A model generated the notes under the pieces. That model searched no databases. It was not told where the DNA came from and worked only from the letters and a program-made list of their open reading frames with translations. A stretch of 64,000 nucleotides of DNA, taken from IMG/VR virus record IMGVR_UViG_3300042564_002756, positions 62,001 through 126,000 of that record. One strand, given 5' to 3'. Below are positions 1-64,000 of the stretch, piece by piece. The number at the start of each line of letters is the position of its first letter. Within the stretch, counting starts at the first letter, position 1. A program made the translations under genes and the position numbers. Source of the DNA: a virus.

Positions 1-181
1 CAATTAAAATTTCTGCTTCTGCTTGACGTTTTTCAGCAAAAGTTGATCGAGAGTTTACTGCGATAAAGTCAAGATACATCAAATTCGAAAAGTGTTTTTC
101 ATATTGTTTAACTCCATCGTAATGATAAGGATCAAACGGACCTTCGAACTTAGAAGAAGCAGTATCGTAGATGATTCCCAT
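1..181 (-). CDS. Conserved phage protein, 3' part cut by window edge
   Basis: Open from the ATG at 181 to the window start, so only the first 60 codons are visible (begins MGIIYDTASSKFEG, then a basic and acidic stretch around FAEKRQAEAEIL). AGGAGA lies about 9 bases upstream and a TTGACA/TATTAT promoter sits at 208-236. An in-frame-independent ATG five bases upstream gives no long reading frame. I do not recognise a function. It is the last gene seen in the early region and has its own promoter, so it begins a new transcription unit. Confidence 0.75.
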   Translation of the reverse strand, partial: MGIIYDTASSKFEGPFDPYHYDGVKQYEKHFSNLMYLDFIAVNSRSTFAEKRQAEAEILI

Positions 182-207
182 GACATATTCTCCTGATTTA
201 TTAATCT

Positions 208-236
208 ATAATAATACAAGTGTTAAGAAATGTCAA
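208..236 (-). promoter_or_regulatory. sigma70-type promoter
   Basis: Read on the minus strand: TTGACA (236-231), 17-base spacer, TATTAT (213-208). It precedes the gene starting at 181. It lacks the TATACTGATTC element found in most other early promoters. Confidence 0.75.
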
Positions 237-272
237 CTGTATTTTACGACACATAAACAACTTAAACTATCA

Positions 273-722
273 CTATCGAAGTGTTCTTCGATTTTCAACA
301 ACTGTGACCAAATCAAATCCAATAATCTTGACGGTAACCGATCCTTTATGAATTCCATCTACAGTAATTTCCATGAACCCCTCACCATTACCATATGCTG
401 TACCCCAAATGTCAAGCATTTCATGCACCATTTCTTCGGAGGCATAACCATCAATACACATACGAAGATTGTTTATAGAAGATGAATCCAGTGCATATGG
501 CGATGATCCATATTCAGTGTCAAAATTCATAAACTCAATTGGCAATTCGGGATACTCTTCATCCACATCACTGAGAAGTGGTCTAACTTTAGCATCAAAA
601 ACTTTTCGAGCCTGTTCTGCACCGTATCGTTCTGCACCCCAACCAGTCAACGCAACACAAACAATCTCGTCAACATTGCCAGCATACTGGTCCAGTTTTA
701 CTACTAGGAATTTATCTTTCAT
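273..722 (-). CDS. Hypothetical protein, 149 aa
   Basis: A soluble, acidic protein (MKDKFLVVKLDQYAG...) with no motif I recognise, no membrane segment and no signal peptide. Its ATG overlaps the stop of the small upstream gene in an ATGA junction, so it is translated as the last gene of the 2433-273 unit behind the RNA ligase. The promoter of the next unit follows its stop. Confidence 0.75.
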   Translation of the reverse strand: MKDKFLVVKLDQYAGNVDEIVCVALTGWGAERYGAEQARKVFDAKVRPLLSDVDEEYPELPIEFMNFDTEYGSSPYALDSSSINNLRMCIDGYASEEMVHEMLDIWGTAYGNGEGFMEITVDGIHKGSVTVKIIGFDLVTVVENRRTLR

Positions 723-889
723 TTCAAATCATCCAATTCAGGGTCATACTTCAAAGTTACTTGGTATTCTTTTTGTAGGTGGTCGCGTATCCATTCTGCA
801 ACACCTGGCACCGCTTCACAGAGCGCCAGGTCTTCTAGTGTTGAATAGACTTCTTGAAGGTCTACTTGAAGGTCTACTTGAATTCCCAT
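719..889 (-). CDS. Small hypothetical protein, 56 aa
   Basis: Starts at the ATG at 889, which overlaps the stop of the RNA ligase gene (TGATG), and ends in an ATGA overlap with the next gene. The protein is acidic (MGIQVDLQVDLQEVYSTLED...). Its 5' end carries a perfect 12-base tandem repeat, giving the repeated peptide QVDL. AAGGCGG lies 6-12 bases upstream of the start. No function recognised; the tight coupling on both sides supports a real gene. Confidence 0.65.
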   Translation of the reverse strand: MGIQVDLQVDLQEVYSTLEDLALCEAVPGVAEWIRDHLQKEYQVTLKYDPELDDLK

Positions 890-2040
890 CAATCGCCGCC
901 TTTCAGCAAAAACGAGTTGGAAATGGTTTTGAAGCTGAAGCTCGGGTCTTCATTGCACTTCCACACAAGGCCTTCGCGGATTTTGTGACTGATACTTGGT
1001 CCTTCTGCAAGAGCAAGACCTTCGTCAACGCTGTTAGGCGCTTTCCAGTCAGTGCCAAGAACAGGAACATGATCTAGCTCATGAAAATCGGCAACCCATT
1101 GGCGATTTGCCGGAGTAAGGTATTCGTGCTTTACAATGTCAAAAATGTCGAATACAAAGAAACGATGTTCCTTAAAGTTTTCACGGTTACCTTGGATCGA
1201 AGGCCCGCACATTTCTCCCTGAAATGCTAGACCATCTTTGATCTTATCACCAATCTTGAGAGCCATAGCAACAAAGGTGTTGCCTGCATTTTCTTCATTG
1301 ATCTTGAGCTCAAGGTTACGACTGCAAACACGAAGAACACCTTCCCAGCGGAAGATTGTGCAACTCGAACCGTCCAGTTTCATTGTAACTTCGTAGGTAG
1401 GTTCTTGGAAGTCAGCAGGAACAACGACAGGATGCTCTTGAAGAGTCTGAGTCTCAGCATTCCAGACCTTCTCAGTAGCAAACCTCTTGGCCCGCTTTTG
1501 AATATCACCAAAACAGTTCTGAATACGCTCTTGATCGGTCTTGGGGATCAAGGAAGTCGGAAACATACCCACAGCTTGGCCTTGAAGCTGAGCAGGAATT
1601 GGAGATTCCCACTTTTGGATGCCGAGGTATTCAGTGCAGTCGTATCCTTCAGACAATGATACTGAAGTATCATTTGCACCAAACCAAACTACATCTTTCT
1701 CATCTTCTGGATTTGTTGCTCGTGGGCCAAAGACATCAAGAATGTCGGTATCGAGTAGAAGCCCTTGAGAAACCTGACCACGCAAGCGAATAGTTCGTAG
1801 ACGTTCGCCTTTCACTCCGTTGTATTCGCGCGGTTCATTGCCTTTCGACAAGAAAGGAGCAAGTTCAGTTGGGACCCAAGCGTCAATTTCAATGTAGGCT
1901 GCAAGGTCACCGACCGCAAACTCACTTTTTTTCACTACGACTTTCCAGCCGTCAATAGTTGCTACTTCGATGGCGTCAGCACCTTCGATGGGCTGAATAT
2001 CGGCAATCCGACGAATAGAAGCAAGTTTACGTTCGGTCAT
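889..2040 (-). CDS. RNA ligase, Rnl5 (DRB0094-type) family
   Basis: A 383-aa nucleotidyltransferase that should seal RNA ends through ligase-AMP and AMP-RNA intermediates. The nucleotidyl-lysine motif KLDGSS is at residues 221-226, with downstream elements (EGVLRVCSRN, LAFQGEMCG, REGLVWKC) where motifs III, IIIa and IV are expected. The first 110 residues look like the N-terminal OB-type domain typical of the Deinococcus RNA ligase family rather than of T4 Rnl1 or Rnl2. It sits between a Ser/His-rich small protein and a 56-aa gene in one operon. The phage also carries an Rnl1-type ligase at 5394-6521, so the two may handle different substrates. Family assignment is firm; the biological substrate is inference. 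Confidence 0.9.
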   Translation of the reverse strand: MTERKLASIRRIADIQPIEGADAIEVATIDGWKVVVKKSEFAVGDLAAYIEIDAWVPTELAPFLSKGNEPREYNGVKGERLRTIRLRGQVSQGLLLDTDILDVFGPRATNPEDEKDVVWFGANDTSVSLSEGYDCTEYLGIQKWESPIPAQLQGQAVGMFPTSLIPKTDQERIQNCFGDIQKRAKRFATEKVWNAETQTLQEHPVVVPADFQEPTYEVTMKLDGSSCTIFRWEGVLRVCSRNLELKINEENAGNTFVAMALKIGDKIKDGLAFQGEMCGPSIQGNRENFKEHRFFVFDIFDIVKHEYLTPANRQWVADFHELDHVPVLGTDWKAPNSVDEGLALAEGPSISHKIREGLVWKCNEDPSFSFKTISNSFLLKGGD

Positions 2041-2049
2041 GTGATTTCC

Positions 2050-2433
2050 TTAATCGGACGAGGATGAGTAAGAGGGGCCAGAGTCATACGACGAAGAACT
2101 CGAAGAGTCGTGTGAATGTGAGTGAGAAGACCAACTAGACCCAGAGTCGTGAGAGTGTTTTGGTGGATCATAGTCTGGTTGATTCAAGGGATTTAGAGGG
2201 GAAATTGGATTTAGTGGGTTGAAAGGATCCGTCAATGGATCGTATGTCGAGGATGGTGTTTCACGCCGATATGTCGAGTATTTGTTTCCACCAACAATAT
2301 CACCAGATGCTTTGGCACCTCGTTGATTTACAATATTTGTGGTTTGTGTAACACGATTACGGTTACTCGAGAAGTTGACCTCTTGAGTCACCTTCACTTC
2401 AGTCTTCTTTTTTCCGAAAAGCCATCCGAACAT
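2050..2433 (-). CDS. Ser/His-rich hypothetical protein, 127 aa
   Basis: The N-terminus MFGWLFGKKK is short, basic and amphipathic. The middle carries a GDIVGGNKY segment, a motif often seen as a short tag in unrelated bacterial proteins, followed by repeated PLNP units (about residues 70-85). The last 40 residues are almost only Ser, His, Asp and Tyr. The tail looks disordered and could bind metal, which is inference. First gene behind the promoter at 2458-2486, with AAGGAGATATAG before the ATG. Confidence 0.75.
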   Translation of the reverse strand: MFGWLFGKKKTEVKVTQEVNFSSNRNRVTQTTNIVNQRGAKASGDIVGGNKYSTYRRETPSSTYDPLTDPFNPLNPISPLNPLNQPDYDPPKHSHDSGSSWSSHSHSHDSSSSSSYDSGPSYSSSSD

Positions 2434-2457
2434 CTATATCTCCTTCATTACAAGATC

Positions 2458-2486
2458 ATATTATACTGATTCTTTAACTATGTCAA
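2458..2486 (-). promoter_or_regulatory. Early promoter, class B (inverted element)
   Basis: On the minus strand: TTGACA (2486-2481), 17-base spacer ending GAATCAGTA, then TAATAT (2463-2458). The spacer holds the conserved element in the orientation opposite to class A promoters. Drives the 2433-273 unit with the RNA ligase. Confidence 0.8.
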
Positions 2487-2677
2487 CCGACAAGTTCAGA
2501 TTCATCGGTAAAGTATGCAAGTATTTTATGATCGTTTACAATTGATCCCATGGATTGATATTCATCAGGCCAACGTGGTTCATTGACTTTTTCATAGACT
2601 TGCATAAGATCAGGTTCTTTCCTGTGATCCGCATGTACTAGATAATGATTGCAATCATATTCAACGAGTACTTTCAT
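2483..2677 (-). CDS. Hypothetical protein, 64 aa
   Basis: Start taken at the ATG at 2677 because GAGGAAC lies 7-8 bases upstream; the longer frame to 2809 reads through the preceding gene out of register. The protein (MKVLVEYDCNHYLVHADHRK...) is soluble with no known motif. It overlaps the end of the preceding gene by 17 bases. Last gene of the unit that starts at 4117. Confidence 0.7.
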   Translation of the reverse strand: MKVLVEYDCNHYLVHADHRKEPDLMQVYEKVNEPRWPDEYQSMGSIVNDHKILAYFTDESELVG

Positions 2678-2852
2678 TATTCTGTTCCTCTTGAATTTCC
2701 TTGATAATAGCAGCCATTTCATCAGTATTAACTTCGGCAAATTCATCAACATAGGCTTGAATTTCCCAAGCAACAGTTTTTGGTTCCCAATCCCAAACTG
2801 GTTGGCCATTTTCAGCAGAGTTCTGCATCAGTTCAAGCAATTGCTCTTTCAT
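2661..2852 (-). CDS. Hypothetical protein, 63 aa
   Basis: The start is set at 2852 by a strong GGAGG placed over the stop of the preceding gene, 7 bases from the ATG. The longer frame to 2969 would run through that gene. The protein is acidic and probably helical (MKEQLLELMQNSAENG..., C-terminal EIQEEQNN). No function recognised. Confidence 0.7.
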   Translation of the reverse strand: MKEQLLELMQNSAENGQPVWDWEPKTVAWEIQAYVDEFAEVNTDEMAAIIKEIQEEQNNESTR

Positions 2853-2856
2853 TTCG

Positions 2857-3285
2857 TTAACCTCCATAATATTCATGCCCGCTCCAGTTACAAAGAACTT
2901 TTCCGATTGCATCATATACGGGACTAACACCGCAATCGGTTGTAGGTTCATATTTAGCCGCATAATCATACAAGTCAGGAAACAAATAGATAGAAAGAAT
3001 ATGAATATTCATCGGCGGGCCTGGATGCCGTGGATTTTGGAACACGTCTACACGCTCGATCAGATTTTTAATATGTTCTTTTTGTTCTAGAGCATGAATT
3101 GCGGTTTTCATATCTCTCACTGTAACAATATTACTCGGAATACGCTCGTTAACATAAGAGAGACTTTTATTCAGATAAGCAATAATTGGTGTAAGATCAA
3201 TAGAATTTTTCTGATCATGTTCATCGATTGCTTTTTTAATATGTTTTCCAAGCAGTCGAGCTTTTGTTGCTGCAATGTCAGTCAT
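2857..3285 (-). CDS. Hypothetical protein, 142 aa
   Basis: Begins MTDIAATKARLLGKHIKKAIDEHDQ with AGGAAATTAATT before the ATG. The first 100 residues are mixed alpha/beta with many charged residues; the C-terminus has two Cys (DCGVSP, VLCNWSGHE) but no clear zinc-ligand spacing. Lies immediately downstream of the small lipoprotein gene. No function recognised. Confidence 0.75.
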   Translation of the reverse strand: MTDIAATKARLLGKHIKKAIDEHDQKNSIDLTPIIAYLNKSLSYVNERIPSNIVTVRDMKTAIHALEQKEHIKNLIERVDVFQNPRHPGPPMNIHILSIYLFPDLYDYAAKYEPTTDCGVSPVYDAIGKVLCNWSGHEYYGG

Positions 3286-3287
3286 AA

Positions 3288-3491
3288 TTAATTTCCTTCA
3301 CAGCGAATGTAGGTAAGAGTTTCGGCATCAATTGCAGGTGCCAGACTTTTTCCATATCCACCTGCACTATCAAAATAATATTTGACACCATTCAAGCAAG
3401 CAACTTCAAACCCATTCACAACTTCATTTGTAGTTTCAGTTGGTTTACAAGCAACAAGAAATAGAACGGATACAATGACAAGATATTTCAT
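3288..3491 (-). CDS. Small putative lipoprotein, 67 aa
   Basis: Residues 1-15 form a lipoprotein signal peptide with lipobox LVAC, so Cys15 should be lipidated and the protein anchored in the host envelope. The mature part is only 52 residues, with two further Cys that could form a disulfide. The ATG overlaps the upstream stop (ATGA). An early envelope lipoprotein could block superinfection, but nothing in the sequence proves this. Confidence 0.75.
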   Translation of the reverse strand: MKYLVIVSVLFLVACKPTETTNEVVNGFEVACLNGVKYYFDSAGGYGKSLAPAIDAETLTYIRCEGN

Positions 3492-3697
3492 TGGACTTCA
3501 CCTTCAACAAAAATATTGGTAGCATGGATTTCACGAACCGATTCATCATCCCATTGGACTTTAAGAATTGTTTGAAATCCATTATTTGAGAACCCAACGA
3601 TGTGACCAAACATAGGACGAGCATCTTCTCCAGTGTGTAGACCACCGCAAGAACCATCTTTCTCACGAACAACAGTTCCGATTTTATATTTCCACAT
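3488..3697 (-). CDS. Hypothetical protein, 69 aa
   Basis: A small beta-rich protein (MWKYKIGTVVREKDGSCGG..., VGFSNNGFQTILKVQWDDES) with the look of a compact SH3-like or DUF-type beta barrel, which I cannot confirm. Starts directly after the stop of the upstream gene and ends in an ATGA overlap with the lipoprotein gene. Confidence 0.7.
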   Translation of the reverse strand: MWKYKIGTVVREKDGSCGGLHTGEDARPMFGHIVGFSNNGFQTILKVQWDDESVREIHATNIFVEGEVQ

Positions 3698-4117
3698 TCA
3701 TTTTACTCCGAAGAAAGTTTTGACGTCCTTCCAGGTGCCCGTCACGAGCGGCTGATTGAATCCATTTTCATGACCCCAAACCTCGGCCCGACCTTTAGTT
3801 GCATTAAAACCGGAGGAAGGAATAATGGTGTAAAGAACATCACCGGTTACCATGTCGCAGATACGAATGTCGTCATAGAGACTACCGATCATCGGACAGT
3901 TATTCTTGAAGAACACATAGTTCTTTTCAGTGTCGATTTTGGAAGACTTCATGAGACGAAGAACTTTTTTGCCGAGGTTCTGGGTTTTTGCAGCAAGAGA
4001 AGTGTCGCGGCAGAACCAGTCATACCAACCGGCTTCAATCTGAGTGGATCGCTTGTTTGCATCAAAGTCACCGCGGAGAAAACGAATAGCAAAGTCGGCG
4101 ATGGGCATATTAGACAT
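3698..4117 (-). CDS. Hypothetical protein, 139 aa
   Basis: First gene behind the class A promoter at 4149-4177, with GAGGAACC before the ATG. Begins MSNMPIADFAIRFLRGDFDAN and carries a conserved-looking aromatic stretch WYDWFCRD near residue 31. No membrane segment. No function recognised. Confidence 0.75.
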   Translation of the reverse strand: MSNMPIADFAIRFLRGDFDANKRSTQIEAGWYDWFCRDTSLAAKTQNLGKKVLRLMKSSKIDTEKNYVFFKNNCPMIGSLYDDIRICDMVTGDVLYTIIPSSGFNATKGRAEVWGHENGFNQPLVTGTWKDVKTFFGVK

Positions 4118-4122
4118 CTTGT

Positions 4123-4177
4123 AGGTTCCTCTGTTACCTTATAGAATCAGTATAAACTATTTGTAAGTAAATGTCAA
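4123..4177 (-). promoter_or_regulatory. Early promoter, class A, with RBS-loop leader
   Basis: On the minus strand: TTGACA (4177-4172), 17-base spacer, TATACT (4154-4149) at the head of the element TATACTGATTC, then CTATAAGG. In the leader, AGGT (4139-4136) and ACCT (4126-4123) can pair and place the GAGGA ribosome site in a 9-base loop. Drives the 4117-2483 unit. Confidence 0.9.
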
Positions 4178-4368
4178 CCACTAAAAAGTTTCCAAAGTAC
4201 AAAAATTGGAATTGACAACGGCCAAAAAAGCCCCGCAGCACAAGATACCAGTGCATCGAGACCTTCAGGATCACCATCTTTATTTTGTTTATCAAAATAT
4301 TTAAGTGACTTAAAATAAACAAATAATCCAATAACTAGGTAACTTGCAAATAAAAGTTCAGTTACCAT
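4174..4368 (-). CDS. Small membrane protein, 64 aa
   Basis: Two hydrophobic segments, about residues 3-20 (LLFASYLVIGLFVYF) and 40-60 (SCAAGLFWPLSIPIFVLW), joined by a short charged loop rich in Lys and Asp. The start codon overlaps the upstream stop by seven bases and its own stop overlaps the -35 of the next promoter. Chosen over a second overlapping frame (4134-4331) because only this one gives two clean membrane spans. Confidence 0.7.
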   Translation of the reverse strand: MVTELLFASYLVIGLFVYFKSLKYFDKQNKDGDPEGLDALVSCAAGLFWPLSIPIFVLWKLFSG

Positions 4369-4604
4369 ACACTCAATCCTTTCTTGCGGATTACATTATT
4401 AATCCGCTTCTTCAGAACATCTACGTTAATGTCATAATCTTCTTGGATATCATAGAATGCTTCCCATTTTTCATTCTGGGACATTTGCATCTTATTATCT
4501 ACAAACCATTCAATACGCTTATTGAGATTTAGAACACGAATTTTATCTTCGTAATCAAGCTCTTCGAGAAGATTTTTTCTTTGTTTTTCAAGTACTTCCA
4601 TCAT
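4362..4604 (-). CDS. Hypothetical helical protein, 80 aa
   Basis: Starts at the ATG at 4604 in an ATGA overlap with the upstream stop. Strongly charged and probably all helical (MMEVLEKQRKNLLEELDYEDK..., VDVLKKRINNVIRKK), perhaps a short coiled coil. No function recognised. Confidence 0.7.
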   Translation of the reverse strand: MMEVLEKQRKNLLEELDYEDKIRVLNLNKRIEWFVDNKMQMSQNEKWEAFYDIQEDYDINVDVLKKRINNVIRKKGLSVW

Positions 4605-4945
4605 GCTACGTTCCAATCAAGATCTTCTTTTGTTTCAACAGATTCATAACCATCATATTCAGTGATACGGTACAAATTGCCTTCTGGAACATCTTCGATC
4701 CGAAGTTTTGCAAAGGTGCCGCTAGCCTTGTCACCAAGCGTTTCTACGACTTGAACAAGAATCGGATCATCTCGTTTAATCGAGTGGGGACCATAGAAGT
4801 TTTCTAGTCCTTCTACTTTAAACGTATTACCCCATTTAGTTTTTTCTTCTGTATACTTGAAACCTTTTAGATCAAGATACATGCGAGTTGCTTCATCAGA
4901 AATACCAAATCCACCATAACAAGCATTATATACAATTTTAGTCAT
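4601..4945 (-). CDS. Conserved phage protein, 114 aa
   Basis: The N-terminus MTKIVYNACYGGFGISDEA is typical of a small protein found across many large phages, of unknown function. The Cys-Tyr-Gly-Gly-Phe-Gly core is at residues 9-14. Overlaps both neighbours by four bases. Confidence 0.8.
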   Translation of the reverse strand: MTKIVYNACYGGFGISDEATRMYLDLKGFKYTEEKTKWGNTFKVEGLENFYGPHSIKRDDPILVQVVETLGDKASGTFAKLRIEDVPEGNLYRITEYDGYESVETKEDLDWNVA

Positions 4946-5139
4946 TTTGATTCCTCATATTGTTTTAAAACATTTGTAATACGATCATTAGATTCTCGAA
5001 ACCATTCTACACAAGATTCTGCGCAGGCTTTTGCTTGTGGATCATTAATATAAAATGAAAGCACATGAAATTTATCTTCTGCTTCAAACATATCAACAAG
5101 ACACCGTTTTAGTTCTGCAATTAAACTAGCTTCAGTCAT
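4942..5139 (-). CDS. Hypothetical protein, 65 aa
   Basis: A small helical protein (MTEASLIAELKRCLVDMFEAEDK...). Overlaps the upstream stop by eight bases and the downstream start by four. No motif recognised. Confidence 0.65.
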   Translation of the reverse strand: MTEASLIAELKRCLVDMFEAEDKFHVLSFYINDPQAKACAESCVEWFRESNDRITNVLKQYEESK

Positions 5140-5392
5140 TAGTCAAACCTTTCCAAAATGAATGTTCCAGAATATATTCGGCAGATATTATAAAAACTGA
5201 TTTATGTTCATCAGTCCGTTTTTCACCTTCTGGAAGTTTTCGTTCAATCAGATGAAATACTACAGAATGATCCAGTGGCTGGGGTTTCTCAATTCCAATC
5301 ACAAGTTTATTTCGATGTGTCGGTTTAATATGGTGCAAAAATTGCGTTGCACGGGCTAAATCACTGATAGAAGAATCTGCAAAGTCCACCAT
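5132..5392 (-). CDS. Hypothetical protein, 86 aa
   Basis: GGAGG in the 3' end of the RNA ligase gene lies 7 bases before this ATG, so it is translated right behind rnlA. The sequence (MVDFADSSISDLARATQFLHH..., KLVIGIEKPQPLDHSVVFHLIERKLPEG) is mixed alpha/beta. No function recognised. Confidence 0.7.
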   Translation of the reverse strand: MVDFADSSISDLARATQFLHHIKPTHRNKLVIGIEKPQPLDHSVVFHLIERKLPEGEKRTDEHKSVFIISAEYILEHSFWKGLTND

Positions 5393-5393
5393 A

Positions 5394-6521
5394 TTAAACC
5401 TCCATCCAGTTCATCATTGCTTCGTACTTCGGACCGTTACCAACAGAGTCACGTATCTTCTTGATTACAAGGGCCCGAAGTTCCTTTCCGTCAAGAGCAG
5501 AGAAGATGAAAGCAGCATCTTCTTTGTTAAGGAGGTTCGGAACAAAGTTGATAGCAACTTCCTTCTTTACTCCACCATGCAGGACACGAGCAAGAGTGAC
5601 AAGACCTTCGAGTCGACCAAGAACGTTTTCAATAGCAGCATCGAGTCGAAGTTCATATGCGCGAACAACAGCAAGATCAGTTGCATCCAACAAAGGCAGG
5701 ACGTCATCGAGTTGTTCATTCACGATGATATCAGCAATGTTCCGATCAGAACGGATCAGGTCCTTGGTCTTGTGGATACGGACATACCAATCATTCTTGA
5801 TTTTCAGCATGTGGCCCGTGGTAAAACGGATGATGTCACCCTCACGTCCCTGTTGTTGGCGGGCACGTACGATGTAGTCTGACAGCCCACCGTCTACAGA
5901 CCCATACTGCGGAACAACCTCGAAAGGAGCACCGAAATGCAAGTTGCTGATATACTCACCAGTAACAGTGTTACGAATGGCGGTCAGGATCAACTTCGGC
6001 TCAGAGTAGTCAATAACGATCTTGTTGGTCGGTGCAATGTATTCAAAGATCGGAGTTAAGCCATCGTCCATCATATATTCAAGCCAATCATACTGATTAG
6101 CATCAAGCAACTTTTCAGACTCGACAGCGATATCAGTCACACCCATCTTGGTGGCAAGACGAATCATTCCGTTCATGCGGAGCGGACGAATCATCGAGCC
6201 GTCCATCTTTTCCATGATAACATGAGGTTGAGTCATGTCAATCATATAAATCTGAGTCTCTTCACGCTCGTTCACGTTGAAGAACTTGTGATAGGGCCGC
6301 GACATGATGTTGCCTTCAGTATCGAAGATGATACCGCGGCACTCACGACGAATAGCAGCGCCAAGATCATCAGGACCAGCCATGTTGAAAGTATCCGCCA
6401 TGGCCACAACATAGTTAATTACCGTGCCAAACTCGCGCTCAGCAACAATAAATTCGGAACGGCCTTCGATGTAAGGAAGGACATCAGTGATGGTACGAAT
6501 TTCAGGAAACACATAGTTCAT
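5394..6521 (-). CDS. rnlA: RNA ligase 1 (T4 Rnl1 family)
   Basis: A 375-aa ATP-dependent RNA ligase, almost exactly the length of T4 Rnl1 (374 aa). The nucleotidyl-lysine motif KMDGS starts at Lys105. Other family elements are RRECRGIIFD (59-68), KFFNVNE (79-85), FEYIAPTNKIVIDY (motif IIIa-like) and HMLKIKNDWYV (motif V). In T4 this enzyme reseals tRNA cut by a host anticodon nuclease, working with the kinase/phosphatase PseT. Here a P-loop kinase is at 26314-26802, so the pathway may be assembled from separate parts. It follows a 59-aa gene in a unit started by the promoter at 6731-6759. Function from family; target RNA is inference. Confidence 0.95.
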   Translation of the reverse strand: MNYVFPEIRTITDVLPYIEGRSEFIVAEREFGTVINYVVAMADTFNMAGPDDLGAAIRRECRGIIFDTEGNIMSRPYHKFFNVNEREETQIYMIDMTQPHVIMEKMDGSMIRPLRMNGMIRLATKMGVTDIAVESEKLLDANQYDWLEYMMDDGLTPIFEYIAPTNKIVIDYSEPKLILTAIRNTVTGEYISNLHFGAPFEVVPQYGSVDGGLSDYIVRARQQQGREGDIIRFTTGHMLKIKNDWYVRIHKTKDLIRSDRNIADIIVNEQLDDVLPLLDATDLAVVRAYELRLDAAIENVLGRLEGLVTLARVLHGGVKKEVAINFVPNLLNKEDAAFIFSALDGKELRALVIKKIRDSVGNGPKYEAMMNWMEV

Positions 6522-6523
6522 TT

Positions 6524-6703
6524 TCAGTCTTCCATCATTACAAAAAAGTTGTGGGTGCCAGCAAAGAAGTCGTTCAGCCAGTCATTGATCATTTGCTTGT
6601 AGTCGCTATAGTGAGCGACTGGATGAGTCAGGAGCTTTAGACCTTTGATTGGATCAAAGGTCGTGTAGGCAGTTTCATAAACCGTGTATTCTACATTGAT
6701 CAT
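6524..6703 (-). CDS. Hypothetical protein, 59 aa
   Basis: First gene behind the class A promoter at 6731-6759, with AGAGGAAC 7 bases before the ATG, and followed at once by rnlA. Begins MINVEYTVYETAYTTFDP and has a HYSDYKQMINDWLND helix. Its placement suggests co-expression with the RNA ligase. No function recognised. Confidence 0.75.
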   Translation of the reverse strand: MINVEYTVYETAYTTFDPIKGLKLLTHPVAHYSDYKQMINDWLNDFFAGTHNFFVMMED

Positions 6704-6730
6704 GGTCAGTTCCTCTTACCTTATAGAATC

Positions 6731-6759
6731 AGTATAAACTATTCAGGTGGTAATGTCAA
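6731..6759 (-). promoter_or_regulatory. Early promoter, class A
   Basis: TTGACA (6759-6754), 17-base spacer, TATACT (6736-6731) opening TATACTGATTC, then CTATAAGG. The upstream gene 6743-7081 runs into the promoter, so reading continues across it. Drives the 59-aa gene, rnlA and the genes down to 4174. Confidence 0.9.
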
Positions 6760-7081
6760 CCCACTTAATCAAATTAAAATCAGGAAAAACAATTTTTGCA
6801 TGCACAACTTCACAGAGACCATTCTGAACTCTTGCTTTCCAAAAATCATCAGATCCTTCGCCCTTACCTTCAAGTTCAATTAGAATTTTTGGATATTGCA
6901 AGGAGACTCGCGCGCAATCTTCTTTCCAGTCATACCATTTTGATTCAAAATAATTTGTAAGTGTGGTCCCATCATCCAAAAATTCATAGTCATGAAGATC
7001 AAGATCTTTTGCAATCTTCAAACCTTGGTTTGCATTATCAAGATTTGAAATTTTTAACTCATATTGTGTGTAGTATCCCAT
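6743..7081 (-). CDS. Conserved phage protein, 112 aa
   Basis: The N-terminus MGYYTQYELKISNL resembles a family of small phage proteins that begin MGYYT. Two conserved Trp-rich stretches (SKWYDWKEDCARVS) follow. Overlaps the upstream gene by one base (TAATG) and its 3' end contains the -35 and -10 of the next promoter. Confidence 0.75.
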   Translation of the reverse strand: MGYYTQYELKISNLDNANQGLKIAKDLDLHDYEFLDDGTTLTNYFESKWYDWKEDCARVSLQYPKILIELEGKGEGSDDFWKARVQNGLCEVVHAKIVFPDFNLIKWVDITT

Positions 7082-7332
7082 TAAAATCCCCCGTTAGTGT
7101 CCCAGTATTCTGCATTTTCTTTTTCAATTTGATCCCACTGTTCTTTGAGAATCGACACATCATATTCATTAGCCAAATATGGCTCTTGCCAGTAAGGTTC
7201 TCCGACAGGTGCCATTACAGAGGTTCCACCTTCATGAACATAGAACATATCGCTGTAATCTGCATCTACATAGATGCGAATTTCCCCGCCTTCTTCATAA
7301 GAAGACCAGCTAGCTTCATAAACAAGTTGCAT
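7081..7332 (-). CDS. Hypothetical acidic protein, 83 aa
   Basis: Acidic, Tyr/Trp-rich protein (MQLVYEASWSSYEEGGEIR..., PYWQEPYLANEY). TAATG junction with the next gene. No motif recognised. Confidence 0.7.
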   Translation of the reverse strand: MQLVYEASWSSYEEGGEIRIYVDADYSDMFYVHEGGTSVMAPVGEPYWQEPYLANEYDVSILKEQWDQIEKENAEYWDTNGGF

Positions 7333-7333
7333 T

Positions 7334-7489
7334 TTAAACCTTCATACATAGAAGTGTAAGTTTGGCATAGCGCCGAATTTCTTCATCGGATGATTCTGAA
7401 AAGTCAAACGAATACATTCGTTCATAGACTAGACTGGCAGTTTCCATAGGAATATTCAGAAGTTCAGAGATAACACTAACCCAGTACAT
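7334..7489 (-). CDS. Hypothetical protein, 51 aa
   Basis: Too short for ordinary ORF calling, but it has AAAAGGAAAC before the ATG, sits directly behind the class A promoter at 7519-7547 and fills the gap up to the next gene. Begins MYWVSVISELLNIPME. Probably helical; no function recognised. Confidence 0.7.
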   Translation of the reverse strand: MYWVSVISELLNIPMETASLVYERMYSFDFSESSDEEIRRYAKLTLLCMKV

Positions 7490-7518
7490 TGTGTTTCCTT
7501 TTCATGCCTTATAGAATC

Positions 7519-7547
7519 AGTATAAACTATTTGAAATCAAATGTCAA
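7519..7547 (-). promoter_or_regulatory. Early promoter, class A
   Basis: TTGACA (7547-7542), 17-base spacer, TATACT (7524-7519), element TATACTGATTC. The -35 touches the T-run of the upstream terminator, so one unit ends where the next begins. Confidence 0.9.
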
Positions 7548-7548
7548 C

Positions 7549-7576
7549 AAAAAAGGCGAGGAATTTCTCCCTCGCC
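7549..7576 (-). terminator. Rho-independent terminator after the SPFH gene
   Basis: On the minus strand a 7-bp stem GGCGAGG/CCTCGCC with an 8-base loop is followed directly by six T. Lies 25 bases after the stop of the SPFH gene. Confidence 0.9.
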
Positions 7577-7600
7577 GAAATTTATTTGTAAGGATAGATC

Positions 7601-8992
7601 TTATTTTGTAGTAATGGTTGTATCCACTGCAAGATCTTTTGCGGTTTTCACCATCAGCATGTTCATGAAACTTTCAACAGTCCCAAGGGCCGAACCAGAA
7701 TTTCCTGAACCATTGCCACCAGCAATAACTGTGGATGGAACATTGATCTTGGAAGCAGCATCAGCCCATACTTTTTGTGCTTCGGTCCATGCCGCAAGTT
7801 TTTGTGCAAGAGCACCATCGGCCTCAAGGATTACACGCTTTTCATATGCAGCAGCATCGGCACCAACTTGAACAGATTCAGCATCAATTCGAGCACGTTC
7901 AAGGTTAATAGCAGCAGTTTCCTTTGCTACACGAGCCTCTTCACGGACACGTTCAGCAGCAGTAATTGCAAGTTTCTTCTGGGTTTCGGCCTCGGTGGTC
8001 AACTGGATTTGTTCGGTCTTTGCTTCTGCTTGACGCTTTGCAATTTCAGTATCACCTTCTGCAATTCGGAGCAGACGCTGTTCCTCTTGTTCAAGCCGCT
8101 GTTCCTTTGCAATGACCCGACGAGATACAGCATCCTTACGCTTCTTTTGTTGTTCCTCGAATGCAGGGTCAGCCTCGATTTTTTCTAGGATTGCCTGACT
8201 AACTAGGATACCATATTGCAGATATTCCGGAACAGTACGAATTTCTTTACCATTACCATCAAGCACCTTTTCGGCAACCATGATAGTGACGGTGGTAGCA
8301 CCAACATCTGAAGTATCAGCTGCGTTTACAGTATCAGATGCAGCAGCACCGGAAGAATCAGCATTCAGTGCATCAATTACTTTTGGAACAAGTTGGACTT
8401 TGGGTTGACCTTTCATCAGAGTATCTTTGAACTCGATTTTAAATTGATCTCGCATCTGGCCAGAGAAATACTGTTCCATAGTAAACATGTTAGCAACAGT
8501 GTCGATTGCTGTAGTAACACTTGGACGAAGTGTCGTGGTAATCAGGCGCTCTGGTGACCGAAAGTCGCGGGCCATTTTCAAGAATTGGTCCGAATCTTGA
8601 GGAATACCGAAACGAGTTGTTTGGAATACATCGCCAGTCCAGTTATCACTCATACGAACATTATATGAGCCGCTAACTGAACTTCCTTCAGCGTCAGGAT
8701 CAAGTGTATGTGCTACAGTAATGAAGTAAGGCCATGCAGTTGAAGTTCCCCAGGCAGAAAAATACCAACCAGTTTCACAAGTTGAACTTTCAGATCCAAA
8801 AATTGTTCGGACGTGTTGGCAATAACCAGCATCATTATAACTGATGGCACCAAAACCACCGATGAGAAGACCAAATGATGCAAGAATAGGAACAAAAATC
8901 CTTTTCAAAGTACCAAGTTCTGCCGGCACCCTGACAAGTTTAAGTACAGTAGCAAGTACCAAAAATAGTACGGCCATAAAAATAGTAAACAT
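7601..8992 (-). CDS. SPFH/band-7 (prohibitin-flotillin-like) membrane protein
   Basis: 463 aa. Two hydrophobic segments at about residues 1-16 and 32-52 anchor it in the inner membrane. Next comes an SPFH-type domain (about 60-250), then a long Glu/Ala/Arg-rich coiled coil (about 270-400: AKRQAEAKTEQ, AAERVREEARVAK) and a Gly/Ser linker with a short hydrophobic tail. SPFH proteins form large membrane rings that bind proteases or organise membrane domains. The operon also holds two tiny membrane proteins just upstream, which may be partners. A terminator closes the unit. What it does in infection is unknown; control of FtsH-type proteolysis or envelope stress is a guess. Confidence 0.85.
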   Translation of the reverse strand: MFTIFMAVLFLVLATVLKLVRVPAELGTLKRIFVPILASFGLLIGGFGAISYNDAGYCQHVRTIFGSESSTCETGWYFSAWGTSTAWPYFITVAHTLDPDAEGSSVSGSYNVRMSDNWTGDVFQTTRFGIPQDSDQFLKMARDFRSPERLITTTLRPSVTTAIDTVANMFTMEQYFSGQMRDQFKIEFKDTLMKGQPKVQLVPKVIDALNADSSGAAASDTVNAADTSDVGATTVTIMVAEKVLDGNGKEIRTVPEYLQYGILVSQAILEKIEADPAFEEQQKKRKDAVSRRVIAKEQRLEQEEQRLLRIAEGDTEIAKRQAEAKTEQIQLTTEAETQKKLAITAAERVREEARVAKETAAINLERARIDAESVQVGADAAAYEKRVILEADGALAQKLAAWTEAQKVWADAASKINVPSTVIAGGNGSGNSGSALGTVESFMNMLMVKTAKDLAVDTTITTK

Positions 8993-9006
8993 TGTATAGT
9001 TTCTCC

Positions 9007-9108
9007 TTAGTGTGTTTTATTTAGTTGTGTTTGTTGATCTTTGTATTCGGTGTAAACCCATACAAAGAATGGAATATATGCTAGAAAAAGTGCAATCGCT
9101 AAGTTCAT
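9007..9108 (-). CDS. Tiny membrane protein, 33 aa
   Basis: One hydrophobic span (IALFLAYIPFFVWVY) followed by a polar tail of Gln, Asn and Lys. Starts in an ATGA overlap with the 51-aa gene; its stop is followed at once by GGAGAAAC, the ribosome site of the SPFH gene. The spacing argues for a real gene coupled to the SPFH protein. Confidence 0.6.
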   Translation of the reverse strand: MNLAIALFLAYIPFFVWVYTEYKDQQTQLNKTH

Positions 9109-9260
9109 TTATCTTGTTCCCTATTATCAACTACCTTTTCGACAATATTTCCATCTTCGTCCTTATCTTTGACATATGTATAAGTATTTTTACTTTTAAC
9201 AGGCCAGAAGATACCGATAACAAGAACGATAAAACATGTAATAAGAATTAGCGTAATCAT
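9105..9260 (-). CDS. Small membrane protein, 51 aa
   Basis: One N-terminal hydrophobic span (ITLILITCFIVLVIGIFW), then a highly charged cytoplasmic tail (YVKDKDEDGNIVEKVV). ATGA overlaps at both ends. Part of the four-gene run that ends with the SPFH protein. Confidence 0.65.
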   Translation of the reverse strand: MITLILITCFIVLVIGIFWPVKSKNTYTYVKDKDEDGNIVEKVVDNREQDK

Positions 9261-9487
9261 GATAGAATCTCAGCTGGTTCAAATTCTGTTCGGACTGTTT
9301 CAGGAGTCCCGTAATAGACACTCCATTTCATACGAAACTTCTTTCCAGTTTTGTGTAAAAAATCACGGGTGAATACTCCATAATCCTCTTGACTGTCAAT
9401 ACATTCTTCATCTGAGATTGCAGTAAAAAGTGGATGAAGTTCATCAATGATGCAGTGTAGGTGTTGCTCGATAATTGATATTGTCAT
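9257..9487 (-). CDS. Hypothetical protein, 76 aa
   Basis: The start is placed at 9487 (MTISIIEQHLHC) because it forms a TAATG junction with the upstream gene; the longer frame to 9571 would read through that gene. Soluble. No function recognised. Confidence 0.65.
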   Translation of the reverse strand: MTISIIEQHLHCIIDELHPLFTAISDEECIDSQEDYGVFTRDFLHKTGKKFRMKWSVYYGTPETVRTEFEPAEILS

Positions 9488-9657
9488 TAGGTTTTTCCAA
9501 TAAGTCCTCTGATAAATGCCCAAATGAAGAAGATAGGAGTTAGAAAAATCAGTAACAATAACCCTATCCAAAAATGTTCTACAAGTACAAGTGCAGAACC
9601 ATATACTGTTACTAGAATGAAAGCAAAAACAATAATTGCAAAAACCAGTTCAACCAT
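9487..9657 (-). CDS. Small membrane protein, 56 aa
   Basis: Two hydrophobic spans (about residues 2-25 and 28-48) separated by a short VEHFW turn, with a basic end. TAATG junctions on both sides. With the genes at 9105 and 9007 it makes three mini membrane proteins in 650 bases. Confidence 0.6.
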   Translation of the reverse strand: MVELVFAIIVFAFILVTVYGSALVLVEHFWIGLLLLIFLTPIFFIWAFIRGLIGKT

Positions 9658-9995
9658 TATGGTCTCACAATAATATTGTTGTCTCTATAGCGAGAAACTA
9701 GAATTACTTCATAACCTTTGAGTTCTGGGTGTTTCCGAAGATGCCGCAGGAATGCCCGATATGATTTGCAATCAGAATGAGTAGATGCACCCGCGGGTGT
9801 CATCGTATTAGCAGTTACCCACTTCTTTGTCTGAAAGCACCACCAAAGTGAAGGTTGATCATCATTCCGAAATACGGTGATTCCCATGAACCATCGACGG
9901 AGAATACGTTGACCTTTTGGTGCTTCGAAAGTGATGTTCATTTGATTCTTTAATGATATTAAGTAAGAAGATTTTGCGAGTTTGCTGTTGGTCAT
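9657..9995 (-). CDS. Hypothetical basic protein, 112 aa
   Basis: Basic and Trp-rich (RRWFMGITVF, SLWWCFQTKKWV), with a final RYRDNNIIV segment. One-base TAATG overlap with the upstream gene; an alternative start at residue 19 has no ribosome site. No function recognised. Confidence 0.7.
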   Translation of the reverse strand: MTNSKLAKSSYLISLKNQMNITFEAPKGQRILRRWFMGITVFRNDDQPSLWWCFQTKKWVTANTMTPAGASTHSDCKSYRAFLRHLRKHPELKGYEVILVSRYRDNNIIVRP

Positions 9996-10252
9996 TACAC
10001 TTCCACATCTTGATATTGAACTTCCAAGATTTCATAGTCATGCTTTGGGTTTTTAGGAATCCAACGACCTGTTACATAACGATGTTTATTACCATGGTTT
10101 GGTAAATCCAAGTATGCTTCTTTCGATGTCGGCCACGATTCCAATACAGACCTGTCACCTCGTATGGACATACCATATTGATCTACTTGTTGAATGACGA
10201 CTTGCCACTCACATCGCATTGTTTTGATACGGAAATTCTTCGTTTGGTTCAT
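9995..10252 (-). CDS. Hypothetical protein, 85 aa
   Basis: Start taken at 10252 (MNQTKNFRIKTMR) because GAGGT lies six bases upstream; the ATG at 10264 overlaps that site and has none of its own. Behind the class B promoter at 10270-10298. No function recognised. Confidence 0.7.
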   Translation of the reverse strand: MNQTKNFRIKTMRCEWQVVIQQVDQYGMSIRGDRSVLESWPTSKEAYLDLPNHGNKHRYVTGRWIPKNPKHDYEILEVQYQDVEV

Positions 10253-10269
10253 TTTGTACCTCATATAGA

Positions 10270-10298
10270 CAATATATACTGATTCTCTACTGTTGTAA
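10270..10298 (-). promoter_or_regulatory. Early promoter, class B
   Basis: TTTACA (10298-10293), 17-base spacer ending GAATCAGTA, TATATT (10275-10270). Drives the 10252-7601 unit ending with the SPFH gene. Confidence 0.8.
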
Positions 10299-10307
10299 AC
10301 AAAAATA

Positions 10308-10517
10308 TTATGCCAACACGATTTTAATTTCTTTCAACTCAAAGTCAGGAAGATCATCTTTTGCATATGAAGGTTGATTTGTCATTGTACGAGTTGCTGC
10401 ACCTTTCGATGTGTAGACACGAGCTTTCTGAAGCTCATCGGTCAATGTGTGACCCCATGCATCTGTTTTCTGCAGATATTTCAGAGTAAGTTTATCTCGG
10501 AGAACATATGAGGTCAT
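10308..10517 (-). CDS. Hypothetical protein, 69 aa
   Basis: The start is set at 10517 (MTSYVLRDKLTLKY) by AAGGTG eight bases upstream. The longer frame to 10580 would run across the class B promoter at 10548-10576, whose transcript starts near 10541. No function recognised. Confidence 0.7.
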   Translation of the reverse strand: MTSYVLRDKLTLKYLQKTDAWGHTLTDELQKARVYTSKGAATRTMTNQPSYAKDDLPDFELKEIKIVLA

Positions 10518-10547
10518 GGTCGTTTCACCTTTTGTTTTCATAATAGC

Positions 10548-10576
10548 AATATATACTGATTCTATTTCATTGTAAA
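10548..10576 (-). promoter_or_regulatory. Early promoter, class B
   Basis: TTTACA (10576-10571), 17-base spacer ending GAATCAGTA, TATATT (10553-10548). Serves the 69-aa gene. Confidence 0.8.
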
Positions 10577-10609
10577 CCAAATTATTTTACTTAAGTACGA
10601 TATTTTTAG

Positions 10610-10637
10610 TTGACATTATCTTAACACATGGTATAAT
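10610..10637 (+). promoter_or_regulatory. Plus-strand sigma70 promoter facing a minus-strand operon
   Basis: TTGACA (10610-10615), 16-base spacer, TATAAT (10632-10637): perfect consensus hexamers on the plus strand. It lies in a 190-base gap and points into the 3' end of the minus-strand genes at 10710-11029. The only plus-strand frame behind it (from 10661) has no good ribosome site and is mostly the shadow of the 10710 gene. Confidence 0.65.
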
Positions 10638-10709
10638 TGGATTATCATCCATAAAGATATATGAATCAGTTAATTGAATTTAAACTGAAAGAATCAAGAA
10701 AAGTATATA

Positions 10710-10895
10710 TTAGTCGTCCCAGGCAGCATTGCTCCATCCTTCATCCCAAGCAAGGTAAAAATCCCACTCGTCATTGTTGTTATACTGGTTATCCTCCGAT
10801 CCCATACCGTTTTGATATGCACGATAGCATTCTTCACGTGCATCCGATACAGTATGATCCGAAGAATGAACCCAGTTGTAGTATTCTTCGTCCAT
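10710..10895 (-). CDS. Hypothetical acidic protein, 61 aa
   Basis: Very acidic and aromatic (MDEEYYNWVHSSDHTV..., ending SNAAWDD), with GGGAG seven bases before the ATG. DNA-mimic-like composition, but too little to assign a role. Starts in a TAATG junction with the membrane protein gene upstream. Confidence 0.7.
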   Translation of the reverse strand: MDEEYYNWVHSSDHTVSDAREECYRAYQNGMGSEDNQYNNNDEWDFYLAWDEGWSNAAWDD

Positions 10896-11029
10896 TAACT
10901 TGCTCCCAAAATTAACATCATCACGCCGAAAACAGTAAACAAGATTGCAAATGCAGTACCTACTTTATCGGTAGATATAACAAATAGCAATGGTGTGATC
11001 ACAAGCATAATTAGACCTGCGGCAGCCAT
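10895..11029 (-). CDS. Small membrane protein, 44 aa
   Basis: Two hydrophobic spans (MAAAGLIMLVITPLLFVI and FAILFTVFGVMMLILGA) around a short STDKVGT turn. One base follows the stop of the upstream gene; TAATG junction at its end. Real by packing and composition; function unknown. Confidence 0.65.
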   Translation of the reverse strand: MAAAGLIMLVITPLLFVISTDKVGTAFAILFTVFGVMMLILGAS

Positions 11030-11030
11030 T

Positions 11031-11300
11031 TCACTTCACTCCGTCACGAAGATAAGCGGATTCCAGAAGAAGAATGACGCCAAGAGCTTCAAGCGGATTA
11101 AGCTTTTCGCCGAGAGCACTTGCAGTCACAGCCCGTTTTTCAAAGAAGTCGATTGCTTCGCGAACCGGCTTGCCTTCCATGTATCCAATATTTGAGTGGA
11201 TACCCATCTTAACAATGTCGTAGTCAGCACGGTTCACCCATTCAGGGTTGTGAGGAGTAAGGTTTTCGCGCATTTGTTGAAGCAATTCTAGAAAGTTCAT
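11031..11300 (-). CDS. Hypothetical protein, 89 aa
   Basis: Begins MNFLELLQQMRENLTPHNPEW, behind the class A promoter at 11329-11357 with AAAGGAACC before the ATG. Mostly helical. First gene of a short three-gene unit. Confidence 0.75.
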   Translation of the reverse strand: MNFLELLQQMRENLTPHNPEWVNRADYDIVKMGIHSNIGYMEGKPVREAIDFFEKRAVTASALGEKLNPLEALGVILLLESAYLRDGVK

Positions 11301-11328
11301 GGTCGGTTCCTTTATACCTTATAGAATC

Positions 11329-11357
11329 AGTATAAACTATTTGAAAGCAAATGTCAA
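11329..11357 (-). promoter_or_regulatory. Early promoter, class A
   Basis: TTGACA (11357-11352), 17-base spacer, TATACT (11334-11329) opening TATACTGATTC, then CTATAAGG. Confidence 0.9.
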
Positions 11358-11623
11358 ACGTTATCAATACGCCTGTTGTGCATCTTTAAAAACTTTTTTG
11401 CATTCTTAAAAGTTTCACGATCTATAACATCAAAGTCAGGTGTCCATGGATGATTCGAAGAATAAGGATGATCAGAAAATCTGAACAAGTATGTTTTATT
11501 TCGTACATCCAGTTCAATATACCTTGAAGTTTGCGACCCACGCACACGATATTTGCACATCCTTTTGGTGCAAAGATTCTTGAAGAAACCGTAAAACTTA
11601 TTCTTTTCAGTAAAGTTTTCCAT
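11354..11623 (-). CDS. Hypothetical basic protein, 89 aa
   Basis: Basic protein (MENFTEKNKFYGFFKNLCTKR..., KNAKKFLKMHNRRIDNV) read from its own class A promoter at 11648-11676, so it is a one-gene unit. Possibly nucleic-acid binding by charge only. Its stop overlaps the -35 of the next promoter. Confidence 0.75.
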   Translation of the reverse strand: MENFTEKNKFYGFFKNLCTKRMCKYRVRGSQTSRYIELDVRNKTYLFRFSDHPYSSNHPWTPDFDVIDRETFKNAKKFLKMHNRRIDNV

Positions 11624-11647
11624 GCTGACCTCTTTGATTATAGAATC

Positions 11648-11676
11648 AGTATAAACTATTTGAAAGCAAATGTCAA
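11648..11676 (-). promoter_or_regulatory. Early promoter, class A
   Basis: TTGACA (11676-11671), 17-base spacer, TATACT (11653-11648), element TATACTGATTC. Confidence 0.9.
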
Positions 11677-11924
11677 CGGATAATTAGTTCTTTCTTTGCA
11701 AAAACCATTTCTGGATCCAACCCAACAAGATCAATACCACAAAGATCGAACTTCTTGTAACTCAAGCATTCTTTATAATCTAGAATTTCACCAAGAAGTT
11801 CCTTGATCTTTGCGATGTATTTCTCTGGTGCTGTGCTGTTTATTCTTGAAACATTTTCATAGAGACCAATTTCATCATATCTAATACCACTTTTTAATTT
11901 TGGAAATGTCGGTAATTTTTCCAT
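11673..11924 (-). CDS. Hypothetical protein, 83 aa
   Basis: Begins MEKLPTFPKLKSGIRYDEIGLY and overlaps the DNA ligase stop by one base (TAATG), so it is translated behind the ligase. No function recognised. Confidence 0.7.
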   Translation of the reverse strand: MEKLPTFPKLKSGIRYDEIGLYENVSRINSTAPEKYIAKIKELLGEILDYKECLSYKKFDLCGIDLVGLDPEMVFAKKELIIR

Positions 11925-13270
11925 TATTTTAAACCTTTTGCCATGTCTTTAGTTTCAAGTGCCCGTTCCAGTGTATCGGTTTCGGTTTTATCATCACGGA
12001 CCTCAATGAACCGAGGATGTGAAAGTGCATAGTGCTCATTTGCACGACCACGAGTCAAGTCATTGCACCGAACAGTGACAATTTTACCGATCATTTCTGC
12101 TCGACGAGAATTGAAGTCCTGAAGTAGATCATCAGTAAAACCAGATGTCCGACCTTTAATCTTACCATCATCAGTTTCAAAGAGTATTGCACCAAACGTT
12201 TCTGCACGTGCAGTTCCAGGTGTTCCTTCTTGGAACCCAGTAATCCGAACCTCAAGATCAATTTCGAGCTTCAGCTTCAACTGATGTTTACTAGTCCCAT
12301 TCTTGAAAATACCATCTTTATCCTTCAAAACACCACCTTCAAGATCTTGATCCATCCACATTGAAGTCACTTCAAGTGCTTCATCAATGGTTTTGACCTC
12401 GTGATACGCAATCACGTGAATATTAGACGAATTCATTTCCGAAACAAGATTTTCAAGTTGTCGCAGTCGGTCTTTGTATTTGGTCTTGTTTGGCACTTTA
12501 TTATGTGCATTTGCATATTCTTCTGGTGTAATATAATCCCAAACATGAAAATCAATAATATCGTGTGGCGGTGTATCAGAATTGATCAAGCCGTTTGATT
12601 CTGCACGATTTGGTGACCCACGGACAAGCAACTCACCCACGTAGTAACCGTCTGGCGATTGAGCCAGGTACGATTCTAGCACAGGATATGTATATGATTC
12701 GCCAGATCGAGAAACAAATTCAACTTTGCCACCGGAGACAGATGCCTCACGATAAGTACCATCAGCTTTCAACTGAATATATGCAGGGAACTTGATGTCT
12801 TTTGCGGTTTTTGGACCAAAAATGCCGCAGCGCATATAGACGGGTTTCATAATCAGATCAGGGAACACTTTATTGATCTGAGTCCGACCCATGTTTGTAC
12901 GAAGGTCTCGGTTTAAAATTCGTGTCGCAACAATTGTATCTTCCGGAGAAAGTCCGATCAGACATTCATGCATCTTGGCAATAGCTTCATTGCCAGTAAC
13001 ATTACGAGTCGAAAGTTTATTTGCCATGAACTCGAGGACTTCATCAAGTGTGTGAGTTACAGTTTTTGTTTCCGCAAAAACTTCATCATGCATATCACCA
13101 GATAGCCAATGTTTAATAGAAAGACCATATGTAAACTTGACTCGATCATGTGTCATTTGGAGAACACGTTGTAATTGTGTATGATCGGTATACTTTTTGA
13201 GAACGGCTAGCTTGTAATTACTACCATTCTCGATGTTTAATTCATTGATAATTTCAAATACTGATTTCAT
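11924..13270 (-). CDS. ATP-dependent DNA ligase (T4 gp30 type)
   Basis: A 448-aa ligase that joins nicks in phage DNA. The adenylated lysine is Lys168 in QLKADGTYRE (motif I), followed by FVSRSGESY (motif III-like), VGELLVRG (motif IIIa), EGGVLKDKD (motif IV) and KLKLEIDLEVRI (motif V). An OB-fold domain follows (about 350-448). Length and motif order match T4 gp30 (487 aa, Lys159). Start at 13270 because it forms an ATGA overlap with the upstream stop and has AAGGAAAAA in front; a frame to 13285 exists but lacks this site. The two small genes upstream (13467-13619, 13267-13470) share its promoter. Confidence 0.95.
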   Translation of the reverse strand: MKSVFEIINELNIENGSNYKLAVLKKYTDHTQLQRVLQMTHDRVKFTYGLSIKHWLSGDMHDEVFAETKTVTHTLDEVLEFMANKLSTRNVTGNEAIAKMHECLIGLSPEDTIVATRILNRDLRTNMGRTQINKVFPDLIMKPVYMRCGIFGPKTAKDIKFPAYIQLKADGTYREASVSGGKVEFVSRSGESYTYPVLESYLAQSPDGYYVGELLVRGSPNRAESNGLINSDTPPHDIIDFHVWDYITPEEYANAHNKVPNKTKYKDRLRQLENLVSEMNSSNIHVIAYHEVKTIDEALEVTSMWMDQDLEGGVLKDKDGIFKNGTSKHQLKLKLEIDLEVRITGFQEGTPGTARAETFGAILFETDDGKIKGRTSGFTDDLLQDFNSRRAEMIGKIVTVRCNDLTRGRANEHYALSHPRFIEVRDDKTETDTLERALETKDMAKGLK

Positions 13271-13470
13271 TCTTTTTCCTTCCATTCAATCATAATATAT
13301 GCTTCGTCACCTTGGTCGTAGGCACCATATTCATGCCGGAATGCAACTTGAACAAGTTCGCAACCTTCAGGAATCCATTTATTGAAGAAACTCATATCAG
13401 AAAAAGCATCACAGTCCAACTCGTGCATTTGAACATTTACATAACCTTCAAAAGGCTTTTTCTTTTTCAT
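13267..13470 (-). CDS. Hypothetical protein, 67 aa
   Basis: Begins MKKKKPFEGYVNVQMHELDC; ATGA overlaps with both the 50-aa gene before it and the DNA ligase after it. Likely co-translated with the ligase. No function recognised. Confidence 0.7.
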   Translation of the reverse strand: MKKKKPFEGYVNVQMHELDCDAFSDMSFFNKWIPEGCELVQVAFRHEYGAYDQGDEAYIMIEWKEKE

Positions 13471-13619
13471 TCCACGTTCCCCACAAGTTTATAGCCACGA
13501 TCTTCTTCCCAGATGAGCATTTGTGCGTCAATCCAGATTTCTGCCGATATAGCAGACGCAAAAGGTACCGAGTCGATAATCTCCTCGGTACGCATGTCTT
13601 TTACGAGAACAGTCATCAT
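13467..13619 (-). CDS. Hypothetical protein, 50 aa
   Basis: First gene behind the class A promoter at 13650-13678, with AAAGGAACC before two consecutive ATG codons. Begins MMTVLVKDMRTEEIID. ATGA overlap with the next gene. Confidence 0.65.
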   Translation of the reverse strand: MMTVLVKDMRTEEIIDSVPFASAISAEIWIDAQMLIWEEDRGYKLVGNVE

Positions 13620-13622
13620 AGC

Positions 13623-13678
13623 AGGTTCCTTTATTCACCTTATAGAATCAGTATATACTATTTGTAAGCAAATGTCAA
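13623..13678 (-). promoter_or_regulatory. Early promoter, class A, with RBS-loop leader
   Basis: TTGACA (13678-13673), 17-base spacer, TATACT (13655-13650), element TATACTGATTC. AGGT and ACCT in the leader flank the AAAGGA ribosome site and can pair. Drives the DNA ligase unit. Confidence 0.9.
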
Positions 13679-13724
13679 CTCAGAAGTTGTGTTCTTCCTT
13701 ATATTTTTGAAGCCATTTCAGTCT

Positions 13725-13958
13725 TCATTCTTCATCACCATCATCAGTGTCGTCATCAATATCATCATCAGTTTCATCATAGATCGTATCTACTTCGTGA
13801 CCAAGAAGTTCTTCCAGAACATACCGATAAGCATCTTCTGTATTCATAAATAGGCGATCTTCGACTTCCTTGCCGTCAATATAAAGGATAGTTCCATACT
13901 CGGAGCAGCAACCAGGTTCACCACAAGTCCAGTAATAATCTTTTGTTACAATTTTCAT
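13725..13958 (-). CDS. Hypothetical protein with acidic tail, 77 aa
   Basis: N-terminal half carries closely spaced Cys (YWTCGEPGCCSEYG); the last 20 residues are nearly all Asp and Glu. TAATG junction with the upstream gene. Last gene of the long unit that runs from about 16.5 kb. Confidence 0.7.
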   Translation of the reverse strand: MKIVTKDYYWTCGEPGCCSEYGTILYIDGKEVEDRLFMNTEDAYRYVLEELLGHEVDTIYDETDDDIDDDTDDGDEE

Positions 13959-14314
13959 TAGAATGCTACCTCATCTTCATATGTTTCTTTGACTCGTTTC
14001 TTTTTCTTGGCAAGAATATAGTTTGTCTCTTCACCTGATTTATATCGTTCTCTGGCATCTTCAATTACAGAATTATAACCAAAACCAACTGGATCACCGG
14101 CCCAAGTCAATTTTGTTTTACTTTCTGTCACTGGTTTCCAACCATTGGTTTTCTCTCCGCGGCCGTTATATGCTTGAAGAATACTTGAATTTTCATCAAA
14201 GTGTAGATACCAAGCACCATTCTCTACCCAACCAGTCCAGATACCATTCTTGTATGTGACATCAGAACAGTATAACCAATGGTTTTCATCAAATAGAAAT
14301 ACTTTACTAGCCAC
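13958..14314 (-). CDS. Hypothetical protein, 118 aa, GTG start
   Basis: The GTG at 14314 is preferred because AGGTG lies six bases upstream; the frame can extend three codons to another GTG at 14323, which overlaps that site. Trp-rich first half (NHWLYCSDVTYKNGIWTGW), basic C-terminus (AKKKKRVKE). No function recognised. Confidence 0.7.
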   Translation of the reverse strand: MASKVFLFDENHWLYCSDVTYKNGIWTGWVENGAWYLHFDENSSILQAYNGRGEKTNGWKPVTESKTKLTWAGDPVGFGYNSVIEDARERYKSGEETNYILAKKKKRVKETYEDEVAF

Positions 14315-14555
14315 GATAATCACCTACACCGAGATCACTTTTTAGACCCTGTCCTCCTGGCATAAATCCCACAGAGGACCTGGTATTAGATTTTACTTTC
14401 AGACTAACATCAATCGTAATTTCATTCCCAAGTTGATAGATTTTATCACCATTCTCTGGTTTATATTCACCACTTTTGTAGACCTCAAGCGGATCATCAA
14501 TTAATCCTATAGCGCTTTCACCAGTTTCAAACTTTTTTATGAATACATATTTCAT
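14307..14555 (-). CDS. Hypothetical protein, 82 aa
   Basis: Starts at 14555 in an ATGA overlap with the upstream stop, with GGGAG about ten bases upstream. Gly-rich C-terminus (SSVGFMPGGQGLKSDLGVG). No function recognised. Confidence 0.7.
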   Translation of the reverse strand: MKYVFIKKFETGESAIGLIDDPLEVYKSGEYKPENGDKIYQLGNEITIDVSLKVKSNTRSSVGFMPGGQGLKSDLGVGDYRG

Positions 14556-14908
14556 AACCAATCTCTCCCAATCTTTTTCTCTGGAACATTTGCAACAGCA
14601 ATAGAAATTTCTTCGATATAGAATTCGGATTTTAATCCATTTTCTTCATCATCATCGTGATACCATTCAGACCAATAATCATAAACAAGACGAAATGATT
14701 TACCATCTTCAAATACAAAATCATGTGTTTCATTACCACCGCAGTCGTAGTCCCAATGTCTGATGTGAGCATAAAAGTAATTTATAATTGAATTTTGATA
14801 TACATCACCGTGATCATCATAATTTTTGTCTGTATATTCAATCCAAGCTTTAGGTATATTACCAATACCAGCTCTATAGACAGTGTTTTTGGTGGTTGTA
14901 AATTTCAT
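14552..14908 (-). CDS. Hypothetical acidic protein, 118 aa
   Basis: Asp- and Tyr-rich (EYTDKNYDDHGDVYQNS, YDYWSEWYHDDDEENG). ATGA overlaps at both ends. No known motif. Confidence 0.7.
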   Translation of the reverse strand: MKFTTTKNTVYRAGIGNIPKAWIEYTDKNYDDHGDVYQNSIINYFYAHIRHWDYDCGGNETHDFVFEDGKSFRLVYDYWSEWYHDDDEENGLKSEFYIEEISIAVANVPEKKIGRDWL

Positions 14909-15141
14909 TCTTTGTATAACTCATCTGGTTTTAAAAAGTCGACTTGGCACGTTGTCGTGAATTTATTATCGGGAAATGCAGATTGCTTCAACTCTATTAG
15001 AGTATCTTGATCCGAATATGACGCATTTATATCACTCGCAATAAGTTGAGTTAGATCAAGACATTCTCCGAGTGTCTGGCCTTCGTATCCCATTGAAAAT
15101 ACTACGGTACCTGCATACCATAATGTAGCCCAATAAGTCAT
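14905..15141 (-). CDS. Hypothetical protein, 78 aa
   Basis: Start at 15141 (MTYWATLWYAGTVVF) forms an ATGA overlap with the upstream stop; the frame open to 15156 lies inside the preceding gene. No function recognised. Confidence 0.7.
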   Translation of the reverse strand: MTYWATLWYAGTVVFSMGYEGQTLGECLDLTQLIASDINASYSDQDTLIELKQSAFPDNKFTTTCQVDFLKPDELYKE

Positions 15142-15338
15142 ATTGTAGTGAACCACTTCTTGAGGTATTTTGCCATATCATCCCTGCATTCAAATGTAAA
15201 ACTTTTAGTAAATTCAGATGCGTCATATACCCATTCAAAGAAACTCATAAAAATAAATGTGATATAAGAAAATACAAGGAATGCAACAACAAATGGTGTT
15301 GCTGGTAATTTAATTAGTATACGAATTATTTTTTTCAT
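15138..15338 (-). CDS. Small membrane protein, 66 aa
   Basis: A long hydrophobic stretch (about residues 12-33: PATPFVVAFLVFSYITFIFMSFF) after a basic start MKKIIRILIK, then a soluble tail. ATGA overlaps at both ends. Confidence 0.7.
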   Translation of the reverse strand: MKKIIRILIKLPATPFVVAFLVFSYITFIFMSFFEWVYDASEFTKSFTFECRDDMAKYLKKWFTTI

Positions 15339-15481
15339 TCATCATCATCCTCGTGAACCCATTCTTGGTCCTGATCGGTGAATCCATCTTCTAGCATTGC
15401 AGCAAAGATATCATCATAGATATGATCATCACCTTCGATAAGCATCATGCACCATTTTGCGTATTGTTCAGCCGTTGCCAT
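15335..15481 (-). CDS. Hypothetical acidic protein, 48 aa
   Basis: Short, acidic (IEGDDHIYDD, HEDDDE end), fitting exactly between its neighbours with an ATGA junction downstream and a 14-base overlap upstream. AAGGAATACAAG precedes the ATG. Function unknown. Confidence 0.65.
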   Translation of the reverse strand: MATAEQYAKWCMMLIEGDDHIYDDIFAAMLEDGFTDQDQEWVHEDDDE

Positions 15482-15683
15482 CTTGTATTCCTTCTTTGTT
15501 AATAAGTTCAATTACTTTCAGTATTGAGTGCCGAGTCATATAACACTCATCCTTGTAGCGTTGTATAATTTCGTCTTTGGTAAGTGGACTGTGTCTGAAA
15601 CCAACTTCTAGCGGATTGTATGTTGGATTTTCTAGACAGTTTGCCCAATATTCAAGATTCACTAGAATATCAATAGTCTTCAT
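15468..15683 (-). CDS. Hypothetical protein, 71 aa
   Basis: Start at the ATG at 15683 (MKTIDILVNLEYWANC); a TTG three codons upstream is possible. Overlaps the upstream gene by 14 bases. No function recognised. Confidence 0.65.
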   Translation of the reverse strand: MKTIDILVNLEYWANCLENPTYNPLEVGFRHSPLTKDEIIQRYKDECYMTRHSILKVIELINKEGIQDGNG

Positions 15684-15873
15684 CTGGACCAAATACTGTT
15701 AGGATACTTTGTATTTCTTCAAATACTAGTTTATATTGTCTGACTGCTTTTAATAGTTGTTTATCTTGAATATCATCAATGTTTAGATAATCAAGGAACG
15801 TATGTTCAATTCCTTCGTACTCTGCTTTATTCCACAGTTCTTCATTACTGAAACCTTTAACTAGTTGTGCCAT
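15670..15873 (-). CDS. Hypothetical protein, 67 aa
   Basis: Helical acidic protein (MAQLVKGFSNEELWNKAEYEG) with a TAATG junction to the phosphoesterase gene. No function recognised. Confidence 0.7.
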   Translation of the reverse strand: MAQLVKGFSNEELWNKAEYEGIEHTFLDYLNIDDIQDKQLLKAVRQYKLVFEEIQSILTVFGPDEDY

Positions 15874-16466
15874 TAAATCATTCCGATACTTTCAAATAGT
15901 AGCCTATCAATAGGCCACTGCTTTTCACGGTAATTCTTTGCATCAAGAGCAAGATCTTCAATATTGACTGGTGTATAGTTCCGCATTTCTACACATACGG
16001 AAGTATAAGGGCCCATTTTTGGCGAACCCATTGTATGGGTATGACCGTGAACTTGGAACATCGGTGTGTCAATATTCTTGCCACGGAATAGTGAAGATGG
16101 ATGTAATGGCACGTGATGAAAGACTAAACCATGATCAGTAAACATTCTCCAAAATAGTGTCTTCTTAAAAAATCCACCACTCGATAGAAATTGAATATCA
16201 TCGTGATTACCAACGATCAATCGCTTGGAGCCATTAAACTTTGGCCACGCGATTTTAAACTCGTCTTTGCTCCCAAAAAACGTGTCACCAAGTGTGTATA
16301 CAATATCACCAGGCTTCACAACAGAATTCCAACGGTCGATCAAGAACTCATTCATCTGATCTACAGTATCAAATTCACGAGTACGATTACCTTTATAGTC
16401 AATAAAATTCAAAATGTTAGCGTGATTGTAGTGTAAATCCGAAATAACCCAGATATCTTTACTCAT
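15873..16466 (-). CDS. Calcineurin-like metallophosphoesterase, 197 aa
   Basis: Carries the full metal-binding series of this superfamily in order: SDLHYNH (9-15), LGD (about 59-61), VGNHD (about 85-89), FHHVPLH (about 117-123) and HGHTH (about 140-144). Short size suggests a small-substrate phosphodiesterase or phosphatase of the YfcE type. First gene of its unit, behind the promoter at 16494-16521. The window holds a second family member at 24822-25511. Substrate unknown; a nucleotide or RNA-end role would fit the neighbourhood but is inference. Confidence 0.9.
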   Translation of the reverse strand: MSKDIWVISDLHYNHANILNFIDYKGNRTREFDTVDQMNEFLIDRWNSVVKPGDIVYTLGDTFFGSKDEFKIAWPKFNGSKRLIVGNHDDIQFLSSGGFFKKTLFWRMFTDHGLVFHHVPLHPSSLFRGKNIDTPMFQVHGHTHTMGSPKMGPYTSVCVEMRNYTPVNIEDLALDAKNYREKQWPIDRLLFESIGMI

Positions 16467-16493
16467 GATATATTCTTTCTTTGTACTCAGTTT

Positions 16494-16521
16494 ACTATAT
16501 ACAAAATATAGTAAATGTCAA
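16494..16521 (-). promoter_or_regulatory. sigma70-type promoter
   Basis: TTGACA (16521-16516), 16-base spacer, TATAGT (16499-16494). No TATACTGATTC element. Drives the unit from the phosphoesterase down to 13725. Confidence 0.7.
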
Positions 16522-16784
16522 CCATTTTTTAACTTTTCCCACACTTCTTGCATTATTTTTAGTGAAAGTTGATCTGGGTGCTCGAGAGCATAATCAACAC
16601 CATCACGTATCTCGGGAGTCCAACTTGTATCCCAGAGTTTAAATTCATTCCGAATTGTCCTTCCGATAGTTCCATGATATACTGACAATTTGTCTTTTGG
16701 TGTATTTACAAATTCTTTCTTTATTTCTTTAAGTGTTTCTTTATTCAGAAGTTGCACGACTTCACTTACCATATCATCAAACAT
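16518..16784 (-). CDS. Conserved hypothetical protein, 88 aa (DUF6794-like)
   Basis: The core NTPKDKLSVYHGTIG...IRNEFKLW...HPDQLSLKIM resembles a small family of unknown function in which a Tyr-His-Gly and an Ile-Arg-Asn-x-x-x-Leu-Trp pattern are conserved, followed by HPDxMS. Family name is my best recollection. Lies directly behind the helicase gene, one base after its stop region. Confidence 0.65.
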   Translation of the reverse strand: MFDDMVSEVVQLLNKETLKEIKKEFVNTPKDKLSVYHGTIGRTIRNEFKLWDTSWTPEIRDGVDYALEHPDQLSLKIMQEVWEKLKNG

Positions 16785-16785
16785 C

Positions 16786-17895
16786 TTAGTTCCTCACCAA
16801 TTTAATTTTTTCACTTGCTCTTGTTACCGCAGTATAAAGCCACTTCCACCTATCATCACGGAAACACCACGACTCGTCTTGGATCAAAACATACGGCCAT
16901 TGAGAACCTTGTGCTTTGTGAGTTGTAATTGCATATGCATAATCAAATTGTTGTGAACCCTTTAGGAGTTTCCAATCTGGTTTTGCAACATCATCCATGA
17001 ATAAACTTTTGTGAACCTTTGCCATAATCGGTGGCCGTTCTTCATCTTGTGACTCAAGTCTCATGTGCATAAAACTTGTTTTATATTTAGAAGTAAGAAT
17101 TTGTTGAATGTCAAAAATCCCGCCATTGAAGATACCAAGGTCTTTATCATTCTGTAAACAAATAATCTTGTCTCCGACCACTGGTGTATCTGGATCAAGT
17201 TTCTTCAATTTACGAATTTTTCTATTCATTTCAAAACGAGTAATATTTCTTCCAACCAATAATTGATCTGCTTCTAGAACATCTTTAGAACTTATCTTTT
17301 CAACCACACTACTTTGCTCATAGTCACCATAATCTGGCATGATACCTTGCCGAACTTGAGTTGCTAGATAGATAATTGGATTGTCTTTTGCCTGGCGATG
17401 AATTTCAGTCAACATGAAGTCCGGTGTTCCGGCAGTAAAATATCCAGTGCCTGAAATAGGTGGCAACTGACCTGGATCACCTAGAACAAGAATTGGTTTT
17501 TTAAACCACAAAAGATCCTTGGCAAGATCTTCATCAACCATGGAACATTCGTCAATAATAATCAGTTTTGCACTATTAATGAACGAACCTTTATTTAAGT
17601 GAAAAGTCACTTCCCCTGTATTCTTATCTTGTTCTGCAAGGTAGATCATGCTGTGGATTGTTCGAGCTTCCTCACACCCATTTTTGCGCATGACCAGTGA
17701 TGCTTTACCTGTAAATGCCCCGAAAAATACGTCACCATCAATACCTTCCGCAAAATGTTTGGCCAGAGTAGTCTTACCTACACCAGCAAACCCGCCAAGA
17801 TAAAAGAATGGTTTGTCGGGTCTTCTGCTAGTGTAATACTCTTGCACCCATTTATCTACGGCCTTTAAAGCCTCATTTTGTTGTGATGTCCACAT
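16786..17895 (-). CDS. Dda/RecD-like SF1 DNA helicase, 369 aa
   Basis: Walker A GGFAGVGKTT at residues 34-43, Walker B IIIDECSMVD (about 125-134), motif III GDPGQLPPI, and C-terminal AITTHKAQGSQWPYV (motif V) with YTAVTRASEKIKLV (motif VI). This matches T4 Dda, a 5'-3' helicase acting in early replication and recombination. The ATG at 17895 has AAAGGAT seven bases upstream; the open frame to 17925 lacks such a site. A terminator at 17954-17979 separates it from the NAD unit upstream. Confidence 0.92.
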   Translation of the reverse strand: MWTSQQNEALKAVDKWVQEYYTSRRPDKPFFYLGGFAGVGKTTLAKHFAEGIDGDVFFGAFTGKASLVMRKNGCEEARTIHSMIYLAEQDKNTGEVTFHLNKGSFINSAKLIIIDECSMVDEDLAKDLLWFKKPILVLGDPGQLPPISGTGYFTAGTPDFMLTEIHRQAKDNPIIYLATQVRQGIMPDYGDYEQSSVVEKISSKDVLEADQLLVGRNITRFEMNRKIRKLKKLDPDTPVVGDKIICLQNDKDLGIFNGGIFDIQQILTSKYKTSFMHMRLESQDEERPPIMAKVHKSLFMDDVAKPDWKLLKGSQQFDYAYAITTHKAQGSQWPYVLIQDESWCFRDDRWKWLYTAVTRASEKIKLVRN

Positions 17896-17909
17896 AAAAT
17901 ATCCTTTAT

Positions 17910-17951
17910 AGTATAATGGTACCAATTTAACATATATATTTGATTAGTCAA
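17910..17951 (-). promoter_or_regulatory. Possible weak promoter before the helicase
   Basis: TTGACT (17951-17946) stands directly behind the terminator, and TATACT (17915-17910) just before the helicase leader, but they are 30 bases apart, too far to pair. The leader also shares GGTACCATTATA with the region at 36405-36419. A promoter is expected here; the exact boxes are unclear. Confidence 0.35.
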
Positions 17952-17953
17952 CT

Positions 17954-17979
17954 AAAAAAGCGACCGAAGTCGCTTTTTC
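17954..17979 (-). terminator. Rho-independent terminator, bidirectional
   Basis: Stem AAAAAGCGAC/GTCGCTTTTT around a TTCG tetraloop (read on the minus strand), with T-runs on both sides. Ends the NAD unit right after the gene at 17980-18234. Confidence 0.9.
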
Positions 17980-18234
17980 TTATTTTGTCTTTTCAAGAAC
18001 TTTTTTCATGAACCTGTGCTCTTTAATCTTAGGGTATAGAGCGATTCCAATTTGTCTTGTATTTTCGAGCATTTTCTCTGTAACAACTGGCCGTGTCAAT
18101 TCAAATAATGCTTGATTTTCAACTTTGATCCGGTTATTTCGTGCATCATTGAGTTTCCAAACATTTGCCATCCATTTAACATACTCTTTATATTCTGGAG
18201 TATGCATTTCATCGGCTGTGAAGTACATTTTCAT
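17980..18234 (-). CDS. Hypothetical protein, 84 aa
   Basis: Basic helical protein (MKMYFTADEMHTPEYKEYVKWMAN...) starting one base after the nadV stop and ending at the terminator. Probably co-expressed with nadV. No function recognised. Confidence 0.7.
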   Translation of the reverse strand: MKMYFTADEMHTPEYKEYVKWMANVWKLNDARNNRIKVENQALFELTRPVVTEKMLENTRQIGIALYPKIKEHRFMKKVLEKTK

Positions 18235-18235
18235 G

Positions 18236-19735
18236 TTAATACCTATCTACAATAACGTCTTCGTACTCTGCTGGTTTGAGCTCAGACCGCTCACGAACTT
18301 GCTCGAACGTAGACTTGTTGAACAGCTCGCCGTTCAGGTATACCAGCTTCAAGAGGTTGTCTTCTGGTGTTACCATTTCCTCTGGTAGAGTTCTGTATCC
18401 GCAAGACCCCAAACCACATTGGCGTACCAGAGCAAGACGACCCTCTTTAGACTTTTTGCCGTGATCGCCAACTGGATCCTTGCTGAACCCAACCCAAGGA
18501 CCGTCAGCAATTCGAATTGCACTGGCCTTCATTGCATATTTCAGAGTATCACGATTCCATGCTTGCAACAGTCCGCCTCCCATACCAAATGCGATATTCT
18601 CTAGACTATAACCTGCCGCAATGATATTGTCAACAAGTACTTGCAGAGTATGTTCGTTCAAACCGTCACCTTGAATAACTTTGACAATAGGTGATCCGTC
18701 TGGACGTTTTGCAAGAACTTTGTAGCCCTTGCTATTGACAGTGTAGCCAAAGCATTCTGCGAGGATGTCCATGATTTCAATTGGAACGGTCATCGGATCG
18801 CCAGAGTCAGGGCGGACGACCAAAGTGCCACCACTGTCGATCACCAAGTCTTTGAGTTGATTACCCCAAAGTTCACGAACTGCTTCGTAGATGTTGTAAC
18901 TATCAGACACGCAGGCATAGATGCTTCCCGCAAAGCTGAACTGCGTAACCATATTGCGGTATGCTTCAACCTCGTTAGCACGACCCCAGCTGGTAACGGT
19001 GCTGTGCTCACTAGCAGGAATGGTCCGAGCAACAGGAGGTGCATCCAGACTAGTAATGTCAGCATCGTAGTATGCATATGCACCAAGAATACCTTCGACT
19101 GTATCCGACCCCCAGAAGTTAACCAAGTGACTCATACCACCAAGAACAGCACTTTCAGTTGAGCTTACACCGCGTCCACCAAAGTCGTGCAGAGCAAACT
19201 TGATCACCAAATTCATCAACACGTCAACGGGAATGTCAGAGGTTTTCACCAGAGCCTTTGCAATGATCTTCTTGAACTTACGGCTCTTGGTAGCAACAGT
19301 AGAAGGATACCAAACCCCACGCAACAGTGCCATTTCGATGTAGGAGGTCAGCCAGCCAAATCCACTCGTGGTATTTTTGACCTGCACTTGGACGTTATGA
19401 GTTTCCATAACGGTTCCCTCTGGAACGGCAGTGATTTCGAGTGGCAAAAATCCACCAAACTCGTTGAGCACACGTTCCCAACCTTCACGATTGAAGGGAG
19501 CGCCGTATACTTTGAAGATCAGCTCAGCAAAGTTGATGTCCGCCATAGTAATTGGTGTGGTCATGTAATCCATGATCCAAGCCTGTCCACCAAAGAAGGT
19601 ACTTTTGTCTTCCCCACCACGAGACTCAATATATGAGCTGATGTGAGTTGTGCCTGGCGGGTATTGTTTAAATTGGGATGGTTTGTAACCGTCAGTGCGC
19701 AGAATCGCAGTGAGTAGGTGTAGAATGTTTTTCAT
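18236..19735 (-). CDS. nadV: Nicotinamide phosphoribosyltransferase
   Basis: 499 aa, the usual length of NadV/NAMPT. It joins nicotinamide and PRPP to make NMN. Family signatures: TDGYKPSQFKQYPPGTTHISSY near the N-terminus (residues 14-35), FGGRGVSSTESAVLGGMSHLVNFWGSDT in the centre, and VVRPDSGDP plus IQGDGLNEHTLQVLV in the PRPP-binding half. With the downstream NadM-NUDIX gene it completes a two-step route from nicotinamide to NAD+. It has its own promoter and a structured leader (19733-19784) shared with two other genes. NAD+ is depleted by several anti-phage defences, so a role in restoring it is a reasonable inference. Confidence 0.95.
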   Translation of the reverse strand: MKNILHLLTAILRTDGYKPSQFKQYPPGTTHISSYIESRGGEDKSTFFGGQAWIMDYMTTPITMADINFAELIFKVYGAPFNREGWERVLNEFGGFLPLEITAVPEGTVMETHNVQVQVKNTTSGFGWLTSYIEMALLRGVWYPSTVATKSRKFKKIIAKALVKTSDIPVDVLMNLVIKFALHDFGGRGVSSTESAVLGGMSHLVNFWGSDTVEGILGAYAYYDADITSLDAPPVARTIPASEHSTVTSWGRANEVEAYRNMVTQFSFAGSIYACVSDSYNIYEAVRELWGNQLKDLVIDSGGTLVVRPDSGDPMTVPIEIMDILAECFGYTVNSKGYKVLAKRPDGSPIVKVIQGDGLNEHTLQVLVDNIIAAGYSLENIAFGMGGGLLQAWNRDTLKYAMKASAIRIADGPWVGFSKDPVGDHGKKSKEGRLALVRQCGLGSCGYRTLPEEMVTPEDNLLKLVYLNGELFNKSTFEQVRERSELKPAEYEDVIVDRY

Positions 19736-19784
19736 AATAGAACTCCTCTATTGTTAGTGTTGTTACCAATTCTCTCTGAACTGG
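19733..19784 (-). ncRNA. Structured leader of nadV (two-hairpin element)
   Basis: Read on the minus strand: hairpin 1 CCAGTTC-AGAGA-GAATTGG (7 pairs, one G-U), a 13-base linker, then hairpin 2 AATAGA-GGAGT-TCTATT with the ribosome site in the loop, ending at the ATG. The loops AGAGA and GGAGT are identical in two other leaders while the stems differ and still pair. Confidence 0.7.
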
Positions 19785-19794
19785 ATTTAGTTTA

Positions 19795-19822
19795 AATATA
19801 TACTACTTTACTTGTTTGTCAA
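19795..19822 (-). promoter_or_regulatory. sigma70-type promoter of nadV
   Basis: TTGACA (19822-19817), 16-base spacer, TATATT (19800-19795). Transcription would start about ten bases before the structured leader. Confidence 0.75.
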
Positions 19823-19829
19823 CTGATTC

Positions 19830-20123
19830 TTATGCGGCTTGATCTTGGGCATCATGCCATTCTACAGTCCATTTTTGTAATTTTCTGTGGCCTTTTGGCC
19901 AATCATTCATGCCAAGGTATGTGACTTGATCACAGCATGGGCATTTAAAGCATACAGTTGGATTACAATCACATTTTTCATCAAAGTAACCTGGGCGATA
20001 GCGTAGATCATTCCAATCAATTTCAAGTAGTGCTTCGCAGCCTTCATTATCGCCACCCCAACCAGTGCAGCGATGTTGAATGGTCCATTGTTCTTTTGTT
20101 TTGCCTAGTTCAAGAATTTTCAT
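19830..20123 (-). CDS. Zinc-ribbon-like hypothetical protein, 97 aa
   Basis: Several Cys and His arranged as in a zinc ribbon: CTGWGGDNEGC near residue 19, then CDCNPTVCFKCPCCD near residue 50. Begins MKILELGKTKEQWTIQH, like a family of small phage zinc proteins. Follows the NadM gene and a 47-aa gene in the same unit, with GGAGAAGCT before the ATG. Confidence 0.75.
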   Translation of the reverse strand: MKILELGKTKEQWTIQHRCTGWGGDNEGCEALLEIDWNDLRYRPGYFDEKCDCNPTVCFKCPCCDQVTYLGMNDWPKGHRKLQKWTVEWHDAQDQAA

Positions 20124-20151
20124 AGCTTCTCCAATACTTCATCTAATTCTT

Positions 20152-20295
20152 TCAGGAAACTCCAGGCGGGATTATCGCCCGAAGTATGTTTTCATTATCA
20201 ATATATAATGAAACCAAATAACCTAATTCTTGAAGTTCTCGTTTATTGGCAGAGATATTCAAGACATAATCTGATGCTGTTAGTTGTACATCCAT
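20152..20295 (-). CDS. Small hypothetical protein, 47 aa
   Basis: Starts at 20295 (MDVQLTASDYVLNISA), four bases after the stop of the NadM-NUDIX gene; the longer frame to 20445 lies inside that gene. Weak ribosome site (GGAT). Real by position and composition, but not certain. Confidence 0.55.
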   Translation of the reverse strand: MDVQLTASDYVLNISANKRELQELGYLVSLYIDNENILRAIIPPGVS

Positions 20296-20299
20296 TTGT

Positions 20300-21364
20300 T
20301 TATCCAATGTTAATGAAGTTGTCGATGATATGAAAATGATCTTCGAAGAGCTTCTCTTGTTTGACTTGGTTGAATGGAACCCAGAACGCTTTTTCAGCAT
20401 CATCGGAACCTTTGACCTTTGGAAGTTCACCAACACCAAGGTCAATCAAGAATGCCTGTGTGATGGTACGACCACGAGATGAGCGGTTCGGAGCATCAAA
20501 AGTCTTGGACTCTTTGATAGAACCCTTGAGAACGGGAACAGGAACCTTGATTTTTGTTTCCTCTTTCAACTCACGGATAGCCCCATCAAGCATAGTTTCA
20601 TCTTGATTGAGGAACCCGCCAGGCAGCGCCCATAGTCCTTTTCCTGGCATGTCGCCACGTTTCACGAGAAGGATGTGACCTGACTGAATAACAACAGAGT
20701 CAACAGTCATGAAGGTTGGTGGGAACGGCGCAGATTTCCAAGCTTCCTTGTATTTCTTGACCATATCATATTCTTTAGAAAGAGTATCCCATGCACCGCC
20801 AATTTTGGCATTTTGCATGATAGTATTAGCCATCGCATCATATGAAGGTTTTGGCATTGCGGCAGCAATTTTACTTGGGGACCCATTTTCACCGAACAAC
20901 ATCTTCCGAATATCAGTAGCATTGATACCGTTAACATCACCAACTTCGACATGGTCCTTCCAACGAGGAAAGATGTTCAAGTAGTAACTAGTACTGTCCT
21001 TCGAATGACCGATAAGACCAACATCTTTTGCATCAGGGACGGTTTCATCAACAATCTTCTGGATCGCGTTGACCCACTTGTTGTCGTCATATGGAAAGTC
21101 AGAGACTGGAACCACTTTGATGCGAGGTGTCTTGTTTCGACCCTGTGCACCGTCATAAGTGAAGTGCTTTGGTTCATTGAAGCAAGCTTCAATCATAGTC
21201 TTGCGTTCTTGGAATGTAAAGGGATTTCGGATATTTCGTGCGGCAAAAGAGGAACCGACTACGATTACTACTTCTTTTGCTTGTTCTAATGCAGCATCAA
21301 TAACTGCTTTGTGTCCATTGTGAAACGGTTGGAATCTTCCGATAAAAACTAGTGCATCGCGCAT
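20300..21364 (-). CDS. Bifunctional NMN adenylyltransferase / NUDIX hydrolase
   Basis: 354 aa in two domains. Residues 1-190: nucleotidyltransferase fold with GRFQPFHNGHKAVI (HxGH motif) and later signature NGINATDIRKMLFG (ISSTxxR-like); this makes NAD+ from NMN and ATP. Residues 220-354: NUDIX box GGFLNQDETMLDGAIRELKEET, for hydrolysis of ADP-ribose or a related dinucleotide. This domain order is that of known NadM-NUDIX enzymes. Starts at the ATG at 21364; the TTG two codons earlier is not preferred. Its leader (21362-21410) is the same two-hairpin element as nadV, and its promoter is at 21418-21446. Confidence 0.93.
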   Translation of the reverse strand: MRDALVFIGRFQPFHNGHKAVIDAALEQAKEVVIVVGSSFAARNIRNPFTFQERKTMIEACFNEPKHFTYDGAQGRNKTPRIKVVPVSDFPYDDNKWVNAIQKIVDETVPDAKDVGLIGHSKDSTSYYLNIFPRWKDHVEVGDVNGINATDIRKMLFGENGSPSKIAAAMPKPSYDAMANTIMQNAKIGGAWDTLSKEYDMVKKYKEAWKSAPFPPTFMTVDSVVIQSGHILLVKRGDMPGKGLWALPGGFLNQDETMLDGAIRELKEETKIKVPVPVLKGSIKESKTFDAPNRSSRGRTITQAFLIDLGVGELPKVKGSDDAEKAFWVPFNQVKQEKLFEDHFHIIDNFINIG

Positions 21365-21410
21365 TTGCAAAAACTCCTTTTGCTATATTGAGTGATCCTC
21401 TCTGGATCAC
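21362..21410 (-). ncRNA. Structured leader of the NadM-NUDIX gene
   Basis: On the minus strand: hairpin 1 GTGATCC-AGAGA-GGATCAC (7 pairs), linker TCAATATA, hairpin 2 GCAAAA-GGAGT-TTTTGC with the ribosome site in the loop, then the ATG. Same loops as in the nadV leader, different stems. Confidence 0.75.
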
Positions 21411-21417
21411 ATGTTTA

Positions 21418-21446
21418 TTTATAATCTATAGTTGGTATTTTGTCAA
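21418..21446 (-). promoter_or_regulatory. sigma70-type promoter of the NadM-NUDIX gene
   Basis: TTGACA (21446-21441), 17-base spacer, TATAAA (21423-21418). The -10 is also part of a TATAAATA octamer (21423-21416), so a late promoter could overlap it. Confidence 0.75.
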
Positions 21447-21449
21447 CAA

Positions 21450-22091
21450 TTATTTACGACCAGTTGGGCAATTTCGTTCGGCACCACGTTTCTGGTATGT
21501 TTCAGCAATCGCCAATTCATGATTAATTGAGTTACCTTTCAGTGCATACACATCTTTTGAAACACTGATTTTAACAAATGTACGAATACCAGGTTGAATG
21601 TTTGTATCAACTTTATGCAAGACTCGTTGATCAAGTTTCATGAGGTTCTTATTTGCATAACGGAATTGTTTTGACGGATCAGGTTCACATAATTGGTTCA
21701 TTTCATCTAGTGAATGAACATGATCAGCAGAAAAACTGTGAAGTGAATTGTCACAGAAAAACACTGTGGGATTTTTGTCAGACCAAATGTAGTTTAGATC
21801 ACCCGTCATAAAACCATCGCTGTGCCAACCAGGGCGATTGCCAGGTGTTTCGGGTTTGACATAAAGTGTTTTTGCAGTAATGTAAACATAATCATTGTCC
21901 CATTCATCGGCACGATCAAGTTTTACTTTTTCAACTAATGGCAAGAATTGCATTAGATTTGCGGGGATTACGGTATCAGACATGCCAGGAGTTTTAATTG
22001 GACAATACATCCAAAACATCATTTCAGTAGGATCAAGTTCTACCGGACCTAAATTTTCAGGTTGGGTTCCATAAATCTTATCAGTCGTCAT
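21450..22091 (-). CDS. Putative 2-oxoglutarate/Fe(II)-type oxygenase, 213 aa
   Basis: Residues around GWHSDGF give an HxD pair, and about 70 residues later RVLHKVDTN and PGIRTFVKISVS supply a distal His and an Arg, the spacing of an Fe(II)/2-oxoglutarate double-stranded beta-helix enzyme. The assignment rests on these motifs only. It is expressed behind a leader (22089-22137) nearly identical to that of the NadM-NUDIX gene, so it belongs to the same control group. Such enzymes in phages can hydroxylate nucleobases, proteins or small metabolites; the substrate here is unknown. Confidence 0.6.
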   Translation of the reverse strand: MTTDKIYGTQPENLGPVELDPTEMMFWMYCPIKTPGMSDTVIPANLMQFLPLVEKVKLDRADEWDNDYVYITAKTLYVKPETPGNRPGWHSDGFMTGDLNYIWSDKNPTVFFCDNSLHSFSADHVHSLDEMNQLCEPDPSKQFRYANKNLMKLDQRVLHKVDTNIQPGIRTFVKISVSKDVYALKGNSINHELAIAETYQKRGAERNCPTGRK

Positions 22092-22137
22092 GATGCAAAA
22101 ACTCCTTTTGCGGTATCAATGATCCTCTCTGGATCAG
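22089..22137 (-). ncRNA. Structured leader of the putative oxygenase gene
   Basis: On the minus strand: hairpin 1 TGATCC-AGAGA-GGATCA, linker TTGATACC, hairpin 2 GCAAAA-GGAGT-TTTTGC, then ATC and the ATG. Third copy of the two-hairpin element. No promoter is visible between it and the upstream 39-aa gene, so transcription comes from 22297-22325. Confidence 0.75.
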
Positions 22138-22148
22138 ATGCTTATTTA

Positions 22149-22268
22149 TTAATTTGCTTTACAGATGCGAACCATCCAACGGTAAAAACCGAATTTTCGG
22201 CTTTGACTGACTTTAGCACCTTGAGAAAGAATAAAGTCACGGTCGATATTCATCTTACGTAGAGGCAT
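22149..22268 (-). CDS. Small basic protein, 39 aa
   Basis: Behind the class A promoter at 22297-22325, with AAAAGGAAC before the ATG. Very basic (MPLRKMNIDRDFILSQG..., SRKFGFYRWMVRICKAN). A small basic early protein of this kind could bind nucleic acid, but nothing more can be said. Confidence 0.65.
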   Translation of the reverse strand: MPLRKMNIDRDFILSQGAKVSQSRKFGFYRWMVRICKAN

Positions 22269-22296
22269 GTGTTGTTCCTTTTCACCTTATAGAATC

Positions 22297-22325
22297 AGTA
22301 TAAACTATTCAGGTGGTACTGTCAA
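22297..22325 (-). promoter_or_regulatory. Early promoter, class A
   Basis: TTGACA (22325-22320), 17-base spacer, TATACT (22302-22297), element TATACTGATTC. The spacer ACCACCTGAATAGTT matches that of the promoter at 6731-6759. Confidence 0.9.
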
Positions 22326-22630
22326 CCCTTCTTTTCACAATCGGGATAAGTACAATGCAAATTATGTAAAGGGCAGTTACCGTTTTCATCTTTGTTTGGA
22401 CATATTGACTCTGTTTCTTCTAATAGACTAATGAGTCGTTCAGCACCTGCTTTTGCATCAGCTGCCATTACATCAGGTGAATATCCAAGCAGATATGCAG
22501 CAACCATGGCACCATAAAGGGAAGCAAGAAGATCATCAGCATCTTTACTATCTTCAAGTTGTTGCAGCCATTCCTGTAGGTGAATGGCTGCATTATTATT
22601 GATTTTCTTTACTCGTTCATCTTCACTCAT
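22322..22630 (-). CDS. Hypothetical protein with Cys-rich tail, 102 aa
   Basis: N-terminal 75 residues helical, then a Cys/His tail (CPNKDENGNCPLHNLHC...CEKKG) with four Cys and two His that could bind zinc. ATGA overlap with the Thg1-like gene; its stop overlaps the next promoter. Confidence 0.7.
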   Translation of the reverse strand: MSEDERVKKINNNAAIHLQEWLQQLEDSKDADDLLASLYGAMVAAYLLGYSPDVMAADAKAGAERLISLLEETESICPNKDENGNCPLHNLHCTYPDCEKKG

Positions 22631-23406
22631 TTCACATATCCTACTCTCTGGTCAAGTGTATAGTCACCAAAGAACACAAGATCAAGTTCTTGAATTTTAG
22701 TTCGTTTAACAAGAACATCAGCATCTGGACGTTTATGTTCTGGTATCTTCATAAGTTCTGCTTGAGTCAAATATGACTCAACAGTAACTGGCTTTGCATA
22801 AGTGCCATACTTATATTTGTTTGGAAGCTCGGCCCAATCAGTAAAATAGTCAGACTTAAGAAGTGCTTTCATTTCTTCACCTGATAGACCGTGCATCTTC
22901 GAATGACCCACAGTCCAACGAAATAGTGATGAAATACTGTTCTTTCGAGCATCTTGAACACGCCACAAAAGTACGTTTGATGCTTCGGCAAGGTCAGGAA
23001 CAGCCCATGCACGGCAGTCAAAGAAAGCAGGTTTATCCATCTTTACACACTCAGAAAGAGTGGCATTAAAATGGAATGTTGCCATAGATGCAAGGATCGA
23101 GTTGATCTTTGATACTTTACCACCGAACATATATTCAGATGACTTCTCACCTGGTGTGTAGATCAATGTGATTTCGTCCGATTGTGTATACCCAATACTT
23201 GCATGAGTGTACTTGACAAGGTTCATCATAGTGTTGACCATGACACCACCAAGGATATCATCGAATGGCTTCTTGAAACCTTTTGTGAATTTACTGAAAC
23301 CTTTGCCGTCGATCCGAACACAAAGGATCTTATCAATTGGTACATAAGCTTCTGTATATTCGTGTTCGTGTGCTTTCATCCTGTCGCCAAATTCATCGTT
23401 TTTCAT
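22627..23406 (-). CDS. Thg1-like 3'-5' RNA polymerase (tRNAHis guanylyltransferase family)
   Basis: 259 aa. The catalytic core of the Thg1 family is clear: LCVRIDGKGFSKFTKGFKKPFD (metal-binding Asp in RIDGKGF, residues about 30-50) and YTQSDEITLIY (second carboxylate pair, about 74-84). Family members add nucleotides to the 5' end of RNA in the reverse direction; many bacterial and phage members repair 5'-truncated tRNAs rather than add G-1 to tRNAHis. With two RNA ligases in the same genome this points to RNA repair. It overlaps the 87-aa gene before it by 14 bases. Confidence 0.92.
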   Translation of the reverse strand: MKNDEFGDRMKAHEHEYTEAYVPIDKILCVRIDGKGFSKFTKGFKKPFDDILGGVMVNTMMNLVKYTHASIGYTQSDEITLIYTPGEKSSEYMFGGKVSKINSILASMATFHFNATLSECVKMDKPAFFDCRAWAVPDLAEASNVLLWRVQDARKNSISSLFRWTVGHSKMHGLSGEEMKALLKSDYFTDWAELPNKYKYGTYAKPVTVESYLTQAELMKIPEHKRPDADVLVKRTKIQELDLVFFGDYTLDQRVGYVK

Positions 23407-23656
23407 GTCTTGCTACTTCTTTCACAACTTCAATAAAATTATCCCATGTTAATTCTTCTCTGGTTATATTAATTTTCCTACCCTTATGAGAATCATTGGG
23501 CTCCAGTGTCACCCAAAAACAATCTATATCATTTTGTGACAAATGTAAAGGGAAAAATCCAAGTTCTCGAACCTTTGTTCTAAGATCTTCTAGAATATCT
23601 TCTCTTCGTCCAAAGTGACCTGGATCAAAACTTTCAATTGTCTGCTTTAGATTCAT
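23393..23656 (-). CDS. Hypothetical protein, 87 aa
   Basis: Start at 23656 (MNLKQTIESFDPGHFGRR), with GGAAATCAAAAG upstream; the longer frame to 23776 reads through a membrane protein gene. Probably alpha/beta and soluble. Overlaps both neighbours. Confidence 0.65.
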   Translation of the reverse strand: MNLKQTIESFDPGHFGRREDILEDLRTKVRELGFFPLHLSQNDIDCFWVTLEPNDSHKGRKINITREELTWDNFIEVVKEVARHEKR

Positions 23657-23882
23657 CTTTTGATTTCCAGTTAAGTTTAAACAACTTTGCAAGCATCCAT
23701 GCACTTCCGATAATAATAATAGCAGGGACTGTAATGAACCAAAGCATAGCAAACATAAACACCATGAAAAGTCCAAGTATTGTATCTTCAGTTAATGGAT
23801 ATTTCTTTTTATTTTGGTGGACAAATACAAAAATACTTCCGACAAGCATTGTAAGTGCAAACATAATAGCATAGATACTCAT
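23634..23882 (-). CDS. Small membrane protein, 82 aa
   Basis: Two or three hydrophobic spans (residues about 3-21, 33-50 and 52-66), a charged loop QNKKKYP, and a basic, Lys/Ser-rich tail. TAATG junction upstream. Function unknown. Confidence 0.7.
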   Translation of the reverse strand: MSIYAIMFALTMLVGSIFVFVHQNKKKYPLTEDTILGLFMVFMFAMLWFITVPAIIIIGSAWMLAKLFKLNWKSKDESKADN

Positions 23883-24493
23883 TACAAATCTCCTTTTAGA
23901 ATACGGGCTAGATTCATGGTAGATACGATACCTCGCATCACTTGTTTGTAAAATTCACGATGATCTGGATCAGTTTCCATGTTCTTTTGAACTCGATCAT
24001 ATAGACCACCCATGAACTTGATGTTGTTATCTACAAATGTGACTTCATTAATATTATAGAGGTTCATTGATTCATCCATAATAGATTGAAAATTGTAGAA
24101 GGTATCAAGTGGACTTGTCAATGCATGAAGGTCTGCACGAATGATAGCAGAAGAATTAACTACACTTGCATGAACAGCATGATCGGTGGTCCGCATAATC
24201 AGACTGTAAACCTGAGCTTGTGTCGAAGGACTCAATTCACATCCGCTATACTCAGAAACCATTTTAACAAAAATCTTAGCAGATCTAAGTTCTTTTTCCG
24301 GCAATGCGTCATACACAATATCATGAAATAGAACAGCCCAATCAAGAGCTTCATCATAAGGTTCGTCGGTTTTGTGTAGATACTCGTACATAGCAAGAAC
24401 ATGACATCCATTGTGGTATTCGCAATCAGAATAATCTAGAATATCCCAGGCGGCGCTTCCAAGTTCCGTATCTGCAATTTTGGTCCAGTTCAT
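23882..24493 (-). CDS. HD-superfamily metal-dependent phosphohydrolase, 203 aa
   Basis: YHNGCHVLAMYEYL (about 27-40) and WAVLFHDIVYD (about 52-62) supply the His and His-Asp of the HD motif; the arrangement matches the predicted HD hydrolases grouped as COG4339. Such enzymes remove phosphates from nucleotides or cyclic nucleotides. Start at 24493 forms an ATGA overlap with the upstream stop; four extra codons upstream are possible. Substrate unknown. Confidence 0.8.
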   Translation of the reverse strand: MNWTKIADTELGSAAWDILDYSDCEYHNGCHVLAMYEYLHKTDEPYDEALDWAVLFHDIVYDALPEKELRSAKIFVKMVSEYSGCELSPSTQAQVYSLIMRTTDHAVHASVVNSSAIIRADLHALTSPLDTFYNFQSIMDESMNLYNINEVTFVDNNIKFMGGLYDRVQKNMETDPDHREFYKQVMRGIVSTMNLARILKGDL

Positions 24494-24825
24494 GTAATAA
24501 CCCAATCATTTTTGTTAATAACATCCGTAGCATCAACTTCATCCAAAGTTTGGAAATGCGGTGCCAGTTTTTCTTCATACTGTTTTGCGACACTCATGCC
24601 ATATGAACTTGCGCCATATGTATCTTTATGACACGCATATGTGGAACCACTAGAACCAATGAAGAGATAATAATCATCTTCTTCAATCAGTTTAGTAATC
24701 CCGCTATTCATACGCCAGCTGTCACTGCCACCGTATCCACCATACCAAGATCCAAAGACTCGGTAGTGTGGATCTTTACCAGTAATCTTGATAATCATCC
24801 ACTTATCTGGTTGATAGTAACTCAT
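24490..24825 (-). CDS. Hypothetical protein, 111 aa
   Basis: Aromatic and Gly/Ser-rich (VFGSWYGGYGGSDSWRMNSG), ATGA overlaps on both sides. No motif recognised. Confidence 0.7.
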   Translation of the reverse strand: MSYYQPDKWMIIKITGKDPHYRVFGSWYGGYGGSDSWRMNSGITKLIEEDDYYLFIGSSGSTYACHKDTYGASSYGMSVAKQYEEKLAPHFQTLDEVDATDVINKNDWVIT

Positions 24826-25511
24826 GGTTTACCTCTCTTTCGTTGCATCTCTGGCCACGTAACTTCCAATGTTTCCATATCTACGTCAATGTAGCTGAGT
24901 TCATTTAGGCAAATGAAGCGCGTTCCATCAATCACCTCGTCTGCATCGCAGTGCCAGTGGCCAAAAATGTGAAGTTTTGGTTTATGAATTTCAAACATCG
25001 TTTCAAATGCCGAACCTGTTCTAGTACGATATTGAGCACCAGATAGTGATTTATTCCGTTCAATAAACAACTTGTTTGAAACTGAAAGCGGACAATCGTG
25101 AGTCACCATCACTCGAGGCTGAACAGTTTCATAGATCGAGATCAGTCGATTAAATTCTTCATATGAAAGTTCTTCATCTTCAAATAGATCAATACCTTTT
25201 GTGCGCCATTGATAATCAATAGACCAAGCACCGCCAATAAACATCACGTCATTTTGAATAGTACCATCTTTAATCCATGGCAGCATTTCTCGGCACTGAG
25301 CAGGATTATCGTGATTACCACGGATGAAGTGGCCATTCACTCGAATTAACATATCTTCGAGTGACTCATGCCAAAAATCACCTTGACCCATGCCGACATT
25401 CATGTCACCGACTTGGATCACAGTATTGACATCATTGGGAATATTGTCTAGTACAAGACTCAACTCATATTTGTAACCGTGTACATCACCAATAAACCTA
25501 GTTTTAGCCAT
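24822..25511 (-). CDS. Calcineurin-like metallophosphoesterase, 229 aa
   Basis: Superfamily motifs in order: GDVHGYK (8-14), VGDMNVG (34-40), RGNHDNP (about 64-70), MVTHDCPLS (about 136-144) and FGHWHCD (about 185-191). Differs in sequence from the 197-aa member at 15873, so it is not a recent duplicate. In a five-gene unit with the HD hydrolase and the Thg1-like gene, which suggests nucleotide or RNA-end processing, but that is inference. Confidence 0.9.
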   Translation of the reverse strand: MAKTRFIGDVHGYKYELSLVLDNIPNDVNTVIQVGDMNVGMGQGDFWHESLEDMLIRVNGHFIRGNHDNPAQCREMLPWIKDGTIQNDVMFIGGAWSIDYQWRTKGIDLFEDEELSYEEFNRLISIYETVQPRVMVTHDCPLSVSNKLFIERNKSLSGAQYRTRTGSAFETMFEIHKPKLHIFGHWHCDADEVIDGTRFICLNELSYIDVDMETLEVTWPEMQRKRGKP

Positions 25512-25740
25512 TCTTTTTCTCTTTCAAGTAAACATAGACTGTGTTCATTGAATTACTATGCGCTGGTCCTGCAAAGTTCCACTGAACGTGATCAACCCAC
25601 CCGCCTGCTTTATCACCGTCGACAAATTCACCAACTCGTGGGATGTGAAAAGGATCATCAATGTAAAATTTATTATCAGAAACTCCATTCTGATCAATTT
25701 CTATAACCCACATACGAAGTTTCATTTGATTCAGACTCAT
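25504..25740 (-). CDS. Hypothetical protein, 78 aa
   Basis: GGAGAG lies six bases before the ATG at 25740, and an element-bearing -10 is at 25767-25772. Trp/His-rich beta-like sequence (VGEFVDGDKAGGWVDHVQWNF). First gene of the phosphoesterase/HD/Thg1 unit. Confidence 0.7.
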   Translation of the reverse strand: MSLNQMKLRMWVIEIDQNGVSDNKFYIDDPFHIPRVGEFVDGDKAGGWVDHVQWNFAGPAHSNSMNTVYVYLKEKKNG

Positions 25741-25766
25741 TTGATTCTCTCCATTGATATAGAATC

Positions 25767-25789
25767 AGTATATACTATTCTTCGAAAAC
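25767..25789 (-). promoter_or_regulatory. Probable early promoter, class A-like, with poor -35
   Basis: TATACT (25772-25767) heads the usual TATACTGATTCTATA element, but no TTGACA is found 17 bases upstream (the sequence there is GTCGAA). Either a weak promoter or one that needs an activator. Confidence 0.55.
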
Positions 25790-25829
25790 TTCGACCCTAT
25801 CACTAAAGGTCTCGACCATTTCCAAAACC

Positions 25830-26042
25830 TCAAGTAACCGATTTGGCAGGTTTAACAGGCTTGTTAGCCTTGCGGAACTCGCGGCGGCGCCGCGCAACCA
25901 ATTCGCGAGTAGCACGGGGAGATTCGTTGCCTGGTGCCAAGAAAGGTTGGAAAACAGTTGCTCCTTTATTACGAAGGAATTCGTCAATCAGATCGCGGGA
26001 CTCAGGTGTAATATCGTCGCGGCCAGTTTGAGGTTGTGCCAT
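25830..26042 (-). CDS. Hypothetical basic protein, 70 aa
   Basis: Basic and Arg-rich (RATRELVARRRREFRKANKPVKPAK) with AAAAGGAAAT before the ATG. An overlapping minus-strand frame at 25775-25987 has no ribosome site and is rejected. The composition suggests nucleic-acid binding only in a general way. Single gene behind the promoter at 26078-26106. Confidence 0.75.
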   Translation of the reverse strand: MAQPQTGRDDITPESRDLIDEFLRNKGATVFQPFLAPGNESPRATRELVARRRREFRKANKPVKPAKSVT

Positions 26043-26077
26043 GGGGTATTTCCTTTTGTTGTATTTTCGATATATTA

Positions 26078-26106
26078 TATATATCAGGTTCTGTAGGTAT
26101 TGTCAA
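26078..26106 (-). promoter_or_regulatory. sigma70-type promoter
   Basis: TTGACA (26106-26101), 17-base spacer, TATATA (26083-26078). No TATACTGATTC element. Confidence 0.75.
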
Positions 26107-26131
26107 CCGATTCTTTTGGTACTACGAGTTT

Positions 26132-26314
26132 TTATTTTACAAGTCCTTGGTCTAACCAATCCATCATTAAAATTTTGAGGTCCTCAATTGATTGACATTC
26201 GAGGACCTCTTGTATTCGTTTTTCTTTTTGAATTAGTTCACGTTGTTCTTTTATGATCTCGCGAACTTGACTTGGTGTCAGACCGATTTCTCTGCCTTTT
26301 GCAATCAAGTTCAT
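26132..26314 (-). CDS. Hypothetical helical protein, 60 aa
   Basis: Begins MNLIAKGREIGLTPSQVREI, with a helix-turn-like LTPSQVREIIKEQ segment resembling small anti-repressor or Sin-type helices. TAATG junction with the kinase gene. No firm function. Confidence 0.65.
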   Translation of the reverse strand: MNLIAKGREIGLTPSQVREIIKEQRELIQKEKRIQEVLECQSIEDLKILMMDWLDQGLVK

Positions 26315-26802
26315 TAGATCTTGTTTCCATAGATATCATACAGATGAACCTCATCAAATCCTTCACCAAGAGTCGGTTCAACATATGAATCAGCCATGGT
26401 TTCAATGATATGCATTGGAATGATCTTACCAGGACGTGCACCTAGACGAATACCAAGTTCAAGCCATTCATCTCCAGTCTGTGGAGGTACACGACAGATA
26501 CAGATTTTCCGATACGACTTTGGAAACTTCGACAGGATACCAAGGCGCTTCTTGGAAGACATGTTTGTCTGGTCGATTATGACATCTTTGCCTTTTTGTA
26601 TAGCAAAACCAAGAAGACTATTACAGGCGGCTGTAGCAGCCTTGATAGTATGTGCAAATTCTTCATTGTAAGATGTACCCATTCGTCTAGCTACATCTTC
26701 AATATAATTATCGGTGCTGTAAATAAAACCATCAAAATCTTCAGGAATAGAAGTAGACTTGCCTGAACCAGGCAGACCAACGAGAACAGTTAAAGTAGGC
26801 AT
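26314..26802 (-). CDS. P-loop kinase, polynucleotide-kinase-like, 162 aa
   Basis: Walker A VGLPGSGKST at residues 6-15, followed by FIYSTDNYIED where PseT-type kinases have the Asp that activates the 5'-hydroxyl, and DVIIDQTNMSSKKR, the typical second strand of this family. Later basic residues (RLGARPGK) could form the lid. It lacks a phosphatase domain. Start at 26802 has GGAGT eight bases upstream; four codons further up are open but less likely. An RNA 5'-kinase would complement the two ligases, but a small-molecule kinase is also possible. Confidence 0.8.
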   Translation of the reverse strand: MPTLTVLVGLPGSGKSTSIPEDFDGFIYSTDNYIEDVARRMGTSYNEEFAHTIKAATAACNSLLGFAIQKGKDVIIDQTNMSSKKRLGILSKFPKSYRKICICRVPPQTGDEWLELGIRLGARPGKIIPMHIIETMADSYVEPTLGEGFDEVHLYDIYGNKI

Positions 26803-26804
26803 TG

Positions 26805-27077
26805 TTAACTCCAATCCATATCAATTTCTTCAGTTTGCGAACCGGGTGCATAAACGACACCATTCATGCTGATAGTACCCGGACCTATCCATGTCCAATT
26901 CATACCTGAGCGCCAGGTATTTTTTTCTGACATGCCAACCACTCGTAAGTCACCAATAGCAAGGGAGTGAGCAGAATATGATGCGTCAATTACAGCAACA
27001 ATTTCACCCGCAAGCAGTCTTTGCCTCGCATCTTCAACTTGTTTGACTTTTTCGTCATGCGACATAAGTTTCAGCAT
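26805..27077 (-). CDS. Hypothetical protein, 90 aa
   Basis: Begins MLKLMSHDEKVKQVEDARQRLLAGEIVAVI, behind a class A promoter with AGAGGAAAC before the ATG. C-terminal Trp/Gly-rich region. Followed two bases later by the kinase gene. Confidence 0.7.
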   Translation of the reverse strand: MLKLMSHDEKVKQVEDARQRLLAGEIVAVIDASYSAHSLAIGDLRVVGMSEKNTWRSGMNWTWIGPGTISMNGVVYAPGSQTEEIDMDWS

Positions 27078-27103
27078 TTCTGTTTCCTCTACCTTATAGA
27101 ATC

Positions 27104-27132
27104 AGTATAAACTATCTAAGAGATAATGTCAA
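27104..27132 (-). promoter_or_regulatory. Early promoter, class A
   Basis: TTGACA (27132-27127), 17-base spacer, TATACT (27109-27104), element TATACTGATTC. Confidence 0.9.
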
Positions 27133-27179
27133 CTTGTTTGTTTGATAAATTCTTCATCAACAATACGAGTCATATTGAT

Positions 27180-27377
27180 TCATCCAACCAAAATGGTATC
27201 TTTCCAGACTGACCAGTAACCTAGACCAAGTTCTTTTTGAAACCGAACATCTGGGCCGTGAACCGACCCCTTAAACATTTCCTTTCCGACTTCTGCTGAA
27301 GTGACAGCTAATGGGCAGGAAGGATCAGCGGCGAGAATACAAATATAATGAAGTTTTTTATTTGAATTTTTATCCCA
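27180..27377 (-). pseudogene. Open frame without a usual start codon (about 65 codons)
   Basis: Between the gene at 27370-27579 and the promoter at 27104-27132 a frame runs open to the TGA at 27180, with protein-like sequence (LHYICILAADPSCPLAVTSA, later LGLGYWSVWKDTILVG). It contains no in-frame ATG, GTG or TTG until a late Met that would give 32 residues. It begins just after an in-frame TGA that overlaps the end of the upstream gene. Either it uses an unusual start (an ATT precedes CILAA), is reached by frameshift, or has lost its start. Confidence 0.5.
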
Positions 27378-27579
27378 AAACTTTCATATAATCACGACTC
27401 CAAGCATGGAGAGTTTGAAGAAGTGCATGGTATGTCCCGCACTTGATCTTTTTGCCGGACTCTTTGTGGATACCAATCCACCCGTTGCATGTGTACATTG
27501 TCCACTCTTTTTTGAGTTCATCGACAAGTTCAGCGGTAGGTTTGAAAACAGTGAAACCGGTCATATTGGGGTTATTCAT
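27370..27579 (-). CDS. Hypothetical protein, 69 aa
   Basis: Behind the promoter at 27607-27635, with the leader AGGTGAAAGGAACCT before the ATG. Begins MNNPNMTGFTVFKPTAEL. Trp-rich; no function recognised. Confidence 0.7.
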   Translation of the reverse strand: MNNPNMTGFTVFKPTAELVDELKKEWTMYTCNGWIGIHKESGKKIKCGTYHALLQTLHAWSRDYMKVLG

Positions 27580-27585
27580 TTGAGG

Positions 27586-27635
27586 TTCCTTTCACCTTAT
27601 AGAATCAGTATAAACTATTCTAATGCAAATGTAAA
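27586..27635 (-). promoter_or_regulatory. Early promoter, class A, with RBS-loop leader
   Basis: TTTACA (27635-27630), 17-base spacer, TATACT (27612-27607), element TATACTGATTC. The leader pairs AGGT with ACCT around GAAAGGA. Leader and -10 region match those of 34240-34288 almost base for base. Confidence 0.85.
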
Positions 27636-27692
27636 TAGTAAAAATTATCTTTTTGCTATTTTGTTTCCTCGAAGAAACCCCAAGTTGTTGAT

Positions 27693-27797
27693 CTAGTATC
27701 TTTTTTTAAGTTGTTCCAAGACTTTCAGCAGAATTTCTCTGTCTTTGTAAGATCCGGTTCTGTTGATTAGTTGTTCTAATTCTTGGATGAGTGACAT
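27693..27797 (-). CDS. Small helical protein, 34 aa
   Basis: AAGGAGATTCTTT precedes the ATG. Sequence MSLIQELEQLINRTG...LEQLKKRY is a single charged helix. Fits between the 123-aa gene and the next promoter. Small but with a strong ribosome site. Confidence 0.55.
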   Translation of the reverse strand: MSLIQELEQLINRTGSYKDREILLKVLEQLKKRY

Positions 27798-27827
27798 AAA
27801 GAATCTCCTTGTGCTCCAGAAGATTAT

Positions 27828-28199
27828 TTATCTTCCACGGTCGAGTTTCAGTTGTTCAATACGGGCTTCAGCCTCTTCTCTACTATAGAACCATTTTTTT
27901 CGGTCTATATCAAAGATATCAGTTTCATCATACTCTGGATAAATTTGGCCATCAGAGTGTTTAAAATGATACTCTGTTTGTTTATCTTCATCGAATCGGA
28001 CATCACCTCTTGCGATAAATGTTACCTTACCGCAATATGTGATTTCTTCAATTTCGTAAGTAAACCGATCCCTATCATAGCGATACCATTCAATTCCATC
28101 TGTATCAATCATCGTGATTCGTTTTTGAGCAAAGACGTGATTATCTTCTTTGACAACATATACCTTATCACCAAATTTAAGTTCTTTTAACTTAATCAT
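27828..28199 (-). CDS. Hypothetical protein, 123 aa
   Basis: Begins MIKLKELKFGDKVYVVKEDN; beta-rich first half like a small SH3-type or host-factor-binding domain, acidic second half. Located behind the ClpP-like gene, with a 29-base perfect palindrome in the gap. No function recognised. Confidence 0.7.
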   Translation of the reverse strand: MIKLKELKFGDKVYVVKEDNHVFAQKRITMIDTDGIEWYRYDRDRFTYEIEEITYCGKVTFIARGDVRFDEDKQTEYHFKHSDGQIYPEYDETDIFDIDRKKWFYSREEAEARIEQLKLDRGR

Positions 28200-28211
28200 T
28201 TATTTCTCCAT

Positions 28212-28240
28212 ATGTCCCATCGGTTAAACCGATGGGACAT
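28212..28240. repeat. 29-base perfect palindrome between ClpP-like gene and next gene
   Basis: Arms ATGTCCCATCGGTT and AACCGATGGGACAT with one base between them. In RNA it makes a long GC-rich hairpin ending about 13 bases before the next start codon; AUGGAG follows the 3' arm. No T-run, so it is not a normal terminator. TTGACA stands just before it but no -10 follows. Confidence 0.8.
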
Positions 28241-28248
28241 TTGTCAAT

Positions 28249-28935
28249 TTATTCTTGAGTTTCTTTTGCTTTTCGTCTTGATTTAAATTTTGGTTTCTCT
28301 TCGGGTTCTTTATCAACTTCTTCAGTTGATTCTTTATTCTTTTCTTTTTCTTCTTCTGCATCCAGAATTTCTTGTCTAGACTTAAGTCTTTTAATTACAT
28401 CAGTCCCATCCATCCAGATGTCTTTGTTTTCTAGCATTGATGTAATTTCTTCGTCGGTAAGAAAATGCTTGTATATATCACGTAATAGATTTTCAGACCA
28501 TGCACGTTCGTGTTTCAGCTGGTCAAACATTTCACCACCTTTACCGAATACACCACTTGAATAGTTATGGAACATAAACATAGAATGTTCGGATATTTCA
28601 AATGTTTCACCACAGAGCATAATCATTGTTGCAGCTGAGGCACATAGACCTTCAACTGAAATAACTATATTTGCTGATGTTTCTCTCAATGCTCGCATAA
28701 ATTGAATTGCTGTAAATACATCGCCACCATGCGAGTTGACATATATTTTAATTACATCATTTTCTCCAGCGTGACGAATAGTATCAAACCATTGAATGTA
28801 ATTTTCCGAAGATTCAATATCTCCACTCAAATAAAATTCGTGGATATTTACCAATTGCTTATGGAATGTTCTATCGTCTTGTTTTACACCTTTACCTAGT
28901 AAGATGTCCATAAGATCTAATTTATTGGCTTTCAA
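28249..28935 (-). CDS. ClpP-like serine protease, 228 aa
   Basis: ClpP/crotonase-fold protease: YVNSHGGDVFTAIQF (oxyanion strand, about 67-81), VEGLCASAATMIML with the nucleophile Ser (about 97-110), and HSMFMFHNYSSG with the catalytic His (about 118-129). The last 40 residues are a highly charged Lys/Glu tail without fold. Phages use such proteases in head maturation or to redirect host proteolysis; here it stands in the early region among small genes, so host control is more likely. Starts in a 4-base overlap with the upstream gene. Confidence 0.88.
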   Translation of the reverse strand: MKANKLDLMDILLGKGVKQDDRTFHKQLVNIHEFYLSGDIESSENYIQWFDTIRHAGENDVIKIYVNSHGGDVFTAIQFMRALRETSANIVISVEGLCASAATMIMLCGETFEISEHSMFMFHNYSSGVFGKGGEMFDQLKHERAWSENLLRDIYKHFLTDEEITSMLENKDIWMDGTDVIKRLKSRQEILDAEEEKEKNKESTEEVDKEPEEKPKFKSRRKAKETQE

Positions 28936-29252
28936 TTATTATTCTCCTTTTTATTCCAATAGTCTGTAGGCATATTGGTCCATTGTGTAGACCAGTAGAT
29001 AGTAAAAAAGTATAGATTTAGTTGAGCATGTGGACAATCATACCAAAACTTGTGAAGTCCAAAGTTAGGTAAACCAAAAACTTTACGAACATGTGTATCA
29101 TTTTCAAATTCACGATATGCATCTCGCATATCTTTATCCATCAACCCCCAACGGAAGTAATAGAAGTAGTGGTTGGTTCCAAGAGTTTTCTCAGATTGCC
29201 ACCATTCAATTCCCGTCCAGTCGAGTTTAAATTTCCAAGGATACTGTTTCAT
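28932..29252 (-). CDS. Hypothetical protein, 106 aa
   Basis: Start at 29252 (MKQYPWKFKLDWTGIEWW) with AAGGGAATT upstream; the longer frame to 29333 lies in the zinc-protein gene. Extremely rich in Trp, Tyr and Phe. No function recognised. Confidence 0.7.
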   Translation of the reverse strand: MKQYPWKFKLDWTGIEWWQSEKTLGTNHYFYYFRWGLMDKDMRDAYREFENDTHVRKVFGLPNFGLHKFWYDCPHAQLNLYFFTIYWSTQWTNMPTDYWNKKENNN

Positions 29253-29418
29253 TATCAATTCCCTTAAAATATAATTCATATGCAGATGGGCATACATCGC
29301 ATTCTTTGCCGTCAACTTCGCCATATCCGCCATTGCAAGTATTATTTCCGCATTTACCGCAGATTACAACCTCGTGGTCGCAGAGACTACAATGTATCCA
29401 ATAATGTTTATCTGTCAT
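29227..29418 (-). CDS. Zinc-ribbon protein, 63 aa
   Basis: Start at 29418 in an ATGA overlap. Three Cys pairs (CSLCDHEVVICGKC, then CNGGYG...CDVC) suggest a treble or double zinc ribbon. First of three Cys-rich small proteins in a row. Confidence 0.7.
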   Translation of the reverse strand: MTDKHYWIHCSLCDHEVVICGKCGNNTCNGGYGEVDGKECDVCPSAYELYFKGIDNETVSLEI

Positions 29419-29630
29419 TGATCTTCCATCCAAAATTTTTTGCAATCTGGGCACCTAAATTCAATCCAATAGCAATCGGAACTTCGATCGTAATTTCCAC
29501 TGCTACCATCTTTCTTCTTGCTTACATTCGGATGAGGACACAGATTCTGAAGAATTGTTTCTTCAGTATCCCATTTCAGTTGATTTTTAGTAATTGTTGC
29601 AAGTTTACGTCTTACTTGTGCTGGTGTCAT
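29415..29630 (-). CDS. Zinc-binding hypothetical protein, 71 aa
   Basis: Basic N-terminal half (MTPAQVRRKLATITKNQLKW), then CPHPN...RCPDCKKFW, a likely zinc finger with Cys and His. ATGA overlaps on both sides. Confidence 0.7.
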   Translation of the reverse strand: MTPAQVRRKLATITKNQLKWDTEETILQNLCPHPNVSKKKDGSSGNYDRSSDCYWIEFRCPDCKKFWMEDQ

Positions 29631-29794
29631 GTTTCATCCCATACTCTTTCACAGATCTTACATTTACATTCTGTATATTGCAGGAAACCACCGCCTGAAG
29701 TACATTCACTAATTGATTTTCGTTCAACATTAGAACTTATAATACTACGAATTGTATGTGCTACATTCCAGCATTCACATCTTTCTTTATTCAT
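29627..29794 (-). CDS. Cys-rich hypothetical protein, 55 aa
   Basis: Begins MNKERCECWNVAH and ends CKCKICERVWDET, with six Cys in three pairs. ATGA junctions at both ends. Probably binds zinc; weak ribosome site, so it depends on the upstream gene. Confidence 0.65.
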   Translation of the reverse strand: MNKERCECWNVAHTIRSIISSNVERKSISECTSGGGFLQYTECKCKICERVWDET

Positions 29795-29871
29795 TTTCTA
29801 TCAAACTCACTTGGATTGAATGCAGCAATCAATACAATTATAACAATAGTAACAAATATAGAACTTATCAT
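29791..29871 (-). CDS. Tiny membrane protein, 26 aa
   Basis: GAGGTGACT stands right before the ATG; the peptide is a single hydrophobic span (ISSIFVTIVIIVLIAAF) with a charged end, closing in an ATGA overlap with the next gene. A ribosome site this good for 26 codons suggests a true small gene. Confidence 0.55.
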   Translation of the reverse strand: MISSIFVTIVIIVLIAAFNPSEFDRK

Positions 29872-29881
29872 AGTCACCTCT

Positions 29882-30316
29882 TTAAAATAATTTTGTTATA
29901 TCATCTCGGACAGACATTAGGATTTTACCTAATTCATTGCGGCCTGTCCCGAGAGGTGACTGTCCCCAAAATTTGTCACCCCAGGTATTCCCTTCAATCA
30001 ACTCGTATGATCTTGTTTCTTGGAGTAATTTCATTAAATTTGCATTCTGGTCAAATTTTGACTCTACTATATTCTTCATGATAGAAACTTTAATAGAGTC
30101 CCAGTTGGATTTTAATTTCAAAGTTCTCCCGAACCGTTTTACATCAGAAGTATTTGGTATTTCTGATATTGCTATTTTTTGAAGTTGATTGTCAGTCTTT
30201 GCTGCGACATACGCGTGTTCAGAAGAAGGATATTCAATACCTTCATATGAGACATTACACGGATAGAAATTTGAAAGAAACCTAAAAGAACCAGAAAATG
30301 ATGTTATTTTAGCCAT
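29882..30316 (-). CDS. NADAR-domain protein, 144 aa
   Basis: Family signatures: FLSNFYPCNVSYEGIEYPSSEH...AAK (residues 13-40) and EGNTWGDKFWGQSPLGTGRNELGKILM (near the C-terminus). NADAR proteins act on ADP-ribose-linked substrates, and some remove ADP-ribose from guanine bases placed there by DarT-type toxins. With NadV and NadM-NUDIX this is the third NAD/ADP-ribose gene in the window. A role in undoing host ADP-ribosylation is inference from the family. Confidence 0.88.
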   Translation of the reverse strand: MAKITSFSGSFRFLSNFYPCNVSYEGIEYPSSEHAYVAAKTDNQLQKIAISEIPNTSDVKRFGRTLKLKSNWDSIKVSIMKNIVESKFDQNANLMKLLQETRSYELIEGNTWGDKFWGQSPLGTGRNELGKILMSVRDDITKLF

Positions 30317-30714
30317 GTAATCCTTTTGCCTTCATTCACTCGGCGCTGATATTCTTCTTCGGAACCAGGATATCTCCAACCCCAAATTGCAACAAGTAAC
30401 ATAAAAATACCAGAACCAAGAATAGCAGCAATATTACCAGTAGTAAACCACATAATGATAAGTGAAGAGGTCATTGTTGCAATCATGAAATATTTGAATT
30501 TAGTAGGGAAAATTTTCTTCTCTTGCCAACCAATAAGGAATGGGCCGAAAATCTTATGTGAATATATCCACTTATGCATACGGTCACTCGATTTAGCAAA
30601 GCAAAAGGCTGCTCCAACCGCTGGTGTACTCCAAGGAATACCTGGGAGCACCACACCAGCATATGCAACAGCCAATAAAAATATTCCTAAACTAAACCAC
30701 AGTATCTTTTTCAT
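30304..30714 (-). CDS. DUF454 (YbaN-like) inner membrane protein, 136 aa
   Basis: Hallmark segment GVVLPGIPWSTPAVGAAFCFAKSSDRMHKW...FGPFLIGWQEKK, with hydrophobic spans at about 4-24 and 80-115. This family is common in bacteria but its function is unknown; its presence in a phage suggests acquisition from a host. Overlaps both neighbours. Confidence 0.85.
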   Translation of the reverse strand: MKKILWFSLGIFLLAVAYAGVVLPGIPWSTPAVGAAFCFAKSSDRMHKWIYSHKIFGPFLIGWQEKKIFPTKFKYFMIATMTSSLIIMWFTTGNIAAILGSGIFMLLVAIWGWRYPGSEEEYQRRVNEGKRITWLK

Positions 30715-30937
30715 TTTTCTCTTTCCGGCAATATGAACATTCTATATAACTTTTCATATCACTCATGTTAAACACGTGGTGGTATTGGTGATTTCCAAAT
30801 AAACAGTTAATCCAGCCTTTGAAGAATCTGTAATAACCTTTGATACCACCACCGTGTGCGGTTGCCATTAGATGTATATTTATCCAATGTCCGCCATACC
30901 ATACAAACACTCGTTTATGTTTAAAGAGAATTTTCAA
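30692..30937 (-). CDS. Hypothetical protein, 81 aa, TTG start
   Basis: Start at the TTG at 30937, which overlaps the upstream stop (TTGA); a TTG two codons earlier and an ATG at residue 24 are alternatives, and none has a strong ribosome site. His/Trp-rich, with CSYC near the C-terminus. Function unknown. Confidence 0.6.
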   Translation of the reverse strand: MKILFKHKRVFVWYGGHWINIHLMATAHGGGIKGYYRFFKGWINCLFGNHQYHHVFNMSDMKSYIECSYCRKEKNEKDTVV

Positions 30938-31746
30938 GTCCAAAGACTATTTCTGTTTTTAATCAAACGTATCAGCATTTCGGTATCTTCTGCTTCATAT
31001 GCAGCCTCAATCTCTCGATTTTTGTCAAGAATCTTTCTAGTCTCTACGTGATCTTCCTCTGGATCATCATGCATGAAACCAATTCCGCGCACACGTTTAC
31101 TTTTGCAATGTGCAGACCAACCGCTTAGATCATAAGGGTCTGGGCGGTTAGGATACACCTCTGTCCACCATTTATAAAGTGCAATGATTTCTGTTGCTAC
31201 TAGAGCTTGAGCAGTAGGCTTTACTTCGTGCTTTTTATCTTCATCGAGCCACTCTTCATCTGTAAGACTAGTTTCCCACTCGAGGTGTTGAAGCCCAGCT
31301 TCAGGACTACGCCAGGTTCGAGTTCGCCAGCGACCTACCTGCCACCACTTCATACCTTTTTGTTTTTCTTCACTCCAGCGATAGTTGCTGTAAGCCTTTT
31401 CAATCTCGACAAAATCCGCAAGTTCGTCAAAGAGACATATAAGAATTCGACTATCAAAATCACGATACTGCCCGGGTTTGATGTGTTTAGGGTGAGATAC
31501 AAGAGCATGACTCTGGTCCACCCAACGATTCACAACGTAGTACTTTAAACTATAAACGCGGTCGGGAACCCATGTAATAATATTCTGGATATAATCTATT
31601 AATTCATCAGCAATCCAATAACGAATAGGATACTTACTTTTAGCATCAGACTCCCAGTCTTCCCAACCTTTCGCACTAAGCACAAGTGGTTTACCAGTAC
31701 CTCGAATGATATTCGCAATTTTGCTACACGACCAGTAGTTCTTCAT
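30934..31746 (-). CDS. Conserved phage protein, 270 aa
   Basis: Soluble, Trp- and Tyr-rich protein (MKNYWSCSKIANIIRGTGKP...) with several long helices and a C-terminal VRGIGFMHDDPEEDHVETRK. Resembles uncharacterised proteins of other large phages, but I can name no domain. First gene behind the promoter at 31771-31799, with AAGGAGATTAG before the ATG. Confidence 0.75.
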   Translation of the reverse strand: MKNYWSCSKIANIIRGTGKPLVLSAKGWEDWESDAKSKYPIRYWIADELIDYIQNIITWVPDRVYSLKYYVVNRWVDQSHALVSHPKHIKPGQYRDFDSRILICLFDELADFVEIEKAYSNYRWSEEKQKGMKWWQVGRWRTRTWRSPEAGLQHLEWETSLTDEEWLDEDKKHEVKPTAQALVATEIIALYKWWTEVYPNRPDPYDLSGWSAHCKSKRVRGIGFMHDDPEEDHVETRKILDKNREIEAAYEAEDTEMLIRLIKNRNSLWT

Positions 31747-31770
31747 GATCTAATCTCCTTGAGTAATTAC

Positions 31771-31799
31771 TTTATATCATCAATTAGTAGGTTTGTCAA
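31771..31799 (-). promoter_or_regulatory. sigma70-type promoter
   Basis: TTGACA (31799-31794), 17-base spacer, TATAAA (31776-31771). The upstream gene ends inside the spacer. Confidence 0.75.
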
Positions 31800-32133
31800 C
31801 ATTTTGTTTGGACTTAAATAACTTTATATCATTGATAGCACTCTTGAGTGTTTCTGCATAGTTGAGTGCAGTCTGTTCATTCATCACGATGGTTGTTTCC
31901 ATTTCAGCATGCCCTTTAGTAAGGATTTGCCAAATTTGTTTCCAACGATTATTTTCCCACCACTTTGTGTGATTTTTCACATAAACATGAACCTGAATAC
32001 CGCATTCATCTGCTTCAATATTTACTTCATGAGAACAATCTTCATTTCCACAATCACAGCGAATGTGGTACCACTTACTATCACCCCATTCAGATGTTTT
32101 TAAGATACCTTCAGCTGGTTTTTGTACTCGCAT
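31780..32133 (-). CDS. Hypothetical protein, 117 aa
   Basis: N-terminal half carries RCDCGNEDCSHEV, a probable zinc site; the C-terminal half is helical. TAATG junction with the upstream gene. No function recognised. Confidence 0.7.
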   Translation of the reverse strand: MRVQKPAEGILKTSEWGDSKWYHIRCDCGNEDCSHEVNIEADECGIQVHVYVKNHTKWWENNRWKQIWQILTKGHAEMETTIVMNEQTALNYAETLKSAINDIKLFKSKQNVDKPTN

Positions 32134-32426
32134 TATCCGTGCCTCTCCATTGTATCAATAAGTATATCTACATTATCTTCTAAATCTTTTTTGCCGGTTC
32201 CGCGGACCTTATCTAGGTTCTTCATAATACAAAGATCACAAATAGCCAAGTCAAGATACTCACCGGTTCCCATTGGATCAAATATCGAAGACCCGTAGTG
32301 CCCATATGTACGAAAATGAAGACCACCCATAGGATGAACTTCAACTATCTTGTCTTTCATATCATATTCGAGATTATCAAGTTCTTCTCCACATGCAATA
32401 CAATCAATTTTGGTTTCAGTTTTCAT
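32133..32426 (-). CDS. Zinc-binding hypothetical protein, 97 aa
   Basis: CIACGEEL near residue 9 and ICDLCI near residue 63 make a split four-Cys zinc site. Gly/His-rich middle (PMGGLHFRTYGHYGS). ATGA overlap upstream, TAATG downstream. Confidence 0.7.
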   Translation of the reverse strand: MKTETKIDCIACGEELDNLEYDMKDKIVEVHPMGGLHFRTYGHYGSSIFDPMGTGEYLDLAICDLCIMKNLDKVRGTGKKDLEDNVDILIDTMERHG

Positions 32427-32611
32427 TGTCCCTCAATCAGTTCCCAGCGAGCATCAATTGTTAATTCATTGTGATAATTAGTTGTAATAATTTTTTGGTA
32501 TAGTTTGCCGTTGATAAACCTTAGTTCATTAGTTTTTTGTTCGCCGAGGATAAATTCCCCAGCATCATCAGCAATTATAATGTCTCCATCATAGATATTA
32601 TCTTCTTCCAT
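32423..32611 (-). CDS. Hypothetical protein, 62 aa
   Basis: Acidic, beta-like (MEEDNIYDGDIIIADDAGEF). TAATG and ATGA junctions at its ends. No function recognised. Confidence 0.65.
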   Translation of the reverse strand: MEEDNIYDGDIIIADDAGEFILGEQKTNELRFINGKLYQKIITTNYHNELTIDARWELIEGQ

Positions 32612-32775
32612 TACTGTGTTTCCTTAACTTCTTGCATTCGTTTATAGTGTTCATATGACTTTACAAGAAATTCAAAACGTTTTGGATACTGAAATGGATT
32701 TGGAATGTTTTCTACACCATAATGCTCTATAAATTCTTCAATAAATGCATCATCTCTGTTCACCGAATAAGTCAT
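32611..32775 (-). CDS. Hypothetical protein, 54 aa
   Basis: Begins MTYSVNRDDAFIEEFIEHYG; fills the gap between neighbours, overlapping the upstream gene by 26 bases and the next by one (TAATG). AAAAGGACATTT precedes the ATG. Helical and charged. Confidence 0.65.
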   Translation of the reverse strand: MTYSVNRDDAFIEEFIEHYGVENIPNPFQYPKRFEFLVKSYEHYKRMQEVKETQ

Positions 32776-33025
32776 AAATGTCCTTTTTTAATCTTTTAGC
32801 ATATGGTGTTAACATTTCTTCATCTTCTAAAATATAATCTTTGATGAGAAACTTAAGATAGTTTTGAAGTTCTTTCATATAGTTTGGAGTATCAGAAACT
32901 ATCACTCGTTCTATGAAACCTGAAGGATACCTAAGTCCGAATACCTGGTATTCACATGATCGCTTAATACGAAAGAATGGAAAATACTGTGTTGAGTAAA
33001 GTTTTCCTTCGTATTCTACTTGCAT
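32750..33025 (-). CDS. Hypothetical protein, 91 aa
   Basis: Begins MQVEYEGKLYSTQYFPFFRIKRS; starts immediately after the upstream stop. Basic and helical C-terminus. No function recognised. Confidence 0.7.
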   Translation of the reverse strand: MQVEYEGKLYSTQYFPFFRIKRSCEYQVFGLRYPSGFIERVIVSDTPNYMKELQNYLKFLIKDYILEDEEMLTPYAKRLKKDIYDLFGEQR

Positions 33026-33343
33026 TTAATCCCAGACTTGTGATACTCGATACGAATATTTATTATACTTTTCTTGTTTTGGGTCTGACCATTCAAGAGT
33101 ATTTTTATCAGCAACTTGTGAAAGTTTAATTGCTTGATCAGATGTTGCAGCTTCGACTGTTAGGACTGCAGTCCTATATGAAGTTGCAATATCTTGAACT
33201 TCTACTGAATACTTACGGAGAGGCTTTCCTTTTGTCTGCTTTTTAATACCAGTTACCATTTCTTTAAATTTGCCATAAGGCAAATCTTGCCATTCTTGAA
33301 CTTTTTCGGGAGTTGGTTTTCCAAGAATACCCCATGAATTCAT
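33026..33343 (-). CDS. Hypothetical protein, 105 aa
   Basis: Begins MNSWGILGKPTPEKVQEWQ; second half beta-rich (KYSVEVQDIATSYRTAVLTVEAATSDQAI) like a small SH3 or DUF domain. ATGA overlap with the upstream gene. Confidence 0.7.
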   Translation of the reverse strand: MNSWGILGKPTPEKVQEWQDLPYGKFKEMVTGIKKQTKGKPLRKYSVEVQDIATSYRTAVLTVEAATSDQAIKLSQVADKNTLEWSDPKQEKYNKYSYRVSQVWD

Positions 33344-33486
33344 TTTCTAGTCTCCTGTTCTTTTCTAAAATCACAATATAGTTCAAAGATTAGATATGGT
33401 ATGAATACAAGTATGCTACCTACAAAAAGCATTGCTGTAAGATAATCAGCAATTAAGAAACATACAATGTAATCATACCATTTCAT
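33340..33486 (-). CDS. Small membrane protein, 48 aa
   Basis: Start at 33486 (MKWYDYIVCFLIADY) with AGGATG upstream, just after the stop of the SleB-type gene. One long hydrophobic region (about residues 6-36), then a charged tail. Could be a lysis-related or superinfection membrane peptide, but this is a guess. Confidence 0.65.
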   Translation of the reverse strand: MKWYDYIVCFLIADYLTAMLFVGSILVFIPYLIFELYCDFRKEQETRK

Positions 33487-33490
33487 TTTG

Positions 33491-33952
33491 TTACATCCTA
33501 TAGAAAGTGTGTTCACCAATAGTTCCAACCTTGGTGAATTTTCTTGCCCACCTTGGCAATCTTTTTATGTCATGTTTATTAATAAAGTGTGTCGCTAAGT
33601 GACTATATGATGTAACATTTTCATCTAATAGTTCTTTTGCAATTGACGAAGCTTGTTCCCAAGCTTCGTGTTCACTAGGTGTTTTATTCTTTCTAGAACA
33701 AGTCCAAGCAAATTGGCAACCTTGATATACTACAGCGCATATAGTGTCAGGATAATGCAGTGAAGCAACACGATTGATGGTGACTTCACCAACCATTCTC
33801 ATTCCTTTTTCTGATTCTCCGCGTGCCTCGTGATAGATATTTAAAGCGAGTGCTTGCAATTCTGCCCGTTCATCGCAATTTCCGGCGACGGCAGCAGTAC
33901 TCATCAAAGATAAAGCAATACATACAGTCGCCACAAATGTGAATAATCTCAT
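33491..33952 (-). CDS. SleB-type cell wall hydrolase, secreted, 153 aa
   Basis: Signal peptide at residues 1-23 (ending AAVAG) followed by the Hydrolase_2/SleB core: ALNIYHEARGES (catalytic Glu), MVGEVTINRV, YPDTICAVVYQ and QFAWT. This family cuts peptidoglycan, usually as a lytic transglycosylase. Export by Sec to the periplasm is expected because of the signal. It is in the early region, far from the GH19 endolysin, so it may loosen the wall rather than lyse the cell. Confidence 0.88.
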   Translation of the reverse strand: MRLFTFVATVCIALSLMSTAAVAGNCDERAELQALALNIYHEARGESEKGMRMVGEVTINRVASLHYPDTICAVVYQGCQFAWTCSRKNKTPSEHEAWEQASSIAKELLDENVTSYSHLATHFINKHDIKRLPRWARKFTKVGTIGEHTFYRM

Positions 33953-33981
33953 TTGTAGTCCCTTTTTGTTTGTTACAGATA

Positions 33982-34010
33982 GAGCAAAGGGAGCATAAGC
34001 CCCCTTTGAA
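33982..34010 (-). terminator. Hairpin, possible terminator
   Basis: CAAAGGGGGC and GCTCCCTTTG pair around a short TTAT loop with one mismatch, 9 bases after the stop of the 71-aa gene. No T-run follows, so it may be a processing or stability hairpin instead. Confidence 0.5.
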
Positions 34011-34017
34011 GTTTTAT

Positions 34018-34233
34018 TTATTTACGAGTGATACCCCGAGATCCTTCAAAGAAGTGGCGTTCAAGAACTCGATTGTTCTTTCGAGAGAACTTGATATTCT
34101 TGATATTATCACCAAGGATGATTTCATCTTGAGTTCGTGAAACAATGACAAAGTCAGATGAAAATTCTTTAAGAACAGATTTCATCAATGCATCACCGCC
34201 GATACGAGTCACTTCAATAGCATATTTGTTCAT
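34018..34233 (-). CDS. Hypothetical protein, 71 aa
   Basis: The ATG at 34233 lies 6 bases after AAAGGAACC; the frame extends to a GTG at 34248 inside the leader hairpin. Begins MNKYAIEVTRIGGDALMK. Basic C-terminus. One-gene unit between a class A promoter and a hairpin. Confidence 0.7.
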   Translation of the reverse strand: MNKYAIEVTRIGGDALMKSVLKEFSSDFVIVSRTQDEIILGDNIKNIKFSRKNNRVLERHFFEGSRGITRK

Positions 34234-34239
34234 TGAGGT

Positions 34240-34288
34240 TCCTTTCACCTTATAGAATCAGTATATACTATTTGAAATGAAATGTCAA
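34240..34288 (-). promoter_or_regulatory. Early promoter, class A, with RBS-loop leader
   Basis: TTGACA (34288-34283), 17-base spacer, TATACT (34265-34260), element TATACTGATTC; the leader pairs AGGT with ACCT around GAAAGGA. Confidence 0.9.
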
Positions 34289-34289
34289 C

Positions 34290-34871
34290 TCATTTGTTTA
34301 GAATAAATGCCCCACGGCGATTTTGTGACCAAGCAGCTTCAGTGGAACCTAGGACAGACGGGCGCTCTTTTCCATAACTAACTGTTTGAATTCTGTTGGC
34401 ATCAATTCCTTTGGAGATAAGACTTGCTTTAAGAGTCGATGCACGCTTCTCTCCTAGATACAAGTTATATTCTCTTGTTCCACGTTCGTCCGCATGCCCT
34501 TCGATGGTTACCACATATGCAGGATAGTCTTTCATAAACTTTGCTACGTCATCAATAAGCCAATTACTCTCAACATTAGCAGTATCTGCGCTATAATTAA
34601 AAAATGCGCGAGTATGTCCAATTTTATCTTTGCGAGTCATTTCATCAACTATTGATTTTAATTCAACAACTTGGTTTTCTAAAACTTCAAAATTTGTCTG
34701 AAGTTCGGATTTATGATCTGTAATAGTATTAGTTAGTTGTGTCACTGCATCAGTAATCTGATCATTGATATAAGTTTTAATATCTTCTGCCGGTGCAGTA
34801 ATAGGGGTCGTAGTTTGTGCAAATGCAGCCGTACCTAGTAACATAGCAGCAATTAGTGTAAGTTTTTTCAT
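34290..34871 (-). CDS. Pal-like OmpA-domain protein, secreted, 193 aa
   Basis: Signal peptide MKKLTLIAAMLLGTAAFA (1-18), a helical linker (about 30-85, probably a coiled coil), then an OmpA/Pal peptidoglycan-binding domain: VVTIEGHADERGTREYN, LGEKRASTLKASLISKG, VSYGKERPSV and WSQNRRGAFIL. The Asp and Arg that hold meso-diaminopimelate in Pal are present. Unlike Pal it has no lipobox Cys, so it should be soluble in the periplasm. It most resembles alphaproteobacterial Pal. It could compete with host Pal for TolB or the wall. Start at 34871 has GGAG seven bases upstream. Confidence 0.9.
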   Translation of the reverse strand: MKKLTLIAAMLLGTAAFAQTTTPITAPAEDIKTYINDQITDAVTQLTNTITDHKSELQTNFEVLENQVVELKSIVDEMTRKDKIGHTRAFFNYSADTANVESNWLIDDVAKFMKDYPAYVVTIEGHADERGTREYNLYLGEKRASTLKASLISKGIDANRIQTVSYGKERPSVLGSTEAAWSQNRRGAFILNK

Positions 34872-34907
34872 TTTATTCTCCATTATAAATTAAATTCTGA
34901 TATTTGT

Positions 34908-35633
34908 TTATTTCCACCATTTCTCGCCTTTAGACTTTGATTCCCAGAAATGATCAATAATTTGATTGCAGATAAAAATACCTTCTTTGTTTAGATATCT
35001 ATCACATATTGAAATACTTAAACCGATCTGCTCGTCTAGTTTATTCCCATATCTAAGTTCTGGATCTTTTCCGTCATTTAACCTATCAACAATCCAAAGT
35101 GCTTTTCTGCAAATTTCTTTTCTATCTAGTTTTGGTATGTATATAACGCCAGTATTATACATGATGTATGATGTATTAAAGTCAATATCAACTTCATACC
35201 ATGGTAAAGATGGAAGAATTTTATCCAAATTACGGAATTGCGTAATATAATATTCGGCAGACCATAAAATTGGATTATTTCCCCAGATAGAATTATCTAT
35301 ATGTGATTTAAATGCCGTATCAACATCTAATAGTACAACATCTTCACTATCTGAGAAGTCCATTAAAATAAAGATCTTTTCGATCAAGATTCTAATCAGA
35401 CCAGTAAAAGGTCTGCGGGACGTGATAATTTTAGAGATATATCCATTTTCTTGACAATACGTCTGGATTTCTAAATCTGAGAAAGAGTGATAAATGTATA
35501 TAGCAGGATTTACTGTATACATTTTCAAGCATTCTATTGACTTCTTTAATTGCTCGAAGAAGTCAACTTTATCTTGCGCATTTTTGTACTCGTTAATATA
35601 AAGATATGCAAAATTCAAATTAATACTCAGCAA
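34908..35633 (-). CDS. Putative glycosyltransferase, 241 aa
   Basis: A DxD-like motif VVLLDVDTAFKS (about 98-109) and the surrounding pattern (IYHSF...PILWSAEYY...NTGVIYIPK...EQIGLS) are those of a GT-A-type sugar transferase. No membrane segment. Low GC and Ile-rich compared with neighbours. It is away from the main sugar cluster at 58.5-64 kb. Donor and acceptor unknown. Confidence 0.7.
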   Translation of the reverse strand: MLSINLNFAYLYINEYKNAQDKVDFFEQLKKSIECLKMYTVNPAIYIYHSFSDLEIQTYCQENGYISKIITSRRPFTGLIRILIEKIFILMDFSDSEDVVLLDVDTAFKSHIDNSIWGNNPILWSAEYYITQFRNLDKILPSLPWYEVDIDFNTSYIMYNTGVIYIPKLDRKEICRKALWIVDRLNDGKDPELRYGNKLDEQIGLSISICDRYLNKEGIFICNQIIDHFWESKSKGEKWWK

Positions 35634-35820
35634 CTGCTGTAAAGTTATCCATTGTCATGCCACTTTTAAAATTTTGAAAACGACGGATAGTGTGGCGCCC
35701 TTTAAACGCCACACCAATCTCGGTATCATGCCTGTATGGATGCACCTTGTGACCACTCCCACGGCCATTTGTAGTAATAGTATAAAGCAGTCCGTTTTTC
35801 TTGTAGCGGAACAGTGTCAT
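35620..35820 (-). CDS. Hypothetical basic protein, 66 aa
   Basis: GGAGCTTGATC precedes the ATG at 35820. Basic, Arg/His-rich (GRGSGHKVHPYRHDTEIG). Overlaps the glycosyltransferase start by 14 bases. No function recognised. Confidence 0.7.
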   Translation of the reverse strand: MTLFRYKKNGLLYTITTNGRGSGHKVHPYRHDTEIGVAFKGRHTIRRFQNFKSGMTMDNFTAVAEY

Positions 35821-35822
35821 GA

Positions 35823-36167
35823 TCAAGCTCCTAGATTATATTTGCCGATATTGACAAAACCGAAGTTGTCAACGATGTAACAATCACCGTCCTTGACAAA
35901 GATATCACCGACAGATCCACTCGAACCACGAGCAAGCCGCCGAACCAATCCATCTTCCCAGAGGTTTGTCGATTCAAATGCTTGATCTAGGTCATCAGTA
36001 TCAACTTCATAAGTTGCATCGTAATACTCTACAAAGTCTTCATTCCACTTACGAGCACCGAGCATCATATCTGCACGAGCAACTGCTTTAGGAACTGCGT
36101 CCCAACCTCGTGCATTGACAGCGATAATGTCAGAATCACTCAGTCGGATTTGGTAAATAGTGATCAT
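35823..36167 (-). CDS. Hypothetical protein, 114 aa
   Basis: Begins MITIYQIRLSDSDIIAVNARGW, behind the promoter at 36199-36227 with AGAGGAACC before the ATG. Acidic middle, Gly-rich end. First gene of the unit leading to the glycosyltransferase and Pal genes. Confidence 0.75.
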   Translation of the reverse strand: MITIYQIRLSDSDIIAVNARGWDAVPKAVARADMMLGARKWNEDFVEYYDATYEVDTDDLDQAFESTNLWEDGLVRRLARGSSGSVGDIFVKDGDCYIVDNFGFVNIGKYNLGA

Positions 36168-36172
36168 GTTAG

Positions 36173-36227
36173 GTTCCTCTGTGTTACCTTATAGAATCAG
36201 TATAAACTATTTAAAAGCATTTGTCAA
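36173..36227 (-). promoter_or_regulatory. Early promoter, class A, with RBS-loop leader
   Basis: TTGACA (36227-36222), 17-base spacer, TATACT (36204-36199), element TATACTGATTC. AGGT and ACCT flank the ribosome site in the leader. The -35 overlaps the stop of the 53-aa gene. Confidence 0.9.
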
Positions 36228-36385
36228 CCCACCAAAGATACTTTTTTCAACTCATCCAACTTTTTACAGACTTCATCCACTTGTTTCCAATCTTGAGCAT
36301 TTTTAGCGGTTACCAATGCAAGAATTAGATCAAGTTTGGTATTTACACGATCAAGAGCAACATTCACATCACGGAAGTTTTTCAT
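36224..36385 (-). CDS. Small helical protein, 53 aa
   Basis: GGAGACACC precedes the ATG, and the promoter at 36414-36442 stands upstream. All-helical heptad-like sequence (MKNFRDVNVALDRVNTKLDL..., CKKLDELKKVS), probably a short coiled coil. Confidence 0.7.
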   Translation of the reverse strand: MKNFRDVNVALDRVNTKLDLILALVTAKNAQDWKQVDEVCKKLDELKKVSLVG

Positions 36386-36413
36386 GGTGTCTCCTTTTAT
36401 TCATTACGGTACC

Positions 36414-36442
36414 ATTATATACCGATTCTTTACATTTGTAAA
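36414..36442 (-). promoter_or_regulatory. Early promoter, class B
   Basis: TTTACA (36442-36437), 17-base spacer ending GAATCGGTA, TATAAT (36419-36414). One base of the element differs (CGG for CAG). Follows the nrdA terminator directly. Confidence 0.8.
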
Positions 36443-36446
36443 TAGA

Positions 36447-36468
36447 AAAGAGGCCCGAAGGCCTCTTT
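36447..36468 (-). terminator. Rho-independent terminator after nrdA
   Basis: Stem AAGAGGCC/GGCCTCTT with a TTCG-type loop read on the minus strand, ending in T-rich sequence. Ends the nucleotide-metabolism unit. Confidence 0.88.
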
Positions 36469-36469
36469 C

Positions 36470-37489
36470 TTAAGCTTCACATGCAGCGCACCCAGCGGCT
36501 GTTACTCTTTTTCTGGTCAATGCTTGGGCGGCCGACATTGAGTAACTGTAATACAAGCTCTTGACACCCATTTCCCATGCATATAGATAAAGTGCATTTA
36601 TTTCTTTTACAGGCATATCTGGATCAACCATCAAGTTCAAACTTTGACCTTGGTCAATGTATTGTTGACGAACACCAGCGTGATCAATAATAGTGTAAGG
36701 GTTAATTTCAGCAAAGGTCTTGAATACTTCTTTTTCATTTGGAGACAAGAAGTCTAGATGTTGGATTGAACCATCTGCATTTTTAATTGTTTCCCATACC
36801 TCTGTTGTGTTTTTACCTTTTTCTTCTAGCAATTCCTGAAGGTAAGGATTTTTAATAGTCACTTTCATCTTTGCAAGATCTTTGACATAGCAATTAGAGA
36901 ACTCAGGCTCGATAGACTGACTTACCTGTCCTAGAATAAAACTACTAGATTTAGTAGGTGCAATTGCCATGGTTGTAGTATTACGCATACCATAACCCTT
37001 AAGTAATGGTGGTTCACCTAGTTTTATTGCAAGTTCACGTGATGCAGCGTGTGAACGTTCCTGTAATGTTTTTGCAATTTCCATGTTCTTCTTTGCTGCT
37101 TCTTTAGATTCAAAACCAATCATATTAGATTGAAGATATGAATGCCAACCAAGAATACCAACACCGATTGCACGATGATTAATTGCAAATTCACGTGCAC
37201 GCTTCAGATATTCTTGACCTTCAGCTTTACGGATAAACTCTTCACAAACTGTATCAAGGAACATTGTCATAACTTCGATAGCGTCTGTTTCAATAATCTC
37301 ATCCCAGTGAAGAGCATTAATTGATGAAAGGACACAAGTAAAAGTTTCAGTGACAGACGACGGAAGTGCAATTTCGATACAATTATGTACCAATATATCG
37401 TTGGCAAAAAAAGATGATGTTTCCGGAACTGTTATATCGTACACGGGTATTTCTTCATCATAATCAATGTATTCTATTCTTATACCCAA
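36470..37489 (-). CDS. nrdA: Split NrdA, C-terminal half: intein-C plus ribonucleotide reductase large subunit
   Basis: 339 aa. Residues 1-36 are the C-terminal part of a split intein (VPETSSFFANDILVHN, ending His-Asn), followed by the C-extein starting CIEIALPSS. That Cys matches the thiyl-radical Cys439 of E. coli NrdA (Asn-x-Cys-x-Glu). The C-extein holds the second redox Cys (ETFTCVLSS), the Tyr-Tyr pair (LYYSYS) and the C-terminal CAAC. After trans-splicing with the 38399-39487 product, the mature subunit should have about 560 residues. Start is a TTG with AAGGAAAC upstream, overlapping the endonuclease gene by ten bases. Confidence 0.93.
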   Translation of the reverse strand: MGIRIEYIDYDEEIPVYDITVPETSSFFANDILVHNCIEIALPSSVTETFTCVLSSINALHWDEIIETDAIEVMTMFLDTVCEEFIRKAEGQEYLKRAREFAINHRAIGVGILGWHSYLQSNMIGFESKEAAKKNMEIAKTLQERSHAASRELAIKLGEPPLLKGYGMRNTTTMAIAPTKSSSFILGQVSQSIEPEFSNCYVKDLAKMKVTIKNPYLQELLEEKGKNTTEVWETIKNADGSIQHLDFLSPNEKEVFKTFAEINPYTIIDHAGVRQQYIDQGQSLNLMVDPDMPVKEINALYLYAWEMGVKSLYYSYSMSAAQALTRKRVTAAGCAACEA

Positions 37490-38328
37490 TTTTTAGTTTC
37501 CTTTTTTGTAAATTGTCTCCATTCGTTTGAATGGAAGCTGTTATATTTTTCTAAAGTTATTCCATCTTTTTCGGAACATTTTATTAATTCATCTACCATA
37601 CCCCAAAATCCTCTATTTGAAAATCTAAACATTTTCCAATGTTTTAGATGAGGTAAATTATAGTAAACAGAATGTTGAATCCAAAAACTACCATTAACCA
37701 GTTTATTGTACTTATAGCAACAATTTTTATAAGATTCTAATAAATCTGTGTCGGAATATTTGCTATTTTGATTAGCATATCCTAGACTCTCGTTACTTCT
37801 TATTTTATTCTGTTCAGCAGTTTTCTTTAATCCTTTAGTAATATGAACCCATTCGCCATTTAAAACCTTTGGATCATTCATTGATACTATACCCAATCTT
37901 TCGCCAGTAAGTAGATTTTTTGCTGGCATAGTTCCAGTTTTACCTTTACTTATAGCTTTATTTGTTTGTATTTTATATTTTTCATATATTCTTGAACTAT
38001 AGTTATATACAGACCTTTTATTATTTACAGGGCCGCCATTTAAAAACATTTTTAATGAAAGATAGCAGCGATATTCCCATTTTGTATTATTCCATATCTT
38101 ACAAAGTATTAAATGTGCTATAAAATGTTCTCTTGGAGTAAGATATGTAATATTACCTACGTGCTCGCCATCACCTTCATATATTCCATCATTATGACGA
38201 AGTTTTCTTTTATTATTTTTATAAAAAAATACCGGTACTATATGATGTTTTTCCAAACTACCGCCCCGAATTTTTTTCCTTCTTATACCTCGTTGGCACA
38301 TATTTTGGTATATTTTTTCATAATTCAT
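37480..38328 (-). CDS. HNH homing endonuclease between the nrdA halves
   Basis: 282 aa. HNH core: LEKHHIVPVFF (about 25-35), HVGNITYLTPREHFIAHLILCKIW (about 56-79), as in free-standing phage HNH homing enzymes; the rest is a basic DNA-binding region with GMVDELIKCSEKDG near the end. It separates the two split-intein genes, the arrangement known as a fractured gene, and should cut intein-less nrdA to spread the element. AT-richer than the nrdA parts. Its ribosome site GGAG is inside a predicted hairpin, with a late promoter in the loop, so expression is probably limited to late infection. Confidence 0.92.
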   Translation of the reverse strand: MNYEKIYQNMCQRGIRRKKIRGGSLEKHHIVPVFFYKNNKRKLRHNDGIYEGDGEHVGNITYLTPREHFIAHLILCKIWNNTKWEYRCYLSLKMFLNGGPVNNKRSVYNYSSRIYEKYKIQTNKAISKGKTGTMPAKNLLTGERLGIVSMNDPKVLNGEWVHITKGLKKTAEQNKIRSNESLGYANQNSKYSDTDLLESYKNCCYKYNKLVNGSFWIQHSVYYNLPHLKHWKMFRFSNRGFWGMVDELIKCSEKDGITLEKYNSFHSNEWRQFTKKETKNWV

Positions 38329-38330
38329 GC

Positions 38331-38377
38331 AGTAAAATCTCCTTTTTATTTTTATTTATAATAAGGGAGATTTCACT
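38331..38377 (-). promoter_or_regulatory. Endonuclease leader: RBS-sequestering hairpin with late promoter in loop
   Basis: On the minus strand AGTGAAATCTCC (38377-38366) pairs with GGAGATTTTACT (38342-38331), 12 pairs with one G-U, hiding GGAG. The loop holds TATAAATA at 38360-38353. A transcript begun about six bases after this octamer would lack the 5' arm and expose the ribosome site. Confidence 0.75.
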
Positions 38378-38398
38378 ACATTATAGAGTGTTTAGAGA

Positions 38399-39487
38399 TT
38401 ATTCACCTATTAGAAGTTCATCATCTTCTGTAAGATCTTTAGCTTCTACCCAACCTCTGTTTTGAGTAAAGATTTTATGATCTGGTGTGCACTCAACAAC
38501 TTTGCCTGTTTTATCATCAGTAATACGTATCATTTTTTTAGTAGAACCAGTTTGGGCGGCCGCAGTAACTTTACAGAAACCTTTTTCTGTTTTTACTTTA
38601 GTCTCAGCTGGTATTCCACCTATTGACCAAAGTTTAACAAATGTTTCTATATCTATTGTTTGTGGTTCTTTTTCAAACGGAAACCACACTGTCATAATAC
38701 TATCACCACGTAGACACATGTTTGACGCATGGATCTTCATCTTTTTATCTTTATAGACTTGAGGCTTGTTATTGTTAACATTATCACCAAATAGGATATA
38801 AGGATACCCAATCTCTGATCTACGCTGAAGTACTTTTGCCCAGATTCGGCGCTTCTCTGCATCACCTTTTTTCATTGACTCTATAAATGAGTCTGAAACA
38901 ACAATACCAGTAGTTAGTCCCTGAATTGGATTTCCTTCGGTTCCAATATCTAAAAACTCGTCGGCATCTGGATGATCAATATCTTGATATGCAGCAAAGA
39001 AACCTCTGCGAACTGAACCTTGTGAAACTACTGATGCGAGTGTATCATATAGTTGCATAAAGTGGACGGAACCTGATGATGCGCCGGAATCTGTAATATT
39101 AGCCCCACGGTGACGGACTGCACCGAAGTAACCGGAACAACCACCACCATTTTTCATTAACATACCGTTTTCTGCAACGCCAAAAAGAATTGATTCCATA
39201 TTATCATCAATATAAGAGCCAAAGCAAGAAACTGGTAAACCACGCTTCTTACCATAATTAGCCCAAACAGGTGATGAGAGAGAATAGAAACCACGTGACA
39301 TATAATCATAAAATTTGTCTGCATATCCAGGAATACCTAGATATTTTTCTGCTGTTGCGGCGATCTCTCTAATTCGACTTTCTGCAGTTTCACCCGCATC
39401 TTCATTGATGTAGCCCCTTGAAAGAAACTTTCGTGAGTCTTCATTCAACCAATAAAATTTTTCGTACGTCTTTGTTACCTCTATCAA
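38399..39487 (-). CDS. nrdA: Split NrdA, N-terminal half: ribonucleotide reductase large subunit plus intein-N
   Basis: 362 aa. Residues 1-257 are the N-extein, with GLPVSCFGSYI holding the first redox Cys (E. coli Cys225) and no ATP-cone. Residues 258-362 are intein-N: it opens CLRGDS and carries the block B motif VECTPDHKIF (Thr and His), then ends after ELLIGE at a natural stop. The junction IHASNM / C lies exactly before the catalytic Cys. Start is a TTG overlapping the nrdB stop (TTGA), with GGAGG upstream. Works only after joining with the 36470-37489 product. Confidence 0.93.
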   Translation of the reverse strand: MIEVTKTYEKFYWLNEDSRKFLSRGYINEDAGETAESRIREIAATAEKYLGIPGYADKFYDYMSRGFYSLSSPVWANYGKKRGLPVSCFGSYIDDNMESILFGVAENGMLMKNGGGCSGYFGAVRHRGANITDSGASSGSVHFMQLYDTLASVVSQGSVRRGFFAAYQDIDHPDADEFLDIGTEGNPIQGLTTGIVVSDSFIESMKKGDAEKRRIWAKVLQRRSEIGYPYILFGDNVNNNKPQVYKDKKMKIHASNMCLRGDSIMTVWFPFEKEPQTIDIETFVKLWSIGGIPAETKVKTEKGFCKVTAAAQTGSTKKMIRITDDKTGKVVECTPDHKIFTQNRGWVEAKDLTEDDELLIGE

Positions 39488-40764
39488 AATAGATCATCCT
39501 CCGTAAATGCTTTTGTTTTCTTTGAATATGCTGTGCTTCTCTTAACAAAGAAGTCAACATTTTTTGTACTTAAAATTTCTTCAACAAACCAATCTGTGCT
39601 TGAAACTGCAACTTGATCTACTTCATAAATTGGTTTAATATCAATTGCTTGTAGTGATTGGTTGAAACGATGCTTTAGAAATTCCTTGACGGTCTCTTTT
39701 GGAAGGAAGTCTAGATCTGAATCACCATAGATCCAATCTACAATCATGGACTCTGCCTTATATGCTTCTTTGCAGAGTCGATTTACCTCTGAAATTGTGT
39801 CTTTGGTCCACCAATCTGGATTTTCAGCTTTGATAATGTTAACAAGTTCAAAACCGAATCTAGCATGAATGTCTTCTTCTTTTGAAGTCGCTTCCACTGC
39901 ATTAGAGATGCCTTTCAACATATTCTTATGCTTGTTGAAAGCCATCATGATTAGAAATTGCGAGAATAATGAAACATTTTCTACAAACATAGAAAATAGG
40001 ACAATATTGTGGAAGTAATCTTTATCATCGACTGGGTTCTGAAGAGCTTGTTCTAGGTATGCAATACGCTTTTTTATTGCAGGAACATCTACTATAGTTT
40101 CAAACTCTTCATTTAAACCCATGATTTCAATGAGATTTGAATAAGCATCGGCATGGCGAACTTCAGATTCTGCAAATGTTGCGCCGACTGCTTGTACTTC
40201 TGGTTTCTTTAGTCTATCACCGACTTTACCCCAGAATGCTTTGACTTGAACTTCTATTTGTGAAATTGCAAGCATTGCTTTCTTTACAATTTCTACTTCT
40301 TCTTTTGTCATTCTTACTTTCATGTCTTGGATATCAGATGAGTAATTAAATTCTGTATGAACCCAATATGAATGACGGATAGCATCTTTATATTCGTCTA
40401 GTTGTGGATACTCGTAAGGTTTTAAATTAGTTCTTTTACGAAAAATATCTGGCATGTTATTATGGCGATATACAATGTATTCTCTTGCCAGATCGTGTAG
40501 GCCCATGTCCATTATTACATTTTCAACGGTTCTATGAACTGTATCGACACTTACAATAACATCATTTACTGCACTTTTATTTAAAATATCTGTTACTTCT
40601 GTTGCCACTTCTTCTGGCATTGTTTTACTTCTGATACCGATGGACTTCATTGCTTTAGATACAGCAGTGCTGATCTTGTCTTTGTCATAAACTTCTGTAG
40701 TCCCGTTTCGTTTGGTAACGTAATTTACTGTCTTAGAATGTTCGTTTGTTGAACTATCTAACAT
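39484..40764 (-). CDS. nrdB: Ribonucleotide reductase small subunit with N-terminal ATP-cone
   Basis: 426 aa. Residues about 12-105 are an ATP-cone (VTKRNGTTEVYDKDKISTAVSKAM...DLAREYIVYR), the domain that switches RNR off with dATP. The rest is the diiron-radical fold: Glu in ISQIEVQ, SEVRHADAY (ExxH and the radical Tyr four residues on), VENVSLF and EEDIHARF (second ExxH). The NrdA here has no cone, so the regulatory site has moved to the small subunit, as described for some bacterial RNRs. Order nrdB then nrdA with a TTGA overlap. AAAGGG lies nine bases before the ATG. Confidence 0.95.
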   Translation of the reverse strand: MLDSSTNEHSKTVNYVTKRNGTTEVYDKDKISTAVSKAMKSIGIRSKTMPEEVATEVTDILNKSAVNDVIVSVDTVHRTVENVIMDMGLHDLAREYIVYRHNNMPDIFRKRTNLKPYEYPQLDEYKDAIRHSYWVHTEFNYSSDIQDMKVRMTKEEVEIVKKAMLAISQIEVQVKAFWGKVGDRLKKPEVQAVGATFAESEVRHADAYSNLIEIMGLNEEFETIVDVPAIKKRIAYLEQALQNPVDDKDYFHNIVLFSMFVENVSLFSQFLIMMAFNKHKNMLKGISNAVEATSKEEDIHARFGFELVNIIKAENPDWWTKDTISEVNRLCKEAYKAESMIVDWIYGDSDLDFLPKETVKEFLKHRFNQSLQAIDIKPIYEVDQVAVSSTDWFVEEILSTKNVDFFVKRSTAYSKKTKAFTEDDLF

Positions 40765-40935
40765 ATGTAAGTACCCTTTCGTTTGAATTGTTAATAGAGA
40801 AAATAATTCATAGCCCTAGAAACAGGGTTACAATAAATATATTTAAAGGATTTTTAGTCTGTTTTGGTCAACATATGATATTTATTATCTACTATCTTCA
40901 ACATATTGACTTGTTACAACAAGTTACCAAAATTT
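40765..40935. other. Non-coding gap between thyA and nrdB
   Basis: 171 bases with no gene. Contains a perfect palindrome ACTTGTT-AC-AACAAGT (40909-40924) just after thyA, and the small hairpin CCCTGTTTCTAGGG near 40815. TTGACC near 40866 and the AT-rich TTTAAATATA after it may be the nrdB promoter, but the match is poor. Confidence 0.5.
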
Positions 40936-41823
40936 CTATACGGCCATAGTTGCTTTTATAGTATCATGACTTTGATAGTTTGTCAACTTAAAACAGTCTA
41001 CATCATTCAATCTAAAACCACTTTTCAATCTATCTTCCAAATCAAACTCAGTGTCAATTTCCAGCCCGGGTAATGGATATTCTTCTCTTGAAAGTTGTTC
41101 TCGAACTTGATCAAAGTGATTTGAATAAATGTGTGCATCGCCAATTGTGTGCACATAGTCACCGACTCCAAGACCAACTTCTTTTGCAAGAATATGAGTC
41201 AAAAGTGCGTATGATGCAATATTAAATGGGACACCCAGAAACACATCTGCGCTTCTTTGATACATTTGGCAATTCAACTTGCCGTTAATAACCCTAAACT
41301 GGGCGAATGCATGACACGGAGGGAGTGCCATTTCATGTAGCTGGTTAGGGTTCCATGCTGATAGGATAATTCGTCTTGAATCTGGATTGGTTCTAAGTTG
41401 GTGTAGTATGGTTGTGATTTGGTCGACACCATTGTCGACCGAGAACCCGCCGAATTTACGCCACTGGAAACCATAAACGGGTCCGAGCTCTTTTGTAAAC
41501 TCGTTGTTGATATAGCCGAGGTCCTTACCCTGTTTATCGGCATTTGCAGTCCAGATTGTATTTCTTCCAACCAATTCCACTCGGTGTTTACCAAATGTGA
41601 GTTCTGAAAGCCGTCTTTCATCTGTACTTCCTTCAAGGAACCAGAGAATTTCTCCGACGACTGATTTCCACGCAAGCTTTTTCGTTGTAACCGCCGGGAA
41701 ACCTGCCGAGAGATCGAACCGCATTTGATATCCGAAAATGGATCGTGTTCCCACTCCAGTTCTGTCATTTACATCTTCTCCATGTTCTAAAATATCTTCT
41801 AATAGCTTATGATATTGTTTCAT
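40936..41823 (-). CDS. thyA: Thymidylate synthase (ThyA type)
   Basis: 295 aa. Methylates dUMP to dTMP with methylene-tetrahydrofolate. Family motifs: NDRTGVGTRSIFGYQMRFDL, WFLEGSTD, ALPPCHAFAQFRV with the catalytic Cys, MYQRSADVFLGVPFNIASYALL, and the C-terminal TMAV. Start at 41823 forms an ATGA overlap with the DHFR stop and has GGAGC upstream. Works in one cycle with the DHFR gene before it. Confidence 0.97.
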   Translation of the reverse strand: MKQYHKLLEDILEHGEDVNDRTGVGTRSIFGYQMRFDLSAGFPAVTTKKLAWKSVVGEILWFLEGSTDERRLSELTFGKHRVELVGRNTIWTANADKQGKDLGYINNEFTKELGPVYGFQWRKFGGFSVDNGVDQITTILHQLRTNPDSRRIILSAWNPNQLHEMALPPCHAFAQFRVINGKLNCQMYQRSADVFLGVPFNIASYALLTHILAKEVGLGVGDYVHTIGDAHIYSNHFDQVREQLSREEYPLPGLEIDTEFDLEDRLKSGFRLNDVDCFKLTNYQSHDTIKATMAV

Positions 41824-42302
41824 ACTTTGCTCCAAATACTAAATGATAACCCATCTTGTTCTCGTGATGCCATTTCAGCGTAATCAGAAAGATATTCTTT
41901 CATCGGAACAAAAGTATCACATTGATAGTCACCAGGAATATGTGTTGTATAGATATTATCACATAAATGTAATGTTTGTTTATAGATATCAGCTCCACCG
42001 ATAAACCAAGTTTTTAGATCGGGGTATTCGAGTTTCAAAAGACGAATTAGTTTATCCATATCTCCAAAATAGCGACCATCGGGTTCACCTTTTATTTCAG
42101 ATCTTGTAACAACAATATTAGTTCTATTGGGCAATTTTTTATTACCTAATGATTCCCATGTTTTCCTGCCCATCACAACAACATGACCATTTGTACATTC
42201 TCTAAACCATTTCATATCAGCCGGATTATGTGGCCAGGGCAGCCCACCATTTTTACCAATACCATAATTGTCATCATGGGCTAAAATTGCATTTATCGTC
42301 AT
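41820..42302 (-). CDS. folA: Dihydrofolate reductase
   Basis: 160 aa, the normal length. NAILAHDDNYGIGKNGGLPWP at the N-terminus, DMKWFRECTNGHVVVMGRKTWESLG in the NADPH-binding region, and FIGGADIYKQTL near the centre are diagnostic. It regenerates tetrahydrofolate used by ThyA, with which it overlaps by four bases. Transcribed leftward from the divergent region at 42303-42393. Confidence 0.96.
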   Translation of the reverse strand: MTINAILAHDDNYGIGKNGGLPWPHNPADMKWFRECTNGHVVVMGRKTWESLGNKKLPNRTNIVVTRSEIKGEPDGRYFGDMDKLIRLLKLEYPDLKTWFIGGADIYKQTLHLCDNIYTTHIPGDYQCDTFVPMKEYLSDYAEMASREQDGLSFSIWSKV

Positions 42303-42393
42303 AATATCTCCGTTTTATAAATACTCAGTGAAATTCGTTCTGTAAATATTTGACCTATACCATGAATTTCATCACTAGAAAGGGAATAGGTCG
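42303..42393. promoter_or_regulatory. Divergent promoter region between folA and the plus-strand pair
   Basis: On the plus strand TATAAATA (42316-42323) is a T4-like late promoter facing the genes at 42394-43015. On the minus strand TTTACA with a poor TATTTA 17 bases on may serve folA. GACCTAT and ATAGGTC (about 42352-42392) form a long-range inverted repeat around the ribosome site AAAGGGAA of the plus-strand gene. Confidence 0.6.
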
Positions 42394-42726
42394 ATGAATA
42401 TAGGAATACTTGGAATGTATATGTATTTACCAATAATTGCCTTAATAGTTGGTCTTGGTTTTGTATTTTTCTCCGGTGACGTGTTTAGATATCCGTGTCA
42501 AGATCCATTAAATTGGGAAAATGCAGAGTGCAAACCACCAGTTTGTAAAGCTGCAGGCTTGTGTACAGAAGATCTAATAAAATTTGATACTACCACAATA
42601 GAAGAAAAAATTACCGAAGATGTAATTGCTACTGATAATATGTCCGCTGTAGATGCTTTTATTGAAGATACTCCAGTAATTAATGACCAATTAAACACAT
42701 GCGAAGGGTCGTCAAATGTCCAATAA
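42394..42726 (+). CDS. Membrane-anchored protein, 110 aa (plus strand)
   Basis: One hydrophobic span at residues 5-30 (GMYMYLPIIALIVGLGFVFFSG), then a Cys-rich acidic domain (YPCQDP, NAECKPPVCKAAGLCTED) that probably lies in the periplasm with disulfides. One of only two plus-strand genes in the window. AAAGGGAATAGGTCG precedes the ATG. Function unknown; its late-type promoter suggests a virion or lysis role. Confidence 0.75.
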   Translation: MNIGILGMYMYLPIIALIVGLGFVFFSGDVFRYPCQDPLNWENAECKPPVCKAAGLCTEDLIKFDTTTIEEKITEDVIATDNMSAVDAFIEDTPVINDQLNTCEGSSNVQ

Positions 42727-43015
42727 AAGAAAAACAGAAATTACCATAGAACTATTAAATGCTAAACTTAGATTCATTGTTGGAATTTGTCTAGCGTTTA
42801 CTCTTACAGGAACAATTTTTGCTGTTTTATACTCGTTGATACATGTTACTCAACCCATGTATACTTCACCTAATGATCAGCAATTCTTTGAATTAATACA
42901 ACCGATTGCAACATTTTTAACTGGAACACTTTCTGGTATTATGCTCGGTGGTGCAACTATATCAGGCCGCAGAAAAGAAGACGATGAAGACTCAGTAACT
43001 GAAACAAAAGAATAA
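42716..43015 (+). CDS. Two-span membrane protein, 99 aa (plus strand)
   Basis: Hydrophobic spans at about residues 19-43 (FIVGICLAFTLTGTIFAVLYSLI) and 62-80 (IQPIATFLTGTLSGIMLGG), with a charged tail KEDDEDSVTETKE. Overlaps the first plus-strand gene by 11 bases. Topology is holin-like, but a separate 3-TM holin is present at 44573-44863, so this is only a possibility. Confidence 0.75.
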   Translation: MSNKRKTEITIELLNAKLRFIVGICLAFTLTGTIFAVLYSLIHVTQPMYTSPNDQQFFELIQPIATFLTGTLSGIMLGGATISGRRKEDDEDSVTETKE

Positions 43016-43030
43016 AGTAAATACATACTG

Positions 43031-43062
43031 AAAGGTTGGTGCTTTATGCGCCAACCTTTTTC
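43031..43062. terminator. Bidirectional terminator between convergent genes
   Basis: AAAGGTTGG and CCAACCTTT pair around an 11-base loop, with T or A runs on both sides. It lies after the plus-strand pair and over the last codons of the primase gene. Confidence 0.85.
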
Positions 43063-44063
43063 CACGACATCATTTTTAAATTAGCTTTCAGACCTTTGTA
43101 CGTATTATCTAATAATACTTTTTCAATATCAGTCATACCATTCATTACCATTTCATTAATATCTTTGCCTGGTAAATTAGATGGCCAAATGCATATTGAA
43201 TAACCATCACGGATAACTTTTTCCATTCGTTTGTGAATTTCTTTATTTCTTGGTTCAGAATCAAATACAAAAATTGCATTTTCAGGATTCTTTAAACCAG
43301 AAACATTACCATCAGCACCTGCCATGGCAACAGCATTTGATAAAAACATACTATCAATTGCACCTTCAACAACAAAGTATCTTTTGGTAAAATCAACTTT
43401 ATCAAGTCCAAAAACTTTTGGAACTTCTTCCAACATAATTGTAATATAGCGAAGACCATTTGGTTTAAACCCACGAGCAGATAATCCAAATACCTTTCCT
43501 TCACCATCAATAAAAGGTATTATTAAACGAGGTTCATCTTTGACCACATTAGGAAATTTATTCGGAATTAATGTATTGATCCATGTCATAAATTTCGGTG
43601 CATAATATAGTCTATAATGCTGAGCTGTAGGTATCTGTCGTTTATCAATATATTGTTTTACTGGATGGTCAAACGCAAGTTGACTAATCTTTTTGATAGT
43701 CTTTAGTGGATTGACATATTTCTTAAAATCTGGTTTTGATGATTTTAATTGATCCAAAGGCTGTGGCTGGGCATCTTTGGCATTTTTCATATATTTTTCA
43801 GTGATATAATCATTATATACAAGGTTATCAACATCTTTTAGAAATGTTTTGAATGTCTTGCTTGCATAACAATTATGACAATAAAAATGAAATGAATTGT
43901 TCTTTTCAAGTAACCAGCCGCGGGCCTTTACTCTGCTTTTCTGTGAATCGAGACATACAGGACATCTGAAATTTATTTTATATGGGTTGGTCGATTTAAC
44001 TTTAAATCTTTCTAGCCTAGAAGACAAAAGCATAGTATATTGAAGATCGACATAGTCAACCAT
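43044..44063 (-). CDS. DNA primase (T4 gp61 type)
   Basis: 339 aa against 342 in T4 gp61. Zinc-binding Cys pairs CPVC (34-37) and CHNC (62-65), then the TOPRIM core: RYFVVEGAIDSMFL with the catalytic Glu, and FVFDSEPRNKE with the metal-binding acids. It makes RNA primers for the lagging strand together with a helicase not seen here. Last codons overlap a terminator. Own promoter at 44098-44125. Confidence 0.93.
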   Translation of the reverse strand: MVDYVDLQYTMLLSSRLERFKVKSTNPYKINFRCPVCLDSQKSRVKARGWLLEKNNSFHFYCHNCYASKTFKTFLKDVDNLVYNDYITEKYMKNAKDAQPQPLDQLKSSKPDFKKYVNPLKTIKKISQLAFDHPVKQYIDKRQIPTAQHYRLYYAPKFMTWINTLIPNKFPNVVKDEPRLIIPFIDGEGKVFGLSARGFKPNGLRYITIMLEEVPKVFGLDKVDFTKRYFVVEGAIDSMFLSNAVAMAGADGNVSGLKNPENAIFVFDSEPRNKEIHKRMEKVIRDGYSICIWPSNLPGKDINEMVMNGMTDIEKVLLDNTYKGLKANLKMMSWKKVGA

Positions 44064-44097
44064 TTCTAATCACCTATTAATGTAATATTATTGTACC

Positions 44098-44125
44098 ATT
44101 ATATATTCAAGTTGAAATTTGTCAA
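44098..44125 (-). promoter_or_regulatory. sigma70-type promoter of the primase gene
   Basis: TTGACA (44125-44120), 16-base spacer, TATAAT (44103-44098), perfect hexamers. The -35 overlaps the stop of the upstream gene. Confidence 0.85.
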
Positions 44126-44586
44126 CCGAAAAATATCGCCCAAGGTAATTTATTGATTATAAAGAGTAGAACTGCACCGATTCCTAGAATGTACCAGCGC
44201 CAGTTTTCTAGTGCCTGTATTCTTTTATCTTGGGTTTCAAGTTTTTCTGACATATTCCTGTTCATATTTTCAATAGAATCCAATAGTTCACGATGATGGC
44301 GCTCTCTTTCTTTCTGAGATGTTTCTTTCATATCATCAAACTTTGTTGTTAATTCTTTTCGAAATTGTACTTCTTCATCGTTGTGTTTTTTAATTGTCTC
44401 TTCGAGTGTTGTCACTCTTTTTTCATTATTTTCCAAGATATTTTCCTGAACTGCGATAGTTTTAAGTATTTCAGACATTTGACCAACAGCGCTGTCTATT
44501 TTAGTAAAAACATACTCAATCTGCTTTATATCTTTTTGTATCAATGCAATGTCGGTTTTTAAACTATTGATTTCATTGTCTACCAT
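44122..44586 (-). CDS. Coiled-coil protein with C-terminal membrane anchor, 154 aa
   Basis: Long heptad region (about 5-125: INSLKTDIALIQKDIKQIE, VTTLEETIKKHND, ENMNRNMSEKLE) followed by a single membrane span (WYILGIGAVLLFIINKLPWAIFF) at the extreme C-terminus. Start at 44586 has GAGG nine bases upstream. Located in the lysis cluster right after the holin, so a role in lysis timing or as a membrane-anchored spanin-like factor is possible. No family recognised with confidence. Confidence 0.7.
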   Translation of the reverse strand: MVDNEINSLKTDIALIQKDIKQIEYVFTKIDSAVGQMSEILKTIAVQENILENNEKRVTTLEETIKKHNDEEVQFRKELTTKFDDMKETSQKERERHHRELLDSIENMNRNMSEKLETQDKRIQALENWRWYILGIGAVLLFIINKLPWAIFFG

Positions 44587-44863
44587 TGGTGACATCCTCG
44601 TACTCAGTTTTTAATCGTTGGATTTTTTCGTTACCACGAGTCCAAGCAGCAACACCAAGAACTGCGCCCATTGCAGCATGGAAAATACCGCCTGATAGTA
44701 AAGTCAAAGGACTCCATTGCAATGATACTACACCTGTCACACCATATACCTGCACAATACTCCAAAAGATTGGAAATACTATAAAATCGAACAAGATAAT
44801 AACCATATAAACTACGGCCATCATAGGTCGCCAATATTTTTGTAACCAGGTATCTGCTTTCAT
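44573..44863 (-). CDS. Holin, 3-TM GTA type
   Basis: 96 aa from the ATG at 44863, five bases after the preceding stop; an in-frame ATG at 44887 would add eight residues and neither has a clear ribosome site. Hydrophobic spans at about 12-35, 42-52 and 58-75, with KYWRPMMAVVYMV and QWSPLTLLSGGIFHAAMGAVLGVAAWTRG, typical of the 3-TM holins of gene transfer agents. It should form the inner-membrane hole for the endolysin. Confidence 0.85.
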   Translation of the reverse strand: MKADTWLQKYWRPMMAVVYMVIILFDFIVFPIFWSIVQVYGVTGVVSLQWSPLTLLSGGIFHAAMGAVLGVAAWTRGNEKIQRLKTEYEDVTNGRQ

Positions 44864-44867
44864 ATGC

Positions 44868-45212
44868 TTATTTATATTGTGATTCATATATAGCTATAAT
44901 CTTCTTCTGTTGATCAATTAGTGCTCTCACATCAGATAAATTTAATGCTATATTTTCATATCCGCTAGTAGTCAATGCAAAGAATACAACTTCACCAGTT
45001 TTAATTTCTTTAAATTTTTCAACTGCATTTTCGGGAGTTATGATAATCCATTTAACTTCACGTAATCTAAGTTGATCTACTGTAGGAACTACTGGTGCTG
45101 GTTTTTGTATTTCAATAGTTCTAACTTCGACCGGTTTTACTGGTTCTATTTTAGTAGATGATCCGCAAGCTGCAAGAAAAACAATAGATGATAGCATTAC
45201 ATATTTTATCAC
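44868..45212 (-). CDS. Outer-membrane spanin, Rz1-like lipoprotein, 114 aa
   Basis: The GTG at 45212 overlaps the stop of the preceding gene (GTGA) and has GGAG eight bases upstream. Starting here gives a clean lipoprotein signal with lipobox LAAC (lipidated Cys16), then a Pro-rich stretch (EPVKPVEVRTIEIQKPAPVVP) typical of o-spanins. Longer frame to 45242 lies inside the i-spanin gene. Position right behind a coiled-coil membrane protein supports an Rz/Rz1 pair. Confidence 0.82.
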   Translation of the reverse strand: MIKYVMLSSIVFLAACGSSTKIEPVKPVEVRTIEIQKPAPVVPTVDQLRLREVKWIIITPENAVEKFKEIKTGEVVFFALTTSGYENIALNLSDVRALIDQQKKIIAIYESQYK

Positions 45213-45682
45213 TGCTTCAACTCCAAGAATAACCAGGGACATTCCGAATTAAATTGGCGCTCAGTTGTTGCCGCCATTTCTTTTTCATTTAGCGGCGCGC
45301 CGGACATCAATTCAAAACATCTTGTTGCATTTGACGAAGCACTATTTATAGTTCTTTCTACAAGACCTGGTTTTGCTGCGGCAAGAGCGCCTAGTTCATG
45401 ACGACCTAGGCGCTCTTTTAACTCGTTATTTTGTAATCGTACTATTTGAAACTCAGACTGTACTCGTGAAAAATCTTCTTGAACTTGTTGATATGATGCT
45501 TGTAGATTATCAATAGTTTGAACATTTTGATTATTAGCATTAGTAATAGTAAGATTATTTGCTTCAAGGGTAGCAGTATTTTCTATAAGTTGAGCAAGTT
45601 TCTTTTGAGTACTATAATAATAGGCGCCGGCAGCACTACTCATTAAAGCAACTAAAACACCTATGATAATCCACGATTGCAT
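45209..45682 (-). CDS. Inner-membrane spanin, Rz-like, 157 aa
   Basis: N-terminal membrane anchor (residues 4-22: WIIIGVLVALMSSAAGAYYY) followed by a long coiled coil (about 28-105, rich in Gln, Glu and Leu) and a C-terminal periplasmic part with two Cys. This is the architecture of an i-spanin, and the lipoprotein gene follows with a GTGA overlap. The pair would fuse inner and outer membranes at lysis. Confidence 0.82.
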   Translation of the reverse strand: MQSWIIIGVLVALMSSAAGAYYYSTQKKLAQLIENTATLEANNLTITNANNQNVQTIDNLQASYQQVQEDFSRVQSEFQIVRLQNNELKERLGRHELGALAAAKPGLVERTINSASSNATRCFELMSGAPLNEKEMAATTERQFNSECPWLFLELKQ

Positions 45683-45685
45683 TTA

Positions 45686-46342
45686 TTAATCTCTTGTAAG
45701 CTTCTTGATTGCTAAATCAACACCTGCAAGGCGCTTAGCTGCCTTTTCGCGTGGTGCATTAACATCTTTGTTGGTGGTTTTCATGATACTGCGCATCTTG
45801 TCTTTATCATCATAAGACATATGACGGTTCATCATACGATCCATTTCATCGGACTGTGCTTTCTTTTCACCATATTTAATAGCATTTGAGGCAGCATTAT
45901 CTGCAGCTTTGCTTACATATGATGCAAGTGTTGACTTTTTAAGTTCGTCAAGTTCTTCAGCTTCTTCAGACATCTTTACTTCGCCACTGCGACGCTTAAG
46001 GGCCATTGCACGACCGGCTGCTCTCTTCTTAAGAGTCTCGGTGTCTTTGCCGTCTTTAGACCAATCACCACCACCGACCATCATTTTGCCGGTGATGTCT
46101 CTGCCTTGCTCACCAGCCTTATTGTAATAGTTACGGACAGTGTCTTTTGAGAGTTCGTCAAGTTCTTCAGCTTCTTCTTTCATGTCTTCTTCATCATCAT
46201 CTTCATCTTCTTCATCTTCATCGTCGCTCATTTTTGCTTCAAGAGCAAGACGAATACGGCCACGAAGTTCTTCTGTAAGTGCTTCTTTTAGATCACGAGG
46301 ATTTTTATTAATTGCCTCTTGAATGATTCTTTGAATTGTCAT
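45686..46342 (-). CDS. Internal/virion protein with DE-rich and LDE motifs, 218 aa
   Basis: N-terminus MTIQRIIQEAIN is shared with the next upstream gene and fits a T4-style capsid-targeting signal ending I-x-E. An almost pure Asp/Glu run follows (about 38-55). Two cassettes with the pattern EEAEELDEL(S/K)...(Y)...KA occur, separated by a basic region (KRAAGRAMALKRRSG). The L-D-E triplets match the L/I-x-E cleavage rule of T4 prohead protease. Probably packaged in the head and processed; this is inference. Confidence 0.75.
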   Translation of the reverse strand: MTIQRIIQEAINKNPRDLKEALTEELRGRIRLALEAKMSDDEDEEDEDDDEEDMKEEAEELDELSKDTVRNYYNKAGEQGRDITGKMMVGGGDWSKDGKDTETLKKRAAGRAMALKRRSGEVKMSEEAEELDELKKSTLASYVSKAADNAASNAIKYGEKKAQSDEMDRMMNRHMSYDDKDKMRSIMKTTNKDVNAPREKAAKRLAGVDLAIKKLTRD

Positions 46343-46366
46343 TTGTCTATCCTTTAGTTGTAAAAA

Positions 46367-47089
46367 TTATTTTTTCTTTGCCGCTTCTTTTGCAGCAGCC
46401 GCGGCGGCCTGAGCTCTTACTTTATCAGCCTCTTTATCCGCTTTTCTTGATGCTCTCATCATATTTTGTGCACCACTATCACGATATGAGATTTCATCAA
46501 GTTCTATTTCTTCATTTGCCTTTTTTCTATTTGCAAATTCAGCCTTATCATATCCTTTATGATAAGCGGTTTCAGCACTATATTTGCCAGAGCGCATTCC
46601 AAAATGTGGGCCATAACCACGACCTAGTCCGTGTTTAAATGCCATTCTACCAGCTTCTTCGTGTTCACCGGTAGATTTTAGTTTGTCAACAATTTGTCGA
46701 CCTTCTGCTTCACTCAATTCAGTTTCTTCTTTCATCTTAACTGGAGATTCACTTGAAGTAAGGTGCCATTTAGCAGAGTCTTTGGCTGCTGCAAGAGATG
46801 ATTCAGTACCCACTTCGTGCTTTGCAGTATTACCGCCGATCCGAACTGAGTAACCATTACTTCCCATGGAAGAAGTTTTAGTAATTCTACCTACGGGGTT
46901 ACCATTGTGGTGAATGTGATGGTCGCCAGAATCCGTTTTCTTAAATGAAACTGATTCATCAAGATTAGCTTCTTCCATCTTTGCGGCAAGTGCTTCGGCA
47001 ATTCTTGCTTTTAGTTCTTCAACAAGTGCTTCTTTCATCTCTAAAGGGGCACCGTTTATTGATTCTTGGATTATCTTTTGAATTGTCAT
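46367..47089 (-). CDS. Internal/virion protein paralogous to its neighbour, 240 aa
   Basis: Starts MTIQKIIQESINGAPLEMKEALVEEL, matching the 45686-46342 protein at over half of the first 38 positions. A middle domain (SGDHHIHHNGNPVGRITKT...) resembles the HEIHHNGEKIGTV region of the protein at 50412-51440. Then comes EEIELDEIS and an Ala/Lys-rich helix at the C-terminus. Sits between the endolysin and spanin genes. Confidence 0.75.
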   Translation of the reverse strand: MTIQKIIQESINGAPLEMKEALVEELKARIAEALAAKMEEANLDESVSFKKTDSGDHHIHHNGNPVGRITKTSSMGSNGYSVRIGGNTAKHEVGTESSLAAAKDSAKWHLTSSESPVKMKEETELSEAEGRQIVDKLKSTGEHEEAGRMAFKHGLGRGYGPHFGMRSGKYSAETAYHKGYDKAEFANRKKANEEIELDEISYRDSGAQNMMRASRKADKEADKVRAQAAAAAAKEAAKKK

Positions 47090-47090
47090 A

Positions 47091-47981
47091 TTAGGCTCCT
47101 AATAATTTTCTGATTTGTTCATTATCCATAATACCATCTGCAGTATATTTATTAGTTCTCTGCCATGATCTGACTGCTATTTCAGTCTGGAGACCATAAA
47201 CACCATCAGCACCTAGACCTAATTTAGCTTGAACCTTTTTAACAACATCACCAGTTGATTTTTTCTGGATTGTTGGATAACTTGCAGGAGCTGCCTTTTC
47301 AGTTACTACAGCGGCAGCAGGTGCAGATTTAACCGCAGGTGCTGAACTTACTGAACCACCAACAATTGCTTTTGCCTTTTTGTATCTAGCAGTTCTATCT
47401 TCAAGACCGATAGTCCCACCATTAATTTTCTTTGTCATGCCTACGATATCATCTGCATCTGCAAATTTTTCAAGACCATTCTTTTTCCAGAACCAGCAGG
47501 CAGACTCAAGAGCACCTTTCTTTGTTCTTACATAAGCGGCAGCTTCATCGGCAGTCATACCAATGTCTTTAGCAAAGACGGAATAATTATTTCTACCGGT
47601 AAGTTGCTTTACGCCACCACCACGGAACTTCCAACCATCACCTGGTTGTGTATTGCCTAGCGCACCTTGCTTTGATCTATTTACATCCATGTAAACATAA
47701 TTAGCAATTTTTTCTGGATTTCTTGCATATGCAGCTGCATCTTCCTTACCAGCACCAAAATATCTTGGAAATACCTTCAAAAGAGACTCTGTGCTATAGT
47801 TAAGATTTTCCTCAAGTGCACGAAAGTCTTGTGACTCATGCGAACACTGAGCCATAAAACTAGCTATACGTAATGGTGTAGTTATATTATACTTTTCAAA
47901 AAAGTCAACTGCTATATCATACCACTCAGCTGCTTCTTTATTTGATGGGATCATTTGTTGAAATTGTGAAGTTGTAATCAT
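47091..47981 (-). CDS. GH19 endolysin with C-terminal peptidoglycan-bin
   Basis: 296 aa. Residues 1-205 are a glycoside hydrolase family 19 domain: AQCSHESQDFRALEEN with the catalytic Glu, KFRGGGVKQLTGRNNY, and ACWFWKKNG...MTKKINGG. An Ala/Val/Pro linker (about 210-235) leads to a PG_binding_1 domain (VVKKVQAKLGLGADGVYGLQTEIAVRSWQ). It degrades the cell wall at lysis after the holin opens the membrane. No signal peptide, as expected for a holin-dependent enzyme. Confidence 0.93.
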   Translation of the reverse strand: MITTSQFQQMIPSNKEAAEWYDIAVDFFEKYNITTPLRIASFMAQCSHESQDFRALEENLNYSTESLLKVFPRYFGAGKEDAAAYARNPEKIANYVYMDVNRSKQGALGNTQPGDGWKFRGGGVKQLTGRNNYSVFAKDIGMTADEAAAYVRTKKGALESACWFWKKNGLEKFADADDIVGMTKKINGGTIGLEDRTARYKKAKAIVGGSVSSAPAVKSAPAAAVVTEKAAPASYPTIQKKSTGDVVKKVQAKLGLGADGVYGLQTEIAVRSWQRTNKYTADGIMDNEQIRKLLGA

Positions 47982-48688
47982 TGTACTGCCATTGTCCTTA
48001 TATGTTTATTATATCTTTTCTTTGGGCGATAACCACTGACTGCGGTGTCGCCGGTTCCAGGTTCACCAACTACTGTATCAGATACTTTAATATCGGGCAC
48101 CGTTAAATCATCTTTTAGAAAATCTGAAAATGTTTTTCTACGCTTTAAGGGATCTGAATTAAAAGTTGCAGCTGCTCTTGTTCTATGCTTTTTCTGTTGA
48201 GCACGAGTTAAACCAGGTTCACCCTGTGGTCCAACACCAATACCTGCAATAGCACCAGAGCCAACTGACATACCAATTGCTCCATCTTCCTTTATTTTTT
48301 TGTTGACATCTTCTGAAAGTATGGTATAATTGATATACATATCATAAAATAAATCTATTGATTCATCCAATACATCTTCCGATATATCCTCATTGAGAGT
48401 AGAGGAATCAGAAAATTCGTTCCATTCACGGATTAACCAGAGTGCAGCCGCATATGATGCAACTTTAGATGAACCACCTGGTACTTTTGCAAGTAGTTTT
48501 TTCAATTTTAAAATCATAAGATCATATGTACGCAGGGAGTCTTTTTCTTCCTGGGTTTTTCGTTGATCTTTTTTCTTAAGAATATTCCCATCGGTATCAA
48601 TAATACCTAGTTTATAGGCACTCCAATCCTCAAAGGGTGTTGTTAGTCTTCTTAAGAATTGATAGACAAGATATAGATCTACTAACAA
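47978..48688 (-). CDS. Conserved T4-superfamily virion protein, 236 aa, TTG start
   Basis: The N-terminus LVDLYLVYQFLRRLTTPFEDWSAYKLGIID and KLLAKVPGGSSKVASYAAALWLIREW are typical of a conserved protein of T4-like marine phages, function unknown. A Gly-rich stretch (GAIGMSVGSGAIAGIGVGP) and a basic tail follow. Starts with TTG at 48688, AAGGA eight bases upstream. ATGA overlap with the endolysin. Confidence 0.75.
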   Translation of the reverse strand: MLVDLYLVYQFLRRLTTPFEDWSAYKLGIIDTDGNILKKKDQRKTQEEKDSLRTYDLMILKLKKLLAKVPGGSSKVASYAAALWLIREWNEFSDSSTLNEDISEDVLDESIDLFYDMYINYTILSEDVNKKIKEDGAIGMSVGSGAIAGIGVGPQGEPGLTRAQQKKHRTRAAATFNSDPLKRRKTFSDFLKDDLTVPDIKVSDTVVGEPGTGDTAVSGYRPKKRYNKHIRTMAVQ

Positions 48689-48702
48689 ATCAGTATTCCT
48701 TA

Positions 48703-49299
48703 TTATTTAGTAAGACGATTAACAGCACGATTAATCCCAGTTTTTCGATTTAATCTCATTTTATTGAGTTTCTTGTATTCTGGGCTTTTCATATCGGAGG
48801 TATGACCAATATCTCTTTGAATATGAGTAAGATCATCTGCTGATTTCTTGACATATGAACCAAGAGTTTTCTTGTCCAGTTCATCAATCTGTTCTACTTC
48901 TTCATAATTCATTTTAGACATCATGCGCTTCTCACCTTCTGCATATGCGTGTAGAGTTTGCATTTGGTCGTGTATGGATGCAAGTTTATTCTGATACCAT
49001 TCTTCAGGGTCTGAACCCATGTCAAGGTATTCCATGATTTCCTCTGCTGCGTATGCAATGAATTGAAGTTGACGCATCATCATTGGAACTTCTTCCCATG
49101 CATTTTCATCAAGATCAGTTTCTTCGTTTTTCTCGATACCCTTAGCAATCTTATGAGCTTTTCTAATTGTGCTCTTTTCAAGCGGTGGTTCGTCACCAGT
49201 GGCCTTCATAGCAGCAGCCATACCTATTGCATATGGATTTGTCGCTTTTTCTTCGAGCTGTTCTATCATCATTGAGATAACTAAATCTTTCATCGACAT
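48703..49299 (-). CDS. Internal/virion protein with E-E-V-E-x-I-D-E cassette, 198 aa
   Basis: Helical first half (EEIMEYLDMGSDPEEWYQNKLASIHDQ) as in proteins of T4-like cyanophages, then the cassette NYEEVEQIDELDKKTLGSYVKK (two parts) and a basic C-terminus. GGAGAAATATAA precedes the ATG. The I-D-E triplet fits a prohead-protease site. Function unknown. Confidence 0.72.
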   Translation of the reverse strand: MSMKDLVISMMIEQLEEKATNPYAIGMAAAMKATGDEPPLEKSTIRKAHKIAKGIEKNEETDLDENAWEEVPMMMRQLQFIAYAAEEIMEYLDMGSDPEEWYQNKLASIHDQMQTLHAYAEGEKRMMSKMNYEEVEQIDELDKKTLGSYVKKSADDLTHIQRDIGHTSDMKSPEYKKLNKMRLNRKTGINRAVNRLTK

Positions 49300-49674
49300 T
49301 TATATTTCTCCTAGTTTTTCGGTTATTATAGGGTCAGAATTAATCTTATTAGCATATATAATTTTGCCATCATATTCTATATAATCTGGCATAAAATTTA
49401 AATAGTCTACAAATGGTTTTAAATAGTCTTGATAATCACTTAGTTTCATAAAAAGCATATTAGTTGCTTCTGTTCCGAAACAATTATATATGATAATAAG
49501 ATGATTGAGAATCAACCTCTCTTTCAAATCCCCAAATTGTTTGTATCGACCAAAAAGTTTTCGTAGATATTGAAACCTTTTCATGTCTTCTTCAAATTCA
49601 GTAATATCATAACAATGTGGGTTATCATAATGCTTTGCAGCATATAATAGAAAAGTTGATTCCCCTAGTTTCAT
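49300..49674 (-). CDS. Conserved phage protein, DUF7207-like, 124 aa
   Basis: HYDNPHCYDITEFEEDMKRFQYLRKLFGRYK and LKERLILNHLIIIYNCFGTEATNMLF are conserved across T4-like phages of many hosts. Purely helical. Its conserved place among virion genes suggests a late role; function unknown. The family name is from memory. Confidence 0.78.
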   Translation of the reverse strand: MKLGESTFLLYAAKHYDNPHCYDITEFEEDMKRFQYLRKLFGRYKQFGDLKERLILNHLIIIYNCFGTEATNMLFMKLSDYQDYLKPFVDYLNFMPDYIEYDGKIIYANKINSDPIITEKLGEI

Positions 49675-49680
49675 TCCAGA

Positions 49681-50307
49681 TTATGATGAAGTTACAGTTA
49701 GAATTGCTGTAGATGATGTTATAATCTGAGAAGTATTAGTTGGTGCTGAAACAAGTACACGATACTTGTCGCCATTTGTTGCACCAGCTCCTGGAGCTAC
49801 TGCAGTTGCACCTGTGGTATAACTAGCAGTTGTTCCGCCGCTACCTGTGGATACGTTGGTCCAAGTAGTACCAGATTCAGTGGATTGCTGTACTTGCCAC
49901 TGATAGGTAATTGTGGTTGAAGGTGTTGCTGTTGCTGTAACAGAGAATGTTCCAGTAGCAGGCGCGACTCTAGAAATACTTGCAGGTTGTACTGTAATTG
50001 CAAGCAATGTATCTGGAACAGTAAGATCTTCTGTTGCAGTATTATTAGTAATACCAACGTCAGTTGCATCAGCAGCAGATACTTTCATTGGAATAAGTGG
50101 TTCTACGCGAAGTCTTCCATTACCAATATCTTGAACTAGGTTCCAACCTGGTGTCTTGATACCTTTTGCTCTATTTGTCTCTACTGCAGCTTCTGTAGTA
50201 TCTACAAAGAATGCATTATCAACATCAGTTTGTGGTGATGCTCCGGAAGCACTGGTTAGATACTTTGGTGCTGATGCAGCAGTATCAGTTTTTCCCCATA
50301 GTGGCAT
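49681..50307 (-). CDS. Virion decoration protein with Ig-like domain, 208 aa
   Basis: Start MPLWGKTDTAASAPKYL...FFVDTTEA...NRAKGIKTPGWNLVQ is a conserved head-decoration-type N-terminus of T4-like marine phages. Residues about 105-208 are an Ig-like beta-sandwich (FSVTATATPSTTITYQWQV..., YRVLVSAPTN), very Thr/Ser-rich. Ig domains on phage surfaces weakly bind host or mucus glycans. AAGGAGACTAAAA precedes the ATG. Confidence 0.82.
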   Translation of the reverse strand: MPLWGKTDTAASAPKYLTSASGASPQTDVDNAFFVDTTEAAVETNRAKGIKTPGWNLVQDIGNGRLRVEPLIPMKVSAADATDVGITNNTATEDLTVPDTLLAITVQPASISRVAPATGTFSVTATATPSTTITYQWQVQQSTESGTTWTNVSTGSGGTTASYTTGATAVAPGAGATNGDKYRVLVSAPTNTSQIITSSTAILTVTSS

Positions 50308-50428
50308 TTTTAGTCTCCTTTTTAATTTCTTCTTTTGTTAATTCAAGTCTGGTAAGTTCATTAATATGATACGGATCAAAGTTATTAATTATGTCTTGTA
50401 ATAAAGTACCATTAAATAATTTCTTCAT
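50285..50428 (-). CDS. Small hypothetical protein, 47 aa
   Basis: Starts at 50428 (MKKLFNGTLLQDIINNFD) and its 3' end carries the ribosome site of the next gene. Overlaps the previous gene by 17 bases and the next by 23. Weak ribosome site of its own. Plausible by fit and composition only. Confidence 0.5.
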   Translation of the reverse strand: MKKLFNGTLLQDIINNFDPYHINELTRLELTKEEIKKETKNATMGKN

Positions 50429-51440
50429 TTGTAGCACCAACTTTAACATACATCTTACGCTTAGGTGCTTGACCAAACTTATATGGTTGTTCAACACGAC
50501 CTTTTAATTTAGCATCGGCAGTGGCGCCACCAATCATACGTCCACGGAATTTTTCACGTGTAGAATACTTTGGATTTGCTTCGCGCTCTGCAGCTGATTT
50601 GTCTAGATAACTTTTTGCAAGTTTCTTTGAAATTTCATCAAGTTCAACTTCTTCTTTTAGTGCATTTGCTTTATCACTTAGTTTTTCAGCATATGCGCCA
50701 AGTTCTCTTGCGGGATTTATGTAATATGCAATATCTTTTGTACCATGTGATAACTGAGCATGTGCAATTTTATGTCTTTCAGCTGCTTCTTTATGTGCGG
50801 CTGCAGCGGCAGAATGTGCTCTTACATATTCAGGTGAACCCTTTGTTGATTTTTTATCATGAATCTCCATGGTGTCTTTATGAAATTCAACTGCATTCTT
50901 AAGAGCGGGAATAGCTCTTTTTACATAAGCAGCATCATATGTTTCATCAAGTTCAACTTCTTCTTTTTTGACAGCAGACATGACTTTAGAAATATTCTTT
51001 GCTAAAACTGCTGCATTATGCCCAGGTTTTGGTTTTTTAGCCTCATCAAGTTCTTCATTCTTATTTTTCCAAAACTGGTGATGTCTAGCAGCTGCTTCAA
51101 GTGCGTGCTTAGGATTAGCATGACCATACTTACTTGAAACAGACATATCTTTGGACGATGATGGACCCTTATCTCTTTCGAAGTGAATACCATATTTAGT
51201 TGCATCAGTCCTACTAGTAACAATTCTAGCACCAGGTTTTCTTTTTTCATTATATGCGGAATATGGTTCCACTGTTCCAATTTTTTCACCATTATGATGA
51301 ATTTCGTGAACAAATTTTCCTTCTGGGTGCTTTGATGTAGGCATTTTCTCTTTTGTTTTTACAAGCGAATAATCACCTGATGTAATAGCAGCCTCATCAA
51401 GTTCTATATTTTCTAAAAAGAATTTTTTAAAACTCTTCAT
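50412..51440 (-). CDS. Capsid-targeted internal protein, 342 aa
   Basis: N-terminus MKSFKKFFLENIELDEAA fits the T4 internal-protein capsid-targeting signal (M-x-x-F-K-x-F...E). HEIHHNGEKIGTVEPYSAYN is a domain shared with 46367-47089. Three cassettes with E-x-E-L-D-E occur, at the N-terminus, near residue 165 (EEVELDETY) and near 265 (EEVELDEISKKLAKSYLDKSA). Ala/His-rich helices lie between. Probably cut at the L-D-E sites in the prohead, giving several peptides. Confidence 0.75.
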   Translation of the reverse strand: MKSFKKFFLENIELDEAAITSGDYSLVKTKEKMPTSKHPEGKFVHEIHHNGEKIGTVEPYSAYNEKRKPGARIVTSRTDATKYGIHFERDKGPSSSKDMSVSSKYGHANPKHALEAAARHHQFWKNKNEELDEAKKPKPGHNAAVLAKNISKVMSAVKKEEVELDETYDAAYVKRAIPALKNAVEFHKDTMEIHDKKSTKGSPEYVRAHSAAAAAHKEAAERHKIAHAQLSHGTKDIAYYINPARELGAYAEKLSDKANALKEEVELDEISKKLAKSYLDKSAAEREANPKYSTREKFRGRMIGGATADAKLKGRVEQPYKFGQAPKRKMYVKVGATNEEII

Positions 51441-51762
51441 TTATTTTAATCCTTAATTTAGTTTTACCAGGTATAATTCTATGATAGACCATTTTTGGTA
51501 TTTCAATAATATTATTTCTATTTATAAAGAATGGTAGTTCATTATCAAATTGGAATTGCCAATCATCACCTTCAAGTATTTGTACTTTTCTAGTATTTAA
51601 ATCTCTGTGCCAGACATATTCTTCAGATTCTGTTAGTTCAGGATTAAATTCTCGGATCCATTCTGTATCTGATATTCTTGTATCTGTATATGGTTCATTC
51701 ACGTTTTCAACTCCACATATTAAACTTATAGTCCATTCTATAAAATCCTCTTGGCTTACCAA
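51427..51762 (-). CDS. Hypothetical virion-region protein, 111 aa, TTG start
   Basis: The TTG at 51762 overlaps the end of the preceding gene (TTGGTAA) with GGTGG nine bases upstream; the longer frame to 51819 lies in that gene. The sequence (HRDLNTRKVQILEGDDWQFQFDNELPFFIN...YHRIIPGKTKLRIKI) looks like a cupin-type or 2-oxoglutarate-oxygenase-like beta structure, which I cannot confirm. Confidence 0.65.
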   Translation of the reverse strand: MVSQEDFIEWTISLICGVENVNEPYTDTRISDTEWIREFNPELTESEEYVWHRDLNTRKVQILEGDDWQFQFDNELPFFINRNNIIEIPKMVYHRIIPGKTKLRIKINEEF

Positions 51763-52301
51763 AAGAATGAGCCACCTCCAGAAAGACCTAGTGCTTTGGC
51801 ATACATTGGCGTTCTGCAAGCCCAGTACCCAGGCGCGGTTTTATCTGTTTTAGTAGAGCATTGATGTCTAGCAGCAAATGATTTTCTGGCCGCAGGGTCA
51901 TTAATCTTGACACTGAGACCTGTTGTATCACCCCATTGAACCTTTTTTACATTACCAGATGATGGATCTTTGACATAGACATAGAACTTCTTTTCACCGC
52001 CACGTTTTGGCTTGCCTAGTTCTACTTCACTACCTTTGTACTCTGCTTCCTGTAATGGGAAGTCTAGCGGAACAGTTTCACCTTCATATACATCAAAATC
52101 TCCAATATCAGTTTCAAGTAGGTCCTTTTCAAACCAATCTTTTGGTTCATAAGCACCTTCATTATATAGTCTCTTTGCTTCCATAAAGAGCTTGTTGCTC
52201 ATTTCAGAGTGAGGACGAAATACATTTTCATAGAAAGGTACTTCATTCTCAACATGATAGGAGATTGCTCTATTGAGAGTGTGTTCCGCTAGAGTTTTCA
52301 T
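51756..52301 (-). CDS. Conserved virion protein, 181 aa
   Basis: C-terminal domain (residues about 105-165) with KKVQWGD...RKSFAARHQC...APGYWACR, a conserved module of T4-like phages whose Arg, His and Cys positions look metal- or nucleic-acid-binding. The N-terminus lacks the F-K-x-F targeting motif. Function unknown. Confidence 0.75.
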   Translation of the reverse strand: MKTLAEHTLNRAISYHVENEVPFYENVFRPHSEMSNKLFMEAKRLYNEGAYEPKDWFEKDLLETDIGDFDVYEGETVPLDFPLQEAEYKGSEVELGKPKRGGEKKFYVYVKDPSSGNVKKVQWGDTTGLSVKINDPAARKSFAARHQCSTKTDKTAPGYWACRTPMYAKALGLSGGGSFFW

Positions 52302-52310
52302 TTTACATCC

Positions 52311-53624
52311 TTACTTAGATCTTGGACCAATTTGTTTTTGCTTAAGGTAGGCGCCGACTCTTTGTGCTTGAGTCTGTGGTTTACTTGGAGCTCCAAAGTT
52401 TGCTTTCATGTGATCTGCTACTGCCTTTGTAATTCTATGGGCAGCACCAATAGAAATACCGGCAACAGTTTCAAGATCGTCTTTTGTTTTTGTTCCAAAG
52501 TTTTTTGCTTTATGTAGATGATCTACGATCTTATCGTGTTTTGGATCATCTTTAGGTACAAAAGTGTGTACTACATCTGAAATATTCTCGCGGTGGACTG
52601 GATCATTATAGCCTTCAGCAACTTCTTCTTTCACTGGGCCCTTATATGGTGAGAGGTGCTCATGTTTTGCTCTAACAGTGGTTGTATCATATTTGTTTTT
52701 AGGACTTGGGTGTAGTAAGTTCACGCTTCCAGTTCTAGCATAAGTAACTGTATGACGTTCACCAGCGTGCGGCCCAGCATGAACTATTACTTGATCACCT
52801 TCTTTGAACTTAATATTATGCTTAGGAACTGTTCCTCTTGCTGGAGTAGGTAAAGTATCACCAACTGGAGCCTTTTGAAATTTTTGGTTCCATGGGTTTT
52901 CAGAGAGTTGTTCAACTTCTTCAGCAACTTCTTCTTTACCAGATGCTTTATCACGGAACATCTTTTGAAGTGTTGCTTTTGCTACGCGCTCAATACCTCT
53001 AATCATGTCAGGGTTCTTGACTACTTTTCTAAGATTGTTCTTAATCTGTGAGGGATTGTCACCTTTGACATACATCTTTGGAAGACCTTCAACGTCTACT
53101 TCGTAGTCTGTTTCTTCATTCTTATAAGTTGGACTCTTATAGCCAGCTTCAGAATACCCTGGCCATTTCTTTCCTACATTTTTAGCTTTCCATGTATCTC
53201 TAAAGAATTTTTGACTAGCATATTCACGATCAGATTGATCTGCAGAAGCTGCTCTATGTATCTTACCTTGTGGACCAAGTAACGGTGCTTCATCAAGTTC
53301 AGTTTCTTCACCATACATAGAAGGATATTCAAAGCCAACATACATTGGTTCTTCTTCATCATATTCATCGGAATCAGTATCCATCATATCATCTTCCATT
53401 TCGTCTGCACTCATACTAGTGTAGACTGATGCAAGCTCTTCCTTTGCTTTCACAATTGCACTAATCTGCCAGCGCTGGATCATTGCTCCATCTTCTAGTC
53501 GCTCAAGGATATTGCTTGCTGCATAGCAAGCAATCTTCAATTCACTGATAGTCATTTCATCGGCTGGATACATTTCGCCGCCTTCATTAAATAGTTCTTC
53601 TGTGAGTTCTTTAAATCTCTTCAT
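52311..53624 (-). CDS. Capsid-targeted internal protein, 437 aa
   Basis: N-terminus MKRFKELTEELFNEGGEM fits the targeting signal with L-x-E and F-x-E sites. An acidic Met-rich stretch (EMEDDMMDTDSDEYDEEE) follows, then EETELDEAPLLGPQGKI. Near residue 270 a KOW/SH3-like piece (FKEGDQVIVHAGPHAGERHTV) appears, and the C-terminus has a basic helix-hairpin-helix-like ETVAGISIGAAHRITKAV segment. A mosaic of DNA- or RNA-binding pieces joined by cleavable linkers; likely packaged and injected. Confidence 0.75.
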   Translation of the reverse strand: MKRFKELTEELFNEGGEMYPADEMTISELKIACYAASNILERLEDGAMIQRWQISAIVKAKEELASVYTSMSADEMEDDMMDTDSDEYDEEEPMYVGFEYPSMYGEETELDEAPLLGPQGKIHRAASADQSDREYASQKFFRDTWKAKNVGKKWPGYSEAGYKSPTYKNEETDYEVDVEGLPKMYVKGDNPSQIKNNLRKVVKNPDMIRGIERVAKATLQKMFRDKASGKEEVAEEVEQLSENPWNQKFQKAPVGDTLPTPARGTVPKHNIKFKEGDQVIVHAGPHAGERHTVTYARTGSVNLLHPSPKNKYDTTTVRAKHEHLSPYKGPVKEEVAEGYNDPVHRENISDVVHTFVPKDDPKHDKIVDHLHKAKNFGTKTKDDLETVAGISIGAAHRITKAVADHMKANFGAPSKPQTQAQRVGAYLKQKQIGPRSK

Positions 53625-53625
53625 T

Positions 53626-53826
53626 TTATCCTCTGTGTTTAAAATATTGTATTCTACGTTCTACTTTATTGAACCATTCTTTGGAAGGTTTTCCATCACC
53701 TTGATAATACTGTAAAACTTTAGAAGGATCGGATTTGCTTACAACAGCCCATTTTGTTTCGCCTTCAGGTGTTTTAACTTGTTTAAGCATTTCATCTAAT
53801 GCTAAAAATGATTTAAACGAGATCAT
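53626..53826 (-). CDS. Capsid-targeted small protein, 66 aa
   Basis: Begins MISFKSFLALDEMLKQV, the targeting pattern with an L-D-E site at residues 10-12. The rest (TKWAVVSKSDPSKVLQYY...VERRIQYFKHRG) is a small conserved phage domain of unknown function. After cleavage about 54 residues would remain in the head. Confidence 0.78.
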   Translation of the reverse strand: MISFKSFLALDEMLKQVKTPEGETKWAVVSKSDPSKVLQYYQGDGKPSKEWFNKVERRIQYFKHRG

Positions 53827-53828
53827 CC

Positions 53829-54884
53829 TTAAAACTCCTTAATCATTTTTTCTTCGGAAGGCATCTTCATCATAGAACCATCTGCCAATTTAACATTCTT
53901 AAATCTTGTCGGATATTGGAAGAATAGGTTACCTCTGGCACTATATTTGTAAATAACACTACTTTCTAATGTAAAACTACTAGAATCTTCAAATGTAAAC
54001 TTCATGGTATTTTCTACCATTCCATTACGAATATTAGTCTTTACTATTTCGTGTGATTTAGGTTGACCTTTCTTCTGAAGGATCAAAGCAAGTTTGGAAG
54101 TATTCTTAGAAACAAACCCATCAACAATTTCGGATACATTATTCTCGATTAGTTTCTTAATTCTTGCAACTGCGTCTGGCATCTTTTCAAGATACTTCTT
54201 GCCTTCTTTTGTTCTCACAATAAAGATTGTAGTTGCAACAAGTTGGGATGTTTCATCTTTTGGTAGATCAGGACCACGAGTAATGTCACGAATATTTTCA
54301 TATGCTGTCATAATTTGACTTGTGACACTTTCCTTCAATTCAGTTTTAAATGAATCGGTGGCTTCCTGCATGAATTTAAATGCAGATTTTGTCGCATCAA
54401 ATGAAGCAAGAGGTTTTATAAATTGACCTGGTTTTGGTTCTTTCGGTGGCTTGCCTTTTTGAACATAACCTTTGATTACACTTAGTGCTTCTGGTATATC
54501 TTTTACGGAATTAAAAAATGTTTTTAATTGTGAAGGCAGATCAGTTATCTTTGCTGTATCTTTGATTGCCTTCTTAATATCACCAGCAGTATAGATTGAA
54601 TATGGTATTTTTTCAGATGCATCTCTATTGGATTGGCGATAATCTATAATTGTTTTTGAAACTATATCATATGTTAATCTGATAATATTAAGTAAACCAG
54701 ATGAAGCTTCGGTAAATCTTGCATTGTAAATTGATTTATCTTCTGCTGCCTTTATAAGTATATCTAGATATTCAACACCTTTGGTTTTATATCTATCGCT
54801 AACCATATTTAAAATAGGTTTTACTTTTGCAAGCGCGGTGCCTGCTTCAGAACTTTCAACAATATATGATTTAAATGTAAACAC
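53829..54884 (-). CDS. Capsid-targeted internal protein, 351 aa, GTG start
   Basis: The GTG at 54884 follows AAGGAAG by six bases and restores the targeting signal MFTFKSYIVESSEAG with an I-V-E site; the longer ATG frame to 54926 overlaps the previous gene and hides this signal. The rest is a long helical, Lys-rich protein with no domain I know. No Cys. Probably an injected internal protein. Confidence 0.75.
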   Translation of the reverse strand: MFTFKSYIVESSEAGTALAKVKPILNMVSDRYKTKGVEYLDILIKAAEDKSIYNARFTEASSGLLNIIRLTYDIVSKTIIDYRQSNRDASEKIPYSIYTAGDIKKAIKDTAKITDLPSQLKTFFNSVKDIPEALSVIKGYVQKGKPPKEPKPGQFIKPLASFDATKSAFKFMQEATDSFKTELKESVTSQIMTAYENIRDITRGPDLPKDETSQLVATTIFIVRTKEGKKYLEKMPDAVARIKKLIENNVSEIVDGFVSKNTSKLALILQKKGQPKSHEIVKTNIRNGMVENTMKFTFEDSSSFTLESSVIYKYSARGNLFFQYPTRFKNVKLADGSMMKMPSEEKMIKEF

Positions 54885-54885
54885 A

Positions 54886-55422
54886 TCAATCTTCCTTGTA
54901 ATATGGGTTTTTAGGATCAGTATCACCAGTTACATCCGGCCACCAATCTAATTCAAACCTTTTACCATCGGCGAACATTTTTTTCATAGATTTGATACGT
55001 GTTTCATATTCTGATTTAGAAGGAGTTATATTTCCTTCAACAACATCTATTACATACTGTATTGTAACTGCGTTAGCACTCAAACTAGCACATCTAGCAC
55101 CAACTTCACCCTTTAAATGGTCTATTAAAATACTCTCACTACTTTTAGCAAGATCATCTGATAAATCATGCGATACCTTTAAATCTACATAAGAATAAAC
55201 ATAATCATAATGTGGTAGTGGAGATGAATGTAAAATAAACTCATCTAATACTTCAATTCGTTTAAACCCATCTTTATTATACCAAATTGCTCTCTTACTG
55301 GTTAATTCGGTAGGCATACCAAAGAATTTTTGGAGCTGTTTTACGTAATTAGCAGGTTCAGTATTTTCCCACTGATTTAAAATAGAATTAGATTCTTTAA
55401 TATATTGTTTAAAACCTATCAT
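54886..55422 (-). CDS. Capsid-targeted internal protein, 178 aa
   Basis: MIGFKQYIKESNS is a targeting signal with an I-K-E site at residues 8-10. The body is mixed alpha/beta (RIEVLDEFILHSSPLPHYDYVYSYVDLK). ATGA overlap with the upstream gene. Function unknown. Confidence 0.72.
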   Translation of the reverse strand: MIGFKQYIKESNSILNQWENTEPANYVKQLQKFFGMPTELTSKRAIWYNKDGFKRIEVLDEFILHSSPLPHYDYVYSYVDLKVSHDLSDDLAKSSESILIDHLKGEVGARCASLSANAVTIQYVIDVVEGNITPSKSEYETRIKSMKKMFADGKRFELDWWPDVTGDTDPKNPYYKED

Positions 55423-55829
55423 ACTTTTAGCACCGGGTTTGGAGTAGAGAAGTTCTTCTTGCGCATGATAGTTTTTGCAATAACAACTAAATCATCACTT
55501 TTGCGATCATATTCAACTGCGATTGGCATATTTAGGTCACTTTGAAGATCCTTTACTACTGCCTCTGCATCTACAAATTTACTAAGTGACTTTTCACCGT
55601 GTTGATACTTCTTATAGATCTTTTGGATCATAGCAGCAAGTTCTTTCATGTCGATGCAAGGATCATTTCGTGAATCTGTCATACGCTCACGGAAGTGCTT
55701 TGTGAAGTCAAAGTCAATATTAAACTTTTCGAACATCTTGTCAACAAACTTTTCAAATGCCTTCATATGTTCGGTAGTTAGTATTGGGCATGTTTCTGCT
55801 TCTACTACAAATTGCTTAAATCTTAGCAT
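55419..55829 (-). CDS. Capsid-targeted internal protein, 136 aa
   Basis: MLRFKQFVVEAETC is a targeting signal with V-V-E. The body has FTKHFRERMTDSRND and KYQHGEKSLSKF..., a pattern like phage protein families resembling small RNase/toxin-like folds, but no firm match. TAATG junction with the 889-aa gene. Confidence 0.72.
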   Translation of the reverse strand: MLRFKQFVVEAETCPILTTEHMKAFEKFVDKMFEKFNIDFDFTKHFRERMTDSRNDPCIDMKELAAMIQKIYKKYQHGEKSLSKFVDAEAVVKDLQSDLNMPIAVEYDRKSDDLVVIAKTIMRKKNFSTPNPVLKV

Positions 55830-58498
55830 TATTCTCCGTCTCCGCTTCCGCCATCTGAACTACTACTTTTGCCACCTGGAACTGATTTTAGTTTTCCATC
55901 CATTGTTCTGATTTTTGTATTTGGTACATCAATCATCTTGCCTTCAAATCCTCTTGCTTTACCTTCGAGGAATGTTTCAAATTTTTCATCAACACTTTCA
56001 AATGCAACACCAACTTTAGTATGTTTTGCTTCTTTTTCATACTTTTTTCTCATTTTTGATGTTGCTTCGCCTGGTGTCTTTGTTTTATCAAATGAAGGGT
56101 CTGCAACAAGCTCACCGCCACCAACTGATTTAGTATCTTGTGCATCAACATCACCGTCACTATCTGTATCTTTACTTTTGAGAGCATGTTGTATCATTTG
56201 CTTTAGATTAAGACCAACACCAAGGTGGTGCTGATTGTGCTTTGAAACTAGAGCTGAAATATCAGGTGTTGCTGGTTCTACAAAGTCTGGTACAGTAGTC
56301 TTAGAGTGCTTGAGTGGTGGAACATATTTTATTTCATCTAATTCACCCGGTGTATCACTTTTTAGTATTCTAACAAGACTATCAGTACCATCTTCTCTAT
56401 TAGTAGCTTTTGATTTGTCAATGTTTATCTTGAATGATTCCCAAGCATCAACATTACTATATGCCTTTTCATAATGTTTTGCATTTTTAATTCTATGGTA
56501 AAGTTTTACAAGATCGGCTGAAGTCATTGCCATATTATGAGACTTGACTACTTTTTCCGCATGATGCGTGTGATCACCCGGACCTGCATTTTTAACAAGT
56601 TCAGAGAAATCTTTAAGAGCTTTTGCCATCTCTCTATGCTTCTTCTCACGTGCAATAATCTTATTAATGATTTCAGATGATTCTGTATTCAATGAACGGC
56701 GGGTTGAATCAACCTTACGAGCATTATCAAGCATATTCTTGTGCTTTTCAGCATCAGCATCTTTTTCTCTCGATATAGAAGCCCTTACCATATCCAGCGC
56801 ATTACCTTCTTGGACACAGTTTGGAACCATTCTATTACCTTTTTTCTTTAGACCGATTTGTTTATAACCGTCCCAGCAATCTTCCTCTACCGATTCTTTG
56901 CGAACTTTTGCTGCTAGATCAGCGTCAGCTTTGCCCCAGGTTCCAGGTCCTTTTGTTGCAAAGCTATTGACTCTGGCATAACCCCATTGTTCTGGAGTTG
57001 TTCCTGGTCTGTGACCTGTTCTCCAAGCAGCAACCCCGCGATCAAATACCTTCTTTAGAATACCATATGAAATACCAGTTTTCTCTGCCTTTTTCTTTAA
57101 ACCCTCTTTTGGTTCTTCGAATATCATTTCTACTGAATTAATAAGATCATCTAATTCTTCAAAATATACTTCGGTTGATTCATAGATATTGACTTTTGGT
57201 TTATATCGCTTAAATCTCATGTCGTGTTTGACAGTACCTTCTTTATTAAAGATTTGGTGAAATCTTTTTGTGTGCATAGAAGGTTTTGTTTTAGCACGAG
57301 CATCACCCGGTGCTGGTTTATATGCAGCAGGATTATTATCATCCATTGCGGCACCTTTATTAAAATGTGCTTGTCTTTTTGCTATCGTTGATTTTGAGAG
57401 TCCGGCATGATAGTCTTTATTTAGATTGGCGGACTCCAGCATAAAATTTTCAAGAAATATCTCGAATTGATCATCAACACTTTCAGTTTTAGATCTGGAC
57501 ATCGCGCTTATACGGTCTGATTCTGCTTTGCGTACAATTGGTAATTGTTTGGTTGCAATTCTATTAATAACTGACTGTGGTATTCTAGATAATCTTTGAT
57601 CTAGTGATAATTTTTCAGCAGATGACATGTCACCATACGATTTAGTTTTTGAAATTTTAGCACGAAGAATTGCTAGTGCTTTCTTTTGTGCCCGATCTTT
57701 GATTTTTTCTGGTGATGCTCTTCTCTTTTGTGCTCTCTTTCTTGCAGCTTCAATCTTACCATGATATCGTTTCATGACCATCGAGCGCTTGAGTCTTTGC
57801 ATAAATGTAAGAGGAGTTACCTTTTCTTCTAAGGTTTCATCTTCAAAGTCTTCCATTAATTTCATTCCCTTTAAAATTGCTTTATATACTTCTTCGGCAT
57901 GTGATTTTAATTTAGAAGGAAGTCCCTTCTTGAATGTTTCAAAGTCACCTTCTACTGCAAGTGATCTTAATTTTGAAGCAGACATTCCAGAAACATCATC
58001 TGCATCAGGATCTCTTTCACCTGCTGAGACAACATCTATAGTTTTAAAGTCAAATTCTTTGCCATTATATTTGTCAAGTAATGTCTGAAATTCTAATACT
58101 CGATCAGATCCTACTACAGCAATAAGTGTATCATATTTGCCAGACAGTTCTTTTGCTACTTCAATAATTGTTCTTGCAGTTGTCCTTTTAACTAATGACC
58201 CAAACGCAGTTTGAAGAAAGTTTATCTTTTCATCATATGTAAGTGGATTTTTCTTCTTATCATATGTATGTGATGTAAATACCATAGGATCTGCTTTACG
58301 AGAAACAGCAACATCTTTTATCTTATTTACAAGTTTTTCGTGCCCTACTGTTGGGGGTGAAAATCTTCCAAAGGTCAATACAACTGATTTATTTTTAGCT
58401 TCAGACATTGTTCTGTCACTCAATGTTGGCTCAATGTCTATATATTTCTTTGGATCAAAGCCTTTAGGATTTATTTTTTTTACTGATTTCTTTTCCAT
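55829..58498 (-). CDS. Large multidomain internal/virion protein, 889 aa
   Basis: Residues about 38-215 form a nucleotidyltransferase-like Rossmann domain (VLTFGRFSPPTVGHEKLV with a TxGH site, later SGMSASKLRS), as in NMN/pantetheine adenylyltransferases. A very basic Arg/Lys/Ala region (about 230-335) follows. The centre carries the conserved phage module GISYGILKKVFDRGVAAWRTGHRPGTTPEQWGYARVNSF. Two copies of ESVD(D/E)xFExFLE stand near 340 and 835. Tail Gly/Ser-rich. Large proteins of this make-up occur in T4-like phages. Late promoter at 58532-58539. Probably packaged; enzymatic activity unproven. Confidence 0.78.
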   Translation of the reverse strand: MEKKSVKKINPKGFDPKKYIDIEPTLSDRTMSEAKNKSVVLTFGRFSPPTVGHEKLVNKIKDVAVSRKADPMVFTSHTYDKKKNPLTYDEKINFLQTAFGSLVKRTTARTIIEVAKELSGKYDTLIAVVGSDRVLEFQTLLDKYNGKEFDFKTIDVVSAGERDPDADDVSGMSASKLRSLAVEGDFETFKKGLPSKLKSHAEEVYKAILKGMKLMEDFEDETLEEKVTPLTFMQRLKRSMVMKRYHGKIEAARKRAQKRRASPEKIKDRAQKKALAILRAKISKTKSYGDMSSAEKLSLDQRLSRIPQSVINRIATKQLPIVRKAESDRISAMSRSKTESVDDQFEIFLENFMLESANLNKDYHAGLSKSTIAKRQAHFNKGAAMDDNNPAAYKPAPGDARAKTKPSMHTKRFHQIFNKEGTVKHDMRFKRYKPKVNIYESTEVYFEELDDLINSVEMIFEEPKEGLKKKAEKTGISYGILKKVFDRGVAAWRTGHRPGTTPEQWGYARVNSFATKGPGTWGKADADLAAKVRKESVEEDCWDGYKQIGLKKKGNRMVPNCVQEGNALDMVRASISREKDADAEKHKNMLDNARKVDSTRRSLNTESSEIINKIIAREKKHREMAKALKDFSELVKNAGPGDHTHHAEKVVKSHNMAMTSADLVKLYHRIKNAKHYEKAYSNVDAWESFKINIDKSKATNREDGTDSLVRILKSDTPGELDEIKYVPPLKHSKTTVPDFVEPATPDISALVSKHNQHHLGVGLNLKQMIQHALKSKDTDSDGDVDAQDTKSVGGGELVADPSFDKTKTPGEATSKMRKKYEKEAKHTKVGVAFESVDEKFETFLEGKARGFEGKMIDVPNTKIRTMDGKLKSVPGGKSSSSDGGSGDGE

Positions 58499-58531
58499 TT
58501 AAAACTCTAATATGAGGGATAATATTGTGAA

Positions 58532-58539
58532 TATTTATA
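58532..58539 (-). promoter_or_regulatory. T4-like late promoter octamer
   Basis: TATAAATA on the minus strand in the 58-base gap before the 889-aa virion gene, about 34 bases from its start. No -35 box, as expected for a late promoter read with a phage-encoded sigma factor. Confidence 0.65.
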
Positions 58540-58556
58540 ATGCATTAACTTTACAT

Positions 58557-59117
58557 TTATGATCTTAATCTTACATTTGATAATGATAAAAATTCTGTAG
58601 TAATATATGCCTTTTCTGTAGCAAAATCGTGTGGACAACCTCTATCTTTAATTCGTTTTGGATCTGTATATGTTGGAGTTTCTTTCCAGTCAAATCCATA
58701 TATATCTAAAGATGCAGGGCTAGAACTCATTATCCAATCTAATGCAATTAAACCAGTAGTTGGATTATTATGTTGTCCTGATTTTTTTCTTAGTTCTGTA
58801 TAATTTGGTATCATTGGATAAACAAAATCAGTTTGTTTTGTATTTGCGTCAAATCTTGCCTGGTGGCCTGCGTGCATTTTCTTTACTTTTGGATATTTGG
58901 AAAATTGATTCTTGTATTCACTAGTATTCCAAAATATCCAAACATCTGTCTTTTTACCATGACTTTTTTCAACATCCATTCTATCATATAGCATTGCAGC
59001 TTTATTTAGTCTTACTACTACATCATGTGAATCAATTTCTTTGCCATAATTTTTATCAAAGAGAGACATTGCGTTGCCGATAATGGCAACTGTTTTACCT
59101 TCAAACCATTCTTTCAT
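58557..59117 (-). CDS. GT29-like (sialyltransferase-type) protein, 186 aa
   Basis: VAIIGNAMSLFDKNYGKEIDSHDVVVRLNKA (residues about 10-40) is the donor-site pattern of the GT29 fold, and PTTGLIALDWIM with LDIYGFDW follows. Tandem partner of the next gene, with which it overlaps by four bases. Should move a sugar from CMP- or another activated donor; specificity unknown. Confidence 0.75.
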   Translation of the reverse strand: MKEWFEGKTVAIIGNAMSLFDKNYGKEIDSHDVVVRLNKAAMLYDRMDVEKSHGKKTDVWIFWNTSEYKNQFSKYPKVKKMHAGHQARFDANTKQTDFVYPMIPNYTELRKKSGQHNNPTTGLIALDWIMSSSPASLDIYGFDWKETPTYTDPKRIKDRGCPHDFATEKAYITTEFLSLSNVRLRS

Positions 59118-59617
59118 TTTCTTAACTCAAAAATATTAGTATTAAAAAATTTATTTGCACAATATTTATTTTCTAATTGAAAATCGTGCCTAATGTCGTG
59201 TAGCTTAGTATCATGAAAAGATGGAGTAGCTTTCCAATCAAATCCATATACACAAACCTTTTTAGGATTATAAAGAGAAATTAAATGTAAAATTCGCAAA
59301 CCGGTTGAGGGTCTGTGGTGACCTAAATCACTTTTTAGCCATTCTATATCTATTAAAGGGCTATTTAATATTTCTATAGTATGATTACAAGTTTTTGTTG
59401 TGACCTTTTTCGGGTTCATTGTTTTAAACCAATTTAGAAACCAAACATCAGTTCTTTGGCCATGTGATTTTACATCACTTGGTTTTAACATGAAAAATCC
59501 CCGTTTAATTCTACAGACAACTTCCGAAGAGTCTATTTCGGCTCCATAATTGGTATTGAATAGACTTTTAGCATTACCAACTAGAGAGATTGTTTTACCT
59601 TCAAATAGTTCTTTCAT
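59114..59617 (-). CDS. GT29-like (sialyltransferase-type) protein, 167 aa
   Basis: ISLVGNAKSLFNTNYGAEIDSSEVVCRIKRG and PSTGLRILHLISLYNPKKVCVYGFDWK mirror the neighbour at 58557. The pair is a tandem duplication that has diverged widely in the middle, so the two may add different sugars. ATGA overlaps on both sides. Confidence 0.75.
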   Translation of the reverse strand: MKELFEGKTISLVGNAKSLFNTNYGAEIDSSEVVCRIKRGFFMLKPSDVKSHGQRTDVWFLNWFKTMNPKKVTTKTCNHTIEILNSPLIDIEWLKSDLGHHRPSTGLRILHLISLYNPKKVCVYGFDWKATPSFHDTKLHDIRHDFQLENKYCANKFFNTNIFELRK

Positions 59618-60291
59618 AGTCCTCTCTGTAAACTATAATCCATATAAATTCGTTCTCTGTGCCATTCATCTGCCATAGGTGTTGTCGCAAAATCATGGAA
59701 ACAAGGGGTGCCTAGTGTATAGTGAAGCAATTTTGCACTTTTATTTTCACCGAACTCATCTGGTAACCAGTTCCATTCAATAGGAAGTTCACCTATTAAA
59801 CTATCATCTAACCAAGAAAATCTATGTACTTGTGCACCTGTTGCATTCTGAACAAACTCCGGTGTTACTACTTTGTTTGATTCGTGTCCACAGTTCCATA
59901 ATATCACACTTGACCAATTTTTTCTAGGATAATTTTCATTTTTTGCACCAAGATATTTCTCTGCCATTCGTGTTTTATAATCATGTTTCACCACCATTGC
60001 GGCTTTCGACTCATCTCGCATGTTCCATAGTTCTGTAATATCCCCACGGAGAATCATATCACCATCTAAGAATACAGCCCACCCTTTGTAACCCATTAAA
60101 TGTGGTATTAGAAAACGACTGTATATAAAATGATTACTTCCATCTGTATGCTTTTCTTCATAACCATTCAAAAGATTTAATGAAAGTGGGTTTAAACTTA
60201 TTGGACTGGATGATAGTCTTATAATTGAATTGCTGCAAACGTGGTATGCTGTTGCTTCTCTCTTATCAAATCCTATAAAAATTGGTATCAT
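59614..60291 (-). CDS. Glycosyltransferase, GT8-like, 225 aa
   Basis: IPIFIGFDKREATAYHVCSNSI at the start, WAVFLDGDMILRGDI (the DxD metal site, about 74-88) and the C-terminal HYTLGTPCFHDF...ADEWHRER are typical of GT8-type phage transferases. No membrane segment. Substrate unknown. Confidence 0.82.
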   Translation of the reverse strand: MIPIFIGFDKREATAYHVCSNSIIRLSSSPISLNPLSLNLLNGYEEKHTDGSNHFIYSRFLIPHLMGYKGWAVFLDGDMILRGDITELWNMRDESKAAMVVKHDYKTRMAEKYLGAKNENYPRKNWSSVILWNCGHESNKVVTPEFVQNATGAQVHRFSWLDDSLIGELPIEWNWLPDEFGENKSAKLLHYTLGTPCFHDFATTPMADEWHRERIYMDYSLQRGL

Positions 60292-61064
60292 TTAGGTTTC
60301 CTTCTCATTAATTCTTCATATGCTTTAGTAAAAAATCTTTTTCTATAAGCACCACCTTTGACATCTATGACTATATCTAAGCTTTTAACAACTAAACGGC
60401 CAGTAGCATCTAATGGTTTTACATATGCAGAACCATCATAGTCCATAATTTTTACTTTTAGGCCATCATAATCAAAGAAGTGATTATTTTTATTTTCAAA
60501 ATACTTTGTAATTAAGCCTTTGCTTTCGAGTGCTCTATTAATACTATACATATCAGCACCCCATTTCTTTTCTTCCTCGGTAGATTTGTAATAAAATTCT
60601 TCTCTAGTTTGAAAGAACTTGTCAATTCTATCTTTATTGTTTTCATTTGAATTGACTAAAACTACAGAGTTTCTTACATACCTTTTTTTAGGGTGCACAA
60701 AGAAACAAAGATCAAATTCATCTTTAAAGAAAGCTTCAACACTACCACATATTAAATGATCAGCACCTGTTAGGATTAATTTACCCATATGATTTTTTAC
60801 AAAATTAGTATTTGCTTTTACTATTGCACCCATTAATGGAACATCAGATAAATTACTTCTAAAGCAATCTATACCATTAGTTTCAGTAAATTCATCAGTT
60901 TGTATTACGAATTTATGGTCTTTAGAGTTATATGCATAGAATGTATTCTTTAACTTTTCTATTGCATCCATATAATCAAAGAAATTTACTCTTTCTCTTA
61001 ATTCTGTAGACATATTTTCGGAAGATTTTTTTAAATTTTTATAGAACGGTGCAAAGGTTATCAT
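60288..61064 (-). CDS. Putative glycosyltransferase-like protein, 258 aa
   Basis: Pattern KFVIQTDEF...VPLMGAIVKANTNFVKNHMGKLILTGADHLIC...DLCFFVHPKKRYVRNSVVLVNS with a later EKKWGADMYSINRAL resembles a GT-A-type nucleotide-sugar fold without a clear DxD. Overlaps the aminotransferase gene by 26 bases. Tentative. Confidence 0.6.
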   Translation of the reverse strand: MITFAPFYKNLKKSSENMSTELRERVNFFDYMDAIEKLKNTFYAYNSKDHKFVIQTDEFTETNGIDCFRSNLSDVPLMGAIVKANTNFVKNHMGKLILTGADHLICGSVEAFFKDEFDLCFFVHPKKRYVRNSVVLVNSNENNKDRIDKFFQTREEFYYKSTEEEKKWGADMYSINRALESKGLITKYFENKNNHFFDYDGLKVKIMDYDGSAYVKPLDATGRLVVKSLDIVIDVKGGAYRKRFFTKAYEELMRRKPK

Positions 61065-62106
61065 CTATGGTTTCCTTAATTATTTCAATAACTGTATTTA
61101 CATCAAGATTTGGATATATCGGAAGACTAAGTTGTTTCTTTGCGAGTTTATTTGTGTTTTCTAAGCCGCTTGTATTAAATATGTAAGGACTTTGTGAACT
61201 TACGGGAATATCATAATATACTCTAGTCTGTAATTTACTACTAATTTTACTTATAACATCTTCTCTATTATTTACTAAAATAGTATAAATGTTATAAGAA
61301 TGATTTACGCCAGGTTTAGTTTTTATATTACTAAAATATTTGCTATATTCTCCTGCAATATCTTTCTTTGCAGACATGACGCGACTATAATGTTTAAGTT
61401 TTACGGATAGAAATTCTGCTTGAATATTATCCATTCTATAGTTATAACCAATATCTCCAACTTCCCAATTCCGTAATCGTTTGACTTTATCATAATGTTT
61501 TTCATTATTTGTGATTATGCATCCTGCATCTCCAAGTGCACCTATATTTTTACTTGGATAAAAACTAAAAGTACCTATATCACCGAATGTTCCAACGTGT
61601 TTATCATTTATAGTAGTACCATGTGCCTGACTGCAATCTTCTATTACAGGTATACCATACTTATCTGCTATTTTCATAAGTTCTGGCATATCTACCGCAT
61701 TACCAAATAAATGCACTGGTATGATACACTTGGTCTTCTCTGTGATTTTTTCTTCAACCTTTGAAACATCCATGCAAAATGTTTCTGGATCTATATCTAC
61801 ATATACTGGTATTGCACCTTCATACATTATTGCAGAAACAGTTGCTCTGAATGTATATCCAACTGTAATTATTTCATCACCTGGTTTTATGTTTAATGCT
61901 TTGATTGCAAGATGAAGTGCTGCAGTACCACTAGCAACACATGCAGAATATGATGAACCTACAAAATTTGCAAATTCTTCTTCAAACTTTGATGTACCTA
62001 AAATGTAGTTACCACTTTGTATTATTGTTTCTGCACTAGCATTTAATTCATTAATACAATCTTTATGTATTGCTTGTAGATTAAAGAATGGTATTATTCC
62101 AGCCAT
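61039..62106 (-). CDS. DegT/DnrJ/EryC1/StrS sugar aminotransferase
   Basis: 355 aa, PLP-dependent. VASGTAALHLAIKAL (phosphate site), VIEDCSQAHGT with the PLP-stacking Asp, and FSFYPSKNIGALGDAG with the Schiff-base Lys. Adds an amino group to a keto-sugar nucleotide. The oxidoreductase gene just upstream would make the 3-keto substrate, as in the GnnA/GnnB or WbpB/WbpE pairs. AAGGATAC precedes the ATG; 13-base overlap with the oxidoreductase. Confidence 0.93.
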   Translation of the reverse strand: MAGIIPFFNLQAIHKDCINELNASAETIIQSGNYILGTSKFEEEFANFVGSSYSACVASGTAALHLAIKALNIKPGDEIITVGYTFRATVSAIMYEGAIPVYVDIDPETFCMDVSKVEEKITEKTKCIIPVHLFGNAVDMPELMKIADKYGIPVIEDCSQAHGTTINDKHVGTFGDIGTFSFYPSKNIGALGDAGCIITNNEKHYDKVKRLRNWEVGDIGYNYRMDNIQAEFLSVKLKHYSRVMSAKKDIAGEYSKYFSNIKTKPGVNHSYNIYTILVNNREDVISKISSKLQTRVYYDIPVSSQSPYIFNTSGLENTNKLAKKQLSLPIYPNLDVNTVIEIIKETIDDNLCTVL

Positions 62107-62996
62107 TTTTGTATCCTTCTTGCCTGATAGATATCACTAATCATATTGTCATTATTAGCAATACCATTTATAAATGCTTGTTTAGCCATTTCTAAACCAG
62201 GCATTTGTTTAATTTTTAATTCAATTCCATTTTTACAATTTTCAAATGAAAAGTTTTCATCTATTGGTTTATCAATATTTAAAACATTACAGCGACCATC
62301 TAGATAATTTAAAAGCAATTTTGAACCAGCAATAAAAATTTGTCGTTGTTTAATCGGAGATACCCAACTACATGTAATAGTTGCTCTAAAACCACTTTCA
62401 AATTTTAAATTTATTATAGCGTGATCTGATAATATATTTACATGATAATTCTTTATTTCAGTCTTAGAAATAAGTTTTTGATTTGGAAAAAGAAAATCAA
62501 TGATACTCAAATCATGAATTGCTAAATCATATAGTACATCAACATCCGGTTGAAATAGACCTTGGTGTAATCTATAACTTTCAAAATATAAAGGTTCACC
62601 AAAATCAATATTTTCTTTTATGTGTTGTATTGTAGAGTCATGGCACATAATATGATCAACAAAAACTTTTACTCCCATGTTCTCAGATAGAACAATAAGT
62701 TCATTTATTTCAGTTAAAGATGTGCACGCAGGTTTTTCAATCCACACATGTTTGCCTGTTACTATTGCCTTTTTAGCAAAATCAAAGTGTGTAGCAGCTT
62801 TTGTCGCTATAAGTACTGCTTTGATATTAACATCATTTAATGCTAAATCAAAATTATCATAAATGATTGCATGTGGATATAATTCTTTTAATTGTGGATG
62901 TATTGAGTGATTAGATTCACATATAGCATATAATTCTTTATTGAATGTTCTTGCTATATTTTTACCCCAATAACCATGACCTAATAATAAAAACAT
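62094..62996 (-). CDS. Gfo/Idh/MocA family sugar oxidoreductase
   Basis: 300 aa. N-terminal NAD(P) fold starting LLLGHGYWGKNIARTF, then VLIATKAATHFDFAKKAIVTGKHVWIEKPACTS with the conserved Glu-Lys-Pro, and LYDLAIHDLSIIDFLF with the catalytic His. Likely oxidises the 3-OH of a UDP-sugar, followed by the aminotransferase. Starts directly after the acyltransferase stop. Confidence 0.9.
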   Translation of the reverse strand: MFLLLGHGYWGKNIARTFNKELYAICESNHSIHPQLKELYPHAIIYDNFDLALNDVNIKAVLIATKAATHFDFAKKAIVTGKHVWIEKPACTSLTEINELIVLSENMGVKVFVDHIMCHDSTIQHIKENIDFGEPLYFESYRLHQGLFQPDVDVLYDLAIHDLSIIDFLFPNQKLISKTEIKNYHVNILSDHAIINLKFESGFRATITCSWVSPIKQRQIFIAGSKLLLNYLDGRCNVLNIDKPIDENFSFENCKNGIELKIKQMPGLEMAKQAFINGIANNDNMISDIYQARRIQKWLE

Positions 62997-63584
62997 TTAA
63001 TTTAACTTTCGAAGTTGTTGATATCTATTTATTTCAACGTCTAACATTGCTTCATCTATACTATTTCTAGTCAATGCAATTGTATTTTTCTTTAAATATT
63101 TTGCAGGTGAACCAACGTATGTATTTCCTGGTAATATTGTACTCTTTTTAGTAACAATTGTTCCCATACCTAACATTGAATAAGATCCAATCACTTGAAA
63201 TTGGTGTATCATACAACCAAAACCTATATTAGCATTTTTCATTATTCTACAATGCCCGCCGATCTGCACGGAATTTGATATAGTAGTATTATCTTCTACT
63301 ATGCAATCATGTGCTACATATGAATACATCATTAAATAATTATTAGAACCTATTTCAGTTACTTTAGATAAAACAGTTGGTTTATTTATTGAACAATACT
63401 CTCTAATAACATTGTTATTTCCTATCTTTACAATGCCGTCAGATTTCTCTCGCATATGAACAGCATCAAACCCAATTGTAACATAGGGGTATATTATATT
63501 ACCTTTACCTATGTCAACTACATCCCATTCAATTATTGCAGTTTCATGAATTAGATTACCATTTATCTCTTTAAACCCTTGCAT
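62997..63584 (-). CDS. LpxA-like acyl-ACP sugar acyltransferase, 195 aa
   Basis: Left-handed beta-helix with hexapeptide repeats (IGKGNIIYPYVTIG...VKIGNNNVI...). MMYSYVAHDCIVEDN aligns with the catalytic-His region of LpxA (AHDC), and IGGHCRI and MIHQFQVIGSY match further active-site positions. About 65 residues shorter than bacterial LpxA, with a trimmed C-terminus. It should transfer an acyl chain to an amino or hydroxyl group of a UDP-sugar. Start at 63584 has GAGGAAAA upstream; a longer frame to 63644 overlaps the previous gene. Confidence 0.85.
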   Translation of the reverse strand: MQGFKEINGNLIHETAIIEWDVVDIGKGNIIYPYVTIGFDAVHMREKSDGIVKIGNNNVIREYCSINKPTVLSKVTEIGSNNYLMMYSYVAHDCIVEDNTTISNSVQIGGHCRIMKNANIGFGCMIHQFQVIGSYSMLGMGTIVTKKSTILPGNTYVGSPAKYLKKNTIALTRNSIDEAMLDVEINRYQQLRKLN

Positions 63585-64000
63585 TTTTTTCCTCAAAAAA
63601 TTTATATGCTGCTTTATATAATAAACCTTTTCCAATATCATCATAACTAAAATGCGACATTGCTAAACGCTCTAACCATTCTTGTCTATTATCTGGCATA
63701 TCTGGATTTTCAATTAAACCAAGATTTATATTTGACATAGGATATGCTTGACTCTTTTTTGGATCAAGATCTAATAAAAATACAGGTATACCTTCAATAG
63801 TACTAACAACTGAAGGTGAACTATTATATACTATACAGCACCATGCATCTTTTAGATCTTCTTCTATTCTAGTATTTGATGTTGCACGAATCATATTTTT
63901 AATTTTTGTTTTGTAACTTGCCATCACATGTTCAACTGCAGTATGTAACCGCCCATCACCTGGGTGTTTTCTTATTACTATTTTTCTATCTGTGACTTTA
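63571..64000 (-). CDS. Capsule/GT-B-type polysaccharide protein, 5' part outside window
   Basis: Only the last 142 codons are visible; the frame is open to the window edge. IVIRKHPGDGR and AWCCIVYNSSPSVVSTIEGIPVFLLDLD are typical of capsule-polysaccharide transferases of the KpsC/KpsS and GT-B kind (donor-site Ser-Ser-Pro and Glu-Gly-x-Pro-Val). A Met at 63927 is internal, not the start. First visible gene of the sugar module. Confidence 0.75.
   Translation of the reverse strand, partial: KVTDRKIVIRKHPGDGRLHTAVEHVMASYKTKIKNMIRATSNTRIEEDLKDAWCCIVYNSSPSVVSTIEGIPVFLLDLDPKKSQAYPMSNINLGLIENPDMPDNRQEWLERLAMSHFSYDDIGKGLLYKAAYKFFEEKNARV

Follow-up and report, generated by a model that had tools for sequence, protein, structure and literature searches.

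In Acidithiobacillus ferrooxidans, the Gfo/Idh-type UDP-GlcNAc 3-dehydrogenase GnnA (PDB 7bvj/7bvk) is followed by the DegT-type aminotransferase GnnB, and the product of this pair is passed on to LpxA and into lipid A. A comparable three-step logic, consisting of 3-oxidation, 3-amination and N-acetylation, characterizes the WbpB/WbpE/WbpD (WlbA/WlbB) pathway to UDP-GlcNAc3NAcA (PMC10622841). A further point of reference is PDB entry 8e62, which is titled 'Pcryo_0615 from Psychrobacter cryohalolentis, an N-acetyltransferase required to produce Diacetamido-2,3-...'; PMC10622841 also cites this protein. Among viruses, T4-like pelagimyophages and cyanomyophages carry GT8 and sugar-nucleotide genes, for which an alteration of the host O-chain has been proposed (PMC7029224). 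The main text of that report makes no use of the word "aminotransferase", and a 3-amino-sugar gene trio with a swapped acyl slot is not described there.

Here we analyze a window of 64,000 nucleotides, positions 62001-126000 of a virus record of 137,360 bases, in which a Gfo/Idh-type dehydrogenase (Gfo), a DegT-type aminotransferase (DegT) and an LpxA-like acyltransferase (AcT) are encoded side by side. We consider it probable, at about two chances in three, that these genes form a phage-borne module that would convert UDP-GlcNAc via UDP-3-keto-GlcNAc and UDP-GlcNAc3N into UDP-GlcNAc3NAc, or into a close 3-acylamido (short-acyl) analogue, for use in a glycan of the host surface.

The gene block and its recurrence in phages

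The three genes are intact open reading frames on the minus strand that overlap or abut each other: the short, LpxA-derived left-handed beta-helix acyltransferase AcT (62997..63584), the GnnA-like dehydrogenase Gfo (62094..62996) and DegT, a PLP-dependent aminotransferase of the DegT/DnrJ/EryC1/StrS family (61039..62106). A first-pass annotation had reported dehydrogenase, aminotransferase and LpxA-like genes as neighbors at 61039-63584, and the intact frames, the family matches and the recurrence of the trio bear this out. The outer coordinate that it gave, 63584, falls on Met21 of the longest AcT reading frame (62997-63644, 215 aa) and is probably the true start, because the relatives of AcT begin there and a GAGG sequence is found a few bases upstream of this ATG; the protein would then comprise 195 aa.

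Further genes on the minus strand follow 3' of DegT. The first (60288..61064) encodes a 258-aa protein that may be a GT-A-like glycosyltransferase, judging from a GADHL motif only; it found no match in Pfam, NCBIfam or PHROG and no significant relative in the PDB, and in most related phages a homologue follows DegT on the 3' side, either directly or at a short distance. Family searches identified the next genes as encoding a glycosyltransferase family 8 protein (59614..60291), a GT29 (sialyltransferase)-like protein (59114..59617) and a paralogue of the latter (58557..59117). At the other end, the AcT start is overlapped by a minus-strand reading frame of 329 aa without assigned function, whose C-terminal part occupies 63571..63999 of the window (whole frame L002:8211-9200). 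A third GT29-like gene lies 5' of it, outside the window (L002:9179-9709), so that the block extends beyond the right window edge to L002:9709 (about G000 127069) and measures ~6.5 kb in total. The GC content of its in-window part is 30.5%, compared with 37.1% for the whole window.

Two features could mark the boundaries of the block: a TATAAATA motif at 58532-58539 (-), immediately 5' of the 889-aa gene that lies below it, and, at L002:9741-9762, a terminator-like hairpin immediately 5' of its first gene. The frequency of such late-promoter-like TATAAATA motifs is not above chance, and we therefore claim no expression class. Just upstream of the glycan block is a small gene for a DUF1127 plus DUF3563 protein (L002:10027-10368, minus strand), which is possibly of bacterial origin.

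Outside this block the record is T4-like, with the Sinorhizobium phages phiM12/phiN3 as closest relatives (66% identity for the capsid protein, 58-59% for the terminase). AcT, Gfo and DegT recur at 100% identity and in identical order in four other IMG/VR contigs, and diverged versions of this arrangement are present in about two dozen further phage loci; the trio is therefore neither a chance assembly of genes nor an assembly error. Among the named phages of our phage collection no close Gfo was found (best match about 25% identity over the full length), and AcT had remote matches only in this collection, several of them within records that look bacterial. With regard to the host, the virion genes resemble those of T4-like phages from several hosts, while the AcT homologues and the module's low GC content suggest SAR11-like bacteria.

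A GnnA-like dehydrogenase and a probable C-3 aminotransferase

Gfo matches Pfam family GFO_IDH_MocA (E 2e-16), and its best NCBIfam model is the archaeal UDP-GlcNAc 3-dehydrogenase, with a score far under the cut-off (86 versus 450 bits). When a profile built from 21 phage Gfo homologues was compared with the PDB, two chains only were recovered at E<=1e-15, the better of which was 7bvj. A confident structure model of Gfo (mean pLDDT 92.8) likewise had GnnA of A. ferrooxidans (7bvj/7bvk) as its top matches (TM 0.88), and the catalytic lysine and the Asp-x3-His motif (Lys88, Asp157, His161) are invariant in the 21 homologues. The closest characterized relative of the phage protein is thus the UDP-GlcNAc 3-dehydrogenase GnnA, although the two are only about 22% identical. 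We also considered WbpB. The WbpB structures 3oa2 and 3o9z are absent from the single-sequence (phmmer) PDB matches at E<=0.001, and a profile comparison with the Psychrobacter WbpB aligned 125 columns only, at 61% probability. Since Gfo resembles GnnA and WbpB is not detectably matched over the whole length, the first step is more likely to act on UDP-GlcNAc than on UDP-GlcNAcA.

DegT belongs to Pfam family DegT_DnrJ_EryC1 (E 2e-96) with an intact PLP-lysine motif (SFYPSKN). QdtB and WbpE, both of which are C-3 aminotransferases, are among its relatives of solved structure. From these relatives and from the partner dehydrogenase, we infer that DegT is specific for C-3 as well. Of the GnnA-GnnB-LpxA gene set proposed in the first-pass annotation, the front end, namely 3-oxidation and 3-amination of UDP-GlcNAc, is consequently retained (7bvj as top match; C-3 aminotransferases near DegT), but its assignment of the acyltransferase as LpxA is not.

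AcT as a member of a short, LpxA-derived family

The best NCBIfam match of AcT is LpxA (E 2e-39), with NeuD next, yet its scores fall under the curated LpxA cut-offs (135 versus 226 bits for PRK05289; 125 versus 231 bits for TIGR01852). With 195-215 aa it is shorter than full-length LpxA (about 260 aa); the alignment stops near profile position 217 of 264, and the C-terminal helical domain of LpxA is absent. The AHDC histidine region is kept, as had been noted before: H112 (numbered in the 215-aa frame) corresponds to the catalytic His125 of Escherichia coli LpxA, and His144, His160 and Gln161 are retained too, with a methionine at position 173. Asp74 and Lys76 are among the residues of the GlcNAc pocket of LpxA (PMC7072397). 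AcT has histidine and arginine in their place, while Asp74 is invariant in the aligned canonical LpxA rows.

Where E. coli LpxA reads GNHAT, AcT reads GSPAK, and hexapeptide enzymes of the CoA type typically have such a GxPAK motif. Pcryo_0637, a CoA-dependent beta-helix enzyme, contains in its last turn an Asn-Pro peptide that is cis but adopts the trans form without CoA (PMC8040287); this peptide may be the equivalent of the GxPAK motif of AcT. The proline is shared by all other short proteins except that of phage locus L011 and occurs in a few full-length LpxA proteins as well, so that we treat the motif as supporting, suggestive evidence only.

In a maximum-likelihood tree, 20 short proteins (from phages, SAR11 bacteria and Psychrobacter, and 8e62) are split from 11 LpxA proteins with 100/99 support. 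A profile built from phage AcT sequences only gave the short Psychrobacter protein a score of 159 bits, whereas no full-length LpxA scored more than 129 bits. With AcT as a single query, the top PDB match was 8e62 (104 bits), barely above true LpxA structures (101 bits). Identities within the short family are moderate (38% to the Psychrobacter protein), and the monomer model of AcT is of low quality (pLDDT 74, TM 0.37 to 8e62), so that this model carries little weight. With LpxA and then NeuD as its best models, AcT does not fall into the WbpD/WlbB-like hexapeptide family either; the WbpD-like phage proteins form a separate class. Judged by sequence, AcT is a member of a short LpxA-derived paralogue family that includes 8e62 and stands apart from LpxA.

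Canonical LpxA was accordingly rejected as an identity for AcT on the grounds of score, missing domain, loss of Asp74/Lys76 and separate clade, and the comparison with the LpxA tree that the first-pass annotation had suggested goes against its LpxA label. It had also named grouping with acetyl-CoA-type enzymes as an outcome that would speak against LpxA; the nearest solved relative is indeed an N-acetyltransferase, but AcT is still LpxA-derived. We take 8e62 (Pcryo_0615) to be an N-acetyltransferase that acts in a 2,3-diacetamido sugar pathway, and AcT itself is most likely an acetyl-CoA:3-amino-sugar N-acetyltransferase.

The same features bear on a GnnA-GnnB-LpxA route to lipid A, along which AcT would N-acylate UDP-GlcNAc3N with a 3-hydroxyacyl-ACP and provide infected cells with an amide-linked diamino lipid A. 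A GnnA-like Gfo and an LpxA-derived AcT with its catalytic histidine would suit such a route, but the sub-threshold scores, the truncated C-terminus, the altered GlcNAc pocket and the position in the tree do not, and the phage partner of the GnnA-like enzyme is thus a non-canonical LpxA. Together with the bacterial genomes and the slot swaps in sister phages described below, this makes a lipid A precursor a very improbable product, and we have dropped this part of the earlier interpretation as the main reading.

Bacterial counterparts

Bacterial genomes gave no match to a two-sequence AcT alignment, whereas a wider alignment recovered 18 SAR11 contigs that encode the short protein, at 43-56% identity, as well as one Psychrobacter. 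In the Psychrobacter genome and in three SAR11 genomes, the short paralogue is present on top of a canonical LpxA (318-341 bits, about 260 aa), a finding that also argues against lipid A as the destination. In 147 sampled genomes of the family to which one of the SAR11 genomes belongs, nearly all matches were in frames of ~260 aa and two scored as the short type; the short gene is therefore a patchy accessory. It adjoins DegT and Gfo genes and large glycosyltransferases in some SAR11 contigs, and polysaccharide clusters of Gloeothece and Sinorhizobium have acyltransferase, Gfo and DegT genes in the same order as the phage. In Psychrobacter (L123), the short gene is found between a clear WbpB gene and a gene for a WbpE-like aminotransferase.

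T4-like phages are able to glycosylate their own DNA, and a module placed among glycosyltransferases in such a phage might serve to modify the phage itself, on its virion proteins or its DNA, and not the host surface. We regard this as improbable, in view of the bacterial homologues in polysaccharide clusters and of the comparable pelagimyophage genes, which have been argued to act on the host O-chain (PMC7029224).

The Psychrobacter cluster and 8e62, both of the WbpB/WbpE type, lend some support to a uronic acid route, in which the trio would act on UDP-GlcNAcA, supplied by a 6-dehydrogenase of phage or host, and yield UDP-GlcNAc3NAcA; a nucleotide-sugar dehydrogenase-family gene directly 5' of AcT in phage locus L011 is in keeping with this. 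Because its cluster uses WbpB, the natural substrate of Pcryo_0615 is probably a uronic acid, and such a substrate should not be expected from the GnnA-like phage Gfo, for which phmmer found no WbpB and the profile match was partial and weak. The window's own block, moreover, contains no nucleotide-sugar dehydrogenase. We therefore consider this route unlikely, while granting it some weight. A WbpB/E/D-type sugar, the alternative offered in the first-pass annotation, accounts for the third step better than LpxA does; in its components the phage trio differs from that pathway, with a GnnA-like Gfo in place of WbpB and an AcT outside the WbpD-like family.

A cluster of a different kind was encountered in a Propionivibrio metagenome-assembled genome (L124:3943-6714). 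With 266 bits, the LpxA of this Gfo-DegT-LpxA cluster exceeds the LpxA cut-off, it retains Asp74/Lys76, and the same genome has another canonical LpxA; the cluster is a candidate for a genuine GnnA-GnnB-LpxA set.

Swapping of the acyl gene

The Gfo-DegT pair recurs widely in viral contigs. We dereplicated the phage loci at 95% Gfo identity into 26 groups and defined the slot as the gene 5' of Gfo, either directly or within about 700 bases. It is occupied by an LpxA-derived gene in 6/26 groups, by a WbpD-like hexapeptide gene in 12/26 and by a formyltransferase gene in 5/26; the remaining 3/26 have no identified acyl gene, although in one of them, L031, a gene for a GNAT acetyltransferase lies at a greater distance 5' of the pair. 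Mapped onto the Gfo tree, an LpxA-like slot calls for three changes, which may represent separate gains or one gain with losses. Since LpxA-derived, WbpD-like and formyltransferase genes share one slot, a plausible common job is the acylation of the 3-amino group provided by the conserved pair. Neither a formyltransferase nor a WbpD-like enzyme could make lipid A. The pattern points instead to N-acylation of a 3-amino sugar destined for a glycan, most likely as UDP-GlcNAc3NAc.

Proposed pathway

In the pathway that we favor, Gfo would oxidize C-3 of UDP-GlcNAc in the manner of GnnA, DegT would aminate this position to give UDP-GlcNAc3N, and AcT would N-acylate the new amine, most likely with acetyl-CoA, to yield UDP-2,3-diacetamido-2,3-dideoxyglucose (UDP-GlcNAc3NAc) or a close analogue. 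One of the adjacent phage glycosyltransferases could then transfer the sugar onto a glycan of the host surface, for example the O-chain, so that the receptor would probably be altered during infection. Counting against this pathway are the retention in AcT of His125, His144, His160 and Gln161 of LpxA, the narrow lead of 8e62 over the LpxA structures, the probable uronic acid substrate of Pcryo_0615, the lack of the GxPAK proline in L011 and the poor quality of the AcT model.

The module would share its three-step logic with the WbpB/WbpE/WbpD pathway, whose third enzyme has its counterpart in the WbpD-like slot genes of other phages, and its short acyltransferase with Pcryo_0615. Its relative in Psychrobacter likewise has Gfo and DegT partners, but these are true WbpB and WbpE. 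With the pelagimyophages and cyanomyophages it has in common the T4-like background and the combination of GT8 and sugar-nucleotide genes. T4-like phages thus appear to carry a small 3-amino sugar pathway with a fixed core of 3-dehydrogenase and 3-aminotransferase and an acylating gene that varies by phage. If the enzymes act as their families suggest, phages would be modifying a surface sugar at its N-acyl group, which would be a compact means of altering receptors or excluding competitors. A family annotated as LpxA probably makes O-antigen-type sugars, in SAR11 bacteria as well.

Other features of the record

Beyond the window, the UvsX gene is split (L002:17157-19544; G000 about 134517-136904) into an N-half with an intein N-part, a NUMOD3 (homing endonuclease-like) reading frame, and a C-half that begins with an intein C-part-like stretch and carries the UvsX C-terminal domain; the arrangement resembles that of a split intein whose endonuclease is free-standing. 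The gene for the large subunit of ribonucleotide reductase is split likewise (window 36470-39487, minus strand): part of an intein-splicing domain is present in its N-half and another part in its C-half, and a reading frame without assigned identity (37480-38328) lies between them. A nicotinamide phosphoribosyltransferase gene at 18236-19735 (minus strand) adds phage NAD metabolism to the contents of the window.
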